Shown here piece after piece: positions 1-64,000 of a stretch of 64,000 bases of DNA (position 1 is its first letter; each line of letters opens with the position of its first letter). The notes beneath the pieces are model-generated. The model saw nothing but the letters and a program-made list of their open reading frames with translations, was not told where the DNA came from and did no database searches. Location of the stretch: assembly GCA_017642895.1 (NCBI GenBank), contig JAEPON010000018.1:1-64000 (forward strand). Direction: 5' to 3'. The DNA comes from Roseitalea sp. (lineage in GTDB: Bacteria; Pseudomonadota; Alphaproteobacteria; Rhizobiales; Rhizobiaceae). The position numbers were made by a program, and so were the translations under genes.

Positions 1-597
1 GTCGCGCAGCGCTTCAAGCCGCCGCAATGCGGCATGGCCACCCCTGCCGTCAAGCACGGCTGCATGTATTACATTACCGCCCCCGAATGCCAAACCCATT
101 TGTTCGTCATCAAGGAGCATGAAAACCGGCACGTCCGGGCCACCCAGATGCACGGTGGCGCGGCGTGCCTGATCGAGCTTGCGGATACCGTCGGGCGCCG
201 CATGCATGGCGTGAAGCAGGGCCGTGGCACGGCCCGCGCGTACCGCCTTGTCGACCTGCATGGCACCCGAAACGAGCGCGCCCGCCTTGCGCGCCATCGA
301 CAGCGCGCCGGTCGCCTGCCTGACCAGCAAACGATCGACCAGCGCGCCCAGATCGTCCGGTACATCGACCTTGCGGCGCAGCGCGCGGGCGAACTGCTTT
401 TTCGCAACTGCCCTGTCGACCATCTCCCGCCGCGCGGTCACCCAGCAGCCACGGCCAGGAAGCGTCCGCTTCAGGTCCGGCACAACCGAGCCGTCGGGCC
501 CGGCGACGAAGCGGATCAGCCCGTCAGCATCGGCGCTTTGGCCGGTCACGATGCAACGGCGCTCGTTCATCGCGATATCCGCTTCGTTCAAGGTCAT
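1..597 (-). CDS. YlxR-type RNA-binding protein (DUF448) with L7Ae-like domain, partial
   Basis: The gene runs off the left edge of the window, so its 3' end is missing; 199 codons are visible without a stop. The N-terminal DUF448/YlxR domain is recognisable from RRCIVTGQ (residues 13-20) and PGRGCWV (47-53). From about residue 95 an L7Ae/L30e-like part follows (ATGALSMARKAGALVSG). This two-domain form is typical of Rhizobiales and is probably ribosome- or RNA-associated. It lies 29 bases downstream of nusA on the same strand, where infB would normally come next outside the window. The start at 597 is ATG; a second in-frame ATG at 570 (MNERRC) is the more usual start for the family. Confidence 0.85.
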   Translation of the reverse strand, partial: MTLNEADIAMNERRCIVTGQSADADGLIRFVAGPDGSVVPDLKRTLPGRGCWVTARREMVDRAVAKKQFARALRRKVDVPDDLGALVDRLLVRQATGALSMARKAGALVSGAMQVDKAVRAGRATALLHAMHAAPDGIRKLDQARRATVHLGGPDVPVFMLLDDEQMGLAFGGGNVIHAAVLDGRGGHAALRRLEALRD

Positions 598-626
598 GCC
601 GGGGTGCCATCCTCGTCACGCCGGCG

Positions 627-2270
627 TTACGCCGGAGCTCCCGCAGCGGCGTCTGCGGCGGCGGGCGCCTCGGCACCTTCGGCGAGGTCTTCTCCGTCTT
701 CCTCAAACTCGGCGGCAAGGTCCTCTTCGGTGATCCAGCCGACGGCGAGACGCGCCGACAGAACCATCTCTTCGGCCTCGGCGCGTGTTGTGCCAAAGGG
801 CGTGAAGATGCCGTCATAGATCTTGGTTTCGCCTTCGACGCGCTCACGCCAGCCGACCAGATCGTCGACCGCACAGCCGGCGAAATCTTCCATGGTCTTC
901 ACATCGTCCTTGCCGAGCGCGACCATCATCGCCGTGGTCACACCGGGGATTTCGCGGATCTCGTCAACGACGCCCAGTTCGGTGCGCTTGGCATCGTTTT
1001 CCGCCTCGATGCGCTCGAGATATTCGCGCGCGCGGGTCTGGATCTCGGCGGCGGTGTCCTCGTCAAAACCCTCGATCGACGAGACTTCCTCGGCATCCAC
1101 ATAGGCCACTTCCTCGATCGACGAGAAGCCTTCGGATGCCAGCACCTGGCCGACCATCTCGTCGACATCGAGCGCTTCCATGAAGAGCTGGGTGCGCTCG
1201 GTGAACTCCTTCTGGCGGCGCGCCGATTCCTCGTCCTCGGTCAGGATGTCGATGTCCCAGCCGGTGAGCTGCGAGGCAAGGCGGACATTCTGCCCACGGC
1301 GGCCGATGGCAAGCGACAATTGCTCGTCGGGCACGACCACCTCGATGCGCTCGGCATCCTCGTCCAGCACCACCTTGGCAACTTCGGCCGGCTGCAGCGC
1401 ATTGACGATGAAGGAGGCTGCATCGGGCTGCCAGGGAATGATGTCGATCTTTTCGCCCTGCAACTCGCCGACGACGGCCTGGACGCGGCTGCCGCGCATG
1501 CCGACGCAGGCGCCAACCGGATCAATGGCGCTGTCGCGCGAGATCACGGCGATCTTGGCGCGCGAACCGGGATCGCGGGCGACCGATTTGATCTCGATGA
1601 TGCCGTCATAGATTTCCGGCACTTCCATCTGGAAGAGCTTGGCCATGAATTGCGGGTGGGTGCGCGACAGGAAGATCTGGGGCCCGCGCTGTTCGCGGCG
1701 CACATCATAGATGAAGGCGCGGACGCGGTCGCCATACCGGTACATTTCGCGCGGGATCAGTTCGTCGCGGCGGATGATGCCTTCGCCGCGGCCCAGATCG
1801 ACGACCACATTGCCATATTCGACGCGCTTGACGGTGCCATTGACGATCTCGCCGACGCGATCCTTGAACTCCTCGAACTGCTTGTCGCGCTCGGCCTCGC
1901 GCACCTTCTGTACTATCACCTGCTTGGCCGACTGGGCTGCGATGCGGCCGAAATCGAGCGGCGGCAGCGGCTCGGCGATGAAGTCGCCGATCTGCGCGTC
2001 GGGGTTCTTGGCGCGCGCATCCTCGAAGGCGATCTGGTTGTCGGTGTTTTCGAGTTCCTCGACCACTTCCATCAGGCGCTGCAGCTTGATCTCGCCGGTC
2101 TTGGCGTTGATGTCGGCGCGCACATTGGTCTCCTGACCGTAGCGCGACTTGGCCGCCTTCTGGATCGCATCGGCCATCGCGCCGATCACGATTTCCTTGT
2201 CGATCAGCTTCTCGCGCGCGACCGCATCGGCGATCTGCAGGAGTTCGAGCTTGTTTGCACTGACTGCCAT
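627..2270 (-). CDS. nusA: transcription termination/antitermination factor NusA
   Basis: NusA binds RNA polymerase and nascent RNA and controls pausing, termination and rrn antitermination. At 547 residues it has the expected order: N-terminal polymerase-binding domain (1-130), S1 domain (about 135-200, [18 protein letters not shown]), two KH domains (about 230-350, with [19 protein letters not shown] in the second), then helix-hairpin-helix repeats and an acidic, alanine-rich tail. The C-terminal repeats are usual in proteobacterial NusA. It follows rimP by 11 bases and precedes the ylxR-like gene, which is the standard rimP-nusA-ylxR-infB operon. The ATG start at 2270 begins [15 protein letters not shown], which matches the family. 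Confidence 0.98.
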
Positions 2271-2281
2271 TTTGGTCTCCC

Positions 2282-2923
2282 TCAGGGCGTTTCGGCATCC
2301 GGCGCATCGCCGGAAAAATCATCATGGTCTGTTTCAGGTCCGCGGGCGGCGCGGGCGGCCTTGTCGGCGGTCAGCGAAGCGCGGATCAAATCGTCGGTCA
2401 GGATCAGCCGTGCATCGGCGATCGCCGAAAACGGGACGACATTGGTGTTCTCATCGCCCATGGACGGCTGGTCGCGGAACAGCGTGACCGCCTCGGCGTC
2501 CACATCGGTGATCGTGCCGCGAAAGCGCTTGCGGCCGTTCACCAGCACGGATGTCTCGACCTTGGCGATGTGGCCGCGCCATTTGGCGAAATCGGTCTTG
2601 CGCACCAGCGGCCGATCAATGCCCGGCGACGACACTTCCAGATGATAGGCACGGTCGATCGGGTCTTCAACATCGAGGATCGGCGAGACCATGCGGCTGA
2701 GCGTCTCGCAATCCTCGACCGTCATCGTGCCGTCGGCACGCTCTGCCATCACCTGCAATGTCGCGCCGTTCTGGCCCGACAGGCGCACGCGCACCAGCCG
2801 GAAGCCTTCCGAATTGAGCACCGGCTCGATCAGCGTGGCGACACGGGCATCGATCCCGGTCTCGGTGACCAGGCGCGGCTCGTCTTCGGCAATCGGCGCA
2901 AATGCGCGTTCGTTCGCGGTCAA
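2282..2923 (-). CDS. rimP: ribosome maturation factor RimP
   Basis: RimP assists 30S subunit maturation. The N-terminal domain ([22 protein letters not shown]), the central [21 protein letters not shown] and SSPGIDRPL motifs, and a C-terminal SH3-like domain are all visible. The frame is open to a GTG at 2965, but that start lies inside a strong stem-loop. I prefer the TTG at 2923 ([19 protein letters not shown]), which sits after GAGACGGAA, a plausible ribosome binding site. This gives 213 residues, including a proline/acidic C-terminal tail. It is the first gene of the nusA operon. An unusual leader hairpin separates the promoter from this start. Confidence 0.93.
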
Positions 2924-2938
2924 TTCCGTCTCGAATAT

Positions 2939-2968
2939 AAAAAAGAGCGGGTCCGGCGGGCCCACTCT
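2939..2968 (-). terminator. terminator-like stem-loop in the rimP leader (candidate attenuator)
   Basis: Read on the minus strand, AGAGTGGGCCC (2968-2958) pairs with GGACCCGCTCT (2954-2944) around a 3-base loop, with one G-T pair and one mismatch. It is followed directly by a six-T run (2944-2939). It lies between a candidate promoter (2994-3022) and the preferred rimP start at 2923, so it would act in cis on the rimP-nusA operon. The hairpin is visible in sequence; control by attenuation is inference. Confidence 0.6.
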
Positions 2969-2993
2969 TCGTCTACGACCAAGATGTAACGGT

Positions 2994-3022
2994 CATATAC
3001 GCCCCCGCCCCGCCGGTTGCAA
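2994..3022 (-). promoter_or_regulatory. candidate promoter for rimP-nusA operon
   Basis: On the minus strand a TTGCAA -35 element (3022-3017) and a TATATG -10 element (2999-2994) are spaced by 17 bases. Transcription would start near 2987, about 64 bases before the rimP TTG start and upstream of the leader stem-loop. Confidence 0.5.
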
Positions 3023-3119
3023 GAGGCGCCCGCGCAAGCCGTTCGGGGCACTCGCACTTCGTTAACCATCGCCGTTTACCATGTCGGACAGATGCTCCTT
3101 GTACCGCGTGGTGTCTCCG

Positions 3120-3962
3120 ATGGCCGTTTCCGCCTGCCGCCATATCCTGTCGTCCCTTTGCCTCCTGATCGCCGCTGCCGCCCTTGGCGGATGCGCCGCG
3201 CTTGCGCCGAACCGCGACCGGGTTCCGGACGCCGAGCCGCAAGCGGCGGCCTTCGCGCCGGCGACGGCCGACCCGTCGAGCCTGCGCGAAACCGCCGACA
3301 CGCTGCGGCACACGCCGCTGACCGGACGCGTCATGCGGGTCGAGACCATCGAGGACATCCGGCTCGGGCCAAAGGAGGTGATCCTGACCTTCGATGACGG
3401 TCCGGCCGGCCAGAACACGCGGCGCATCCTCGATGCGCTTGATGCCAAGGGCATCAAGGCAACCTTCTTCATGGTCGGCGAGATGGCGCGCAACAATCCC
3501 GCCCTTGCCCGAAACGTGGTCGCGCGCGGCCATACGGTCGGCAGCCATACCTATGGTCATCCCAATCTTGCGGCGATGAGCCATGCCGACGCAGTCGCCG
3601 AAATCGCGCGCGGCGAAAGGGCGCTGCGCGAGGCCGGCATCCCCGACCTGCCCTTCTTCCGCTTCCCCTATCTTGCGGACACGACGGCGCTTCGCGGCCA
3701 TCTTGCCGCGCGCGGCATCGTCGTCGTCGATGTCGACATCGATTCCAAGGATTATTTCCGCATCAGCCCGGTGCGCGTCGCGACCCGCACGATGCGCGAC
3801 CTGCGCCGGCGCGGCTCCGGCATCATCTTGTTCCATGACCTGCATGCGCGCACGGCGGCGATGCTGCCGACATTCCTCAACATGCTTGAGCGCGAAGGCT
3901 ACAAGGTCGTCGCCCTGCAGCCGGCGCGCGGCAATCCCGCGCTGGTCGCCGCAGCACGATGA
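3120..3962 (+). CDS. polysaccharide deacetylase family lipoprotein
   Basis: This is a NodB-homology (carbohydrate esterase 4) protein. The metal-binding and catalytic motifs are present: TFDDGP (motif 1), SHTYGH (motif 2, H-x3-H) and RFPYL (motif 3), with a late FHDLH. The likely substrate is an N- or O-acetylated glycan in the envelope, but the sequence does not say which. The N-terminus is a lipoprotein signal: a basic start, a hydrophobic run, and LGGC as lipobox, so it should be anchored in the periplasm. The ATG at 3120 puts the lipidated Cys at residue 25; an upstream in-frame ATG at 3081 is also possible. It stands alone, divergent from rimP and convergent with trmB. Confidence 0.88.
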   Translation: MAVSACRHILSSLCLLIAAAALGGCAALAPNRDRVPDAEPQAAAFAPATADPSSLRETADTLRHTPLTGRVMRVETIEDIRLGPKEVILTFDDGPAGQNTRRILDALDAKGIKATFFMVGEMARNNPALARNVVARGHTVGSHTYGHPNLAAMSHADAVAEIARGERALREAGIPDLPFFRFPYLADTTALRGHLAARGIVVVDVDIDSKDYFRISPVRVATRTMRDLRRRGSGIILFHDLHARTAAMLPTFLNMLEREGYKVVALQPARGNPALVAAAR

Positions 3963-3980
3963 CAAGGGTCGATATACCCC

Positions 3981-4679
3981 TCAAAGCCTGACGAACGTCA
4001 GATAGGCCGGTGTGCGGTTCTCGCGCAGGGCCTTGGCCTCGTAGCGCGTGCCCGGCCAGTCCGGATAGGGCTCGCGCCAGTCAGCCGCCCGGCGGGCGGT
4101 CCATGCGAAATCCGGATGCCGGTCGATGTGCTGCAGGGTCCAGTTGACGTAGCTGTCAATGTCGGAGGCGAAGCGGACCATGGCGCCCGGTTTCAAAACC
4201 CGGGCGAAGCGGTCCAGATTGCGGTCGCTGACGAAGCGGCGTTTGAAATGCTTCGGTTTCGGCCAGGGATCGGGATAAAGGAGATCGATCTGGTCGATCG
4301 ACCCGTCGGGCAGCCAGTCCAGCAATTGCGTGGCATCATCGTCGTAGAGCCGGATGCTGTCCGCCGGCTCCTGATCGAGCGCGGTCACCAGCTTGGCCAT
4401 GGAATTGACGAAGGGCTCGACGCCGACGAAGCCGGCTTCGGAGCGCCGGCGCGCGTGGGACAACAGATGCTCGCCGCCGCCAAAGCCGATTTCCAGGACG
4501 ATGGTCTCAGGCCTATGCGGAAACAGCGTTGCCAAGTCTGCCGGCGCCGGCTTTGCAAGGTCGATCAGCAGATCGGGCAGCCGGCGCTGCATCGCGTCGG
4601 CCTGCCGGCCGCGCAACGTCTTGCCGCGTCGCCGGCCGAAAAAGGCCTCCGTGGCGCGGGTCGGACGGTTACCAGCCAT
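3981..4679 (-). CDS. trmB: tRNA (guanine-N7-)-methyltransferase
   Basis: TrmB makes m7G46 in tRNA using SAM. The signature sequence is clear: [16 protein letters not shown] (SAM motif I), [12 protein letters not shown], then [19 protein letters not shown], which is diagnostic of the family, and a C-terminal GTRYEAKA. The ATG at 4679 ([19 protein letters not shown]) gives 232 residues. The frame stays open further upstream, but that part only shadows metK. The start is 13 bases after the metK stop on the same strand, so the two are probably cotranscribed. This adjacency is common in Rhizobiales. Confidence 0.96.
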
Positions 4680-4692
4680 GGCAGGCGCGGTG

Positions 4693-5967
4693 TCAGGCGG
4701 CCTGCTTGACGGCCTGCTTGAGCGCTTTGACCAGATCGACCTTTTCCCATGAGAAGGAGCCGTCGCGGCCCGGCTTGCGGCCGAAATGGCCGTAGGCGGC
4801 GGTCTTGGCATAGATCGGCCGGTTGAGATTGAGATGCTTGCGGATGCCCGACGGCGAAAGGTCGATGACCTCGCGGATGGCATCCTCGATCGCCGCATCG
4901 GGCACCGAACCCGTGCCGTGCGTATCGACATAGACCGACAAGGGCTGGGCCACGCCGATCGCATAGGAAAGCTGGATTGTGCAGCGGTCGGCCAGCTTGG
5001 CGGCCACAACGTTCTTGGCCAGATAGCGCGACACATAGGCCGCCGAACGGTCGACCTTCGTCGTGTCCTTGCCGGAGAAAGCGCCGCCACCATGGGGCGA
5101 GGCGCCGCCATAAGTGTCGACGATGATCTTGCGGCCGGTCAGACCGGCGTCACCGTCCGGCCCGCCAATGACGAACTTGCCGGTGGGGTTGATATACCAG
5201 TCGCAATCGTCGGCGATCGGCAGGTCGCCGAGCGCCTCGCGAATGTATGGCTCGACCACTGAACGGACCTTTTTGGAATCCCAGCTCCCGTCAAGATGCT
5301 GGGTCGACAGGACGATGCTGGTCACTTCCGACGGCTTGCCGTCGCGATAGCGGACGGTGACCTGGGACTTGGCATCCGGGCCGAGCCGGGCGGCATCGCC
5401 CCCGCCATTCTTGCGCGCATCGGCGAGAAGCTCCAGAATCTTGTGCGAATAGTAGATCGGCGCCGGCATCAGTTCCGGCGTCTCCCGGCAGGCATAACCG
5501 AACATGATGCCCTGGTCGCCGGCGCCTTCGGCGCCCTGCGCGTCGGCGGCACTGTCCACGCCCTGCGCGATATGCGCCGACTGGGCGTGCAGCAGAACGT
5601 CGATCCGGCACGTCTTCCAGTGAAACCCGTCCTGCTCATAGCCGATGTCGCGAATGGCGCGCCGCGCCGCAGAGCGAAACCGGCCCGGCGCGATCACCGG
5701 TTCGCCGGCCGCATCGGTCACGACATTGCCGCCCTTGTCCTTCTTGAAGAAGGTGTCCGGGACGCGCACTTCGCCAGCAATGACCACACGGTTGGTGGTC
5801 GTCAGCGTTTCGCAGGCAACGCGAACCTTCCAGAGCGCGTCGTCGCCCTGCTTGCGTGCCTCGCGATAGATCATGTCGACGATCTCGTCCGAGATGCGAT
5901 CGCAGACCTTGTCGGGATGGCCTTCGGAAACCGACTCGCTGGTGAAGAGGTAGTTCTGCCGTGCCAT
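4693..5967 (-). CDS. metK: S-adenosylmethionine synthetase
   Basis: MetK makes SAM from methionine and ATP in the cytoplasm. The start [20 protein letters not shown] and the signature motifs [18 protein letters not shown] and GGGAFSGKD are intact. At 424 residues it is slightly longer than E. coli MetK because of an insert ([12 protein letters not shown] region and others), as is usual in alphaproteobacteria. The ATG at 5967 follows AGCAGGACGAG, a fair ribosome binding site. The frame continues 35 codons upstream without family similarity. The upstream region (5968-6153) contains an AT-rich inverted repeat that could be an operator; I saw no recognisable SAM riboswitch there. Confidence 0.97.
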
Positions 5968-6073
5968 GATCTCGTCCTGCTGCCTTGGTAACCCGTCCGG
6001 CCGCCATTCGGCCTTTGGAAACGCGCCGTCGTTACGGGACACGGCCGGCAACGTCAAGCAAAGACACATCAAT

Positions 6074-6105
6074 AGAAAGATATAAGCATAAGTGCATGTC
6101 TTTCC
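6074..6105. promoter_or_regulatory. inverted repeat upstream of metK (candidate operator)
   Basis: AGAAAGATAT (6074-6083) and ATGTCTTTCC (6096-6105) form an inverted repeat with 8 of 10 positions complementary and a 12-base spacer. It lies in a short AT-rich island in otherwise GC-rich sequence, about 107 bases before the metK start. Methionine-cycle genes in alphaproteobacteria can be under ArsR-type SahR/SamR repressors with AT-rich palindromic sites; assignment to such a factor is inference. Confidence 0.4.
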
Positions 6106-6153
6106 GGGAGACGTTTCGGGCCCTGCGCGCCAAGACGGGACGCGGGACGTGGA

Positions 6154-6915
6154 TCACCGGTCCGTGTCGTCCGGATAATCCACCCGCAGCAGATAGAGCC
6201 CGTGCGGCGGCGCCAGGGCACCGCATTTTTGGTGGTCGCGCGCATCGAGGGCGGTCTGCACATCGTCCGCGGTCCAGCGCCCCTCGCCGACCAGCTTGAG
6301 CGTGCCGACCAGCGAGCGCACCTGGTTGTGCAGGAAGGAACGCGCCGAGACACGCACCTCGATCCGCTCGCCATCGCGGGCAAAGGTGATTTCGTCGAGC
6401 GTCTTGACCGGCGATTTCGACTGGCACTGGGCGGCGCGGAACGTGGTGAAATCATGCGTGCCGACCAGCACCTTGGCCGCCGCGTTCATCGCATCGACAT
6501 CAAGATGCCGCTTGCACCACCAGGCCCTTCGGTGATCAAGCGTCAGCGGCGCAGGCCGGTTGTGGATGCGGTAAAGATAGTGCCGGGCCCGCGCTGAAAA
6601 GCGGGCATGGAAGGTCTCGGGCACCTTGCGCGCCTCAACGACGCATATACGCTCCTCATCAAGCACCAGATAGGCGTTGATCGCCTCGCGCACACGCACC
6701 GGGTCCCAGTCCCGATCCAGATCGACATGGGCGGTCTGGGCGATGGCATGAACACCCGTGTCGGTGCGGCCGGCCACCTGCAGCGTGACTTCCTGCTTGG
6801 AGAACCCAAGAACCGCCTTTTCCACAGCTTCCTGGACGGCGTGACCGTTGGTCTGCCGCTGCCAGCCGACATAGGGCGTGCCGTCATATTCGATTGTCAG
6901 GCGGTAGCGAGGCAT
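6154..6915 (-). CDS. truA: tRNA pseudouridine(38-40) synthase
   Basis: TruA isomerises uridines 38-40 in the tRNA anticodon arm. The protein starts [21 protein letters not shown]. The catalytic aspartate is in the [11 protein letters not shown] motif (near residue 52), followed by [26 protein letters not shown] and [14 protein letters not shown], all as in the family. Its 253 residues are the normal length. In many relatives truA follows def-fmt directly; here a glycosyltransferase gene on the other strand lies in between. The gap to metK (6154 to 5967) holds the metK control region. Confidence 0.96.
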
Positions 6916-7028
6916 GATCGTCCGGTGCCGGGAACGGCCGGTTGCATAGGACCGTCACGCATCCGTGTCCAGCCGGGGTGGCGCCGGACAATTGACGCTG
7001 GAGGCGAAAACCCCGAAGAGGCGGTGCC

Positions 7029-8612
7029 ATGACCGCTGTTGCCCCGCCATCGCCTGAACGCCATTCGACGGAGGCCGATGCGCCGCTTGCCTTGTGGGCG
7101 CGGCCGACGGTCGTTGCCGGCTTCGTCTGCGCGGTCATCGCGGTCAAGCTGATCATGGCCGGCACGACCGCCCTGATACGGGACGAGGCCTACTATTCGC
7201 TGTGGGCGCTGCATCCGCTGCAAGCGAGCTATTTCGACCATCCGCCGGCGGTCGCCTGGTTCATCAAGGCCGGTTACTGGCTTGTCGGACCGGGCGAGTT
7301 TGCCGCCAGGCTGTTTGCGGTTCTGTCGGTCGGCATGGTGTCGCTGGCCATTTTCCGGACGGCGGCGATCATCTTTGCCGACCGCCGCATCGCCGCCTGT
7401 TCGGTCTACATCTTCAACCTGACGCCCGGCGCCATGCTCGGCCTTCTGGTGATCACGCCCGATGTGCCGTCCATGTTGTTCTGGATATTGTCGATCTGGT
7501 CGGCCGCGGAACTTCTGCGTTCGGGCGACGGGCGATGGTGGATCGTCTTCGGCCTTTTTGCGGGCCTTGGCCTTGCGGCCAAATATACCGGCCTGTTTTT
7601 GGGCGCCGGCATCGTTTTCTGGCTGATTTTCGACCGGCGAAACCGGCACTGGTTCACCTCGCCATGGCTTTATGCCGGCGGCGCGCTGGCATTGGCGATC
7701 TTCGTGCCGGTCATCGCCTGGAACCTTGACAATGGATTGTCGTCCTTTGCATTCCAGTTCGGGCGCTCGACCCGCGGTCTCGACGTCTTCGACTGGACAG
7801 ACGTCCGGCATCTGCCGGAATTCCTGGCGAGCCAGATCGTGCTGCTGCTGCCGGGGCTTTTCATTCTCGCCGCCGCCGCCCATTGGCGATTTGCGCGACA
7901 GCGCGCCGAACGCGACAATCGCGGTCTTGCGCTTCTGATCTGGACCGGTGTGCCCGCGCTTGGCTATTTCATCTTGTTCAGCCTGCACTCTGCGCCGCAG
8001 GGCAACTGGACGTGGCCGCTATATGCACAATGGTCGATCATCGGCGCCTGGGCGATCTTTGCCTGGACACCCGACCGGCAATGGCTGCGAACCATTCAGC
8101 TCTGGACATGGCGCGCGCAGGCCCCGGTCGGTGCGTTGGTCGCGCTGGTGATCTTCGCACAGGCGCAGTTCCAGCTTGTCCGGCTGCCCTTCTCCGACCA
8201 GACACTGGCCATGTATGGCTGGACGGAAGCCGCCGCCGCGCTCGAGACCGAACGGCGGCGGGCCGGCATCGATACGGTTCTGGCAAGGGGGTACGGACTT
8301 TACGGATATCTTGAGACCTATGGTCGTTTTGCAGATCATGGCTATCGCGTTCTGCCCGTTGACGAGTTCCATCGTTACGGGTTCATCGACCTGCCGGAAA
8401 ATGACGACGCGGTCGACTGGCCCGTGCTCGTCGCCGTTCATCTAGACAGCACGGATCCGCCCGGCGGGCCGCCGCCGTCGATTGCCAGTGCCAACCCGCC
8501 GCCGCAATGGTTTACCCGGGTCCTTCGGCCGGCCGCTGATGGTGCGCCGGCAAGCGCCATCGATCTTTACCGGCTTGAACGGCCGGAAACACCACTGTTC
8601 GGCTCGGACTAA
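7029..8612 (+). CDS. GT39/ArnT-like polyprenyl-phosphate-sugar glycosyltransferase
   Basis: This is an integral membrane glycosyltransferase of the dolichyl-phosphate-mannose/ArnT type (PMT_2 superfamily). The first periplasmic loop has the family acidic motif ([14 protein letters not shown]) and a following YFDHPP, where the acidic residues are expected to act in catalysis. About ten hydrophobic segments follow over 527 residues, with a soluble C-terminal part from about residue 400. The acceptor and the sugar are unknown; lipid A or a cell-surface glycan are the usual substrates. ATG at 7029 follows GAAGAGGCGG. It is divergent from truA and its stop overlaps the fmt stop by 4 bases. Confidence 0.85.
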
Positions 8613-9538
8613 CGCACGTCGCCCGCGCCCAGCGGATTGCCGCGCAAGAACGTGTCGGCGTCGAGCGGCTTGCCGCCCGCCTTTTGAAGCCGCGTCAAAC
8701 GGACGGCCCCGGCGCCGCATGCGACGGTGATCGGCGAACCGGTGATCACCGCACCCGGCGCTCCCGTACCCGGCGCGGAGGTTGATGCCAACAGCTTCAC
8801 CCGATCCCATGTGCCGCCCAGACGCATTTCGCACCATGCGCCGGGAAAGGGAGACAGGCCGCGTATGTGGTTGTGAACATCGGCGCCGTCACGGGACCAA
8901 TCGACCCGCGTCTCTTCCTTGGTGATTTTTTGCGCATAGGTCGCGCCATCATCGGGTTGCGGCGCCAGTTCGAGCAAACCGTTCTGAAGCGCATCCATGG
9001 CGCGCACCATCAGCTTGGCGCCGGTCGCCGAAAGGGTGTCGTGCAACTGACCGGCTGTCATCTCGGGACCGATTGCGACCGTCTCGGTCATCGCCACCGG
9101 GCCGGTGTCGAGGCCCTCATCCATCTTCATGATCATCATGCCCGTTTCAGTGTCGCCGGCCATGATGGCGCGCTGAATGGGCGCGGCGCCGCGCCAGCGC
9201 GGCAGCAACGAGGCATGGCCGTTGAAACAGCCAAGGCGCGTTCCGTTCAGGATGGGCTTGGGCAGCAGAAGCCCGTAGGCGACGACCACCGCCACATCGG
9301 CCTCCAGCGCGGCAAACGCCGCCTGCTCCTCGGCACTCTTCAGCGACTTGGGCGTTCGAGCTTCGATGCCAAGCGCTTCGGCCGCTTCGTGGACGGGCGA
9401 TTTTTTGAGGCTCAATCCGCGTCTGCCCGCCGGCCGGGGCGGTTGGGTGTAGCAAGCGGCAATCTCATGGCCGGCCGCCTGCAGCGCGCGGAGCGTCGGC
9501 ACGGAAAAGTCCGGCGTGCCCATGAAGATGATGCGCAT
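8609..9538 (-). CDS. fmt: methionyl-tRNA formyltransferase
   Basis: Fmt formylates initiator Met-tRNA using 10-formyltetrahydrofolate. It starts [19 protein letters not shown]. The catalytic-domain motif [23 protein letters not shown] carries the Asn and His, and the Asp is in [11 protein letters not shown]. The C-terminal domain (about 205-309) binds tRNA. The 309 residues are normal. It starts 20 bases after def on the same strand, so def and fmt form an operon. Confidence 0.97.
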
Positions 9539-9558
9539 GGCGTCCGGCTCCGTCGCCG

Positions 9559-10089
9559 CTAGGCCAGCACCCGACCGTCACCACGCTGTTTGGCGAGCTT
9601 GCGGAACTTCTTGAAGACCATGTCGCGCTTGAGCTTGGAGATGTGGTCGATGAACAGGACGCCGTCGAGGTGATCGATCTCATGCTGCAAGCAGGTGGCC
9701 ATCAGCCCGTCGGCCTCGAGCGTCTGTTCGGCGCCGTCGCGGTCAAGATAGGTCACGGTGATCGTCGCGGGCCGCTCGACATCGGCGTAATAGTCGGGAA
9801 TCGACAGGCAGCCCTCCTCATAGACACTGCTGTCGTCCGACCGAGCCACGATCGTCGGGTTGATCAGGACATGCGGGTCCCGGCCCTCTTCCTCCTTGGC
9901 GACATCGGCGACCAGCATGCGGATCGGCTCGCCAACCTGGATCGCCGCAAGCCCGATGCCCGGCGCGTCATACATGGTTTCCAGCATGTCGTCGGCGAAT
10001 GCGCGCACGGCATCATCGACGCGCTCGACCGGTTTGGATGTCTCGCGCAGGATCGGGTCGGGAATGAGAACGATCGGTTTGATGGCCAT
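9559..10089 (-). CDS. def: peptide deformylase
   Basis: Def removes the N-formyl group from nascent proteins. All three metal/active-site motifs are present: [10 protein letters not shown] (motif 1), EGCLSIP (motif 2, Cys metal ligand) and [14 protein letters not shown] (motif 3, HExxH). Its 176 residues are normal for a type 1 enzyme. It leads the def-fmt pair and is divergent from rmuC, sharing a 74-base intergenic region. Confidence 0.98.
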
Positions 10090-10163
10090 GACGGCTTCCA
10101 GTTAAGAAAGACCGCGCGGCGCGTCAATCGGCACGATGACCGCGAATCGTCTATGCTGGCTTC

Positions 10164-11393
10164 ATGGAAAACGCGTTCAGCCTCGATCAAACCGCCTTCA
10201 CGCTTGCCGGGCGCGCCGTTTCGGTGGGCGAAAGCCTGATGGCCGGCGCGCTGATGCTGGCAGCGCTTGTGTTGTTCACCTTGTTTCTGGTCTGGCGCAA
10301 CGGCGTCGCCGGCCGGGACGTTCTGCAGCGGGCGCAGGAGCGGGCCGAACGCGCCGAAGCGCGGGTGGATGACATTTTGAAGGCCCAGGCCGACATGCAG
10401 GGGCGGCTGGCCGCGATGACGGACATGTTTGGCGCGCGGCATTCGGAGATAAGCACCACACTGTCGCAGCGGCTCGATGCGATGAGTTCGCGCATCGGCC
10501 AGTCGATCAACGAGCAGCAGAAGTCGGCACACGCCAATCTGAGCAAGCTGCATGAGCGGCTGGCGGTGATCGACACGGCGCAGAACAACATCCAGCAGCT
10601 CGCCGGCCAGGTGGTGGAACTGCAATCGATCCTGTCGAACAAGCAAACGCGCGGCGCCTTCGGCCAGAGCCGGATGGAGGCGATCATCGAGGACGGTCTG
10701 CCGATGGGCGCCTTTGCGTTCCAGACAACGCTGTCGAACGGATCGCGGCCCGATTGCATGATCGCCATGCCCAACGGGGCGCCCGGCCTCGTCATCGATG
10801 CCAAGTTTCCGCTGGAAGCCTGGAACGCGGTGCGCAAGGCCAAGAGCGAAGCGGACGGCACCGCCGCTGCCAGGCGGTTCCGCGCGGATATGGATGTGCA
10901 CATCAGGGCGATTGCAGAGAAATATCTGATCGCCGGCGAGACGCAGGACACAGCGTTCCTGTTCGTGCCGTCCGAGAGCATCTTCGCCGACATTCACGAG
11001 CACCATGAGACGATCGTGCAGAAGGCGCACCGGGCGCGGATCGTCATCGTCTCGCCATCGCTGCTGATGCTGTCCATCCAGGTGATCCAGGCGCTCCTGA
11101 AGGATGCCCGCATGCGCGAACAGGCGCATCTGATCCAGGGCGAAGTGATGCGGCTGATGGAAGATCTGGGGCGGCTCGACGAACGGGTGCGCAAGCTGCA
11201 AGGCCATTTCGGTCAGACAGCCAAGGATATCGACGACATTCTGATCACGACCGGAAAGCTGACCAAGCGCGGTCAGAAGATCGAGGGGCTCGAATTCGAC
11301 GAGCAGCCGACCAAGGAGGATGCACCGGAGCCGGGCGCAGAAAGCAAGACCGGCCATCTGCGCCTGCGGGTGGTCGATGGCGAGCCCGACTGA
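10164..11393 (+). CDS. rmuC: DNA recombination protein RmuC homolog
   Basis: RmuC proteins limit inversions at short inverted repeats and carry a nuclease-like domain. An N-terminal membrane segment (MLAALVLFTLFLVW, near residues 30-45) is followed by a coiled coil (about 50-150, rich in Glu, Arg, Gln and Ala). The conserved core (about 165-370) has GAFGQSRMEAIIEDGLP and LVIDAKFPLEAW, where Asp and Lys resemble a PD-(D/E)XK site. The C-terminal tail is acidic. It meets the PhnD-like gene end to end, with no space. Confidence 0.93.
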   Translation: MENAFSLDQTAFTLAGRAVSVGESLMAGALMLAALVLFTLFLVWRNGVAGRDVLQRAQERAERAEARVDDILKAQADMQGRLAAMTDMFGARHSEISTTLSQRLDAMSSRIGQSINEQQKSAHANLSKLHERLAVIDTAQNNIQQLAGQVVELQSILSNKQTRGAFGQSRMEAIIEDGLPMGAFAFQTTLSNGSRPDCMIAMPNGAPGLVIDAKFPLEAWNAVRKAKSEADGTAAARRFRADMDVHIRAIAEKYLIAGETQDTAFLFVPSESIFADIHEHHETIVQKAHRARIVIVSPSLLMLSIQVIQALLKDARMREQAHLIQGEVMRLMEDLGRLDERVRKLQGHFGQTAKDIDDILITTGKLTKRGQKIEGLEFDEQPTKEDAPEPGAESKTGHLRLRVVDGEPD

Positions 11394-12110
11394 TCAGCGC
11401 TCGGTCGGCCGATCGAGCACCGTAACGGGCATCGCGGCGGCCACCGCGCGCCGCAAACGGACGATATCGGCATCGGTCATTTTGGTGTTGGTGACCAGCG
11501 GCAAGCCGGGCCGCTCCGCCGTCCAGCCAACGACATGCACCCTGTCGGCCGCCGGCTCATGGGCCCTGGCAATCTGCCAGGTCACGCAATCGACAGCGGC
11601 AAGGCGCGCCGCCCCTTCCGCGACGGCCGTGATCGATGCGCGGTGCGAACCGGTCCAAATGACGGGCTCGGGAAATGGCCGGCCGGCTTGCGCACCATCG
11701 CGCTCCAGCGCCACATAGCCCGACATCGAATCCGGCGCATTGGCGGCCAGCGGCCCGTCCAGCGATCGGGGCAACATGGCACCGGTGTCGACAGGCGGCG
11801 CGGCATCCGCGCCCCGGCCGGACGCGATGATCACGCTGCGATAGGTGCCGGCGCCGCAGCCCGGCGCGTCGTGGATCGGCGTTGCGACATAGCGCACGCG
11901 GCTTTGCAACGCGGTTTCCAGCGGATATGTGCAGGTCTCCCCCAACAGGAGGTCCGGGCTCAGCCACGTGGATTGCGGATCGTCGGCCCGGGTGAGGGCG
12001 TGGGGTGCGTCAAACCCCGCATCGCGCAGCGCGTCGCGCAGACGGGCCCACAGCGCATCGATTGCACCATGGCGCTCCGGCCAGTCATACATGGGCAGGC
12101 AGGCGATCAT
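11394..12110 (-). CDS. PhnD-like (phosphate/phosphonate ABC type) substrate-binding domain protein
   Basis: The 238-residue protein has the fold signature of PhnD/SsuA/transferrin-like binding proteins: ACLPMYDWPERHGAIDALW at the start, LLLGETCTYPLETAL, then GTYRSVIIASGRG and a late domain that ends VTNTKMTDADIVRLRRAV. It has no signal peptide and no ABC permease or ATPase gene beside it, so a transport role is not supported. It follows the desaturase gene by 9 bases on the same strand, so it should be cotranscribed with it. Its ligand is unknown. It may be a cytoplasmic ligand-binding protein or a remnant of a transporter. Confidence 0.7.
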   Translation of the reverse strand: MIACLPMYDWPERHGAIDALWARLRDALRDAGFDAPHALTRADDPQSTWLSPDLLLGETCTYPLETALQSRVRYVATPIHDAPGCGAGTYRSVIIASGRGADAAPPVDTGAMLPRSLDGPLAANAPDSMSGYVALERDGAQAGRPFPEPVIWTGSHRASITAVAEGAARLAAVDCVTWQIARAHEPAADRVHVVGWTAERPGLPLVTNTKMTDADIVRLRRAVAAAMPVTVLDRPTER

Positions 12111-12119
12111 GACGGGCGG

Positions 12120-13130
12120 TCAGTGCCGTGCCCTGGCGGCGAATGGCATGGCTTCGGCGGGAAAGGCAGCCGGCGCCACCGATGCCGGCCGGGCGGCACC
12201 GGACGTTTCCGCCGGCGCCGTCGTGGGAACCGCCACGGCACGCCGCCGGGCCGGATGGACGACCGGCTCCTTGGCCGACAGGGCATGGGCGCGGAAGATC
12301 TGCCAATAGCTGCGATAGACATAGGCCTTGTTGGCGGCCAGCCATTCCTGGCGACGCTCGCGGTAAAGGCGCGGAAGTTCGTACCAGGGCGCAGCGGGCC
12401 GCCGGTGGTGCACGACATGCAGATTGTTGTTCAGAAACAGCCATGACAGGATTCGGCTTTGCTCGACAACAACGGTGCGGCCATCGGGCGTCTGGTCCCA
12501 GCGATGCTCGCAATAGGTCCGGATGGCGATCAGCGCCATGCCGCCATAGGCGACGGTGATGACATAAAGCAGCGGGTTTATGCCCATGCCGATCCAGACA
12601 ATGGCGGCAAGACCCACAAGGCCCAGGGCGTGATGGACCCATGCGCGGCGCACGCCGGGACTGCCGGCGGCGAAATTCCGCGCATCGTCGCGCCAGAAGC
12701 CGAATGCCATCAGCGGAGGCCCGATCACCAGACGACCGACAAACGTGTTGTTGGCGGCAAGCAGGGCACGCATCGGCCAGGCCATTGCCGCATGGTCACC
12801 CTCGGCCCGATACCAGCTTTCGGGGTCGTCATAGGGGTCGGTCAGGTTCTCGTCATTGTGGTGGCGCAGATGCAGCGCCTTGAACCGCCGGAACGGGAAC
12901 GCAACGGCCAGTGGCAGCGCAACGAGCAGTTCGTTGACGGCGCCGCTGCGTGTGGGATGGCCGTGCAGCGCCTCATGCTGCAAGGATGTGTGGAACCCGG
13001 CGGCGACGGCCATCAGCGCCAGCGCCAAAGCCGGCATGGTGGGAAAGATCAGGAAACCGGCACCCGCCCAAACCCCGTAGCAAAGCGCCAACATGGCCAG
13101 TGTCGGCCACTCAATCGTTCGTTTTCTCAT
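12120..13130 (-). CDS. membrane fatty acid desaturase family protein
   Basis: This is a di-iron membrane desaturase/hydroxylase. The three histidine boxes are present: HEALH (residues 52-56), HLRHH (87-91) and HVVHH (238-242), with hydrophobic segments between. The substrate could be acyl lipid or another lipid (ketolase/hydroxylase-like enzymes share this core); the sequence does not decide. After about residue 285 there is a 50-residue Ala/Pro/Val-rich tail of low complexity, which is not part of the catalytic core. The gene is divergent from an XRE regulator. The shared 137-base region holds a row of operator-like repeats, suggesting control by that regulator. Confidence 0.88.
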   Translation of the reverse strand: MRKRTIEWPTLAMLALCYGVWAGAGFLIFPTMPALALALMAVAAGFHTSLQHEALHGHPTRSGAVNELLVALPLAVAFPFRRFKALHLRHHNDENLTDPYDDPESWYRAEGDHAAMAWPMRALLAANNTFVGRLVIGPPLMAFGFWRDDARNFAAGSPGVRRAWVHHALGLVGLAAIVWIGMGINPLLYVITVAYGGMALIAIRTYCEHRWDQTPDGRTVVVEQSRILSWLFLNNNLHVVHHRRPAAPWYELPRLYRERRQEWLAANKAYVYRSYWQIFRAHALSAKEPVVHPARRRAVAVPTTAPAETSGAARPASVAPAAFPAEAMPFAARARH

Positions 13131-13144
13131 CGTGATTCGTTACC

Positions 13145-13164
13145 CCTGACAACAAGATGTCAGG
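13145..13164. promoter_or_regulatory. perfect 7-bp inverted repeat before the desaturase start
   Basis: CCTGACA (13145-13151) and TGTCAGG (13158-13164) are exact inverted repeats with a 6-base spacer. The element ends 14 bases upstream of the desaturase ATG. It could be an operator or a hairpin in the 5' untranslated RNA. It differs in sequence from the half-sites nearer the XRE gene. Confidence 0.5.
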
Positions 13165-13203
13165 AGCGGCGACACTTTGAAACGCGGGAATGCGCACTAA
13201 AGG

Positions 13204-13263
13204 TTGATTCACGTCATCAAATCCACCAAATGTTGATAATTGTCATCAAACGTCTGGTTTGAT
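13204..13263. promoter_or_regulatory. array of TTGAT/ATCAA operator-like half-sites
   Basis: Five half-sites alternate in orientation: TTGAT (13204), ATCAA (13216), TTGAT (13233), ATCAA (13245) and TTTGAT (13258-13263). They make three palindromes with a constant 7-base spacer: 13204-13220, 13233-13249, and ATCAAA-N7-TTTGAT at 13245-13263. The array ends 4 bases before the XRE start codon and lies between the two divergent genes. It is most simply read as the binding region of that regulator. Confidence 0.6.
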
Positions 13264-13267
13264 CTGC

Positions 13268-14128
13268 ATGTCCGAAACATCAACCGATACGATCGACAAA
13301 CGCGACGCCTCGCGGCTGTTCCGCGAAAGGCTGGCGCGGCTGCTGCTCCGTTCGGGGCTCAACCGATCGCAGTTCGCCGGCACCGTCGGGCTCGACAGGT
13401 CTGCGCTATCGCAGCTCCTGTCGGGTGAAACCGCGCGGTTGCCCCGCGCCGAAACGCTGATCCGCATCGCCGCGACCCAATCGGTCAGCCTGGACTGGCT
13501 GCTGGGCCTCAGCCAGGACGAGGGCGTGTCCGCGGAAATCCGCCCGGCGCTGGAACTGGAGGAAGCGCAGGATTCGCGCGACGATGCGGCGCTGATGCAA
13601 TGGCACCAGGACGCGGCCGGCACAAAAATCCGCTATGTGCCCGCGACCATTCCCGATTTTCTGCGAACCGATGCGGTCATCGCGTTCGAGACGCGCGAGA
13701 CCAAACCGCCGGTCGCCGCGCAGATCGACGATGCGCGTGAACGGCTTGCCTACAGCCGCAAGCCGGAAAACGATACCGAAGTGTGCATGCCGCTGCAGAC
13801 CCTGCAAGCACTCGCCGAGGGCAACGGTCCATGGGCGGCGCTGAACGAACCGGTTCGCCATGCGCAAATCCGCCAGATCGCCGCGCTGACCGACGATCTT
13901 TATCCCGGCCTGCGGCTTTTCCTGTTCGACGCCAGGCGCACATTCTCGGCCCCCTACACGGTGTTCGGGCCGACCCGCGCGGCGGTCTATATGGGCGACA
14001 TGTATCTGGTTCTGAACGCGAAAGATGCCATCGACGCGCTGACCCGCCATTTCGACCAACTGATCCGCGCGGCTGTCGTGCGGCCGCACGAAGCCGGCGC
14101 CGTTATCGGGTCGCTGATCCGGTCATGA
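13268..14128 (+). CDS. XRE-family transcriptional regulator with C-terminal sensor-like domain
   Basis: An N-terminal helix-turn-helix of the Cro/C1 type covers about residues 15-75 (LNRSQFAGTVGLDRSALSQ is the recognition region). The remaining 200 residues have the look of the DUF5753-type ligand or interaction domain known from actinobacterial regulators (RYVPATIPDFLRTDAV; a later FGPTRAAVYMGDMYLV); this is a resemblance by eye only. I chose the ATG at 13268 over a TTG at 13259, because the latter lies inside an operator-like palindrome. No clear ribosome binding site is visible. The gene is divergent from the desaturase and probably controls it and itself. Confidence 0.8.
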   Translation: MSETSTDTIDKRDASRLFRERLARLLLRSGLNRSQFAGTVGLDRSALSQLLSGETARLPRAETLIRIAATQSVSLDWLLGLSQDEGVSAEIRPALELEEAQDSRDDAALMQWHQDAAGTKIRYVPATIPDFLRTDAVIAFETRETKPPVAAQIDDARERLAYSRKPENDTEVCMPLQTLQALAEGNGPWAALNEPVRHAQIRQIAALTDDLYPGLRLFLFDARRTFSAPYTVFGPTRAAVYMGDMYLVLNAKDAIDALTRHFDQLIRAAVVRPHEAGAVIGSLIRS

Positions 14129-14378
14129 TCGGGCGGATGGACACATGGGCATCGACCTTGTCGGCGCGAAGCAGGTTGCCGGCTTCCGGCGTGGCACATT
14201 TGCCGCCATAGGGGCAATCGATACAGGCCTGACGGCGGCTCGACGCCTTGCGCATGGCCTTCATCGCCAATGCGATGATCCCGGCCCGGCGGCCATCGGC
14301 CTGGTCGCGTTCCTGCTGCATTCCGCACAGCGCGCGGAAGCAAATCTGGTTGTCGGCCTGGACGAGACGATCATGCAT
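14103..14378 (-). CDS. small cysteine-rich protein of unknown function
   Basis: The 91-residue product has five cysteines: a C-x4-C pair (ICFRALC) and a CIDCPYGGKC cluster (C-x2-C-x5-C). This suggests a metal or Fe-S site. The rest is basic and helical (ALAMKAMRKASSRRQ). Composition and periodic cysteines argue for a real gene, although it overlaps the end of the XRE gene on the other strand by 26 bases. The frame stays open for 15 more codons upstream of the ATG (reading STSTNAKAAALRAM) but has no standard start there, so the 5' end is uncertain. I do not recognise the family. Confidence 0.5.
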   Translation of the reverse strand: MHDRLVQADNQICFRALCGMQQERDQADGRRAGIIALAMKAMRKASSRRQACIDCPYGGKCATPEAGNLLRADKVDAHVSIRPIMTGSATR

Positions 14379-14406
14379 GGCCCGAAGCGCCGCCGCCTTT
14401 GCGTTG

Positions 14407-14428
14407 GTTGACGTCGAGAAGTGTCAAC
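14407..14428. repeat. inverted repeat GTTGAC-N10-GTCAAC
   Basis: Exact 6-base arms at 14407-14412 and 14423-14428, 28 bases ahead of the ATG of the small cysteine-rich gene on the minus strand. It has the size of a repressor or activator site. No protein can be assigned. Confidence 0.4.
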
Positions 14429-14441
14429 TTAACCTTACATA

Positions 14442-14489
14442 TTATTCCGTCATATGCGAGTCCTGTTATTCCGTCACATGCGAGTCCTG
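14442..14489. repeat. two tandem copies of a 24-bp unit
   Basis: The units at 14442-14465 and 14466-14489 are adjacent and differ at one base (CATATG versus CACATG in the middle). They lie between the XRE gene end and the small cysteine-rich gene, and upstream of the latter. They may be a regulator binding pair or a recent slippage duplication. Confidence 0.75.
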
Positions 14490-14536
14490 CGTCCGACACG
14501 GCCGCCGCGACAGCGCCAAACGCTTTCCGACCACCG

Positions 14537-14953
14537 TCAGGCGTCTTCCGCGGCGAGCGATTTGACAAGATCAATGATGCGGCGGCGCACCTTGGGGTCG
14601 GCAATCTTCACAAAGGCGCGGTTGAGCTGAAGACCCTCCGAACTCGACAGGAAGCTGACCACATAGGTGGACGCATTCTCCTCAAGACCCGACGCGGCCG
14701 CCGGGGCGCTGTCATCGGGTGCGTCCTCGAAAAAGAACGATACAGGCACGTTCAGGATCGATGCGATGTTTTGAAGCCGGCTGGCACCGACCCGGTTGGT
14801 GCCCTTTTCATATTTCTGGACCTGCTGGAACGTGATGCCCAGGCTCTCGCCGAGCTTCTCCTGGCTCATGCCCAGCATCGTCCGGCGCAGCCGGATGCGG
14901 CTGCCGACATGGATATCGATGGGATTGGGTTGCTTCTTTTTCTTGTCGTTCAT
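14537..14953 (-). CDS. XRE-family transcriptional regulator (Rhizobiales lnt-metK type)
   Basis: A 138-residue DNA-binding protein. The helix-turn-helix (about residues 14-72) reads VGSRIRLRRTMLGMSQEKLG and FQQVQKYEKG. The C-terminal part (about 90-138) is conserved in Rhizobiales homologs (SFLSSSEGLQLNRAFVKIADPKVRRRIIDLVKSLA). In relatives this gene commonly sits between lnt and metK. Here lnt is directly upstream, but metK is about 8.6 kb away behind truA, def-fmt and the accessory genes. Its target is not known to me. It seems to have its own promoter (15053-15081). Confidence 0.9.
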   Translation of the reverse strand: MNDKKKKQPNPIDIHVGSRIRLRRTMLGMSQEKLGESLGITFQQVQKYEKGTNRVGASRLQNIASILNVPVSFFFEDAPDDSAPAAASGLEENASTYVVSFLSSSEGLQLNRAFVKIADPKVRRRIIDLVKSLAAEDA

Positions 14954-15052
14954 TCTGTGTCCCCGCCGCCTTGAAAGCGGTCATTGATCGGATCAGGACC
15001 AGAAGCCGGTCTTGCGCGTCCCCCAACGCGGTCCCCAAGTCCGGCGCGCTAG

Positions 15053-15081
15053 GTATGTGCCGTGACCACGGGCGCTGTCAA
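15053..15081 (-). promoter_or_regulatory. candidate promoter for the XRE gene at 14537-14953
   Basis: On the minus strand a consensus TTGACA (15081-15076) is followed after 17 bases by ACATAC (15058-15053), in the gap between the lnt stop and the XRE start. The -10 element is weak. Confidence 0.4.
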
Positions 15082-15093
15082 CAAAGCTGGACG

Positions 15094-16755
15094 CTAATTG
15101 ATGCCGAAAGCGCGCAACCTGGCGCGCGCGATAATCGCTATAGCCGAAAGAAAACCCAGGAACAACCAGAAGTTGATTTTGCGCTGCCCCTCCTGAACAA
15201 GGACGGGTGCCGGCGGCGGCAGCGGCGCGTCGGCGGCGGCTCTGACATCGTGTCCGATGCGCGCGATCATCCGGCCGAACGGATCGACAATCGCCGAAAT
15301 GCCGTTGTTGGCGACACGGATGAGCGGCAAGCCGGTCTCCACGGCGCGCAGCCGCGTCTGGTGCAAGTGCTGCCAGGGGCCGGGTGTCCGGCCGAACCAG
15401 GCATCATTGGTGACGTTGACGATCGCATCGACCCGCTGCCCGTGCGGCGGCACGGCATGGTGCGGAAAGATCGATTCATAGCAGACCAGCGGTAGAACCG
15501 TGAGGCCGCCTTCGAGCGTGATCGTCGCGCGGGCAGGCGCCGCGGAATAGCCCCGGTCGGCATCGGCGATGGCGCGCAGACCGATCGCGCCCAGAATGTC
15601 GGCAAACGGCAGGTATTCGCCAAACGGCACCAGATGTACCTTGTCGGCCGCCCCGGCGATGACACCTGCGGTCGTCACCGCCATGACCGAATTGTAGTAG
15701 CGGCCGGTCACCGACCCTTCTTCCTCGCCCGGCTCCTCGCGCACCGCGCCGGTGAGCAACACCTGACCGGATTGCAGCGTTTCGCCGATCGAAGCCAGCG
15801 CCACCGCATCACGGGTCAGCAGGTAGGGCACGGATGTTTCGGGCCACACGACGATATCGGGCAGCGGCCCTGATGCCGCTGTTCCGGCCTGCGCCTCTCC
15901 ATCGACGGCGGACGCGTCGGCCGGCACCGCGTCCAGTGCGGTCAGGTCGAGCAATGTCTGGAACGTTGCGGCGCGCGCCTCTTGATCCATCTTCTGCTCC
16001 TGGGCGATTGCCGGCTGCACCAGGCGAATGACGGGCGCATCCTCCACGGCAGCCGAAGGATCGGGAGCCTGTGACAGGCGCCAGACCCCAAATCCGGCAT
16101 GCGCGCCGACCAGCAGCACGCACAGCACGGCGCCGGCAAAGGCGGCGCCACGCCGCGCGGCGAGTTGGGCGGGAAGCGCGAAGACAAGAACCGCAAACGC
16201 GCTCATTGCAAAAATGCCGCCGATCATCACCGACTGCATCATGATCGGCGACGGCATCAGCGCGTAGCCGATCGCGTTCCAGGGAAATCCGGTCAGGACG
16301 AAGGACCGGGCCCATTCGGCGAGCCCGAACGCAGCCGCCAGCGCTGCAATCCTTCCGAACCCGTCCGACCAGACAAGGCGCGCCAGCGCGCAAGCGGCGC
16401 CATAAAAGAGCGCCAGGACAGCCGGCAGGCCGAGCACGGCAAGCGGAATTGCCCAGGCGAATTCCGGCGCCTCGACCAAAAGCGCGTTGGCCAACCACCA
16501 GATGCCGGCCGTGAAATAGCCAAGGCCGAACAGCCATCCGATCCAGAATGCGGAACGCAGCGCGCCGATGGCCTTGCCAGGCGTTGCGCCGACCGCACCG
16601 TCCAGAAGCCAGACCAGGACCGGAACGGTCAGAAAACCGACGGCAAACAGGTGGAACGGTGCCTGCGTCAGCACGGTCAGCGCGCCAAGCGCAAGCGACA
16701 GGGCGGCACGGCGCCAACCGGACAAGAGCAGGATGCGCTGGGCGAAGTGTTCCAT
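15094..16755 (-). CDS. lnt: apolipoprotein N-acyltransferase
   Basis: Lnt adds the third acyl chain to lipoproteins in the inner membrane. The N-terminal half has six or more hydrophobic segments. The nitrilase-type domain (about 225-500) carries the catalytic triad: Glu in VWPETSVPYL, Lys in DKVHLVPFGEYLP, and Cys in LVCYESIFP. A last membrane segment is at the C-terminus. A TTG at 16785 extends the frame, but ATG 16755 (MEHFAQRILLLSGWRRA) fits the family and gives 553 residues. It lies between corC and the XRE gene on the same strand. Confidence 0.96.
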   Translation of the reverse strand: MEHFAQRILLLSGWRRAALSLALGALTVLTQAPFHLFAVGFLTVPVLVWLLDGAVGATPGKAIGALRSAFWIGWLFGLGYFTAGIWWLANALLVEAPEFAWAIPLAVLGLPAVLALFYGAACALARLVWSDGFGRIAALAAAFGLAEWARSFVLTGFPWNAIGYALMPSPIMMQSVMIGGIFAMSAFAVLVFALPAQLAARRGAAFAGAVLCVLLVGAHAGFGVWRLSQAPDPSAAVEDAPVIRLVQPAIAQEQKMDQEARAATFQTLLDLTALDAVPADASAVDGEAQAGTAASGPLPDIVVWPETSVPYLLTRDAVALASIGETLQSGQVLLTGAVREEPGEEEGSVTGRYYNSVMAVTTAGVIAGAADKVHLVPFGEYLPFADILGAIGLRAIADADRGYSAAPARATITLEGGLTVLPLVCYESIFPHHAVPPHGQRVDAIVNVTNDAWFGRTPGPWQHLHQTRLRAVETGLPLIRVANNGISAIVDPFGRMIARIGHDVRAAADAPLPPPAPVLVQEGQRKINFWLFLGFLSAIAIIARARLRAFGIN

Positions 16756-16804
16756 GAAGCCCCGGGCCGAATCACGTCTGCCCAAGGCATATCAGGCTTG
16801 CCGG

Positions 16805-16821
16805 GCCGGCGCGACGCCGGC
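16805..16821 (-). repeat. stem-loop downstream of the corC-like gene
   Basis: GCCGGCG and CGCCGGC (7-base exact arms, 3-base loop) lie 8 bases beyond the corC stop and before lnt. There is no T run, so it is more likely an mRNA-stabilising or pausing hairpin than a full terminator. Confidence 0.4.
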
Positions 16822-16829
16822 GCTTCCGA

Positions 16830-18002
16830 TCAGACGTTGACGGGCTCGGCCGGCGGCGTATCGGGGGGCGAGGTTTGCGGCGCGGGCAGCCGGGGCGGTG
16901 TGTGTGCGGAATCGCGGCGCCCGGCACCACGGCGCTGATGCTGGCGCAGCCGGACCAAACGCACGCGCCTTATGCGCCGCGGATCGGCATCCAGCACTTC
17001 CATCTCATATCCGGCAAATGAGGGGATGACCTCGCCGCGTACCGGCACATGACCGAGCAGCGAGAAGATGAGGCCGCCAATGGTATCGACATCGCCTTCC
17101 TCGCGGCGCGCCGCTTCGACGAAGGCGGGACCAAGTTCGCGGCCCGCTTCTTCCAATTCCAGCCGGGCATCGACGATCACCGTGTTTTCATCGGCACGCT
17201 CGATCTGAACCTCGACTTCGTCATGCTCATCCTCGATGTCGCCGACGACGATCTCGACAATGTCTTCAAGCGAGACAAGGCCATCGGTGCCGCCATATTC
17301 GTCGATCACCAGAGCCATCTGGATGCGCTGGGTCTGCATGCGGCCCATCAGGTCGGAAGCCAGCATGGAGGGCGGCACAAACAGCACGTCACGCATCAGC
17401 TTGAGGTCGCCGATCGTGCGCGAGAAGTCGATCCTGGACAGGTCAAGCGCCGCCTTGGCCGCGCTGTTGGTCCGACCGTTGGCAGCACCTTTGGATGTCG
17501 TCGCGCCGGCGCTTGCCGCCTTGGGCCGCCGCGTCCGGCGGCGGCCGGTGCGCGTCAGATAGGCGACGACGTCGCGAATGTGGACCATGCCACGCGGATC
17601 GTCGAGCGTTTCATTGTAGACCGGCATGCGGCTGTGGCCGGAGGTCTCGAACAGTTTGAGAAGATCGCCAAGCGAGGTCGACAGGTCCACCGCCTCGATA
17701 TCGCCGCGCGGCACCATCACATCGACCACGCGCACCTCGCGCAGCCGCAATATGTTGTGCAGCATGGCGCGTTCGTCGGCGGAGATCGTCTGGTCCCCGG
17801 CGGCGCCGGACGCGGCCAGTGCATCCTGCAGGTTCTCGCGCATGGTGACGCTGTCCTGCGGCCGGAACAGAAAGGCCAGGCGCTGGAAGAAACCAGGTGG
17901 TTTTCGTGGCGGGATGATAGCGGGCAAGCCCGGACTCGAAGGCTCGGGCTCCGGTTCAGGCGGCGCATCGCGCGCCGTGACGTCAGTTTGTCGGTCTTCC
18001 AT
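16830..18002 (-). CDS. CorC/HlyC family CBS-domain protein
   Basis: This is a cytoplasmic protein with paired CBS domains and a C-terminal CorC_HlyC domain, like E. coli YbeX/CorC. The first CBS region begins MVPRGDIEAVDLSTSLGDL (about residue 100). The second is PPSMLASDLMGRMQTQRIQMALVIDEYGGTDGLVSLEDIVEIVVGDIEDEHD, split across about 215-265. Between them is a basic, low-complexity insert (about 150-195, RRRTRRPKAASAG and onwards). A proline-rich tail follows residue 355. The ybeY gene upstream overlaps by 20 bases. The ybeY-corC-lnt order matches many proteobacteria. Links to magnesium/cobalt or membrane stress are known for the family but unproven here. Confidence 0.92.
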   Translation of the reverse strand: MEDRQTDVTARDAPPEPEPEPSSPGLPAIIPPRKPPGFFQRLAFLFRPQDSVTMRENLQDALAASGAAGDQTISADERAMLHNILRLREVRVVDVMVPRGDIEAVDLSTSLGDLLKLFETSGHSRMPVYNETLDDPRGMVHIRDVVAYLTRTGRRRTRRPKAASAGATTSKGAANGRTNSAAKAALDLSRIDFSRTIGDLKLMRDVLFVPPSMLASDLMGRMQTQRIQMALVIDEYGGTDGLVSLEDIVEIVVGDIEDEHDEVEVQIERADENTVIVDARLELEEAGRELGPAFVEAARREEGDVDTIGGLIFSLLGHVPVRGEVIPSFAGYEMEVLDADPRRIRRVRLVRLRQHQRRGAGRRDSAHTPPRLPAPQTSPPDTPPAEPVNV

Positions 18003-18495
18003 CGTCTTTCATGTCGTCCGATATCGGCGTGTAGGGATCGTCGATCCCCAGATCGGCCAATATTGTCCGTTCGAGGCGCTCCATATGGTCGGCTTCGTCG
18101 TCCAGTTCGTGATCATAGCCCAAAAGATGCAAGAAGCCATGAACAATCAGATGGGTGACATGGGCATCCATGTTCTTGCCGTCAATGGCCGCTTCACGCT
18201 CGATCGTCTCGCGGGCCAGAACGATGTCGCCAAGCAACGGGCCGGGCGGATCGCCAGCGGTGACCGGGTAGGCCGGAAAGGACAAGACGTTGGTCGGCTT
18301 GTCGTTGCGCCGCCATTTGGCGTTGAGTGTGCGGATGGTCGCATCGTCGGTCAAAACGACCGACAGTTCGGAGGTCTCGCCGGCAAGGCCCAGAACACCG
18401 GCGGCATGGCGAATCGTGCGCTCGATCGCCGGCCGCACTTCGGCTTCGGGTGGCCACCCGCCGCCCTCGATGGCGATATCGACATGCAGGTGCAC
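17983..18495 (-). CDS. ybeY: endoribonuclease YbeY
   Basis: YbeY is a zinc endoribonuclease acting in 16S rRNA 3' maturation and ribosome quality control. The metal motif H-G-F-L-H-L-L-G-Y-D-H (near residue 130) is intact, preceded by NAKWRRNDKPTNVLSFP, the usual substrate-pocket signature. The start is a GTG at 18495 (MHLHVDIAIEGGGW), 8 bases after the phoH stop. Its 170 residues are normal. Coupled to phoH upstream and corC downstream. Confidence 0.96.
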   Translation of the reverse strand: MHLHVDIAIEGGGWPPEAEVRPAIERTIRHAAGVLGLAGETSELSVVLTDDATIRTLNAKWRRNDKPTNVLSFPAYPVTAGDPPGPLLGDIVLARETIEREAAIDGKNMDAHVTHLIVHGFLHLLGYDHELDDEADHMERLERTILADLGIDDPYTPISDDMKDDGRPTN

Positions 18496-18503
18496 GGGCC
18501 GCC

Positions 18504-19526
18504 TCAGCCGCCATCGCGGTCATAGGCCGCAACGATCCGCGCGACCAGTGGATGGCGCACGACATCGGTGTCGCGGAAACGCACGGTGACGATGCCCTCG
18601 ACATCGCCGAGCAGGCCGAGCGCCTCGACGAGACCCGACTTCTGGCCCGGCGGCAGATCGACCTGGCTGGGATCACCGGTGACGATCATGCGGGCATTTT
18701 CGCCAAGCCGCGTCAGGAACATCTTCATTTGCATCGATGTGGTGTTCTGCGCCTCGTCGAGAATGACGGCCGCGTTCGACAGGGTCCGGCCGCGCATGAA
18801 GGCGAGCGGCGCGATCTCGATGACGCCGGCCGCAAGCGCGCGCTCCACCTTGTCGCCGGGGATCATGTCGTAGAGCGCGTCATAGAGCGGCCGCAGATAG
18901 GGATCGACCTTCTCCTTCATGTCGCCGGGCAGAAATCCCAGCCGCTCGCCGGCCTCGACGGCGGGGCGCGACAGGATGATCCGGTCGATCCGGCCGCGTT
19001 CGAGCAGCATCGCCGCATGGGCGACCGCCAGATAGGTCTTGCCGGTGCCGGCCGGGCCAACGCCGAACACGAGTTCGGCGCGCTCGAGCGCCCGCATATA
19101 GGCGTCCTGGTTGGGCGTACGGGCCATGATCGTCCGCTTGCGCGTGGCGATCTGGGCGGCAGCGATCCGTCCGGTGCCGTCCATGGTGGGCAGCGACAAT
19201 TGATCGTCGGCGGCCATCGCCATGCGCAGCGCGCCTTCGACATCGGACGCTTCGGGCTCCTTGCCGCCCTCCTCGATCCGGTCATACAGCCAGTCGAGCG
19301 CGCGGCGCGCCTGTTCGGTCGCCAGCGGGTCGCCCTTGATCGTCACCTGGTTGCCGCGCGTGCGCACATCGATGCCGAGCATCTGCTCGATCAGGGCAAG
19401 ATTCTGGTCGAACTGGCCGAACAGTGCGCGCGCGTGGTGATTGTTGTCGAACGTCATGACAATGTGGGCGAGATCGGACGCGCCATGGGGCGCGATCTGC
19501 GTTTTGACACCTGTCTGCGTCGTCAA
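18504..19526 (-). CDS. phoH: PhoH-like ATPase
   Basis: PhoH family ATPases have an RNA-linked role that is not well defined. The P-loop GPAGTGKTYLAVA (near residue 160), the RPAVEAGERLGFLPGD motif and the Walker B-like VILDEAQNTTSMQMKMFLTRLG are all present. An N-terminal KH-like part covers about 20-100. The start is a TTG at 19526 after ACAGGACGGACAG; the next ATG is 23 codons in and would cut conserved N-terminal sequence. It follows miaB by 22 bases and leads into ybeY, the usual miaB-phoH-ybeY order. Confidence 0.95.
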   Translation of the reverse strand: MTTQTGVKTQIAPHGASDLAHIVMTFDNNHHARALFGQFDQNLALIEQMLGIDVRTRGNQVTIKGDPLATEQARRALDWLYDRIEEGGKEPEASDVEGALRMAMAADDQLSLPTMDGTGRIAAAQIATRKRTIMARTPNQDAYMRALERAELVFGVGPAGTGKTYLAVAHAAMLLERGRIDRIILSRPAVEAGERLGFLPGDMKEKVDPYLRPLYDALYDMIPGDKVERALAAGVIEIAPLAFMRGRTLSNAAVILDEAQNTTSMQMKMFLTRLGENARMIVTGDPSQVDLPPGQKSGLVEALGLLGDVEGIVTVRFRDTDVVRHPLVARIVAAYDRDGG

Positions 19527-19548
19527 GCGCTCTGTCCGTCCTGTTGGT

Positions 19549-20935
<1,387 letters not shown>

Positions 20936-20949
<14 letters not shown>

Positions 20950-21775
20950 GCGCCGTCCTTAGCGGGTTTTGCCGGCCAGCGGAAGAAGGGTGCTGCCCCC
21001 GGACAAAGGCCGACATCATCCGGCGCACGGCGCTTTCGGTTGCGGCGGCGAGCCTTTTGCGGTCGGTGCCCGGTGCCACCGTGACCGGTTCGCCGAACCC
21101 GACATGGATGTCGATGCGGCCCTCGCGCAGGATACGCACAAGATGTGGCCCGATGCCGATGTCGCCCGGCCAGGCGGCCAGCGGCCGCGATTGGCGTCCC
21201 ATCGGGATACCATCGATGCCGGTATAGGCGATCGCCACCGGCTGGACCGTCGCATCCGCGCCGTTTTCCGTGCCAATGCCCAGCGCGCCGAAAAGCGACG
21301 ATTTGAACGGATAGACAAAGTTGCCGCACGATGTGGTGCCCTCGGCAAACAGGACGATCGTGTCGCCTTGGGCGAGCCGCCGTGCGACGGTTTCGGCCTG
21401 GGTGCGAGTGGTGGCGCGGGCATTGCGCGAGACGAACACCGAATCCTGCAAACGGGCCAGAAGGCCGAAAACCGGCCAGTCACGGACATCGTCCTTGGCG
21501 ATGAAACTGACCGGTGCGACCGAACCGAGCGCGACGATATCGAGCCAAGATGCATGGTTGGCGACCAGCAGCACGCCGTGGCCATCGGTCCGCGCCGGAG
21601 CGCCATGCGCTTCGATGCGCAACCCCATGGCGCGCGCCACCCAGCGATGCCACGTCTGCGCGGTGCACTTGCGGAGCGGCCACCGCCGCCAATGGGCGAC
21701 CAGATGGACAGGCAGCAGCACCGCCGTGATGACGAGCACCAGCACAACGACAAAGACCGCGCGCAACGTCTCCAT
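20936..21775 (-). CDS. olsA: 1-acyl-glycerol-3-phosphate acyltransferase family; probable OlsA
   Basis: This is a PlsC-superfamily acyltransferase. An N-terminal membrane segment ([16 protein letters not shown]) is followed by the acceptor motif H-x4-D in [11 protein letters not shown] (near residue 75), [20 protein letters not shown] and a late IDGIPMG. In Sinorhizobium the acyltransferase gene beside miaB encodes OlsA, which O-acylates lyso-ornithine lipid. I assign OlsA on that position, from memory, and because olsB is also in this window (48703-49545). A general PlsC or other lipid acyltransferase is possible. It overlaps miaB and lies 3 bases downstream of rimI. Confidence 0.8.
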
Positions 21776-21778
21776 CGG

Positions 21779-22291
21779 TCAGCGCGCCTTGCGCACGGGC
21801 GTCACGTCATGGCGCATCACCAGCGCGCGCGTGCGCGTCTCGGACGTGCCGCGATAGTATTCCGGCCGGTCACCGACGACGGCGAAGCCGAGCTTGCGGT
21901 AAAGCGCGGCGGCGGCCGCATTGGTCTCGCCGACTTCCAGAAACACCGAGGCGAGCCGCTCGCGATGGGCGTGGGCCAACACATGGGCCATCAGCCGCGC
22001 ACCGACGCCGTGGCCCTGCCATTCGGGGCGAACGGCGATCGTCAGGATCTCCGCCTCGTCGGCGGCCGTGCGCAGCAGGACAAAGCCGGTCATCGCGCCA
22101 CCGCGCGCGCTTGCCTCCGGCGCGGCGAAGCCAAAGACGTTGGCTGTGCCCAGAAGATCGGCGATTTCGCCATCGGTCCAGGGGCGGGCAAACAGAACCC
22201 GGTGGATGTCGGACGCCTCGACGGCGTCGGAGCGCTGCATCGGCGCGATCGCGATGTCGGACGCGCCCCAAAGACCCTGCCACCATTTCAT
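21779..22291 (-). CDS. rimI: ribosomal-protein-alanine N-acetyltransferase (GNAT)
   Basis: A 170-residue GNAT acetyltransferase. The acetyl-CoA site reads AVRPEWQGHGVGARLMAHVLAHA, followed by VFLEVGETNAAAAALYRKLGF and YYR, the RimI signature. In E. coli RimI acetylates ribosomal protein S18. The gene overlaps the tsaB stop by 4 bases, as expected for the tsaB-rimI pair found across bacteria. Confidence 0.92.
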   Translation of the reverse strand: MKWWQGLWGASDIAIAPMQRSDAVEASDIHRVLFARPWTDGEIADLLGTANVFGFAAPEASARGGAMTGFVLLRTAADEAEILTIAVRPEWQGHGVGARLMAHVLAHAHRERLASVFLEVGETNAAAAALYRKLGFAVVGDRPEYYRGTSETRTRALVMRHDVTPVRKAR

Positions 22292-22965
22292 GCGGCGTTT
22301 TCCCCGTCCGAACGGCGCGGCAGGGCAAACCCCGTCTGCGGCTTGGCATCCGCCCCGCGCAGATAGAGCGGCGACGGCGCATGCGCGAACAAGCGGCCCG
22401 CGCGGGCGACAGCACCGATCGTGCCCACCGGCCGGTCAATGGCGTTGGGCAGGTCCGAGCCGACGGCAGTCGCAGCATCGCCGACCAGAAGCGCGCAATC
22501 GGGGCGCAGACACGCGCTGACCGTGTCTTCGGGAACCGCCCGCGCCGCATCGAGTGCGTCACAATCAGCCGAAAAATGCTGCATGAAAATCTGGCCCCGG
22601 CCACCGCCGATCAGGACCGCGAACGGACCAGCGGGATTCTCCCCGTCAACGGCCTGCACAGCCAGGCTTTCGAGCGTGGTGACCCCGGTCACCGGCTGAG
22701 AGCGCGCCACGGCGATGCCGCGCGCCGCCGCGACGCCGACGCGGATGCCGGTGAACGAGCCCGGGCCGATCGTGACTGTCAGGCCGGTCAGATCGCCGAA
22801 TGCGGCGCCTGCTTCGTCCATGACATCAGCAACGACACCCATCAGCCGTTCGGCATGGCCGCGGCCGATCGCCTCCTCGCGCGCGGCAAGGATCGTGTCG
22901 GCCGCCGGATCGTAAACGCAAGCCGAGCAAAAGCGCGAAGCGGTATCGAGAACGAGGACACTCAT
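22288..22965 (-). CDS. tsaB: tRNA threonylcarbamoyladenosine biosynthesis protein TsaB
   Basis: TsaB partners with TsaD in making t6A37 in tRNA. It has an ASKHA fold: MSVLVLDTASRFCSACVYD at the start, then IGPGSFTGIRVGVAAARGIA (about 70-90), which is diagnostic. Its 225 residues are normal. The gene lies only 32 bases after the GH42 gene of the sugar island, on the same strand, with no terminator between. A compact promoter may overlap the GH42 stop. Confidence 0.95.
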   Translation of the reverse strand: MSVLVLDTASRFCSACVYDPAADTILAAREEAIGRGHAERLMGVVADVMDEAGAAFGDLTGLTVTIGPGSFTGIRVGVAAARGIAVARSQPVTGVTTLESLAVQAVDGENPAGPFAVLIGGGRGQIFMQHFSADCDALDAARAVPEDTVSACLRPDCALLVGDAATAVGSDLPNAIDRPVGTIGAVARAGRLFAHAPSPLYLRGADAKPQTGFALPRRSDGENAA

Positions 22966-22972
22966 CGGCCTG

Positions 22973-23001
22973 TGCTATGTCGGCGTGCCGGCGGTGGTCA
23001 A
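22973..23001 (-). promoter_or_regulatory. candidate promoter for tsaB overlapping the GH42 stop
   Basis: Minus-strand TTGACC (23001-22996), 17-base spacer, ATAGCA (22978-22973). Initiation would fall at or next to the tsaB ATG (22965), implying a leaderless or very short 5' end. The -10 match is weak. Confidence 0.3.
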
Positions 23002-24983
23002 GCGCGTCTGACGGCCAGCACCCCCCGCGGTTCCAGCATCGCCTCGCCGAGTAACATATCGCCTGGCCCGGTCCATTGCGAGACATCGACCGGTTCGGGT
23101 CCATAATTGAACAGATAGCGGATCGCGCCATTGTCGCGCACCCGCACGTCGCGATGCAGATCGAGCGGCGCAATCCCGGCATCGGCAAGCACGCGGCGCA
23201 CAAGCCCGTCGGCGAGCGCCGCATCCGGACGGCCGGCCAGATAATGGACCCCGCCCTTGGACAGATGGGCCGGATGGCCATCGGCGCAGCGCGTTTCCAC
23301 GGTCACATCGTCTCCGTGGCGAACGAATTCACGCCAACCCTCGAAGGTCGTGCCATTATCGAGCCGGACCGGCGCGAAGGGCGGTCGGCTTTCGACGCGT
23401 GTGACGGTGACGCCGGTGAGCGCGCCGAACGGGCCGGGCGGCAGGTCGGGATGGATCTGGAAGTCAGGCGTTTTCGACCCCGTGCGCGGGCCGACGATCA
23501 GATCGGCATCGCCGGCGGCGAGCGCCTCGGCCAGTGCCGCGCTGCCGGCAAAGACCGAAGGCAGGATGACGAGCTTGCGACCCTCAACCGCTTCAGGCGT
23601 CGGTGGAACCACGTCGACATTCACCCCGGCGCGGCGCAAGGCGCGGTAAAAGCGCAGCGCCATGTCGAGATGGGAAAAATCGGCGCCCTGTGGTTGAATT
23701 TCCCACGCCCACGCACTTTCATAGTCGAAAACGAGCGCCACATCGGCGCGTTGGGGCGCTGCGATCGCATTGAGCGCATCGAGTTCGCCCGACACCTTTT
23801 TGCAGACATGCCAGCCCTCGTTCTTGTCGCCGTTCGGCAACAGCAAGGCTTCATGCATCTGCTCCTGCGCGAAGGGCGGCTGGCGCCAGCGGAACCAGGA
23901 GACGATCTCGGCACCGGCAGCGAATGCCTCGAACGCCCAGAGGCGCAGCGCGCCGGGCTCAGGCGCGGGATTGAAAGGCGCCCAATTCACTGGTCCGGGC
24001 TGCTGTTCCATCACCCACCAGCGGCCTTCGCTTTCGCCATTGCGCACCTGCCCGCAGGCCCGGTAGAGATCGTGGTGGAACGCCTGAAGGTCCGGATCGC
24101 CGACGCCCAGATAGCGCAGCTTGACCGCTTCATCGGACGTGTCGCGGTCCAGAAAGCCCAACGGGTAGGAATCCCAGGTGGCGACGTCGAGGTCTTCGCT
24201 CACCGCATAGTGGTCAAAGGCGATCTCGGACCCCATGAAATTGTGGCTGACGGCGCGGCCCGGCGAATGGCGGCGGATGATGTCGGCCTGCAAACGGTTG
24301 AAGGCGACCACCTGATCGGACGAATAGCGCCAGAAATCCATGACATGGGCCGGGTTCGGTTCGGTCACCGTCAGGTTGGGCAGGTCGATCGCGTCGAACG
24401 ACAGATATTCCTTGGACCAGAAGACATTGCCCCAGGCGCGGTTGAGCGCATCGGGTGACTGGTATTTCTGCGCCAACCAGTCGCGGAACCCGTCACGCGC
24501 GGCGCGCGAATAGCTCATCACCGTGTCATGGCAGCCATATTCGTTGTCGATCTGCCAGGCTTCCAGAGCGTCGTGGTCGCCATAGCGCCGCGCCAGCGCC
24601 TCGGCGATCCGCGCGCATTCGGCGCGATAACCCTGATGGGAAAAGCAGTAGTGGCGGCGCGAACCAAAGCGGCGTTCCCGCCCGTCCTCGTCGATGGCGA
24701 TCATGTCGGGCATCGCATCGACCAGCCATTTGGGCGGTGTCGCGGTCGGCGTGCCCAAGACGATGCGCAAACCCGCGCCCGCCAGCACGTCGAACGCCTC
24801 GTCCATCCAGCCGAAATCGGTGCTGCCGGGCTCGGGCTCGAGCCGCGACCAGGCAAACTCGCCGATCCGCACATGGCTGATGCCCGCTTCGACCATCAGC
24901 GCGGCGTCGGTGTCCCAGCGCTCGCGCGGCCAGTGTTCGGGGTAATAGCAGGTGCCGAGGCGCTGCTTGCGAAGGGTGGTCAT
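22998..24983 (-). CDS. beta-galactosidase, glycoside hydrolase family 42
   Basis: GH42 enzymes release terminal beta-galactose. The start RLGTCYYPEHWPRERWDTDA and the TIM-barrel motifs are typical. The acid/base Glu is in AWQIDNEYGCHDTV (near residue 148). The nucleophile region is expected near WWVMEQQPGPVNW (Glu near 315). A middle trimerisation domain and a C-terminal beta domain follow, giving 661 residues. No signal peptide is visible, so it should act in the cytoplasm on imported galactosides. It is the last gene of the galactoside cluster on the minus strand. Confidence 0.93.
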   Translation of the reverse strand: MTTLRKQRLGTCYYPEHWPRERWDTDAALMVEAGISHVRIGEFAWSRLEPEPGSTDFGWMDEAFDVLAGAGLRIVLGTPTATPPKWLVDAMPDMIAIDEDGRERRFGSRRHYCFSHQGYRAECARIAEALARRYGDHDALEAWQIDNEYGCHDTVMSYSRAARDGFRDWLAQKYQSPDALNRAWGNVFWSKEYLSFDAIDLPNLTVTEPNPAHVMDFWRYSSDQVVAFNRLQADIIRRHSPGRAVSHNFMGSEIAFDHYAVSEDLDVATWDSYPLGFLDRDTSDEAVKLRYLGVGDPDLQAFHHDLYRACGQVRNGESEGRWWVMEQQPGPVNWAPFNPAPEPGALRLWAFEAFAAGAEIVSWFRWRQPPFAQEQMHEALLLPNGDKNEGWHVCKKVSGELDALNAIAAPQRADVALVFDYESAWAWEIQPQGADFSHLDMALRFYRALRRAGVNVDVVPPTPEAVEGRKLVILPSVFAGSAALAEALAAGDADLIVGPRTGSKTPDFQIHPDLPPGPFGALTGVTVTRVESRPPFAPVRLDNGTTFEGWREFVRHGDDVTVETRCADGHPAHLSKGGVHYLAGRPDAALADGLVRRVLADAGIAPLDLHRDVRVRDNGAIRYLFNYGPEPVDVSQWTGPGDMLLGEAMLEPRGVLAVRRA

Positions 24984-25001
24984 GTCAGGGCATCCGGTGG
25001 A

Positions 25002-25868
25002 TCAGAGATGCAGAACCGGCTCGAACCGCGGTTCGATGTCGGCGTCAAGGGTCACGAGCAACGTCGCGCCGGCATCGGGATCGTTCGCGCGTGCGGCTTC
25101 ATCCATGTTCTCCCAGGCCGATGTCACGGCAAGCCGATTGCCGCCGACAAAGGCGGGACAGCTCGGCTGGGTGACCGGCAGATCGATCGTCATGGTGCGC
25201 GTACCGTCCGGCGCGTAACGGTCCAGCGCGGACGCGCCCCAACGGGCGTTCCATATGTTGCCACCGCCATCGCAGATCGACCCGTCGAGGCCGCCCTGCC
25301 CGCCCGCATGGTCGAAAAAGACCGCCGGTTCGCCGGTGAGCGCGCCGGTTTCTGGATCAGTTGCCACGCACATCAGCTTGCCGGTCGGCGTGTCGGCGAA
25401 ATAGGCGGTCTCCCCGTCCGGCGAAAAGCAGATCGCATTGGGAATGGTGATGCCATCAAAGAGCTTTTCGAGCGTGCCGGCGAACCAGCGATAGATGGCG
25501 CCGGCACCGGGCTCGGCGCCCTTGCCCATCGTGCCAAGCCAGAACGCGCCGGAGGGATGGATGCGCGCATCGTTGGACCGCGTCTGCGGGTCGTCGGCTT
25601 CGATTGCCGCCATCTGGTTGAGGTCCGCGCCGTCCCACAGCCACAGGCCGGTCTCGGTGAAGATCACGTCACGACCGTCCGGCGCGACGCCCATGGCACT
25701 GGCCATTTCGGGCAGATCGAGGACGGTTTCGGTTCCCGTGGCAAAATCATGCGCATGGCGCTTCTGCCCCACGATATCGAACCAGAACAGCGTGTTGCGC
25801 CGGTCGCAGAAGAACGGACCTTCGCCGAGGTGGCAGTGTGTGCGTGACAGAAAATCGGTTGCAGCCAT
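25002..25868 (-). CDS. SMP-30/gluconolactonase family protein (probable galactonolactonase)
   Basis: A six-bladed beta-propeller lactonase of the SMP-30/LRE type. Typical motifs are HCHLGEGPFFCDRRNTLFWFDI at the start (split across two strands), HPSGAFWLGTMGKGAEPGAGAIYR and PNAICFSPDGETAYFADT, with metal-binding Glu, Asn and Asp. Between a sugar dehydrogenase and a KDGal pathway it most likely opens galactono-lactone, but the substrate is inferred from position only. It lies 18 bases from the GH42 start and 5 bases after the dgoA stop. Confidence 0.88.
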   Translation of the reverse strand: MAATDFLSRTHCHLGEGPFFCDRRNTLFWFDIVGQKRHAHDFATGTETVLDLPEMASAMGVAPDGRDVIFTETGLWLWDGADLNQMAAIEADDPQTRSNDARIHPSGAFWLGTMGKGAEPGAGAIYRWFAGTLEKLFDGITIPNAICFSPDGETAYFADTPTGKLMCVATDPETGALTGEPAVFFDHAGGQGGLDGSICDGGGNIWNARWGASALDRYAPDGTRTMTIDLPVTQPSCPAFVGGNRLAVTSAWENMDEAARANDPDAGATLLVTLDADIEPRFEPVLHL

Positions 25869-25873
25869 GATCC

Positions 25874-26506
25874 CTATCCGAAAACCGCATCATAGGCGGC
25901 CATGGCAGTTTTGGCGCGTTCGGCGACCGCGCCGGCGTCCAATCGGGGCGCATAAAGCGACGAACCCAGGCCAAATGTGCGCACGCCGACTTTGCCATAA
26001 GCCGCAAAATCATCGTGCGACACGCCGCCCACCGCGCCGATCACCGCATCGTCGGGCAGAACGGCCGAGATCGCCTTGATGCCGGACGGGCCGAGAACGC
26101 TTGCGGGAAAGAATTTCAGCGCCGACGCACCAAGCGCGATCGCCTCCAGCGCTTCGCTGGGCGTGAAGACGCCGGGCATGGTGACCAGCCCGCGTTCGGC
26201 CGCGCGGCCCATAACATCAGCATCAATGTTGGGCGAGACCAGAAGCCGGCCGCCGGCATCGGCCAACCGGTCGACATCGGAGGACGTCAGCACCGTGCCG
26301 GCGCCAATCAGTGTCTCGCCACCAAAACGGGCCGCGATCTTTTCAATGGAGGCGAACGGCCCGGGCGAATTGAGCGGCACTTCGATCGCGTCGAAACCGG
26401 CATCGACCAGCACCGAGGCAATGTCGATCGCTTCATCGGGCTTCAAGCCCCGCAGGATTGCAACGAGCCCGCGCCGCAGACCGGGCCATGGTGCCGACTG
26501 GCTCAT
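25874..26506 (-). CDS. dgoA: 2-dehydro-3-deoxy-6-phosphogalactonate aldolase
   Basis: A class I aldolase splitting KDPGal to pyruvate and glyceraldehyde 3-phosphate. The KDPG/KDPGal family features are AILRGLKPDEAIDIASVLVDAGFDAIEVPLNS split over the first 45 residues, then GAGTVLTSSDVDRLADAG and ALKFFPASVLGPSGIKA with the Schiff-base Lys in LKFFPA. The ATG at 26506 (MSQSAPWPGLRRGL) gives 210 residues; the upstream open frame only shadows dgoK. It follows dgoK by 7 bases. Confidence 0.93.
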   Translation of the reverse strand: MSQSAPWPGLRRGLVAILRGLKPDEAIDIASVLVDAGFDAIEVPLNSPGPFASIEKIAARFGGETLIGAGTVLTSSDVDRLADAGGRLLVSPNIDADVMGRAAERGLVTMPGVFTPSEALEAIALGASALKFFPASVLGPSGIKAISAVLPDDAVIGAVGGVSHDDFAAYGKVGVRTFGLGSSLYAPRLDAGAVAERAKTAMAAYDAVFG

Positions 26507-26513
26507 CGCAAGC

Positions 26514-27479
26514 TCACCCGTTTGCCGCGGCATGGGGGACAGCGCCGAACATGTCGGGCCAGAAGCGGCTTGCGGCAGCCAGAAGGCCGGCACGCGCGAG
26601 CACCTCGCCGTCAAACACATCCGTCGCAATGCCGACCAGATCGAGCGCCCGCCCGTAAAGCGCGCCCAGCGTGCCGCCGCCGACCAACGTCAGCCGCCCG
26701 GGCTTGCCGAACCGGGCGAGCGCGCCGGCAATGTCCTGGCCGATGATCGTGCCGGACAGCGTCGCCACGGCCTGGGCCGCATCGGCGCCATGCAGCAGCG
26801 CGCGCGACCGGATGGAAAAAAGCCGCATCAGCATCTGGGCCGGCTCGTCGATGGAGGCCTGAACAGCGGCGTCGAACGCGGCGCCATCAAGCCCGTCGCC
26901 GCCCGACAGCGAGTGCCGCAACACCGACGCCCCGGACAGGGCGGCGAACAGGTCGCCGGTCAGCGCTGTGGCAAAACCCGAAACCCGGGCAGCGCCATCG
27001 TCCATCCTGACCCATTTGGCATGGGTGCCCGGCATGCAGACCAGCCCGTCGGCGCGGTCGCCGGCGATCCGGCCAAGACCCAGAAGCTGGGTCTCCTCGC
27101 TGCGCATCACATCAGGGGTCGCCGCGCTCCGGTCGGCGATACCCGGCAGGATGCGCACGGCGCGGGCCGTGCCGGACACGGGCTGCGCGCGTTCAATAAT
27201 CGTTTCGAGCCCGGCCGGCACTTCCACATAGGGCGCCTCCTGCCAGCCCTGCCGGCTACCGACCATGCCGCACATCATCACCGGAACGGCCGGTCCGGCA
27301 CCCAGTTCGACCAGATGATGTTCCAAAATGCCTTCGAAGGCGCGCGGTTCGGTCGCGCCCATGCCCTCGCCGCTGCGCGCTTCGCCAAGCACGGTTCCGG
27401 CGCGATCGACGGCCCACAGACGCAGCCGGGACGTGCCCCAATCGACCAGGACGGCCGCGATAGCGTCGTTGGCGGTCAC
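26514..27479 (-). CDS. dgoK: 2-dehydro-3-deoxygalactonokinase
   Basis: DgoK phosphorylates KDGal to KDPGal. The ATPase fold signature is present: VLVDWGTSRLRLWAVD at the start, then MCGMVGSRQGWQEAPYV and CMPGTHAKWVRMDDG, diagnostic of DgoK. Start is a GTG at 27479, overlapping the SDR stop by 4 bases, so translation is probably coupled. Its 321 residues are slightly longer than E. coli DgoK. Confidence 0.94.
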   Translation of the reverse strand: MTANDAIAAVLVDWGTSRLRLWAVDRAGTVLGEARSGEGMGATEPRAFEGILEHHLVELGAGPAVPVMMCGMVGSRQGWQEAPYVEVPAGLETIIERAQPVSGTARAVRILPGIADRSAATPDVMRSEETQLLGLGRIAGDRADGLVCMPGTHAKWVRMDDGAARVSGFATALTGDLFAALSGASVLRHSLSGGDGLDGAAFDAAVQASIDEPAQMLMRLFSIRSRALLHGADAAQAVATLSGTIIGQDIAGALARFGKPGRLTLVGGGTLGALYGRALDLVGIATDVFDGEVLARAGLLAAASRFWPDMFGAVPHAAANG

Positions 27480-28243
27480 AGCAGGCCACCATCGGCGATC
27501 AGCACCTGCGCCGATATGGCGCTCGCCGCTTTGGACGCCAAAAACAGGCAGGGGCCGGCCATTTCATGCGGCTGCAACGCGTGTTTGAGGCTCTGCCGCC
27601 CGAGCATCTCGTTGAGCGCTCCCTCGGTGACCCACAGTTCCTTCTGCCGGTCGGTCATCACCCAGCCGGGCGCGATCGCATTGACGCGGATGTTGTGGGG
27701 ACCAAGCTTGCCGGCCAGACCCTTGGTCAGGCCGATAATGCCGGCCTTGGACGCGGTGTAGGCGGGCATGTCGCCAATGTTGAGCATGAAGGATGTGGAG
27801 GTGAAGTTGACGATCGCGCCGCCGCCGGATGCCTTCATGCCTTCGGCGACGGCCTGGGCGGTGAAGAACGCATGGCGCAGATTGATCGCGGTGTTCTTGT
27901 CCCAATAGTCCGCATCGACCGCATCGATTTCGTGCCGGTCATCCCATGCCGCATTGTTCACCAGAACCGTGATCAGTCCATGGTCGCGGGCGGCCTCGTC
28001 GATGGCGGCGCGGATCGCGTCCACATCGGTCAGATCGGCATTGAGATAAAGCGGCGCATGGCCATAGCGCTCGCCCAGATCGCGGGCCAGTGCCTTGCTG
28101 GCATGCTCGGCAATGTCGATGAAGGCAACCTGCGCGCCCTGCGCCACGAAACCTTCCGTGAGCGCGGCGCCGATGCCCGACCCGCCGCCGGTGATCAGGA
28201 CCGACGCTCCTTTCAGGTCCGGATAGATCGGAAAATCGGCCAT
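27476..28243 (-). CDS. SDR oxidoreductase, probable galactose 1-dehydrogenase
   Basis: A classical short-chain dehydrogenase of 255 residues. The cofactor motif is TGGGSGIGAAL (near residue 18), with FIDIAEH suggesting NAD preference. NNAAWDD and the active-site Ser, Tyr and Lys (TSTSFML...YTASKAG) are present. The sugar-dehydrogenase role is inferred from the neighbours: lactonase, KDGal kinase and aldolase downstream and two galactosidases. I chose ATG 28243 (MADFPIYPDLKGASVL) over the longer open frame. It is 16 bases after the GH4 stop. Confidence 0.85.
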   Translation of the reverse strand: MADFPIYPDLKGASVLITGGGSGIGAALTEGFVAQGAQVAFIDIAEHASKALARDLGERYGHAPLYLNADLTDVDAIRAAIDEAARDHGLITVLVNNAAWDDRHEIDAVDADYWDKNTAINLRHAFFTAQAVAEGMKASGGGAIVNFTSTSFMLNIGDMPAYTASKAGIIGLTKGLAGKLGPHNIRVNAIAPGWVMTDRQKELWVTEGALNEMLGRQSLKHALQPHEMAGPCLFLASKAASAISAQVLIADGGLL

Positions 28244-28259
28244 GCCCGTCTGCTTGCTC

Positions 28260-29636
28260 CTACTGCGCGGCGACACGCATCGCATCGCCATGGAGCCAAT
28301 CGGGCAGCCAGGCGCCATGCGCCTCGATCAGCCGGTCGACAACGGTCCAGATCTGGTCGAGGTCGAGTTCGGCGCCCGTGTGCGGGTCCATCATGGCGGC
28401 GTGATAGACGTGCTCGCGCTTTTCTTCAACGAGCGCCCGCACCGTCAGTTCCTGCACGTTGACATTGGAACGCATCAGCGCGGTGAGCTGCGGCGGCAGG
28501 GCGCCAACGCGCGTCGGCTGGACGCCGTTGGCATCGACAAGGCATGGCACCTCGACCGCGCACCCGTCCGGCAGCCCGTCGATCAGGCCGTGATTGGGCA
28601 CATTGCCGTAGATCACCGACGGCTCGCCCGTCCAGACCGAATTGATGATGTCGGAGGCATATTCGTGGCTCGGCTCGACGCCGATTGAGTCAGCCGACTG
28701 ATATTCCTCATATTGCGCGGCCCAGGCGCTCTGCTGTTCGACGCAGCGTTTGGGGTATTCGTCGAGCGGGATCCGGAAACGCTCGATCAGATCGGGCCGG
28801 TCGCGCTTGATGAACCAGGGCACATATTCGGCGAAATGCTCCGAGCTTTCGGTGACGAAATAGCCCAGGCGCTTCATCATCTCGTAGCGCACAAGGTTGG
28901 GGCAGCGCAGATTGTGATCGGGCTCGAGCGGTATGCGCCCGGCGCTGTAGCCGGCATGCAGGTCCGGATAGAGATCGCGATGGGTGCCGTCATCCATCCG
29001 CTCCTCGAAAGCGAGGAAGAAGGCGACATGGTTGATGCCCGCCGCCTGATAGCGGATGCGGCCGGGATCGATGCCCAGATCGCGCGCCAGTTCCTTCACC
29101 GTGCCCTGCACGGAATGGCACAGGCCCACCTGACGGATGGCCGGGAACTTCCCGGCGATCGCCCATGTGTTGATCGCCATCGGGTTGACATATTGCAAAA
29201 GGATCGCGTCCGGACACAGTTCGGTCATGTCCGCGCACAGCGCCCACAGATGCGGCACGGTGCGCAGACCGCGCATGATGCCGCCAAGGCCGAGCGTATC
29301 GGCGATGGTCTGCTTGAGACCCATCTGTTCGGGCACCTCGAAATCGACGACGGTCGCCGGCTCGAAGCCGCCGATCTGGAAGGCGACGACGACGAAATCG
29401 GCACCATCGAGCGCGCGGCGCCGGTCGGTGGTTGCCTCCACCGTTGCGCTGGCGCCGAGCGTCGCGACCAGCTTTTCGGCGACAAGCCGTGACTGGTCCA
29501 GGCGCGTCTGGTCGATGTCCATCAGGCGGATCGCGGCGCCGGCCAGCGCGGGCCGGTGCAGAACATCGCCGATGATGTTCTTCATGAAGATGGTGGAACC
29601 GGCGCCGATGAAGGCGATGGTCGGTGAACTGGACAT
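28260..29636 (-). CDS. alpha-galactosidase, glycoside hydrolase family 4 (MelA type)
   Basis: GH4 enzymes use NAD+ and a divalent metal. The N-terminal Rossmann fold reads IAFIGAGSTIFMKNIIGD. The metal site motif CHSVQ (near residue 174) and NHVAFFLAFE (about 200-210) are the alpha-galactosidase/MelA signature, and LLQYVNPMAINTWA supports it. At 458 residues it has the expected length. Cys in CHSV and the NHV His are the metal ligands in the family. It lies between the permease genes and the SDR in the same operon. Melibiose or raffinose are natural candidate substrates. Confidence 0.92.
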   Translation of the reverse strand: MSSSPTIAFIGAGSTIFMKNIIGDVLHRPALAGAAIRLMDIDQTRLDQSRLVAEKLVATLGASATVEATTDRRRALDGADFVVVAFQIGGFEPATVVDFEVPEQMGLKQTIADTLGLGGIMRGLRTVPHLWALCADMTELCPDAILLQYVNPMAINTWAIAGKFPAIRQVGLCHSVQGTVKELARDLGIDPGRIRYQAAGINHVAFFLAFEERMDDGTHRDLYPDLHAGYSAGRIPLEPDHNLRCPNLVRYEMMKRLGYFVTESSEHFAEYVPWFIKRDRPDLIERFRIPLDEYPKRCVEQQSAWAAQYEEYQSADSIGVEPSHEYASDIINSVWTGEPSVIYGNVPNHGLIDGLPDGCAVEVPCLVDANGVQPTRVGALPPQLTALMRSNVNVQELTVRALVEEKREHVYHAAMMDPHTGAELDLDQIWTVVDRLIEAHGAWLPDWLHGDAMRVAAQ

Positions 29637-29642
29637 GAAGCG

Positions 29643-30494
29643 TTAGCCCTTGGTTGCGCCAAGCGTCAGCCCGGCGATGAAATGCTTCTGCATCAGGAAG
29701 AACATGATCACCGGCGGCAGGGCAGCCAAAAGCGACGCCGCCGAGATCAGCTGCCATTGCTGGACGAACTCGCCGTTGAGCGTGCGCACGCCGACGGTAA
29801 TGGGCAGGTTCGCATCGTCTTGCAACATGACGGTCGCCCAGAAGAAATCGTTCCAGATGAAGGTGAAGATCAACACAGACAGTGCGGCGATGGCTGGCTT
29901 CACCAGAGGCAGCACCAGATGCCAGAAGATCTTGAACTCGTCGACACCCTCGATCCGCGCGGCCTCGATCAGTTCGAACGGCAGGGCCTTGATGAAGTTG
30001 CGCATGAAGAGCGTGCAGAAGCCGGTCTGAAACGCCGCATGGAAAATGACGAGACCGGGAATGGTGTTCATCATTTCCAGCCGCACCGACAGGTCGACGA
30101 CGGGCAGCATGAGGATCTGGAACGGCACGAAGTTGCCGGCGACGAAGACGAAGAAAAGCGGCAGCGCCCAGCGGAACCGGTAGATCGCCAGCGCGTAGCC
30201 CGTCAAGCAGGCCAGCGCCACCGACAGGATCACGGTCGGGATGGTGATGATCAGCGTGTTGACCATGTAACGCAGCGCGTTGGGCTGGGCGAGCACCTGG
30301 CCGTAATTCTCGAACATCACGAATTCGCTCGGGATGCCGAACACATTGCCGGTGGCGATGTCGAAGGCCGGGCGGATCGATGTCAGAAAGATCGCGAGCA
30401 GCGGCAGAAGCCAGACGAACAGGGCGACAGGCAGGGCCGCCTTGTAGGCGACCTGGGTGGCGGGGGAGGCTTTTTCGATGGGACGCGGGAACAT
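29643..30494 (-). CDS. carbohydrate ABC transporter permease (MalG-like)
   Basis: Inner-membrane permease with six hydrophobic segments over 283 residues. The EAA loop that contacts the ATPase reads EAARIEGVDEFKIFWHLVLPLVKP (about 190-213, in two parts EAARIEGVDEF and LPLVKPA). The C-terminus LTLGATKG is typical of MalG-like proteins. It is separated from its partner permease by a YjbR-family gene, with a 1-base overlap on that side. It is 6 bases upstream of the GH4 start. Confidence 0.95.
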   Translation of the reverse strand: MFPRPIEKASPATQVAYKAALPVALFVWLLPLLAIFLTSIRPAFDIATGNVFGIPSEFVMFENYGQVLAQPNALRYMVNTLIITIPTVILSVALACLTGYALAIYRFRWALPLFFVFVAGNFVPFQILMLPVVDLSVRLEMMNTIPGLVIFHAAFQTGFCTLFMRNFIKALPFELIEAARIEGVDEFKIFWHLVLPLVKPAIAALSVLIFTFIWNDFFWATVMLQDDANLPITVGVRTLNGEFVQQWQLISAASLLAALPPVIMFFLMQKHFIAGLTLGATKG

Positions 30495-30862
30495 CAGACG
30501 GCCTCCACTTCGTCGCGCGCGGGCAATGTCTTGCGTATCTTGGCCGGCAGCTTGGCACGAACAATGTCATAGGATTGTGCGATCCGCTGGCCGAGTTCCT
30601 CGTTGTCGGTATCGACCGGCAGCAGGACCCAGCTTTTGTGAAAGTAAGGCGCGTGCGCGGCGACACCGACCGATTTGAGCATTTCGGCGGTTTCAATGTC
30701 CGGGCATTTCACGGCCACGCCGGGCGTCATGGCGCCGATGCAGGCATACATCTTGCCGCCCACCTTCCAGGCATCGTGGCCGCCGCCCCACGGATCGGAG
30801 ACTTCGGAACCGGGCAGGCGCCGACACGTGGCTGCGACGCGGGTACGGAACAGATCGGTCAT
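30494..30862 (-). CDS. MmcQ/YjbR family protein inside the ABC transporter operon
   Basis: A 122-residue protein with the YjbR/CyaY-like fold signature: SDPWGGGHDAWKVGGKMYACIG, in two strands, then VKCPDIETAEML, PYFHKSWVLLPVDT and IAQSYDIVRAKLPAK. Family members were described as possible DNA-binding proteins, but no biochemical role is settled. It overlaps both flanking permease genes by one base each, so it is translated as part of the transporter operon. That is an unexpected place for it. Confidence 0.88.
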   Translation of the reverse strand: MTDLFRTRVAATCRRLPGSEVSDPWGGGHDAWKVGGKMYACIGAMTPGVAVKCPDIETAEMLKSVGVAAHAPYFHKSWVLLPVDTDNEELGQRIAQSYDIVRAKLPAKIRKTLPARDEVEAV

Positions 30863-32067
30863 CAGTGGCCCTCCCGTTCATCGCGGTACATCTTCCACAG
30901 GAAGTAGCTGATGTAGACGAGCATGATGGCGAACAGGACGACAGCGATGGCCGAGCCATAGCCGTAGCGTCCGACGCCCTCGCCCACCGCCTGATCATAC
31001 ATGTAATAGGCCAGCACATTGGTGGAGCCGAACGGCCCGCCCTGCGTCATCGTTGCGATCATGTCGAACGAACGCAGCGCGCCGATCACGGTGACAACCA
31101 CGGCCAGGAACGTTGCGGGAGCCAGTTGCGGCAAGATGACGTGGCGCAGCATCTTCCAGCCCTTTGCGCCGTCGAGCCGGCCGGCCTCGATCTGATCGGG
31201 GGAGACGTTGTTGAGCCCGGTCAGATAAAGGATCATGCAATAGGCGATCTGGGGCCACAGGCCCGCGGCGATGATGCCATAGGTGGCTACATCCGGATTG
31301 CCCAGAATGTTGGGCGGATTGACCGAACAGACGGTCGTCGGATTGCCCAGAATGTTGGTCGTTTGCTCGCAGAAGAACCAGCTCCAGATCTCACCCACGA
31401 GGCCGAATTCGGGATTGTAGGCCCAACTGAAAATCAGGCCGACCACGACCTGGGAGATGACGAAGGGAAAGAAGAAGAGCGATTTGTAGATGCGGATGCC
31501 AGTTACGGTCTGGTTGAGAAACAGCGCGATGCCCAGCCCGATTGGAACGGCGAGCATGTAGAGAACCAGCCACAGAAGGTTGTTCCACAGCGATGTGTAG
31601 AAGTTGGGATCCTCGAGCAGCCTTTGATAATTCTGAATGCCGACCCATTCGCCGGTCCACACGCCGTTGACGTCGCGCAGCCCGTCCCAGCGCGTGAACG
31701 AATAGGAAAAGGACTGGAAGATCGGGATGATCACGTAGATTGCAAAGAAGACCAGCCCGATGGACACAAACATCCATGGCGCCAGCCTGATGCGGTTGCG
31801 CTTGTAATAGGCGGTCGAGGTGATGAGGGTGAATGCCGCGGCGATGACCAGCAGCAGCAGGGCAAACCGTATGTAGAAGGTCGGCACGCGGGCATCGCCG
31901 CGCTGCGCATAGCCGAGCCAGCTCTGGACGACGCCTGCGTCGATGACGAGAAACAAGAACCAGGCTGCGATCAACAGAACAAGGCCCGACACGGCGACCT
32001 TGCCGGTTTCCGTCGCAAAGCGGTCGTGACCTGCTCCCCTCAACGCGGCCGTTCCATCGATTGCCAT
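30862..32067 (-). CDS. sugar ABC transporter permease (MalF-like)
   Basis: Inner-membrane permease with about eight hydrophobic segments over 401 residues. The first two (about 25-45 and 65-85) form an N-terminal extension like that of MalF. The EAA loop is EAGRLDGAKGWKMLRHVILPQLAPA, in EAGRLDGAKGW and LPQLAPA. The periplasmic loop near residue 245 holds an in-frame repeat (NILGNP twice, 15 residues apart) and two cysteines. It follows the binding-protein gene after a gap with a strong hairpin. Confidence 0.94.
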   Translation of the reverse strand: MAIDGTAALRGAGHDRFATETGKVAVSGLVLLIAAWFLFLVIDAGVVQSWLGYAQRGDARVPTFYIRFALLLLVIAAAFTLITSTAYYKRNRIRLAPWMFVSIGLVFFAIYVIIPIFQSFSYSFTRWDGLRDVNGVWTGEWVGIQNYQRLLEDPNFYTSLWNNLLWLVLYMLAVPIGLGIALFLNQTVTGIRIYKSLFFFPFVISQVVVGLIFSWAYNPEFGLVGEIWSWFFCEQTTNILGNPTTVCSVNPPNILGNPDVATYGIIAAGLWPQIAYCMILYLTGLNNVSPDQIEAGRLDGAKGWKMLRHVILPQLAPATFLAVVVTVIGALRSFDMIATMTQGGPFGSTNVLAYYMYDQAVGEGVGRYGYGSAIAVVLFAIMLVYISYFLWKMYRDEREGH

Positions 32068-32148
32068 GGCTTTGCCTCCCCCACTTGATCCGGAACGGAA
32101 CCGCGCGATGCACCACCGATCCGGCCAGTTTTTTGCCCATCAAGGCAA

Positions 32149-32177
32149 TCGGCCGGGCTCGCGAGGAACCCGGCCGA
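32149..32177 (-). repeat. strong stem-loop between binding-protein and permease genes
   Basis: TCGGCCGGG and CCCGGCCGA are perfect 9-base arms around an 11-base loop, starting 12 bases after the binding-protein stop. There is no T run after it on the minus strand. It resembles the hairpins that protect binding-protein mRNA and lower expression of the downstream permease genes in other ABC operons. Confidence 0.6.
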
Positions 32178-32189
32178 CGGTTTGCTGCG

Positions 32190-33431
32190 TCAGTAGACTT
32201 CGCCCTGGACGCGATCGAGCTCGGTCAGCACCTCGTCGAGCGTGCTGGGATCGAGCATGAAGCGCTGGAAGCCTTCCATGCCGGCCTGAGCCATGGCGGC
32301 GGGCGCATCACGATCGTAGAACTGCGCCAGACCGGATGCGGTCGACAGCGTTTCCATGCCCTCGACGATGAACTTGTCGTCGGTGTTGATCTCGGCGCTC
32401 GAGTTGGGCGGAAGCTGACCGATCGTCTTGTTCCATTCGGCCTGCACCTCGGGAGATGCAACAAACGCCAGGAACTTCTTGGCATTTTCGACATTGGTCG
32501 CCTTGGCCGGAATGAAGAAGGCGTCCGCAGGTGCTTCCTCGGCGCGCGGCAGGCCGGGCGTGATTTCGGGGAACTGGAAGAAATCGATCTGCTCATCCGT
32601 CAGGCCGGCATCCTTGAACTGGCCGACGGCGAAGTTGCCCATCAGGTACATGGCCGCATCGCCATTGGCGAACGGTGCGATAGCGTCCTGCCAGCTCATC
32701 GTGGCATGGTTCTCGACAAACGAACACCGCTCAAGCAGCGTTTCCCAGTTGGCAAATGTCTGGCGAATGCGGTCGTCGGTGTATTTGATCTCGCCGGCGG
32801 TCAACGCGTTGTGCACTTCATAGCCGTTGGTCCGCAGGTTCAGATAGTCGAACATGCCGCCGGCCGGCCACAGGAACTGGGTGCCGATGGTGAACGGCGT
32901 CACGCCGTTTTCCTTCATGACGTCGCATGCGGCCAGCATCTCGTCCCAGGTCACAGGCTCTGCAAGGTCCAGCTTGTCGAAGATGTCTTTGCGGTAATAG
33001 ATGCCCCACTGATAGTAGGAATAGGGCACGCCCCACTGCTTGCCGTCACGCGACATGGTCGGCTTGATGGCCTCGAAATTCTGCGACAGGTTCGGATCGG
33101 ACGCCCAAAGATCGGATATGTCCATGAACAGGCCGGCATCGACGAACGGTGCCATGCGGTTTCCCGGATACCAGGTGATCACGTCGGGCGCATCGTTCTG
33201 AAGCGCGCTGCGGATGGTGCTCTTGTGCGCTTCGCGGTCGCCATTGTTGGCGGTGACTTCAATGTCGGGGTTTGCCGCACGGAACGCCTCGACAGCGGCA
33301 TCATAGGCCGCCTTCTTGTCGGGGTTCAGGTCGTCGAACGTGATGACCAGTTCGCTGGCGGACGCTGCGCCCGCCATCATCGTTGCTGCTGCCAGGGCGC
33401 CGAATGCGGCGCTCTTGAACAAGGATTTCAT
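32190..33431 (-). CDS. ABC transporter sugar-binding protein (extracellular family 1)
   Basis: A periplasmic solute-binding protein of 413 residues. The signal peptide is MKSLFKSAAFGALAAATMMA with cleavage expected after ASA (near residue 26). The mature part has DVITWYPGNRMAPFVDAGLF and VPYSYYQWGIYYRKDIFDKL, then DAIAPFANGDAAMYLMGNF, as in family 1 binding proteins. The ligand is probably an alpha- or beta-galactoside, inferred from the enzymes. The ATG at 33431 is preceded by GGGAGGAAAC. It is the first gene of the minus-strand operon, divergent from iclR. Confidence 0.94.
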   Translation of the reverse strand: MKSLFKSAAFGALAAATMMAGAASASELVITFDDLNPDKKAAYDAAVEAFRAANPDIEVTANNGDREAHKSTIRSALQNDAPDVITWYPGNRMAPFVDAGLFMDISDLWASDPNLSQNFEAIKPTMSRDGKQWGVPYSYYQWGIYYRKDIFDKLDLAEPVTWDEMLAACDVMKENGVTPFTIGTQFLWPAGGMFDYLNLRTNGYEVHNALTAGEIKYTDDRIRQTFANWETLLERCSFVENHATMSWQDAIAPFANGDAAMYLMGNFAVGQFKDAGLTDEQIDFFQFPEITPGLPRAEEAPADAFFIPAKATNVENAKKFLAFVASPEVQAEWNKTIGQLPPNSSAEINTDDKFIVEGMETLSTASGLAQFYDRDAPAAMAQAGMEGFQRFMLDPSTLDEVLTELDRVQGEVY

Positions 33432-33543
33432 AAAGTTTCCTCCCGAATGCGGACGGCGAAACAACCGCCATCCAATCCCGCGCCGGCCGGTCCATCCGGA
33501 TCGGCGCACATGAAAGTACAAGACAAACGGTGCCCCTGATTCA

Positions 33544-33558
33544 TTCCATATAATGGAA
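33544..33558. promoter_or_regulatory. palindrome TTCCAT-N3-ATGGAA, candidate IclR-family operator
   Basis: Perfect 6-base arms, 3-base centre, in the 214-base gap between the binding-protein gene and the divergent iclR gene. It overlaps a possible minus-strand -10 element (CATTAT, 33555-33550; -35 TTCAAG at 33578-33573, 17-base spacing), so a bound protein could block the transporter operon. Confidence 0.55.
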
Positions 33559-33564
33559 CAGCGT

Positions 33565-33593
33565 TTGACTATCTTGAATTATTGATCTAAGCT
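33565..33593 (+). promoter_or_regulatory. candidate promoter for the iclR-type gene
   Basis: TTGACT (33565-33570), 17-base spacer, TAAGCT (33588-33593). It is next to the palindrome at 33544-33558 and could be autoregulated. Confidence 0.35.
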
Positions 33594-33645
33594 TGATAGA
33601 GAGTCAAGGGCGGACGCGCATGGGCGCCACCCCGCGGGGGAGGAT

Positions 33646-34476
33646 ATGGAAGCCGGCTTCAGACAGGACACAATCGACCGAAATCCGGAAAAAGGCCGGG
33701 CGCGCACAGCGCCGGATACCGGCACGCTCGGCAAGGCCGTTGCCGTTCTCGATGTCGTTGCGCGCGCCGAGCGGCCGATGCGTTTTCGCGATCTGCGCGA
33801 GGCGATCGGGCAACCGCCCGGCACGCTGCACCGGCAGGTTTCCAACCTGATTTCGGAGGGCCTTTTGCAGGTCAATCCCGACCAGTCCTACGGGCTGGGC
33901 CTGCGCCTTTTGCAGTTCGCCGCGCGCGCCTGGTCCGGCAACCGGTTCCGCGAAATCGCCGAACCGCACCTTGCCGCGTTGCACGAGAAAACCGGCGAAA
34001 CGGTGCATCTGGGCGTGTTGAGCGATCTTGAGGTGATTTATCTGGACAAGGTGGAATCCCGCCAGGCGGTGCGCATGCATAGCCAGATCGGCAATGCGTC
34101 GCCTTGTTATTGCACCGGCGTTGGCAAAGCGGCACTTTCCGCACTGCCGATTGACGATGCCAAAGCGCGCATCGACCGGATCGCATTTCACCGGCACACC
34201 GAACACACCATCGCGGACGGCGCGGCGCTGAGCGCCGAACTGGCCGACATAAGGGCGGCGGGCATTGCCTATGATCGGGAAGAGCACGAGCCGGGCATTC
34301 ACTGCGTTGCGGCGCCGATCTGGTCGCACGATCGGTCATTTGTCGGCGGCATCTCGGTGACGGCGCCCAGTTATCGCATTGCGATGGCGCAATTGACGCA
34401 ATGGGCCGACGATGTGCGAACCGCGGCAGCAGCCATCAATGCCGATATCGAGATAAGGTTGGGGCCGCGCGCGTAG
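33646..34476 (+). CDS. IclR-family transcriptional regulator
   Basis: The N-terminal winged helix-turn-helix (about residues 25-85) reads LGKAVAVLDVVARAERPMRF and GTLHRQVSNLISEGLL. The effector domain (about 100-265) has HEKTGETVHLGVLSDLEVIY, YCTGVGKAALSALP and GIHCVAAPIW, all standard for IclR proteins. It is divergent from the sugar operon and upstream of the ABC ATPase gene, so it is the natural regulator of galactoside uptake and breakdown. The inducer is unknown. ATG 33646 follows GGGGGAGGATATGG. Confidence 0.93.
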   Translation: MEAGFRQDTIDRNPEKGRARTAPDTGTLGKAVAVLDVVARAERPMRFRDLREAIGQPPGTLHRQVSNLISEGLLQVNPDQSYGLGLRLLQFAARAWSGNRFREIAEPHLAALHEKTGETVHLGVLSDLEVIYLDKVESRQAVRMHSQIGNASPCYCTGVGKAALSALPIDDAKARIDRIAFHRHTEHTIADGAALSAELADIRAAGIAYDREEHEPGIHCVAAPIWSHDRSFVGGISVTAPSYRIAMAQLTQWADDVRTAAAAINADIEIRLGPRA

Positions 34477-34507
34477 CGGACACCGGCCAAAAGCGGGGGA
34501 GTTTCCA

Positions 34508-35588
<1,081 letters not shown>

Positions 35589-35590
<2 letters not shown>

Positions 35591-35627
35591 AGCGTTTCCG
35601 CGTTTCGTGGAAACGCAGCTCCGCTCT
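35589..35627. repeat. nested inverted repeat after the ABC ATPase gene
   Basis: Outer arms AGAGCG (35589-35594) and CGCTCT (35622-35627) enclose GCGTTTCC (35592-35599) and GGAAACGC (35609-35616). It overlaps the ATPase stop codon. Elements of the type AGAGCG...CGCTCT are common intergenic repeats in Rhizobiales. It may act as a 3' end or terminator-like structure. Confidence 0.6.
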
Positions 35628-35671
35628 AACCGATTGTTTTATCGCTTGTCTTATCGGCTCCGGTGATTCCA

Positions 35672-35690
35672 CCCCGGATCAAGTCCGGGG
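35672..35690. repeat. palindromic repeat CCCCGGA-N5-TCCGGGG
   Basis: Perfect 7-base arms and 5-base loop (TCAAG). The sequence CCCGGATCAAGTCCGGG is a widely dispersed intergenic palindrome in alphaproteobacterial genomes, from general knowledge. It lies between the convergent ABC ATPase and ptsN genes. Confidence 0.7.
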
Positions 35691-35722
35691 CAGGCTCTTC
35701 GCCGGACGCGCTCTAGGGCGGT

Positions 35723-36187
35723 TCAGGCGGCGTTGGACGCCGGTCCGTCAACCAGATGATTGTAAAGCGTTTGCGGGTCGCTGGTCGCCCGCAACATGGC
35801 CACACGGCCGGGGTCGCGCATCAACCGCGCCACGCGCGACAATGCTTTCAGATGGTCGGCGCCGGCGTTTTCAGGCGCCAGCAGCAGAAAGACCAGATCG
35901 ACCGGCTGCTCATCAAGCGCGTCGAAGTCGATCGGTTCGTTGAGCCGCGCGAAAACGCCCGCTATCCGGTCAAAGCCGGGAAACTTGGCATGGGGAATGG
36001 CGATGCCGTTGCCGACACCGGTCGATCCAAGTTTTTCGCGCTGCAGGACCGTGTCGAAAATCTCGCGCGCCGACAGACCGGTCAGTTCGGCGGCATGTTC
36101 GGAAACCGTTTGCAACAGTTGCTTTTTCGAACTGGCGCGCAGATCGCCGATCACGGCGTTTTCCGCGAGAATATCGCCCAGATCCAT
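35723..36187 (-). CDS. ptsN: PTS IIA-like nitrogen-regulatory protein PtsN
   Basis: EIIA-Ntr, 154 residues, end acceptor of the PTS-Ntr phosphorelay. The phosphorylated His is H66 in GIAIPHAKFPG, with the usual STGVGNG before it. It regulates potassium, carbon and nitrogen functions in other bacteria. It is downstream of hpf and rpoN on the same strand, the classic rpoN-hpf-ptsN order. The gap to hpf holds a small stem-loop (CGGGGC/GCCCCG, 36249-36265). Confidence 0.96.
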   Translation of the reverse strand: MDLGDILAENAVIGDLRASSKKQLLQTVSEHAAELTGLSAREIFDTVLQREKLGSTGVGNGIAIPHAKFPGFDRIAGVFARLNEPIDFDALDEQPVDLVFLLLAPENAGADHLKALSRVARLMRDPGRVAMLRATSDPQTLYNHLVDGPASNAA

Positions 36188-36280
36188 TGTTGTTCCCTCT
36201 TGGGTCGGCGGCCTTGGTCACCGGGACGGATCAAAGCAACGTCAGGCACGGGGCGCATGGCCCCGCGCGGTTGCCGATCC

Positions 36281-36856
36281 CTACTTCAACGATCCCGGGT
36301 CGATCCAGCCGATATGTCCATCGGGGCGGCGGTATACAAGATTGACATCTCCGCTCCCAGCATTGCGGAACACATAAACCGGCGTGTCCTGAAGGTCCAG
36401 TTGCAAAACCGCCGAGGAGACCGGCATGGTGGACAAACTCATCTTGGTCTCGGCGATGACCAGCGGCGCGTAGTCGTCCGGCAGTTCCTCGTCTTCATCC
36501 TCCGGCAGCGCTTCGAGAACGCGATAGGCATATTCCTCGACCCGCGTGGCCGCGCCGTTGGCGTGATGGGATTTCAACCGGCGCTTGTACCGGCGCAGAC
36601 GCTTTTCAATGCGCTCGGCGGCGGCATCAAAGGAGGCCTGCGGGTCCTGCGCCTCGCCGGTCGCCTGCAGGACCGTGCCCGAATCCAGATGCAGCATGCA
36701 GTCGGTCGTGAAACGGGACCGCGATTTCTCGACGGTCACCTGACCGGACGCACGACCGCCGAAATACTTGTCGATCGCCTCGTCGATCCGGTCCTCGATG
36801 CGTGTGCGAAACGCATCACCGATCTCCATGTGTTTTCCCGAAACGCGCAGACTCAT
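36281..36856 (-). CDS. hpf: ribosome hibernation promoting factor, long form
   Basis: HPF binds stationary-phase ribosomes and, in the long form, dimerises them to 100S. The N-terminal domain (about 1-105) begins MSLRVSGKHMEIGDAFRTRI. The C-terminal dimerisation domain (about 130-191) includes VIAETKMSLSTMPVSSAVLQ and PVYVFRNAGSGDVNLVYRRPDGHIGWIDP, in two parts. Start ATG 36856 follows GAAGAGGTAGGACC, a strong ribosome binding site; the longer open frame is not conserved. Confidence 0.96.
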   Translation of the reverse strand: MSLRVSGKHMEIGDAFRTRIEDRIDEAIDKYFGGRASGQVTVEKSRSRFTTDCMLHLDSGTVLQATGEAQDPQASFDAAAERIEKRLRRYKRRLKSHHANGAATRVEEYAYRVLEALPEDEDEELPDDYAPLVIAETKMSLSTMPVSSAVLQLDLQDTPVYVFRNAGSGDVNLVYRRPDGHIGWIDPGSLK

Positions 36857-36990
36857 GGTCCTACCTCTTCTTGTTTTGCCCGTATGCGGCCGGGGTTGGC
36901 CGCGGCTCTTTCCGGCCTTGCGGGCAGATTGGTCCAATCGGTGCGGATTGTGAAGGGCAAACACGGCTGAACAGATGACCAACCGTCAGG

Positions 36991-38484
36991 TCATACGCTG
37001 GCAAGCGCCAGCGCCCGCTTTTCGCGCCGACGCTGTACGGAAGAGGCAATGTTCATCGATTCCCGATACTTGGCGACGGTCCGCCGGGCAATGTCGATGC
37101 CATCGGCGCGCAACAGGGAGACCAGCGCGTCGTCGGACAGCACCTTTTCGGGCCGTTCATCGCCAATGAGCTGGCGAATGCGCTGACGGACGCTTTCCGC
37201 GGCATGATCGCCCTCGCCTCCGGCGATGGCGGCGATCGCGCCGGAGAAGAAAAAGCGCAACTCATAAAGGCCGCGCGGGGTCATCATGAACTTGTTGGCA
37301 ACCACGCGGCTGACGGTCGATTCATGCATGGCGATCTCATCGGCGACCGTCTTCATTGTCAGCGGCTTGAGCGCGCTGACGCCGCTGGCCAGAAAACCGT
37401 CCTGCTGGCGCACGATTTCGGCTGCGACCTTGAGAACCGTCGTCGCCCGCTGATCAAGGCTGCGCTCAAGCCAGTGAGCGTCCTGAAGACACTGCGTCAT
37501 GAAAGACTTTTCAGCGCCATTCAGCGGTCCGGACGCCACGGTGGCATAATAGTCGCGATCAACCAGAACACGCGGCAGCGCGTCCTGGTTGAGTTCGACC
37601 CGCCAGGCACCGTCGGCGCCCTGGCGCACCTCGACATCGTGCACAACCGCCTGAACGGGAGAGTGCTCAAAGGCAAGACCCGGCCGCGGATCGAGCGTGC
37701 GTATCTCCGCCAGCATATCGATCAGATCGGCCTGATCGACGCCACACAGGCGCGTCAGCGCCTTGAAGTCGCGGCGCGCCAGAAGATCGAGATTGTCCAG
37801 AAGCACGCGCATCGCAGGGTCGAGCCGGTCGCGACGCGCGCATTGCAGGGCCAGGCACTCGGCCATGTCACGGGCGAACAGGCCGGCCGGATCGAAGGTC
37901 TGCACCACGGCGAGCACGCGGTCGATCGCGCCGCGGCCGACACCGAGCCGGCCGGCCATCGCACCAAGATCGGCATCCAGATAGCCCCGCGCATCCAGAT
38001 GATCGGCGAGTTCGGTGGCGATGGCACGATCGGCCGGCGCGCGCACCGTCATGGCGATCTGGTCAAGAACATGCTCCCGCAGGCCCGGCGGCCGGTCGGC
38101 AAACTCCTCGACCGGCCAGTCTCCCTCGGGCACCCCCATCGAGGGCAGGCCGGGCAGGCGTTCGCGGCGCGCGCTTGCCTGGGCCGGCGCTGCGCCCTCC
38201 GTCCGGCCCGGATCGTCGGGAAACACATTCTCAAGCGAACTGTCCAGACGATCGGCCATGCCGGCCGCATCCAACGGCAGAGCGGGTTCGGGAGCCCCGG
38301 ACGCCGGCTGCGCGGCGGCCGCGTCATCGGCACGTTCGAGCAGCGGGTTGCGCTCGATCTGGTCGTCGATGAACCGCTCAAGCTCCAGATGCGAGAATTG
38401 CAGCAGCCGGATAGACTGCAGCAATTGCGGCGTCATCGCCATCGTCTGGGATTGCCGCAATTGGAGCCGGGCGGTCAGCGCCAT
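36991..38484 (-). CDS. rpoN: RNA polymerase sigma-54 factor
   Basis: RpoN, 497 residues. Region I is glutamine/leucine-rich (LQLRQSQTMAMTPQLLQSI). Region II is variable and acidic with proline and alanine. The core-binding domain lies at about 120-310. The DNA-binding part has the helix-turn-helix MHESTVSRVVANKFM and the RpoN box ARRTVAKYRESM near the C-terminus. It needs enhancer-binding proteins and ATP. It follows lptB on the same strand after 103 bases and leads hpf and ptsN. Confidence 0.97.
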   Translation of the reverse strand: MALTARLQLRQSQTMAMTPQLLQSIRLLQFSHLELERFIDDQIERNPLLERADDAAAAQPASGAPEPALPLDAAGMADRLDSSLENVFPDDPGRTEGAAPAQASARRERLPGLPSMGVPEGDWPVEEFADRPPGLREHVLDQIAMTVRAPADRAIATELADHLDARGYLDADLGAMAGRLGVGRGAIDRVLAVVQTFDPAGLFARDMAECLALQCARRDRLDPAMRVLLDNLDLLARRDFKALTRLCGVDQADLIDMLAEIRTLDPRPGLAFEHSPVQAVVHDVEVRQGADGAWRVELNQDALPRVLVDRDYYATVASGPLNGAEKSFMTQCLQDAHWLERSLDQRATTVLKVAAEIVRQQDGFLASGVSALKPLTMKTVADEIAMHESTVSRVVANKFMMTPRGLYELRFFFSGAIAAIAGGEGDHAAESVRQRIRQLIGDERPEKVLSDDALVSLLRADGIDIARRTVAKYRESMNIASSVQRRREKRALALASV

Positions 38485-38587
38485 GGAAAATTTCGTCCCG
38501 CTTCGTTATGGCCGGCCCGTTTGGCCCGACACTTGCATGACGCATTAAAGCGGGTTTTCCCCGGCCTGGCCAGCCGCGACCAAAGGA

Positions 38588-39373
38588 TCAAAGGCTAAAC
38601 TGGTCGCCAAGGTAAAGACGGCGCACATCCGGATTGGCGATGATCTCGTCCGGTCGACCATGCGTCAGCACGCTGCCGGCGTGGATGATGTAGGCGCGAT
38701 CGATCAGACCCAGCGTTTCGCGCACATTGTGGTCGGTGATCAGAACGCCGATGCCGCGCTTGGTCAGATGGCGCACCAGCCCCTGAATGTCGGAGATGGC
38801 GATCGGATCGACGCCGGCAAACGGCTCGTCAAGCAACATGAAGGCCGGATCGGACGCCAATGCGCGGGCGATCTCGCACCGCCGGCGTTCACCGCCGGAC
38901 AGTGCGATCGACGGCGCCTTGCGCAGATGGGCAATCGAAAACTCGTCGAGCAACGCGTCGAGCTTTCGCTCGCGTTCGGCGGCATCCTTAACGACGACTT
39001 CCAGGATCGCCATGATGTTCTGCTCGACCGACAGCCCGCGGAAGATCGAGGCTTCCTGGGGCAGATAGCCGATCCCCAGGCGCGCGCGCTGATACATCGG
39101 CATGGCGGTCACATCGTGACCGTCAAGCAGGATGTTTCCGCTGTCGACCGGGACCAGCCCCGTGACCATGTAAAAGCAGGTCGTCTTGCCGGCGCCGTTG
39201 GGGCCCAAAAGGCCCACAGCCTCGCCGGCGCGCACGGCCATCGAAGCGCCATCGACCACCTTTCGGCCGCGATAGCTCTTGGTCAGCCCGCGCGCGATCA
39301 GGGTTCCCGACAGGTCCTGACCGCTCCCGACGGCGGCAACCTCACGTCGTCTGAACAAGGACAACACGGGCAT
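38588..39373 (-). CDS. lptB: LPS export ABC transporter ATP-binding protein
   Basis: LptB powers LPS extraction from the inner membrane with LptF and LptG. Walker A is [16 protein letters not shown] (near residue 55), the signature is [16 protein letters not shown], and Walker B is [15 protein letters not shown]. The [18 protein letters not shown] motif is typical for LptB. An N-terminal extension of about 25 residues precedes the core. It follows lptA by 27 bases. Confidence 0.97.
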
Positions 39374-39400
39374 GCATCTCGTGGCGCTCCAAAAGGCCGG

Positions 39401-39955
39401 TCAGCGGCTTTGCGGCTGGATCAGGATGGTCGGACGCGATCCCGCGTCATCGCATCCTTCCAGCCGCGAGCGATTGGCGCGCATATCGACGGTCAGGAGA
39501 CAGCCGGTCGCCACATTTCCATCTTCCGACAAAGTGACGCGCTCCCCCGACAGCGTCAGCACCTCCGTCCCCATGTCATAAGAGCCGTTTTCGCCGGTGG
39601 CAACCTGGGTTGCGGTCTGGATGTTGACGCCGCCGCTCGCCTCAAGCCGGTCGATTTGAGCACCTCCCGTCGCCATCGATTCTCCACCGCCGCGCGCATA
39701 ATGGATGACGAGCTTGCCGGTGCGCAGAACCGTTTCGCCCTGAACCACGCGCACATTGCCCTCAAAGACCGCAATGCCCTCATCCTCGAGCACTTCGAGC
39801 CTGTCGCCATCGACCTGTACGGGCTCATCACCCGAAAGCGAGAAATCGCCACCGCCAACCTGTGCATTGGCGGGCGCCGCCATGGCGACCGTGGCGACAA
39901 CGATCATGAGCAGCGCGAACCAGCGGGCGTCGCGTCCCAGTTGCGGCATGTTCAT
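39401..39955 (-). CDS. lptA: LPS transport periplasmic protein LptA (OstA-like)
   Basis: LptA forms the periplasmic bridge for LPS. An N-terminal signal (WFALLMIVVATVAMAAPANA) is followed by an OstA/LptA beta-jellyroll (about 45-165): VQVDGDRLEVLEDEGIAVFEGNVRVVQGETVL in separate strands. Its 184 residues are normal. The start overlaps the lptC stop by 4 bases, so the two are coupled. Confidence 0.93.
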   Translation of the reverse strand: MNMPQLGRDARWFALLMIVVATVAMAAPANAQVGGGDFSLSGDEPVQVDGDRLEVLEDEGIAVFEGNVRVVQGETVLRTGKLVIHYARGGGESMATGGAQIDRLEASGGVNIQTATQVATGENGSYDMGTEVLTLSGERVTLSEDGNVATGCLLTVDMRANRSRLEGCDDAGSRPTILIQPQSR

Positions 39956-40626
39956 TGCTGAGTTTCCGTTTGTGCCCTGGCGGTGATCGCGGTCGGCTCT
40001 ATCACGACGTTGACATTGTTTTCAAACACCAGCCTTTTGCCATTGTCTTCGACCGTGAGCCGGTCGGCGATGATCTGCGTGCCGGTCTGGTTGATCTGCA
40101 CCGTGTCATGCACGACCAGATTGCCGGTGGCCAGATCAACCTCCGCATCGGAGAATGTGGCCCTCAGGCCGTTGGTCGTTTCGAGCACAGCCCGTTCACC
40201 CAGGACCAGCCGGTTTTCCACCGGATTGAAGACGCCTGTTTCCGCGCTCAGGAAGGCGGTCGATCCATCCTCCATCTCGACGTCGGCCCGCAATTCCTGA
40301 AGCGTCAGCGGGTCGGCTCCGATCTCCTGCGTCGCCGAGCGCGCGGAGACGCGATAGGCGCGTTCGTCGGGTGTGAAGCCATCGAGACGCGGATCTGCGA
40401 TGACAAGCTTGCCGTCGACAATGGCGCTGGAGGCAAGATCCACATCGATCCCCGGCAGCACGAGGCGTGAAACCGCCATGACGCCGGCGACGCCGACAAA
40501 GGCTGCAATGGCGATGGCCGGGACGAGCCAACGCAGCGTGCGGACCCTGGCTGAGTGGTTGGCCGCGCGCGCAAACCGCCGGCTGTCGCCGGGCGAATCC
40601 GATCGTTTGTGCGCGTCGGGTGCCAT
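39952..40626 (-). CDS. lptC: LPS export periplasmic protein LptC
   Basis: LptC is an inner-membrane-anchored protein passing LPS from LptBFG to LptA. One membrane segment (LVPAIAIAAFVGVAGVMAVS, about 35-55) is followed by a periplasmic OstA-like fold. ATG 40626 (MAPDAHKRSDSPGDSR) is preferred over a TTG two codons upstream. It is the first gene of the lptC-lptA-lptB-rpoN-hpf-ptsN run and divergent from sppA. Confidence 0.92.
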   Translation of the reverse strand: MAPDAHKRSDSPGDSRRFARAANHSARVRTLRWLVPAIAIAAFVGVAGVMAVSRLVLPGIDVDLASSAIVDGKLVIADPRLDGFTPDERAYRVSARSATQEIGADPLTLQELRADVEMEDGSTAFLSAETGVFNPVENRLVLGERAVLETTNGLRATFSDAEVDLATGNLVVHDTVQINQTGTQIIADRLTVEDNGKRLVFENNVNVVIEPTAITARAQTETQQ

Positions 40627-40791
40627 CACCAAGTCCTTCGCTTTGTGCCATCGACATGCATTTTCAAAAACCTGTCACACAGTGCTTCCCGGGAGACTGG
40701 AATCCCGGACGGGATCGATTAAGTTTCCAATGTGGTCGTTTTGGGATTTCCCCGCGATCCAAACACCCGATCCACAAAACGGAGCAGACGC

Positions 40792-41784
40792 ATGGAACCG
40801 TTACGGGCCGATGACATCATAGACCGGCAAAGGCTGCGCCGGAAGGTCTCCTTTTGGCGCGCGGTTGCCATTGTCATCGTGGTTGTCGGGCTGATCGGCC
40901 TGACCGTTTCGCTTGGTGCCGGTGACCGGTTCGGCCCGCAAACCCGGCCCCATGTGGCGAAAATCGCCGTTGAAGGCACGATCACGGGCGACGACCGGCT
41001 GCTGGCGCTGATCGAACGGGTGCGCAAGAGCGACCGGGCCGAGGGTGTGATCATCGCCATCGATTCGCCGGGGGGAACGACGGCGGGCAGCGAGGCGGTG
41101 CACGACGCGGTGCGCAAACTGGCCGACGAAAAGCCCGTCGTTGCGCAGATCGACACACTCGCCGCGTCGGGCGGCTATATGGTGGCTGTCGCCGCCGACC
41201 GGATCGTGGCGCGCCAATCATCGATCGTCGGATCGATCGGCGTGATCGTGCAATATCCGAACTTCACCGGCCTTCTGGAAAACTGGGGCGTCGATGTGCG
41301 GGCCATCAAGTCGACGCCCTTGAAAGCCGAGCCATCGTTTGTCGGCGAACCGCCCGAGGGCGCCGAGGAAATGCTGCGTGCGCTGGTCATGGACAGTTTC
41401 GACTGGTTCAAGGCGCTGGTCGCCGACCGGCGCGGGTTCGATCAGGCAACGATCGACCGGCTGGCGGACGGATCGGTCTATTCGGGCCGTGTCGGCCTCG
41501 AAAACGGGTTGATCGATGAACTGGGCGGCGAGGATTCCGCGCGGGCATGGCTGACCGAGCAGGGCATCGACGCCGATCTGACGACACTGCGATGGGAGCC
41601 CGAACGCGAGGATCGGGGCCTGTTCGGGCTGGGGGTCGCGGCGGATCTGATCGCTGACCGGGTCGGCCTGTCAAATCCGGCGGCATCGGTTGCAAGCGCC
41701 CTGAACCAAAGGCTTTTCCTTGACGGGATGATCTCGCTTTGGCACGCTGACGCCTTGCTGACCTCGCCGGTGCCCGAGCCATGA
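40792..41784 (+). CDS. sppA: signal peptide peptidase SppA, short form
   Basis: A membrane-bound serine protease of the S49 family that degrades cleaved signal peptides. The membrane segment is [20 protein letters not shown] (about 25-45). The Ser/Lys dyad is expected at [16 protein letters not shown] (Ser near 125) and in [20 protein letters not shown] with the Lys of [10 protein letters not shown] (near 180). At 330 residues it is the half-size single-domain form. Start ATG 40792 follows ACGGAGCAG. The stop overlaps ihfB by 4 bases. Confidence 0.94.
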
Positions 41785-42065
41785 TCAAATCCGAACTCGT
41801 CCAAATCATCGCCAACCGCAACCCGCATCTGTACCAGCGCGATGTCGAGAACATCGTCAACGCGGTCCTCGATGAAATTGGCGACACGCTGGCCGAGGGC
41901 AACCGGGTCGAATTGCGCGGCTTCGGCGCCTTTTCGGTCAAGAACCGGCCGGCCCGCGAGGGACGCAACCCGCGCACCGGCGAAAAGGTGATGGTCGAGG
42001 AAAAGTGGGTGCCCTTCTTCAAGACGGGCAAGGAATTGCGGAACCGCCTGAACGGCGGTAAGTAA
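41781..42065 (+). CDS. ihfB: integration host factor subunit beta
   Basis: A 94-residue DNA-bending protein of the HU/IHF family. The start [17 protein letters not shown] and the arm motif [22 protein letters not shown] (RNPRTGEKV loop with the intercalating proline) are characteristic of the beta subunit. It is coupled to sppA (4-base overlap), the usual order in alphaproteobacteria. Confidence 0.97.
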
Positions 42066-42100
42066 AAAATTCCGCAACACAAATCGTCCGAGCCGCCTTC

Positions 42101-42439
42101 ATGCGCCGCATTTTCAACGTCCTGATCCTGATCCCGCTGGCGATCGTTCTGATCGCGCTGATGGTCGCCAACCGGACATCGGTGCCGCTTTCGATCGACG
42201 TGTTCAATCCGGGCAATCCGGCGCTGACCTATCAGGCGCCGCTGTTCGTTTGGCTGGTCGGCGCGGCGGCGATCGGCGTGATAGCGGGCGGATTCGGTGC
42301 CTGGCTGGCACAGGGCAAGCACCGCCAGCAGGAACGCACCTACAAGCGCGAAGCCCAGCAATTGCGCCACGAAGTCGAAAAGACCAAACGCTCGGCGGAC
42401 GACAAGGCGACCGGCACCTCGCTCGTGCTGCAGCGCTGA
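42101..42439 (+). CDS. LapA family (DUF1049) membrane protein
   Basis: A 112-residue protein with two membrane segments: VLILIPLAIVLIALMVA (about 6-22) and FVWLVGAAAIGVIAGGFGAWL (about 48-68). A basic, Gln/Glu-rich helix follows (ERTYKREAQQLRHEVEKTKR). This is the lipopolysaccharide assembly protein A domain layout. It follows ihfB by 35 bases, as in other Rhizobiales. Confidence 0.9.
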   Translation: MRRIFNVLILIPLAIVLIALMVANRTSVPLSIDVFNPGNPALTYQAPLFVWLVGAAAIGVIAGGFGAWLAQGKHRQQERTYKREAQQLRHEVEKTKRSADDKATGTSLVLQR

Positions 42440-42445
42440 GCACCG

Positions 42446-43390
42446 ATGAAGATCATTTCGGCCGATGATGTCGATGAAGCGCTGGATTTTCCGGCGCTGA
42501 CCGACGCGCTTGCCGATGCGTTCAAGGGCGGCGTCCACGCGCCGCCGCGCCATCATCACACCATCGCCAATGCCGCTGGCGCCGACCAGACATTGCTGTT
42601 GATGCCCGCATGGAACGATCGCCACATGGCGGTCAAACTGGCCACGGTCACGCCGGACAATGGCGGGCGGGGCCTGCCGGCAGTGATGGCCTCGGTGATC
42701 CTGATGGACAAGGCGACCGGAGAACCGGTCGCCCTGATCGACGGCGCCCGCCTGACATTGTGGCGAACGGCGGCGGCTTCGGCGCTGGCCGCGCGCCATC
42801 TGGCGCCCCCCGAGCCCGACACGCTTTTGATGGTCGGCGCCGGCGCCTTGGCCCCGTTTCTCGTCCGCGCACATCTCAGCGTCCGGCCCTACCGGCACAT
42901 TCTGGCCTGGAACCGCAATGTCGAGGGCGCCGAACGGTTGGCACAAAGCCTGCGCGACGAAGGGCACGATGCGCAGGCGGTCGCCGCCGAAAGCCTCGAT
43001 GCGGTGGTCAGCCAGGCTGACGTCATCAGTTGCGCGACGCTTTCGACCGAACCGCTGATCAAGGGCGCGCAGCTCAAGCCGGGCACGCATATCGACCTTG
43101 TCGGTGCGTTCACGCCGCACATGCGCGAGAGCGATGATGACTGCGTGCAGCGCGCGACGCTCTTCGTGGATACCTATGCCGGGGCGCTGCACGAAGGCGG
43201 CGATCTTGTGCAGCCGATCAGCGCCGGTCTGATCGAGCGCAGCCATGTGCGCGCCGAACTGATGGAACTGGTCAATGGCGATCATCCGGGCCGGGCAGCC
43301 ACTGACGAGATCACGCTGTTCAAATCGACGGGAGCGTCGCTCGAGGACCTCGCAGCCGCTTCGCTGATCGCGGAACGCTGCGGCATCTGA
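42446..43390 (+). CDS. ornithine cyclodeaminase / mu-crystallin family protein
   Basis: A 314-residue NAD(P)-binding protein. The N-terminal catalytic domain has PRHHHTIANAAG and MDKATGEPVALIDGARLTLWRTAAASALAARHL (the last in two helices). The Rossmann part begins LLMVGAGALAPFLVRAH, with WNRNVEGAERLAQ next, and VDLVGAFTPHMRE near residue 220. Family members include ornithine cyclodeaminase, alanine dehydrogenase and ketimine reductases, so the substrate is open. It starts 6 bases after lapA, in the same direction. Confidence 0.88.
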   Translation: MKIISADDVDEALDFPALTDALADAFKGGVHAPPRHHHTIANAAGADQTLLLMPAWNDRHMAVKLATVTPDNGGRGLPAVMASVILMDKATGEPVALIDGARLTLWRTAAASALAARHLAPPEPDTLLMVGAGALAPFLVRAHLSVRPYRHILAWNRNVEGAERLAQSLRDEGHDAQAVAAESLDAVVSQADVISCATLSTEPLIKGAQLKPGTHIDLVGAFTPHMRESDDDCVQRATLFVDTYAGALHEGGDLVQPISAGLIERSHVRAELMELVNGDHPGRAATDEITLFKSTGASLEDLAAASLIAERCGI

Positions 43391-43429
43391 ACGGCCTTTT
43401 CACTTCACAAGCCGGCCGCGAACGGTCAT

Positions 43430-44527
43430 ATGCCAGCCATGAGCAAGAACCGCGCCAGGGACGGCCGCCGCGCACGGCCACAGGCGGCAAAGCGCGATGG
43501 CGCGCAGCGCGCCAAGTCGGCCGAGCGGGGCGGCTTTCGGCCCAAGCCAAAGCATGCCGACAAGCCGGCGCAGCCATCGGGCGCCGAACGCAGTCCGCGC
43601 GTTCGACACGCCGGCGAACGCCCGGCGGAAATGGTTCCGCTCATCCTTCAGACCGATGCGAACGATGACTATGCGCTGCTCGACACGGGCGACGGGCTGA
43701 AGCTCGAACGTTACGGCTCGCTGACCCTGGTGCGCCCCGAACAGCAGGCGATCTGGGGCCGCGCCCTGCCCTACGCCGACTGGGACGCAGCCGATGCCAT
43801 TTTCACCGGTGACACGGATGAGGAGGGGCTGGGCCGCTGGCGGTTTGCCGGAGGGCCGCTGCCGGAAACATGGCCGATGGCCTTTGACGGCGTGCCTTAT
43901 CTCGGCCGGTTCACGTCATTTCGCCATGTCGGCGTGTTCCCCGAACAGGCGGCGCACTGGCGCGCCATGCGCACGGCGATCGAAGTGGCAAAGCGCCCCG
44001 TGCGTGTTCTGAACCTGTTTGGCTATACGGGCGTCGGCTCGCTGGTCGCCGCAGCGGCGGGCGCCCATGTCACCCATGTCGACGCCTCCAAAAAAGCCAT
44101 CGGCTGGGCACGCGAGAACCAGGCCCATGCCGGGCTCGACGACCGGCCAATCCGCTGGATCTGCGAGGACGCGATGAAGTTCGTCCTGCGCGAAGGCCGG
44201 CGCGGAAACAGCTACGACATCATCCTGCTCGATCCGCCGGCCTATGGACGGGGACCGGCGGGCGAGGTCTGGCAGTTGTTCGACCATCTGCCCGACATGC
44301 TCGACGGCTGCCGGTCGATCCTGTCCGATGCGCCCCTCATGCTGGTGCTGACCGCCTATGCCATCCGCGCCTCGATGTTCGCGGTGCACGAGGCGATGAT
44401 GGAAGCGATGACCGGCTTTGCGCCGGCCGGTCTGGTCGAATCCGGCGAACTGATTCTGCGTGAGCAGAGTGCCGGGCGGGCGCTGTCGACCTCCATGTTC
44501 AGCCGCTGGACGCCGGAGCGCGGATGA
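43430..44527 (+). CDS. class I SAM-dependent methyltransferase (RlmI-like)
   Basis: A Rossmann methyltransferase related to 23S rRNA m5C enzymes. SAM motif I is VLNLFGYTGVGSLVAAAAGA (near residue 195) and motif IV is DIILLDPPAYGRGPAG. HVDASKKAIGWARENQAHAG is typical of the RlmI/RlmK group. The first 65 residues are strongly basic and low in hydrophobics (KNRARDGRRARPQAAKRDG) and may help bind RNA. Starts at 43430 or 43439 are both ATG. Its stop overlaps the next gene by 4 bases. The RNA target is not established. Confidence 0.85.
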   Translation: MPAMSKNRARDGRRARPQAAKRDGAQRAKSAERGGFRPKPKHADKPAQPSGAERSPRVRHAGERPAEMVPLILQTDANDDYALLDTGDGLKLERYGSLTLVRPEQQAIWGRALPYADWDAADAIFTGDTDEEGLGRWRFAGGPLPETWPMAFDGVPYLGRFTSFRHVGVFPEQAAHWRAMRTAIEVAKRPVRVLNLFGYTGVGSLVAAAAGAHVTHVDASKKAIGWARENQAHAGLDDRPIRWICEDAMKFVLREGRRGNSYDIILLDPPAYGRGPAGEVWQLFDHLPDMLDGCRSILSDAPLMLVLTAYAIRASMFAVHEAMMEAMTGFAPAGLVESGELILREQSAGRALSTSMFSRWTPERG

Positions 44528-45375
44528 TGGCCAATCCGATCGCAGCGCCCGGCCGGGTCAAGGAAATCTCAAGCGCCGCCAATCCGATCATCAAGGACAT
44601 CCGACTTCTCGAAAAGAAGCGGCACCGGGAGGAGACCAACAGCTTTCTGGCCGAGGGCATGAAGCTGATCATCGATGCCATGGACACCGGCTGGCGGCTG
44701 AAAACGCTTGTCCACGCCGCATCGGCCAAGGGCCATGAACAGGTCACGGCGCTTGCCAGCCGGGCGGTGGCGGCCGGCGCCGACGTTCTCATCGTGCCCG
44801 AGCGGCTGCTCGGCCAGATCACGCGGCGCGACAATCCGCAGATGGCCGTCGGCGTGATGCAGCGGCGGTTCACCGACGCGGCATCGATCCGGCCCGGCGC
44901 GGACGATCTTTGGATCGCGCTTGACCGGGTCCGTGATCCGGGCAATCTGGGCACGATCATTCGCACAGCCGATGCCGGCGGCGCCAGGGGCGTGATCCTG
45001 GTCGGCGAGACGACCGATCCGTTCGCCACCGAGACGGTGCGCGCGACGATGGGTTCGATCTTCGCGGTGCCGGTGACGCGCATGACCGTCGACGCGTTCA
45101 AGGCATTCGCTGGCCAATGGCCGGGCCAGATCGTGGGCACCCATCTGGAGGGCGCGGTCGATTATCGCGTGCCCGCCTATGCCGAGGGGCCGGTCCTTCT
45201 TTTGATGGGCAATGAGCAGGCCGGATTGCCGGACGACCTTGCGGCGCTCTGCACGACGCTGATCCGCATCCCGCAGGCCGGCCGCGCCGATTCGCTCAAT
45301 CTGGCGGTGGCCACAGCGCTTGCCCTTTACGAGGCACGGCGGCATGCATTCCCCGTCGCAGGAGACGGGTCATGA
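44524..45375 (+). CDS. TrmH/SpoU-family RNA methyltransferase
   Basis: A SPOUT 2'-O-ribose methyltransferase, 283 residues. An N-terminal substrate-binding domain (NPIIKDIRLLEKKRHREETN) is followed by the knotted domain with LDRVRDPGNLGTIIRTADAGG (motif 1, Asn/Arg), LLLMGNEQAGLPDDL (motif 2) and RIPQAGRADSLNLAVATALALYE (motif 3, in two parts). It may act on 23S rRNA or tRNA. It is coupled to the methyltransferase upstream and to lspA downstream by 4-base overlaps. Confidence 0.93.
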   Translation: MMANPIAAPGRVKEISSAANPIIKDIRLLEKKRHREETNSFLAEGMKLIIDAMDTGWRLKTLVHAASAKGHEQVTALASRAVAAGADVLIVPERLLGQITRRDNPQMAVGVMQRRFTDAASIRPGADDLWIALDRVRDPGNLGTIIRTADAGGARGVILVGETTDPFATETVRATMGSIFAVPVTRMTVDAFKAFAGQWPGQIVGTHLEGAVDYRVPAYAEGPVLLLMGNEQAGLPDDLAALCTTLIRIPQAGRADSLNLAVATALALYEARRHAFPVAGDGS

Positions 45376-45848
45376 AACGCATCTCGACCGCGCTCGTGAC
45401 GGTCGGCGCGATGGTCGCCGTCGATCAGGCGATCAAGGTCGGCGTCGAGCAGGCCATGGACTATCACGAGCGGATCGATCTTTTGCCCTTCTTCGCGCTG
45501 TTCCTGACGCACAATCCGGGCATCGCCTTTTCGATGCTGTCGGGATGGGGCGCCGGCCCGTTGATCGTGCTGAGCCTTGCGGTCACCGCCTTTGTGAGCT
45601 GGCTCTGGGTGTCCAGCCCGGCAGACCGGATCGTTGCCCATTTCGGTTTCGCGCTGATCATCGGCGGGGCCATCGGCAATCTGATCGACCGGGCGCTCTA
45701 TGGCCACGTGATCGACTATTTCCTGTTCCACACGCCGGGCTGGTCGTTCGCGATCTTCAACCTGGCGGATGCGGCGATCACGGTCGGCGCCGGCCTTGTG
45801 GTCTTCGATGAAGTGCTTTTGTGGCGACGGGCGAGGAAAGCCGATTGA
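45372..45848 (+). CDS. lspA: lipoprotein signal peptidase (signal peptidase II)
   Basis: LspA cleaves prolipoprotein signal peptides in the inner membrane. The catalytic aspartates are expected at D115 (YGHVIDYF) and D133 (FNLADAA). N-terminal VDQAIK and LTHNPGIAFSML are also conserved. Four hydrophobic segments fit in 158 residues. With lnt in the same window, two of the three steps in lipoprotein maturation are encoded here. Confidence 0.96.
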   Translation: MKRISTALVTVGAMVAVDQAIKVGVEQAMDYHERIDLLPFFALFLTHNPGIAFSMLSGWGAGPLIVLSLAVTAFVSWLWVSSPADRIVAHFGFALIIGGAIGNLIDRALYGHVIDYFLFHTPGWSFAIFNLADAAITVGAGLVVFDEVLLWRRARKAD

Positions 45849-45902
45849 CCTTGCGGGCGGGCCGCTGGCAGGTTGCGCCGAAACGATTGAGGGGAGAGGC
45901 CG

Positions 45903-46898
45903 ATGGCCGATACGTTCAAGGCGATCATGGTGTCGCGCGACGACAACAAGGTTCAGTCGGTCGATGTCGCCGACCTGACCATCGACGATCTGATGGAGGG
46001 CGATGTCATCGTCGCCGTCGAAGCCACCACGATCAACTACAAGGATGGGCTGGCGATTACCGGCAAGTCGCCCGTCGTGCGCCGCTGGCCGATGATCCCC
46101 GGTATCGATTTCGCCGGCACCGTTGTCGCGTCCGATCATGCGGACTGGAAAGAAGGTGACAAGGTAATCCTCAATGGCTGGGGCGTTGGCGAAGTGCATT
46201 ATGGCGCCTATGCGGGCCGTGCGCGCGTCAATGGAGACTGGCTGATCGCCCTGCCCGACGCGCTGACCCCGCATCAGGCGATGGCGATCGGCACGGCGGG
46301 CTACACGGCGATGCTGTCGGTCCTGGCGCTGGAACGCGCCGGGATTGCGCCCGACCGCGGTCCTGTCATCGTCACCGGGGCCAATGGCGGCGTCGGCTCG
46401 GTGGCGATCTCGGTCCTCTCCAAGCTTGGCTATCACGTGATCGCCTCGACCGGGCGGACCAGCGAATCAGCGTTCCTGACCGCACTCGGCGCGGCCGAGA
46501 TCATCGACCGGGCGGAACTTTCGGAACCGGGACGGCCATTGGGCAAGGAACGCTGGGCGGCCGGCGTCGATTCGGTGGGCTCGGTGACGCTCGCCAATGT
46601 GCTCGCGCAGACGCAACACAGCGGCGCGGTGGCCGCGTGCGGGCTGGCCCAGGGGATGGACCTTCCCACGACGGTCGCGCCCTTCATCCTGCGTGGCGTG
46701 TCGCTTCTGGGCATCGATTCGGTGATGGCGCCCAAGGCATTGCGCGAGGAGGCATGGGGCCGGCTGGTCAGCGATCTGGACACGGAAAAGCTTGACAGCC
46801 TGTCGACGACGATCGGGTTCGACGCGGTGGTCGATACGGCGACAGCGCTGCTTGACGGCAAGGTGCGCGGCCGGGTCGTTGTCGATATGGCCGGTTGA
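45903..46898 (+). CDS. acuI: acrylyl-CoA reductase / YhdH-like quinone oxidoreductase
   Basis: A zinc-free medium-chain dehydrogenase, 331 residues, NADPH-dependent. The family signature includes [33 protein letters not shown] (in parts INYKDGLA and PGIDFAGT), the Rossmann motif [18 protein letters not shown], and [23 protein letters not shown] (in parts). Homologs such as AcuI reduce acryloyl-CoA in DMSP/propionate metabolism; YhdH homologs may have other substrates. ATG 45903 follows GGGGAGAGGCC, a strong site. Confidence 0.87.
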
Positions 46899-46970
46899 GC
46901 CCCGCCCCCCGATTGCAAGGGGCCGCAACGCAACAAGTTGATAACCTTCGCGCCTTATCCTGATGATTCG

Positions 46971-46989
46971 GGCGACCATCGGGGTCGCC
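46971..46989. repeat. inverted repeat upstream of the hybrid kinase
   Basis: GGCGACC (46971-46977) and GGTCGCC (46983-46989) are exact 7-base arms with a 5-base centre, 58 bases before the kinase start. It may be an operator or a leader hairpin. The rest of the 149-base gap shows no clear promoter. Confidence 0.4.
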
Positions 46990-47047
46990 GATTGTCGGCC
47001 CACGAGCGATACTTGCGGTTGGGCGGCTTCGCGGCGGGGCAGCGCCC

Positions 47048-48604
47048 ATGGATGAGACGAAAACATCGAAATCGCAGTTCCTGGCCATTGTCAGCCATGA
47101 GATCCGCACGCCCTTGAACGGCATTGTGGGCATGGGCAAACTGCTCGCCGATACGCCACTGACCGCCGAGCAACGCAACTATGTCGAGGCAATCACATCG
47201 TCCTCGGAAGCGCTGATGCTGCTGGTCAACGATCTTCTGGAATTCGGCCGCAGCGGTGCGGACACCAGCGCGCCGGTCTTTTCGGCCACCGACATGCGGG
47301 CACTGACCAGCGGCGTGGTCGAATTGCTGGCCGGGCGCGCGCATGAAAAGGGCCTTGATCTGGGCTATACGATCGCGCCGGGCATTCCGGACACAATGCG
47401 GACCGATGCCAAAGGCCTGCGGCAGATCCTGTTCAACATCGTTGCCAATGCGATCAAGTTCACCAGCGAAGGCGGCATTTCGGTCGAGGTCGGTCATGAA
47501 CCATCGGCTGACGGAGGCCGCGCGCACGACCTGAACGTCATCATTTGTGACAGCGGGCCGGGCATTCCGGCCGAAAAGCGGGCGCAAATCTTCGAACCGT
47601 TCGAGCAGGCCGACATGAGCCTTGCACGGCGGCATGAAGGCGCCGGACTCGGCCTTGCCATCACCAAGCGATTGGTAGACCGGCTCGACGGCACGATCGA
47701 TTTCAAGAGCGCGCCGGGCGCCGGAACCACATTCACCGTGCGCGTGCCGGCCGGGATCAACACGGCTTCGGGGACCGATCCGCGCCCCGATGCGCTGTCA
47801 GGCCAACATTTCTGCCTTGTGATGCGCGCCGGCTGCGAAGCCGACATGCTGATCGGGGCAATCGCCGGCCATGGCGGGTCGGTTGACCATTTTGAAGCGC
47901 CGGACGCGGCGCTCGACCGGATGCAAGACATGCCGGACAGCACGGTCCTGATCGACAGCCGGCTGATGCGTGACCCCAAGCGGGCGCTCGGCTTTGCCGA
48001 TCGCGTCACGGCGCGTGGCGGCCGGCCGGTCGTTCTGATCGAGCCCGAAGAGCGGGGGACGCTCGGGGCGCAGTTCAAGGCCGATGGCCACGCATTCCTG
48101 ACACGCCCCATAAGAGGGTCGAGCCTGTTGCGCGTGCTTGAACGGGCGCTCGACGCCGAACCGGCGGACACACCGTCCAGCCCACCGCCAACCTCGGCGA
48201 CATCCCGCCACAGGCCATGCCGGCTGCTGCTTGCCGAAGACAATCCGGTCAATGCGCTTTTGGCGAGCAGCGTGCTCGAGAAGGCCGGACACAGCGTCAC
48301 GCTAGCGCAAAACGGGCAGGTGGCGCTGGACAAGCTGGCGGCCGCCGATGCGGCCTTCGATCTTGCCTTGATGGATGTCCACATGCCGGTGCTCGACGGC
48401 GCCGAGGCGATCCGCCTGTTCCGGACACACGAGGATGCCCATGGCGGCGACGCGCGCCTGCCGATCATCGCGCTGACCGCCGATGACGATCCGGACCTTG
48501 AGCGCCTGCTGATCGCGGTCGGTGCGCAAAAAGTGGTGCGCAAACCGCTCACCGCGCAGAACCTGCACCTTCTGTTCGAGGACCAGGCCGACGCAGCCGC
48601 CTGA
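47048..48604 (+). CDS. hybrid histidine kinase/response regulator without sensor domain
   Basis: The protein begins almost directly with the phosphoacceptor helix: H17 in [15 protein letters not shown]. The HATPase domain (about 125-240) has N, G1 and G2 boxes: [21 protein letters not shown] and [15 protein letters not shown] degenerate receiver-like domain (about 255-365) lacks the N-terminal acidic pair. A full receiver (about 395-515) has [10 protein letters not shown]443 in LMDVHMP and a late Lys in VVRKPL. No membrane or PAS part is present in the annotated frame. It should be cytoplasmic and needs a partner for signal input. No output gene is nearby. Confidence 0.88.
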
Positions 48605-48628
48605 AAGGCGTTCGCGCCGGGCGAAAAT

Positions 48629-48657
48629 GTGTCATACTCGCGTCACGGGATCGTCAT
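48629..48657 (+). promoter_or_regulatory. Pho-box-like array upstream of olsB
   Basis: Three 7-base direct repeats lie at exact 11-base spacing: GTGTCAT (48629), GCGTCAC (48640) and TCGTCAT (48651). The PhoB site is built from CTGTCAT-like 7-mers every 11 bases. The array ends 45 bases before the olsB ATG. Pho control of ornithine lipid synthesis is known in rhizobia. Confidence 0.6.
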
Positions 48658-48702
48658 ATCCGCCATCCCACCCTGTCGGAACCAGAGCGGATTCGGATTC
48701 GA

Positions 48703-49545
48703 ATGATGACCATCGCAGGCGCAACGCCCGGCCATCCAGCCAATCCGCCCGGCGCGTCATCGACGCTTCTGGGCGAGATCGGCACGCTACGCGCGCGGCT
48801 TGCCGCCACCAAGGCGGAGATACGCGCGGCCCAACGCCTGCGACACGCCGTTTTCTCCGCCGAGTTCACGGCGCCGGGCGATGAAACCGGGATCGATGCT
48901 GACGGCTATGACGCGCTGTGTGACCATCTGATCGTGCTCGACACGGCCATTGAGGGAACCGACACGGATCGGATCATCGGCACCTATCGGCTCCTGCCGC
49001 AGAAAAAGCTCGCCGGCAAACCCTTCTATTCGGACGGCACGTTCGACATCAGCGCCTTGCTCAAGCGGCATGACGGCCGAAACTTTCTCGAACTTGGCCG
49101 GTCCTGCGTGCTGCCCGACTACCGGTCCAAGCGGACGATCGAGCTTCTGTGGCAAGGCATCTGGGCCTATTGCCGGCGCAACGACATCGACGTGATGTTC
49201 GGATGCGCGTCCTTTGCCGGGCGCGTGCCCGCGCAACATGCGATGGCGCTGTCGTTCCTGCACCATCATGCGCGTGCTGGCGGCGACTGGGCCGTTTCGG
49301 CGCGACCCGGCGCGCGGATCGACATGGATTTCATGCCACCCGAGGCGATCGACCTGAAGGCGGCGATGCGCGCCCTGCCGCCGCTGATCAAGGGCTATCT
49401 GCGGCTCGGCGCCACATTCGGCGACGGCGCGGTGATCGACCATGCGTTTGCCTCGGTCGATGTGCTGGTCGTGCTGCCTGTCGAACAGATCAGCGCGCGC
49501 TACGTCTCCTACTATGGTGCCGACGCCGACCGCTTCGCCGCCTGA
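48703..49545 (+). CDS. olsB: L-ornithine N(alpha)-acyltransferase OlsB
   Basis: OlsB transfers a 3-hydroxyacyl group from ACP to ornithine, the first step of ornithine lipid synthesis. It has the GNAT-like autoinducer-synthase-type fold: AAQRLRHAVFSAEF (about 45-58), then RIIGTYRLLPQKKL, FLELGRSCVLPDYRSKRTIELLW (in parts) and DVMFGCASFAG, typical of OlsB. A C-terminal part (about 205-280) ends in YYGADADRF. Two start codons are adjacent (48703, 48706). It meets maeB end to end. The upstream gap carries Pho-box-like repeats. Confidence 0.92.
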   Translation: MMTIAGATPGHPANPPGASSTLLGEIGTLRARLAATKAEIRAAQRLRHAVFSAEFTAPGDETGIDADGYDALCDHLIVLDTAIEGTDTDRIIGTYRLLPQKKLAGKPFYSDGTFDISALLKRHDGRNFLELGRSCVLPDYRSKRTIELLWQGIWAYCRRNDIDVMFGCASFAGRVPAQHAMALSFLHHHARAGGDWAVSARPGARIDMDFMPPEAIDLKAAMRALPPLIKGYLRLGATFGDGAVIDHAFASVDVLVVLPVEQISARYVSYYGADADRFAA

Positions 49546-51843
<2,298 letters not shown>

Positions 51844-51974
51844 TGAGGTCGTCCCTTGCACGCTTTGTTCGTATCGAGGATTTGGACACTAGTCGGGGAA
51901 AAGACCTTCTAATCCCTGTCGCAGCGCCGTGTAAACGCGCATAAGCTCGGGCGGAACGAAACGGGTCCTTGGCG

Positions 51975-54704
51975 ATGGATGGCAGGGCGGCACAGCACAG
52001 GGAAGCCGGCGGCGGCGCAAGCGGCAGCGGCGCGACCGGCGCGCCGACGCCGATGATGGCACAGTTCCTCGAGATCAAGTCGGCCAATCCGGGCCTGCTC
52101 CTGTTCTACCGCATGGGCGATTTCTACGAACTTTTTTTTGAAGACGCCGAGATTGCCTCGCGCGCGCTCGGCATCACGTTGACCAAACGCGGCAAGCATC
52201 TGGGCCAGGACATTCCGATGTGCGGCGTCCCGGTCCACGCCGCCGACGACTATCTGCAAAAGCTGATCGCGCTGGGTCATCGCGTGGCGGTGTGCGAACA
52301 ACTCGAAGACCCGGCCGAAGCCAAGAAGCGCGGCTCGAAAGCGGTCGTCCGCCGCGATGTCACGCGGCTCGTCACGCCGGCGACGATCACCGAGGACAAG
52401 CTGCTGGAGCCGGGCGAGAACGCCTATCTTCTGGCGCTGGCGCGCATCCGCGCTTCGGACCAGATGGCCTATGCCTTCATCGACATTTCGACCGGCGAAT
52501 TCCGCTTGGGCGAAACGGCACCCGCACGGCTTCTGCCCGATCTGACCCGTATCGCGCCGCGCGAGATCATCGTGCCGGAGACGCTGTTTCACGATCCCGA
52601 GCTGAGGCCGGTCTTCGACCAGTTCGGCCGTGCCGTTAGCGCCCATCCCGCCGCCCTGTTCGACAGCGCCACGGCGAGCGACCGGCTGACGCGTTACTTT
52701 GGCGTGACGACGCTGGACGGGTTCGGCACCTTCTCGCGCGCCGAACTGGCCGCCGCGTCGGGCGCACTCGCCTATGTCGAAAAAACGCAAGTCTCCGAAC
52801 GGCCGGCACTGCAGCGGCCGCAGCGCGAGACCGGCGCGCGGACGCTTTTCATCGATCCGGCGACACGCGCCAATCTCGAACTCGAACGCACCCTTTCGGG
52901 CCAGCGCGACGGCAGTCTTTTGAAGGCGATAGACCGGACGGTGACCGGCGCCGGCGCGCGGCTTCTGGCGGCCCGGCTGCGCGCGCCGCTGACCGATGCC
53001 GCCGCCATCGCAGAGCGGCTCGATTCGGTGAGCCAGTTCATGGCTGACGATCCCCTCGCCCGATCGCTGCGCGCCCATCTCAAGGCGCTGCCGGACATGG
53101 CGCGCGCGCTGTCGCGCCTGTCGCTGAACAGGGGCGGCCCGCGCGATCTGGCCGCCATCCGCGACGGTCTGGCAGTCGCCGCGTCCAAGCATGGAGCGCT
53201 GTCCGAGGCCAACCTTGCCGCCGAACTGTCCGAGGCCCGCGCCATGCTGGGCGCCGCACCCGCCGAGGTCGCCGACGCGCTGGAAAAAGCGCTCGACGAC
53301 GACGTGCCGCTTCTGGCGCGCGATGGCGGTTTTGTCCGCGCCGGCCACCATGGCGAACTCGATGAGATGCGGTCCCTGCGCGACCAGTCGCGGCGCGTCA
53401 TCGCCTCGCTTCAAGCCGACTATGCCGCCGAGACCGGCGTCAAGTCGCTGAAGATAAAGCACAACAATGTGCTGGGCTATTTCATCGAGGTGACCGCGCT
53501 CAATGCCGGCGCCCTCAACACAACCGACGAGGACAAGGCGCGCTTCATCCACCGCCAGACCATGGCGAACGCGATGCGCTTCACCACCACCGAACTGGCC
53601 GATCTTGAAAGCCGCATCGCCAACGCCGCCGGGCGGGCGCTGGAGATCGAACTGGCGGTCTTCGAACAGTTGCGTGCGCTGAGCGTCACCCATGCGGATG
53701 CAATCCGCGAGGCGGCGCATGCGCTGGCGGTGATCGACGTGTCGGTGGCGCTCGCCGATCTTGCGGCATCGGAAGGCTATTGCCGGCCCGTGGTCGATGG
53801 CGGCCGCACGTTCAAGATCGTCGGCGGGCGCCATCCGGTGGTCGAACAGGCCCTGCGCCGGCAGGCAGCCGATCCGTTCGTTGCCAATGATTGCGACCTG
53901 TCGCCGAAGGACGGTGCGGACCATGGCGCGCTGTGGCTTCTGACCGGGCCGAACATGGGCGGCAAGTCGACCTTTCTGCGCCAGAACGCCCTGATCGCGA
54001 TCCTGGCACAGACCGGCTCGTTCGTGCCGGCCGGGCAAGCGCATATCGGCATTGTCGACCGGCTGTTCAGCCGTGTCGGCGCATCCGACGATCTGGCGCG
54101 CGGGCGGTCGACCTTCATGGTCGAAATGGTCGAGACGGCAGCGATCCTCAACCAGGCCGGCGAGAACGCGCTCGTCATCCTCGACGAGATCGGCCGAGGG
54201 ACCGCCACCTTCGACGGACTCTCCATCGCATGGGCGGCGATCGAATATCTGCATGAGCACAATCGCTGCCGGACGCTGTTCGCCACGCATTTTCACGAAC
54301 TGACCGCGCTTCACGAAAAGCTCGACCGGCTGGCCAATGTGACCATGCGGGTCAAGGAGTGGGAGGGCGAGGTCGTCTTCCTGCACGAAGTCGGTCATGG
54401 CGCGGCCGACCGCTCCTATGGCGTTCAGGTGGCGCGGCTGGCCGGCCTGCCCGATGCGGTCGTTGGGCGCGCGCGGCAGGTGCTCGACCAGCTTGAAGAA
54501 CAGAACCGCGACAAGGGCGCGGCCGCGTTGATCGACGATCTGCCGCTGTTTTCGGCGGCGCCGGCGGCAAAACAGTCCGTGCCAAACGCGGCCCGATCGG
54601 CTATCGAGGCGGCGCTTGACGATCTGTCGCCGGACGAGATGACGCCGCGGGCGGCGCTGGAAGCGCTCTATGCGCTCAAGGCGATCGCAACGAAGAAGGA
54701 TTGA
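51975..54704 (+). CDS. mutS: DNA mismatch repair protein MutS
   Basis: MutS recognises mismatches. The mismatch-binding domain has [15 protein letters not shown] (Phe-x-Glu wedge near residue 50). The core/clamp domains follow, and the ATPase has Walker [14 protein letters not shown] (near residue 657), [14 protein letters not shown] and Walker [21 protein letters not shown], with FATHFHEL after. The C-terminal [12 protein letters not shown] matches the tetramer region. Starts at ATG 51975 or TTG 51969 are both possible. The stop is 2 bases before the preferred glnD start. Confidence 0.98.
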
Positions 54705-54706
54705 GA

Positions 54707-57523
54707 TTGGACAAGGCCGTCGCCGAAAAAGCCGCCCTCCCCGACGCCGCGATCATCGGCGCGGCGCTGGAAGGGTTTGCGCGCGATGCCGGCGGCGACG
54801 GCGCGGACACGGCCGTGCGCGCGAAGGTTCTGGCCCATCTCAAAAACGTCCTGGCGGATGGCCGCGCTGAGGCCGAACGGCGTCTTTTCGAGGATGGCAA
54901 GGGCCATGGCTGCGCCCAGCGGCTGTCGGACCTGCAAGACGCGATTATCCGGGCGACCTATGATTTCGCGCTCGCCCATGTGTTCAGGGTGTCGGACCTC
55001 TCCCAGGGCGAGCGGATCGCGCTGGCGGCAGTGGGCGGGTATGGTCGCGGCACGCTGGCGCCGGGTTCGGACATCGATCTTCTGTTCGTCCTGCCCTACA
55101 AGCAGACCCCACTTGGCGAGCAACTGGCCGAATACATCCTCTACATGCTGTGGGACATGGGGCTGAAAGTCGGCCACGCCACGCGCAACATCGACGATTG
55201 CGTGCGCCTGTCGAAAACCGACATCACGATCAGCACGACGATCCTCGAAGCGCGGTTCCTGACCGGAAACCAGACGCTCTTCAAGGAACTGATGGACCGG
55301 TTCGATGCCGAGGTCGTCCAGAAGACCGTCGTCCAGTTCATCCAGGCGAAGCTCGCCGAGCGCGATGCGCGCCATCAGCGCATGGGCGAAGCGCGCTATG
55401 TGGTCGAGCCGAACGTCAAGGACGGCAAGGGTGGCCTCAGAGACCTGCAGACGCTGTTCTGGATCGCCAAATATGTCTATCGCGTCCGCCGGCGTGCGGA
55501 ACTGGTCAAGCTGGGCGTCTTCACGCGCAAGGACTACAATCTCTTCGTCAAATGCGAGGACTTCCTCTGGGCGGTCCGCTGCCACCTGCATTTCCTGACC
55601 GGCAAGGCCGAGGAGCGGCTGTCGTTCGACGTGCAGCGCGATCTCGCCGAGCGGCTCGGCTACCAGTCCCATCCCGGGCTCGAGGATGTCGAGCGGTTCA
55701 TGAAGCACTATTTCCTGATCGCCAAGGATGTGGGCGATCTGACGCGCATCTTCTGCGCGGCGCTGGAAGACCAGGAAATCAAGAACGCGCCGGCACTGTC
55801 GGGCCTCTTGCAGGCGCTGCCCTTCACCGGGCGTTCGCGCAAGATCCGCGGCATCAAGGATTTCGTCATCGACCGGCAGCGTATCAACGTCGCCGATGAC
55901 GATGTCTTCAAGCGCGATCCGGTCAACCTGATCCGCATGTTCCATCTCGCCGACCGGTACGGGCTCGAATATCACCCGCAGGCGCTGCAACTGGTGCGCG
56001 GCTCGCTGAAGCTGATCGACAAGGCGTTGCGCACCGATGTCAACGCCAATGCGCTGTTCATCAGGATTTTGACCTCAAAGAACGATCCGGCGCTCAATCT
56101 GCGGCGGATGAACGAGGCGGGCGTGCTCGGCCGTTTCGTTCCTGATTTCGGCAAGATCGTCGCGATGATGCAGTTCAACATGTATCATCACTACACCGTC
56201 GACGAACATCTGATCCGGACGATCGGCGTGCTTGCCGACATCGAAAAAGGCACGCTCAAGGAAGACCATCCGCTTGCCGCCACGCTGATGCCGGGCCTGA
56301 AAAGCGAGCGGACCCTGCTCTATGTGGCGCTGTTCCTGCACGACATCGCCAAGGGCCGCCCGCAGGATCATTCGACGGCCGGGGCCGAGGTCGCCCGAAA
56401 GCTTTGCCCGCGCTTCGGCTTTTCGCCCGAGGACACGGCGACGATCGTCTGGCTGGTTCAGGACCATCTTTTGATGTCGATGACGGCGCAGGCGCGCGAC
56501 CTGTCGGACCGCAAGACGATCGAAGATTTCGTCGCGCGGGTGCAGACGGTCAAGCGGCTCAAGCTGCTGCTGGTGCTGACCGTGTGCGACATTCGCGGGG
56601 TCGGCCCCGGCGTCTGGAACGGCTGGAAGGGGCAATTGTTGCGCACGCTCTATGCCGAGGCCGAACTGGCCTTGACCGGCGGGTTCTCCGAGACCAGCCG
56701 CAAGAGCCGCGCGGCCAGCCGGCGCGAGGCGCTGGCCGACCGCCTCGCCGACTGGCCGGATGCCGATCGCGAAGCGGTGCTGCGCCTGCATTACGACAAC
56801 TATCTTCTGACGGTCGATCTGGAAGACCAGATGCGCCATGCAGACTTCATCCGCGCCGCCGACGCCGAGGGCAAGGCGCTGGCCACCGAAGTGCGCACGG
56901 ACGCGTTCCAGGCGATGACCGAGATCACTGTGCTGGCACAGGATCACCCGCGCCTCTTGTCGGTGATCGCGGCAGCCTGTTCGAGCGCGGACGCCTCGAT
57001 CGACGGCGCGCACATCTTCACCACATCGGACGGTCGCGCGCTGGATGTCATCCAGATCGAACGCGAATTCGTCGAGGATGAGGACGAGTTGCGGCGCGGC
57101 CGCCGGATCGGCGCACTGATCGAGGATGTGTTGCGCGGCAAGGTGAGCCTGCCGGACGTTCAGGCCCAAAAGCGGCGCCGCAAGGCGCTCAACGCCTTCC
57201 ATGTCGAACCGGCGGTGAAGATCAACAACACGCTGTCGAACCGGTTTACCGTGATCGAAGTGGAAGGGCTGGACCGGCCGGCGCTCCTGTCGCAACTGAC
57301 CGGTGCGATCTCCGATCTCAAGCTCGACATCCGTTCGGCGCACATCACGACCTTTGGCGAGAAGGTCATCGACAGTTTCTACGTGACCGATCTGGTGGGC
57401 CAGAAGATCGAGGACACCGCACGGCAGGGCCGCATCCGCAAAGCGCTCCTTGCGGTCCTCAAGAACGATCAGCGGGGCGCGACGAAAAAGCAGGCGGGCA
57501 AGGCCGTCGCAGCGGCCGAATAG
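54707..57523 (+). CDS. glnD: bifunctional [protein-PII] uridylyltransferase / uridylyl-removing enzyme
   Basis: GlnD senses glutamine and modifies PII proteins. The nucleotidyltransferase motif is [20 protein letters not shown] (near residue 110). The HD domain is at about 515-620 with [15 protein letters not shown]. Two ACT domains are at about 740-810 and 845-920 ([38 protein letters not shown]). I prefer the TTG at 54707, 6 bases after GAAGGA; a TTG at 54701 overlaps the mutS stop. The 938 residues are normal. Confidence 0.97.
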
Positions 57524-57526
57524 ACG

Positions 57527-59092
57527 ATGAGCCTTCTGCGCAATTTCGCCACGGTGGGCGGCGCGACCATGACCAGCCGCGTGCTGGGCTTCGTGCGCGA
57601 TATCTTGATGGCGGCGGCTCTCGGCACCGGCCCCGTGGCCGACGCGTTCGTCGTTGCGTTCCGCTTTCCCAACCTGTTTCGCCGCGTCTTTGCCGAAGGC
57701 GCGTTCAATTCAGCCTTCATTCCGCTGTTTTCGCGGCGGCTGGAGGGCGAAGGCCGCGAAGAGGCGCGGCGCTTCGCGCAGGAAGCGATGGCCGGCCTGA
57801 TCACCATCCTCGCCGTCCTGATCGCCATCGCCATGATCACCATGCCCATCCTGATGTATGGGCTGGCGCCGGGCTTTTCGGCCGATCCGGACAAGTTCGA
57901 CCTGACGGTGGAGCTGACGCGGATCACCTTTCCCTACCTTCTGCTCGTCTCGCTGCTGGCGCTGATATCGGGCGTCCTGAACGGGCTGGGCCGGTTTGCG
58001 GCCGCCGCGTTCGCGCCGGTCCTTCTGAATGTGGTCTTGATCGCGGTGCTCAGCCACATCGTCTCGGCCGGCATGGCGGGAACGCGCAATGCGGGGCTGT
58101 GGCTGTCGGGCGGTGTCATCGCCGGCGGCGTTGCGCAACTGGCCATGGTCGTCATCGCCTTGCGGCGCGAGGGGTTTGCGCTCGGCTTCGTGCGCCCGCG
58201 CTGGAACGAGCGGATGAAGCGCCTGGTCACGCTGGGCATTCCGGGCATCATCGCCGGGGGCGTCACGCAGATCAACATCGTGGTGGGCACGATCATCGCG
58301 TCGCTCCAGGCGGGCGCGGCGAGCATGCTCTATTATGCCGACCGGCTCTATCAACTGCCGCTGGGCGTTGTCGGCATCGCCATCAGCGTCGTCCTTTTGC
58401 CGGACCTGTCGCGCAAGCTGAAAGCCGGCGACATGGGCGCGGTCAAGGCCGTCGAGGCCAGGGCGTTGCAGTTTTCGATGATGCTCACCCTGCCCGCCGC
58501 CGTCGCGTTGGCGGTGATCCCGCACGAGCTCGTCTCGGTCCTGTTCGAGCGGCTGGCCTTCGATGCCGAAAGCGCGCAGGGCACGGCGCTGGCCTTGCAG
58601 GCGTTTGCCGTCGGCCTGCCGGCCTTCGTGCTGGTCAAGGTGTTTTCGCCGGGCTTTTTTGCACGCGAAGACACCAAGACGCCAATGCAGGTCGGCATCG
58701 CGGCGATGGTGGTGAATGTCGCAGCCAGCCTGGCGCTGTTCCCGGTCTTCGGTCATGTGGGTATCGCGATCGCGACGAGCCTTGCCGGCTGGGTCAATGC
58801 GATCGCGCTCTACTGGCTGCTGAACCGGCGCGGACTTTGGACAATTGACGGGCCGATGACCCGCCTCCTGGCCCTGATCGCGGTCAGCGCGGTGTTGATG
58901 GGCCTCTGCGTCTGGGCGGCGAGCCAACTGCTCGCCCCGCAACTGGCATCAGGCGCCCCGCTTGCCCTACGTGCAGGCGCGCTTGCGATCGTCGTCGGCG
59001 CCGGCATTGTGAGCTTTTTCGGCCTGTCGCATGTGACCGGCGCGGCGCGGCTGGGCGCGCTCAAGGCGATGCTTGTCCGGCGCGGTGCCTGA
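57527..59092 (+). CDS. murJ: lipid II flippase MurJ (MviN)
   Basis: MurJ flips peptidoglycan lipid II. The N-terminus [26 protein letters not shown] (in two parts) and [23 protein letters not shown] are diagnostic. About fourteen membrane segments fit in 521 residues. Conserved charged sites include [12 protein letters not shown] and the late [12 protein letters not shown]. It starts 3 bases after the glnD stop. Confidence 0.96.
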
Positions 59093-59184
59093 GCCGCCGG
59101 CGCTTTGACCGCCGACCCTTGCACGACAGCATTGGCCATTGCATAAGGCCGGCGCCCCCGGGCGCATCCGAAACGGACCATCCC

Positions 59185-60252
59185 ATGACCAACATCTTTC
59201 ACGAGCGCGTCTTCTCCGGCGTCCAACCGACCGGCCATCTGACGCTCGGCAACTATCTGGGCGCGATCCGCAAGTTCGTCGCGATGCAGGAGCGGCATGA
59301 GTGCATCTATTGCGTGGTCGACATGCATGCGATCACGATGCCGCAGGATCCGGCCGAACTGATCCATGCGACGCGCTCGGTCGCCGCGGCGTTTCTCGCC
59401 GCCGGCATCGATCCAACCAAGCACATCGTCTTCAACCAGAGCCGCGTGCACGAACACGCCGAACTGGCCTGGGTCTTCAACTGCGTGGCGCGCATGGGCT
59501 GGCTCAACCGGATGACCCAGTTCAAGGAAAAGGCCGGCAAGGACCGCGAGAACGCCTCGGTGGGCCTTTTCGCCTATCCGACGCTGATGGCGGCCGACAT
59601 TCTGATCTACCGGGCAACGCATGTGCCGGTCGGCGACGACCAGAAGCAGCATCTGGAGCTGACGCGCGACATCGCGCAGAAGTTCAACAACGACTATTCG
59701 GACCGCATCGCCGAACTGGGCCTTGGCGTCGAGATGCAGATCGGCCGCGAGACCGTGTTCGGCTATTTCCCGCTCACCGAACCGGTGATCGAGGGGCCGG
59801 CGACGCGGATCATGAGCCTGCGCGACGGCACCAAGAAGATGTCGAAATCCGATCCCTCCGACCTGTCGCGGATCAACCTGACCGACACGGCCGACGACAT
59901 CGCCCGGAAGATCCGCAAGGCCAAGACCGATCCCGAGCCTTTGCCGGGCGAAACGGCCGGACTTGAAGACCGTCCGGAAGCGGCGAACCTTGTGGGCATC
60001 TATGCGGCCCTGGCCGACACGGGCAGCGACGCGGTGCTGGCCGAATTCGGCGGCAAGGCGTTTTCCGAGTTCAAGCCGGCGCTCGCCGATCTGGCGGTCG
60101 AGGTTTTGAGCCCCGTCGCCGGCGAGATGCGGCGGCTGGTCGCCGATCCGGGCCATATTGACGGCATTCTGGCCGACGGCGCAGAGCGGGCCTCGGCAAT
60201 CGCGGCGCCTGTCATGACCGATGTGCGGCGGATCGTCGGCTTGGGCGCCTGA
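59185..60252 (+). CDS. trpS: tryptophanyl-tRNA synthetase
   Basis: Class I synthetase with a HIGH-like motif (GHLTLGN, residues 17-23) after SGVQPTG, and KMSKS at 218-222. The CVVDMHAIT and [14 protein letters not shown] motifs bind Trp and ATP. The ATG at 59185 ([17 protein letters not shown]) gives 355 residues. The frame continues 22 codons upstream without conservation. A 92-base gap follows murJ. Confidence 0.97.
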
Positions 60253-60300
60253 GCCTCTCACCGCTTGCGGGCCGGCGCGGGGCGTGGCAAAGATTGCCGC

Positions 60301-60792
60301 ATGGTCACCAGACGCCTTTCCGGCGAAGCCGGTCATCGCCGCAAGTTCCTCGCGGTCGTCGACGAAACCCCGGAATGCGAACGCGCCGTGTTCTATGCCG
60401 CGCGGCGGGCAGCCAACACCCATGGCGGGCTGATCCTGCTCTTTGTGATCGCACCGGGCGACTTTCAGCACTGGCTGGGCGTCGAACAGGTGATGCGCGA
60501 AGAGGCAATGGAGCGCGCCGAACAGGTGATGTCGAAGTTCGCCACGCTCGCGCGTGAGCAATGCGGCATCGAGCCGGAGACCGTTATACGCGAAGGGATC
60601 GGGGTCGAACCCATCCACGGCTTGATCGAGGAAGATCAGGACATCGCGATCCTCGTGCTTGCGGCAAGCGCGGCCAAGGAGGGGCCGGGGCCGCTTGTCT
60701 CCTCGATCGCGGGGCGCGAGGCGGCTTTTCCGATCCCCGTGACGGTGGTGCCCGCCAACCTGACCGACGAAGACATTGAAAGCCTGTCCTGA
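60301..60792 (+). CDS. universal stress protein (UspA family)
   Basis: A 163-residue single-domain Usp protein. The N-terminal strand KFLAVVDETPECERAVFYAARRAAN carries the usual start (VVDETPE and onwards). The C-terminal LVSSIAGREAAFPIPVTVVP is near the place where ATP-binding members have G-x2-G-x9-G(S/T); that glycine motif is not intact here, so ATP binding is doubtful. It is next to trpS in other Rhizobiales too. ATG 60301; a longer frame from 60265 is possible. Confidence 0.88.
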   Translation: MVTRRLSGEAGHRRKFLAVVDETPECERAVFYAARRAANTHGGLILLFVIAPGDFQHWLGVEQVMREEAMERAEQVMSKFATLAREQCGIEPETVIREGIGVEPIHGLIEEDQDIAILVLAASAAKEGPGPLVSSIAGREAAFPIPVTVVPANLTDEDIESLS

Positions 60793-60845
60793 CAGGCGCA
60801 TATGTCCATGACAGGCATGCCGATGACGCACCGGCCTGCCGGCGC

Positions 60846-60874
60846 TTGATAGGGTGGACGATTCGCCCTATTTT
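60846..60874 (+). promoter_or_regulatory. candidate promoter for the nifU-like gene
   Basis: TTGATA (60846-60851), 17-base spacer, TATTTT (60869-60874). The -10 element overlaps the palindrome at 60872-60888, so a bound regulator would block or alter initiation. Confidence 0.5.
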
Positions 60875-60888
60875 GGAATCATTCCAAA
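60872..60888. promoter_or_regulatory. Irr/ICE-like palindrome upstream of the nifU-like gene
   Basis: TTTGGAA and TTCCAAA are perfect 7-base inverted repeats with a TCA centre. The layout (7-3-7, TTTnGAA-N3-TTCnAAA) is that of the iron control element bound by Irr in Rhizobiales, usually written TTTAGAA-N3-TTCTAAA. It lies 13 bases before the start codon and over the candidate -10 element. Confidence 0.55.
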
Positions 60889-60901
60889 TTGAGGTGATGC
60901 C

Positions 60902-61471
60902 ATGTTCATCCAAACCGAGACGACACCGAACCCGGCCACGCTGAAGTTCCTGCCCGGCCAGGTTGTCATGGAAATGGGGACCGCCGATTTCCGCGAAGCG
61001 GGCGAAGCGGGCACCAAATCGCCGCTCGCCGGACGCCTGTTTGATGTTGACGGCGTGACCGGCGTCTTCTTCGGCTATGATTTCGTCACCGTCACCAAGG
61101 ACGATGCGCAGGACTGGATGCACATGAAGCCGGCCGTTCTTGCCGCGATCATGGAGCATTTCATGGCCGGCGCGCCGGTCATGGCCGAACAGAATGGCGC
61201 GTTCGACCAGGCGGATGAGGAAGAATTCTTCGAGGCCGGCGACGAGAGCATCGTGGCGACGATCAAGGAACTCATCGAAACGCGCGTGCGGCCGGCGGTG
61301 GCGCAGGATGGCGGCGATATCACCTTCCGCGGCTTTCGCGACGGCATCGTCTTTCTGCACATGAAAGGCGCCTGCGCCGGATGCCCGTCATCGACGGCGA
61401 CGCTCAAGCACGGCATCCAGAACCTGTTGCGGCACTTCATTCCCGAGGTCGAACAGGTCGAAGCGGTCTGA
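60902..61471 (+). CDS. NifU-like Fe-S cluster scaffold protein
   Basis: A 189-residue protein with an N-terminal NFU domain (MFIQTETTPNPATLKFLPGQ; about 1-90) and a C-terminal NifU domain (about 110-185). The latter has RPAVAQDGGDITFRG and the cluster-binding C-x2-C in GACAGCPSSTATLKHGI (near residue 160). It is similar to eukaryotic NFU1 and rhizobial NifU-like proteins and should pass 4Fe-4S clusters to client enzymes. Start ATG follows TTGAGGTGATGCC. In Sinorhizobium, from memory, it lies near tsaB; here tsaB is 38 kb away. Confidence 0.93.
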   Translation: MFIQTETTPNPATLKFLPGQVVMEMGTADFREAGEAGTKSPLAGRLFDVDGVTGVFFGYDFVTVTKDDAQDWMHMKPAVLAAIMEHFMAGAPVMAEQNGAFDQADEEEFFEAGDESIVATIKELIETRVRPAVAQDGGDITFRGFRDGIVFLHMKGACAGCPSSTATLKHGIQNLLRHFIPEVEQVEAV

Positions 61472-61490
61472 CCGCACACCGAACCGATCA

Positions 61491-61519
61491 AAAAAGGCCG
61501 GGCGATTGCCCGGCCTTTT
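61491..61519. terminator. bidirectional intrinsic terminator
   Basis: AAAAGGCCGGGC and GCCCGGCCTTTT are perfect 12-base arms around a GATT loop. It lies between the convergent nifU-like gene and the L,D-transpeptidase gene and can end transcripts from both sides. Confidence 0.93.
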
Positions 61520-61545
61520 CGTATTGGAAACCCCGCGAGCCAATG

Positions 61546-62169
61546 TCAGCCCTGAAGCACGACGACCTTGGCGCCCGGCTCGACGCGGTTGTAGAGATCG
61601 ACAATATCCTGATTCATCAGGCGGATGCAGCCCGACGAGACCGCGTTGCCGATCGACCACCATTCCGGCGTGCCGTGCAGGCGGTAACCCGTGTCGCGGC
61701 CGCCACGCGTCAGATAGAGCGCGCGGGCGCCCAAGGGGTTCGTCAGACCGGGCTCCATGCCGCCGCGATATCTGGCCAGCTCAGGCTGGCGCCGGATCAT
61801 CGCGGCCGGTGGCGTCCATGTCGGCCAACGGCGTTTCCAGCCCACCTTGGCCGTGCCCGACCAGCGGAACCCGTCGCGGCCGACGCCGATGCCGTAGCGC
61901 AGCGCCTTGCCCTCTTCCTGAACGAGATAAAGGTGCCGGTTCGGCGTATCGACGATGATCGAGCCGGGCCGGTGACGCGTCTCATAGCTGACGACCTGGC
62001 GACGGAATTCCTCGGGGACCTTGGCCACCGGAATTTTCGGCAGCGTGTATTCGCCGTCCGGCATGCCCGCATAGGCATTGGCGAAATAGCTCGAATTGGT
62101 GGTTGAACAGCCGGCAAGCCCGGTCGCCGCAATCGCGGCGAAGCCACCCAGAAAAGCGCGTCTTTGCAT
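61546..62169 (-). CDS. L,D-transpeptidase (YkuD) lipoprotein
   Basis: A 207-residue periplasmic enzyme that forms 3-3 peptidoglycan crosslinks or attaches proteins to the wall. The N-terminus is MQRRAFLGGFAAIAATGLAGC, split as a Tat-like RR start and LAGC lipobox. The YkuD domain (about 65-205) has YLVQEEGKALRYGIGVG and the catalytic His and Cys in RLHGTPEWW and SSGCIRLMN. ATG 62169 is preferred over a longer open frame. Convergent with the nifU-like gene. Confidence 0.92.
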   Translation of the reverse strand: MQRRAFLGGFAAIAATGLAGCSTTNSSYFANAYAGMPDGEYTLPKIPVAKVPEEFRRQVVSYETRHRPGSIIVDTPNRHLYLVQEEGKALRYGIGVGRDGFRWSGTAKVGWKRRWPTWTPPAAMIRRQPELARYRGGMEPGLTNPLGARALYLTRGGRDTGYRLHGTPEWWSIGNAVSSGCIRLMNQDIVDLYNRVEPGAKVVVLQG

Positions 62170-62354
62170 GATATCCCTCAAACCCAACAGCCCCGGGCTT
62201 TTTCGCCCCACATGGTTAATCCAACGTTACATGAAGCACCGAACCGCGTGCAAGGATCGCTCCGGGCAATCTTGCAGGTCTGTGCGCTTTGGCACACAGT
62301 GTCACCGGCGCACCACAGTTAACGCAGCGTCACAAACAGCCGTTTGCCGATCCC

Positions 62355-62843
62355 ATGCCGCTTGTCTCCGCCATATCGATCAACCCTTTGGCCGATGGCC
62401 GGCAATCAGCGCGCGCGCTGAGCGTGCGACGAGGCGTGCAGATCATGCTGCAGCAGATGGGCTATGCGACCGTTCCCGAGATGACGCTGGCCAGCGGCCG
62501 GCGCGCCGATCTGGTCGCTTTGGGAACCGATGGCGGCCTCGTCATCGTTGAGATCAAATCCTCGTCCCAGGACATGATGGCCGATGCCAAGTGGCCGGGC
62601 TATCGCGATTTTTGCGACCGGTTGTTCTTTGCAACCCTGCCCGACGTGCCGCAGCATCTTTTTCCCGACGAGTGCGGCTTCATCCGGGCCGACGCCCATG
62701 GCGCGGCCATTGTCGTCGATGCACCGGAACACAGGCTGGCGGCGGCGCGGCGCAAGGCGGTGACGCTGCGGTTCGCGCGGTTCGCCGCAGAGCGGCTGCT
62801 GGCGGCCGAATGGGCGGCTGGCGGCCAGACCACCGGGGCGTGA
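62355..62843 (+). CDS. mmcB: MmcB family DNA repair protein
   Basis: A 162-residue PD-(D/E)XK-type nuclease fold protein (DUF1394). The core has TLASGRRADLVALGTDGGLVIVEIKSS (split: RADLVALG and IVEIKSS) with Asp, Glu and Lys of the site, then GYRDFCDRLFFAT and PDECGFIRAD. Homologs are LexA-regulated in Caulobacter; no clear SOS box was found by eye here. ATG 62355 (MPLVSAISINP). It abuts actR at its stop; mmcB next to actRS is usual in Rhizobiales. Confidence 0.88.
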   Translation: MPLVSAISINPLADGRQSARALSVRRGVQIMLQQMGYATVPEMTLASGRRADLVALGTDGGLVIVEIKSSSQDMMADAKWPGYRDFCDRLFFATLPDVPQHLFPDECGFIRADAHGAAIVVDAPEHRLAAARRKAVTLRFARFAAERLLAAEWAAGGQTTGA

Positions 62844-63416
62844 TCAGCGCGGCGCGCGCTTGGCGAGGATGCGCTGCAAGGTGCGGCGATGCATGTTGAG
62901 CCGGCGCGCCGTCTCCGAGACGTTGCGGTCGCACATCTCATAAACGCGCTGGATATGCTCCCAACGCACGCGGTCGGCCGACATCGGATTTTCGGGCGGC
63001 GGCGGGGTGCCGTCGGGCGCGACGGTCAGCGCATTGTAGACATCGTCGGCATCGGCGGGCTTGGCCAGATAGTCGATCGCGCCCAGTTTGACGGCGTTGA
63101 CGGCCGTTGCGATGTTGCCATAACCGGTCAGCACGATCGCGCGGGCCTCGGGCCGCTTGGCGTGCAGCGCCTTGATGACGTCCAGCCCGTTGCCGTCTTC
63201 GAGCCGCATATCGACCACCGCATAGGCGGGCGGGGCGGCCTCGACCCTGGCCAATCCATCGGCCACCGATTCGGCCATCTCGACGGCGAAGCCGCGGCTT
63301 TCCATCGCGCGCCCGAGCCGGCGCACGAACGGCGCATCGTCATCGACAAGCAGAAGGCTGGCGTCGGGACCGGGTCCCTGCACCGCATCCTGGTCGGTGT
63401 TTTCCTCTGTCAGCAT
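62844..63416 (-). CDS. actR: redox response regulator ActR/RegA
   Basis: A 190-residue regulator of the RegA/PrrA/ActR group. Receiver (about 15-135): LLLVDDDAPF, phosphoacceptor D69 in AVVDMRLEDGNGLD, Lys in YLAKPADADD. The C-terminal Fis-like helix-turn-helix (about 150-187) has RWEHIQRVYEMCDRNVSETARRLNMHRRTLQ, in parts. A proline-rich linker (PPPPENP) separates the domains. It controls redox- and acid-linked genes in relatives. It is 21 bases downstream of... the actS reading order places actR upstream, followed by actS on the other side of a short gap at 63417-63437. Confidence 0.94.
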   Translation of the reverse strand: MLTEENTDQDAVQGPGPDASLLLVDDDAPFVRRLGRAMESRGFAVEMAESVADGLARVEAAPPAYAVVDMRLEDGNGLDVIKALHAKRPEARAIVLTGYGNIATAVNAVKLGAIDYLAKPADADDVYNALTVAPDGTPPPPENPMSADRVRWEHIQRVYEMCDRNVSETARRLNMHRRTLQRILAKRAPR

Positions 63417-63437
63417 GGTCTCACCTCTCTTTCCTTC

Positions 63438-64000
63438 TTACGCAGCCGCGGCCTCGATGGATGAGCGCGGCCAGCGAACGGTCACGGCAGCACCCGCATC
63501 GGGCCGGCCGCCATTGGCAAAATGCAGCGTCGCTCCGCTGCGTTCGAGCAAGGTCTTGGCGATGAAGATGCCAAGACCGAGGCCGGGCCCGCCCTTTCGG
63601 CTGCGCGCGGCATCGCGTGGCGTGCCCAGATCGGGTTCGCCAAGTTTCTCGATCTGGTCTGCCGGATAGCCCGGCCCGTCATCGATGATATCGATACGCA
63701 CCTGGCGTTCGGACCAGCGCAGATCGATGCGCACCGTCTGACGGGCAAAATCGACAGCGTTCTCGACCAGATTGCCGAGCCCGTAGAGGACTGCCGGATT
63801 GCGCCGCATGACCGGTTCCGGACTTTCGTCGCCATCATGGCCGGTGACGATCCGCACGCCGAACTCGCGGTGCGGCGCGGCGACCTCCTCGATCAGTTCG
63901 CGGATCGACATGCGCGAAATCAGGTCTTCCGATGTGTTGAGCGTCGAAAGGCGCGACAGGATCTCGCGGCAGCGGTCGGCTTGTGCGCGCAAAAGCCGGA
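63438..64000 (-). CDS. actS: sensor histidine kinase ActS/RegB, 5' part outside window
   Basis: Only the last 187 codons are visible; the frame is open to the right edge. The visible start, QADRCREILSRL, belongs to the region after the phosphoacceptor helix in RegB/ActS. The ATPase domain has NLVENAVDFA (N box), DDGPGYP (G1) and GGPGLGLGIFIAKTLLERSG (G2). The phosphoacceptor His and membrane segments are outside. It pairs with actR, 21 bases downstream on the same strand, so the two are likely cotranscribed with actS first. Confidence 0.92.
   Translation of the reverse strand, partial: RLLRAQADRCREILSRLSTLNTSEDLISRMSIRELIEEVAAPHREFGVRIVTGHDGDESPEPVMRRNPAVLYGLGNLVENAVDFARQTVRIDLRWSERQVRIDIIDDGPGYPADQIEKLGEPDLGTPRDAARSRKGGPGLGLGIFIAKTLLERSGATLHFANGGRPDAGAAVTVRWPRSSIEAAAA

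Follow-up and report, generated by a model that had tools for sequence, protein, structure and literature searches.

A conserved tandem repeat array as the putative operator region of an XRE regulator and a divergent fatty acid desaturase in Roseitalea

We analysed a stretch of 64,000 nucleotides from Roseitalea sp. (hereafter the window; contig JAEPON010000018.1), in which an array of short repeats is located between the gene of an XRE regulator and a divergently oriented fatty acid desaturase gene. The features of the locus, in window coordinates, are as follows:

11394..12110, minus strand: homologue of PhnD-like binding proteins (PF12974, 42.9 bits), adjoining the desaturase
12120..13130, minus strand: fatty acid desaturase (PF00487, 128.4 bits), divergent neighbour and presumed target
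13147..13162, no strand assigned: conserved inverted repeat TGACA-N6-TGTCA, found in 59 of 96 upstream regions
13182..13199, no strand assigned: O3, upstream conserved block ACGCGGG-AATG-CGCACTA, repeating the O1 block directly in the family profile
13202..13219, no strand assigned: O1, putative second operator copy GGTTGAT-TCAC-GTCATCA (half-sites 1 and 2), a direct repeat of O2
13231..13248, no strand assigned: O2, putative main operator TGTTGAT-AATT-GTCATCA (half-sites 3 and 4), from the family profile with symmetry centre 13239.5
13259..13263, plus strand: fifth TTGAT half-site, just 5' of the ATG, at a spacing of 9 and not 7
13268..14125, plus strand: XRE regulator of 286 aa with HTH_3 (PF01381) and, from a structure model, a PLD-like C-terminal domain

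A second small XRE-type protein is encoded nearby on the minus strand (14537-14953, HTH_3 48.3 bits). Literature searches of limited scope, covering mostly the starts of abstracts, returned no description of this locus.

Five half-sites can be read directly in the sequence, TTGAT at 13204-13208, ATCAA at 13216-13220, TTGAT at 13233-13237, ATCAA at 13245-13249 and TTGAT at 13259-13263, with successive gaps of 7, 12, 7 and 9 bases. This alternation, which had been described in the original prediction, is far from chance, as base shuffles of the 137-bp intergenic region contained five half-sites in 1 of 5000 cases (mean 0.33), and TTGAT-N7-ATCAA twice in none of 20,000 and once in 3. Over the whole window, TTGAT-N7-ATCAA was observed twice against 0.03 expected, with two or more copies in 0 of 100 shuffles, and the genome search that had been proposed for the same pattern returned six sites in 4.33 Mb, two of them at the present locus, while the reversed control pattern returned none. 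Of the three palindromes that had been claimed to share a 7-base spacer, two are indeed TTGAT-N7-ATCAA, whereas the third is ATCAA-N9-TTGAT, in the opposite orientation.

In this genome, the array consists of two direct copies of GTTGAT-N4-GTCATCAAA, at 13203-13221 and 13232-13250, spaced 29 bp apart, a distance that corresponds to a non-integer number of helical turns. All 15 outer bases are identical between the copies and all four bases of the central spacer differ, which favours a 4-base spacer; the 7-base spacer described earlier includes three constant bases, GTC. A repeat finder delimited the O1 and O2 copies as 27 nt long and 78% identical, at the same spacing. TTGAT-N7-ATCAA was rejected as the true operator, because the copies differ exactly in the 4-base centre and the symmetry of the family is best at 13239.5. 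O2 is positioned 20-37 bp 5' of the regulator's ATG.

Of the genomes compared, 161 of 297 in the family and 48 of 199 in the order carry a homologue of the regulator, Oceaniradius stylonematis being a close named relative with 89% protein identity. The desaturase is the divergent neighbour in all 34 fetched loci, the window included (31 distinct, as L037, L038 and L039 apparently duplicate L008, L009 and L014), in 5/5 more distant loci and in 6/6 loci from other families of the order, so that all 45 desaturase-type loci compared (42 distinct) have this arrangement. A PhnD-like protein match accompanies 30 of the 34 loci, all five more distant ones and all six in other families of the order. 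By contrast, none of 15 homologues of lower identity (40-46%) has a desaturase within 1.5 kb upstream, and these were treated as paralogues.

We compared 111 upstream regions, from 110 of the 161 homologue-bearing genomes plus locus L040 (80 loci chosen mostly for genus spread, and 30 taken directly from the homologue search). The 15 paralogue regions (L106-L120) were excluded from training and counted separately, and an ungapped profile, seeded with the window's own 60-mer, was built from the other 96. The profile shows conservation over some 78 bp, for which the majority consensus reads CAACGCGACAATGCGCACAAAnTGTTGATnTTGCGCAnCAAnnnCnnCAnnTGTTnTnTATnGTAAACAA. In counts for which the profile had been trained on most of the same sequences, O3, O1 and O2 exceeded the 99% shuffle threshold in 81, 84 and 88 of the 96 upstream regions, respectively; of the 81 regions where both O1 and O2 passed, 73 had them at a spacing of exactly 29 bp, and O3 and O1 stood at a fixed 20-bp offset in 69 of 75. 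When training was restricted to random halves, the held-out regions, 57 each time, passed for O2 in 53, 49 and 47 cases and for O1 in 44, 47 and 39, with the exact 29-bp spacing in 36/43, 36/44 and 31/36. In the same held-out tests, the paralogue regions passed rarely (of 15, O2 in 3, 1 and 0; O1 in 1, 2 and 4; O3 in 2, 0 and 2).

As judged from these alignments, O2 is strongly conserved in relatives, and most of these also conserve O1 at the 29-bp distance. O2 fell below threshold in 8 of the 96 main-group regions, among them L066, where the array is located about 500 bp upstream, beyond the fetched stretch. When the nine loci of the window's genus and its close neighbours were left out of training, O2 still passed in all nine, weakly in L011, whose best O2 match in the 96-region scan is a sequence other than its aligned site. 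O1, however, was recognised at its own place in 0 of 9, with all four O1 matches falling on O2, suggesting that O1 of the window's lineage has drifted from the family form. Despite this drift, O1 in the window genome is a near copy of O2. The O1 profile also picks O2 in six regions, which argues that O1 and O2 are one kind of site. In the Oceaniradius stylonematis record (L008, with L037 as its apparent duplicate), the sequence that would run from inside the inverted repeat almost to O2 is absent and replaced by a single N; a gap in the assembly is the probable cause, not a true deletion.

For the motif alignment we used 79 of the 82 regions scoring at least 15 bits (L027, L061 and L067 were omitted, though all three match the 78-bp model). 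Within this alignment, the raw complementarity of O2 is best at centre 13239.5, corresponding to a 7-4-7 site, and not at 13241; the outer TG/CA pair is present in 74 of 79 sequences and TGTT/AACA in 47 of 79. Dyad covariation at O2 was tested in the same 79 sequences and not found, and neither O1 nor O3 has a clear palindrome centre there. Self-comparison of the profile, with null maxima from 100 column shuffles, recovered the O3/O1 direct repeat at offset 20 clearly (5.7 against 2.4), and the O1/O2 direct repeat at offset 29 (2.6 against 2.4) and the O2 inverted repeat (5.4 against 4.7) each by a small margin.

The orthologous regions thus conserve a multi-site array adjoining the XRE gene, as had been predicted, and its blocks are kept in the alignment of relatives, but the fifth half-site is not generally among them. 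Just 3 of 79 aligned regions (L007, L009 and L083) have a TTGAT at its offset, as does L008. Among loci of the genus, L008 and L009 carry the fifth half-site, and L010 and L011 lack it; it is probably incidental. The half-site at 13245-13249 is shared by the second and third of the claimed palindromes, as originally noted, but the competition between bound dimers that was proposed on this basis depends on the fifth, non-conserved half-site. Two dimers side by side, 29 bp apart, fit the data better than half-site sharing or competition.

The family form of O3, CAACGCGACAATGCGCACAA, starts two bases earlier than O3 as delimited in the window. It coincides with a CAAYGNGA-type block at 13180-13199, here AAACGCGG, whose conservation at least equals that of the operators; the A at 13182 and the G at 13184 are invariant in 82 regions. 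Upstream of it, the inverted repeat TGACA-N6-TGTCA keeps its gap of 6 in 58 of 59 regions. Its distance to the CAAYG block is exactly 17 nt in 51 of the 56 regions in which both were found, whereas in 17 loci anything from 17 to 111 nt separates it from the approximate start of the desaturase. A hairpin over the desaturase start is therefore not favoured. The near-fixed arms and fixed phase suggest that TGACA-N6-TGTCA is a DNA site, which a second factor may recognise. The pattern has four genomic sites, and two of the three others (L153 and L154, for which open reading frame lists alone were consulted) have no clear common theme.

The 78-bp model matched the window genome at the present locus alone (46.7 bits, the next match scoring 8.6). 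Among 297 whole genomes, 111 were matched at E<=0.01, in one place each; a second match in 7 of the 111 overlapped the first on the opposite strand. The match was directly 5' of the regulator in 107 of 111 genomes, at a median of 24 bp and a maximum of 497 bp (G238), and elsewhere in none, the four remaining genomes (G005, G026, G034 and G093; E from 8.6e-6 to 0.0088) having no regulator homologue. Of six loci in other families of the order, the model also matched five; at E<=0.1 it matched 4 of 11 distant desaturase-type regions (L095-L105), and it matched none of the 15 paralogue upstream regions at E<=1. The shorter pattern TGTTKAY-N4-RTMAWCA has its single genomic match at the present locus, and its reversed control has one per strand, so that this count is uninformative alone. 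No second place indicative of a wider regulon was found in the window genome or in the 111 matched genomes with this model, which would miss a lone O2-type site. Given one place per genome, directly before the regulator in nearly every case, the array looks like a dedicated local switch.

The regulator scores above the curated cut-off of HTH_3 (27.5 bits, cut-off 23), and its only Pfam matches at E<=0.001 are HTH_3, HTH_19 and HTH_31, with the repressors of phages 434 and P22 among the best structural and sequence matches of the HTH. No Pfam family matched the C-terminal domain significantly. A full-length structure model was of middling quality (pLDDT 77.1), and a separate model of the C-terminal domain (residues 90-286, 43 sequences) reached a pLDDT of 89.2 and a pTM of 0.85. 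With this C-terminal model, Foldseek returned 11 chains at E<=0.001, all of them PLD-family nucleases or TrmBL2, at modest TMq values of 0.40-0.47, and VIA gave Z scores of up to 11.8 (150 aligned, rmsd 3.2), where a Z of 7-8 is typical for models without a clear match. The C-terminal domain thus models as a PLD-like fold. The catalytic HxK motif is absent from all 29 regulators of alignment A1, and by this motif test the protein is not an active member of the Phospholipase D superfamily.

The presumed recognition helix, which we placed by its likeness to the 434 repressor, reads DRSALS in all 29 regulators of A1 and in five distant desaturase-linked ones, and DRST in the 15 paralogues. The upstream sites differ in parallel: TGTT-N10-AACA is present in 52 of 96 main-group upstream regions vs 0 of 15 paralogue regions, and GTGA-N6-TCAY in 5 of 15 paralogue regions vs 0 of 96. 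The latter palindrome is located near the start codon of the desaturase-less homologues at L109, L110, L115, L116 and L119. This tracking of site type with recognition-helix sequence lends correlative support to the regulator itself reading O2.

What the analysis demonstrates directly is the repeats with their conservation and constant spacing, the neighbouring genes, the occurrence at one place in each matched genome and the predicted folds; the array is real, conserved and probably regulatory. Our preferred reading, to which we assign a probability of roughly two in three, is that the array is the putative operator region of the XRE regulator, where two dimers at O1 and O2 control both the regulator and the desaturase, and that the PLD-like domain senses a ligand. 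We infer the regulator as the binder, repression as its effect, cooperation between its dimers and the kind of ligand involved. Two regulator dimers would occupy O1 and O2 next to each other, with their centres 29 bp apart; the O2-bound regulator would block transcription of its own gene, and the desaturase would be controlled from the same array. The PLD-like domain, devoid of HxK, probably binds a small ligand that changes DNA binding, and this ligand is perhaps a lipid or lipid precursor. A ligand-sensing role, maybe for lipids, is suggested by the parallel with TrmB together with the desaturase neighbour.

Alternatively, the conserved blocks could mainly be core elements of two overlapping divergent promoters, the TTGAY of O1 acting as a -35 element and the regulator binding at most at O2. 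The want of a clear O1 palindrome in the family, the strong conservation of TTGA and CAAYG at fixed spacing, and the quality of TTGAY as a -35 hexamer are all consistent with such promoters. However, a simple scan of 13060-13320 for sigma-70-type promoters, to which other promoter types are invisible, found none; no -10-like hexamer is evident by eye at 16-18 bp in the profile; and a direct repeat as close to exact as that of O1 and O2 in the window genome would be unexpected for promoter elements. We regard this alternative as unlikely. The accompanying terminator scan likewise found none, and a search for RNA elements in 12900-13500 returned no Rfam match at E<=5.

TTGAT-N4-ATCAA is the known FNR/FixK box, and an FNR/FixK-type regulator binding to the array would place the oxygen-dependent desaturase under oxygen control. 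The half-site letters are identical, and locus L014 contains the exact TTGAT-N4-ATCAA at O2. Across the family, however, just one of the 79 aligned sequences has TTGA-N6-TCAA at O2, and just one of the 96 upstream regions contains it at any position; on this box test we rejected membership of the FNR/FixK regulon, and we consider control by such a regulator highly improbable. Least credible of all is that the TTGAT/ATCAA alternation arose by chance in an AT-rich spacer: neither the fifth half-site nor the exact TTGAT-N7-ATCAA string (3 of 111 scanned upstream regions) is generally conserved, but shuffles seldom or never match the array and many genera conserve the underlying blocks, so that chance is refuted for O2 and possible for the fifth half-site alone.

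The operator reading supplies an exact putative operator (O1 and O2, with an N4 spacer and a 29-bp period) for a widespread regulator-desaturase pair. It also raises the possibility that bacterial transcription control uses a PLD-type fold as a lipid-sensing domain. A bolder version, which we put forward as a tentative and rather doubtful proposal, is that the HxK-less PLD fold has become a sensor of a membrane lipid or lipid precursor and that the XRE-PLD-like family sets the expression of a dedicated desaturase through the tandem operator and the phase-locked element. If true, several families of one alphaproteobacterial order would have retained a switch for membrane homeostasis with this single target.

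Among known systems, the regulator shares its DNA-binding fold with the phage 434 and P22 c2 repressors and with HTH_3 (XRE) autoregulators, and the locus resembles autoregulators of the 434/P22 type in having a palindromic site beside the regulator's own gene, a divergent control region and more than one site. Unlike that type, the regulator here has a PLD-like C-terminal domain, a desaturase as its partner and direct-repeat site copies at 29 bp; operators of the lambda type are spaced about 23-24 bp. The PLD-like C-terminal fold is shared with the archaeal TrmB/TrmBL2 proteins (5box_A, TrmBL2: Foldseek E 1.3e-4, TMq 0.46; VIA Z 11.2, rmsd 3.0, 132 aligned), and in TrmB the corresponding part is a sugar-binding domain, according to the PDB title of 2f5t. 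In contrast to TrmB, the partner gene here encodes a lipid enzyme and the N-terminus is HTH_3, with the Pfam search giving HTH types only and no TrmB-type winged helix. In length and layout, the regulator also resembles the actinobacterial XRE-DUF5753 (Scr1-type) proteins, as far as these are outlined in the part of PMC10364602 consulted (258-295 aa, an HTH near 16-72 and a second domain near 100-280), a comparison of described layouts. A Pfam search gave no DUF5753 match in three C-terminal domains at E<=10. The type of operator is familiar, and it is the architecture of the regulator and the phase-locked layout of the array that make this system a variant.
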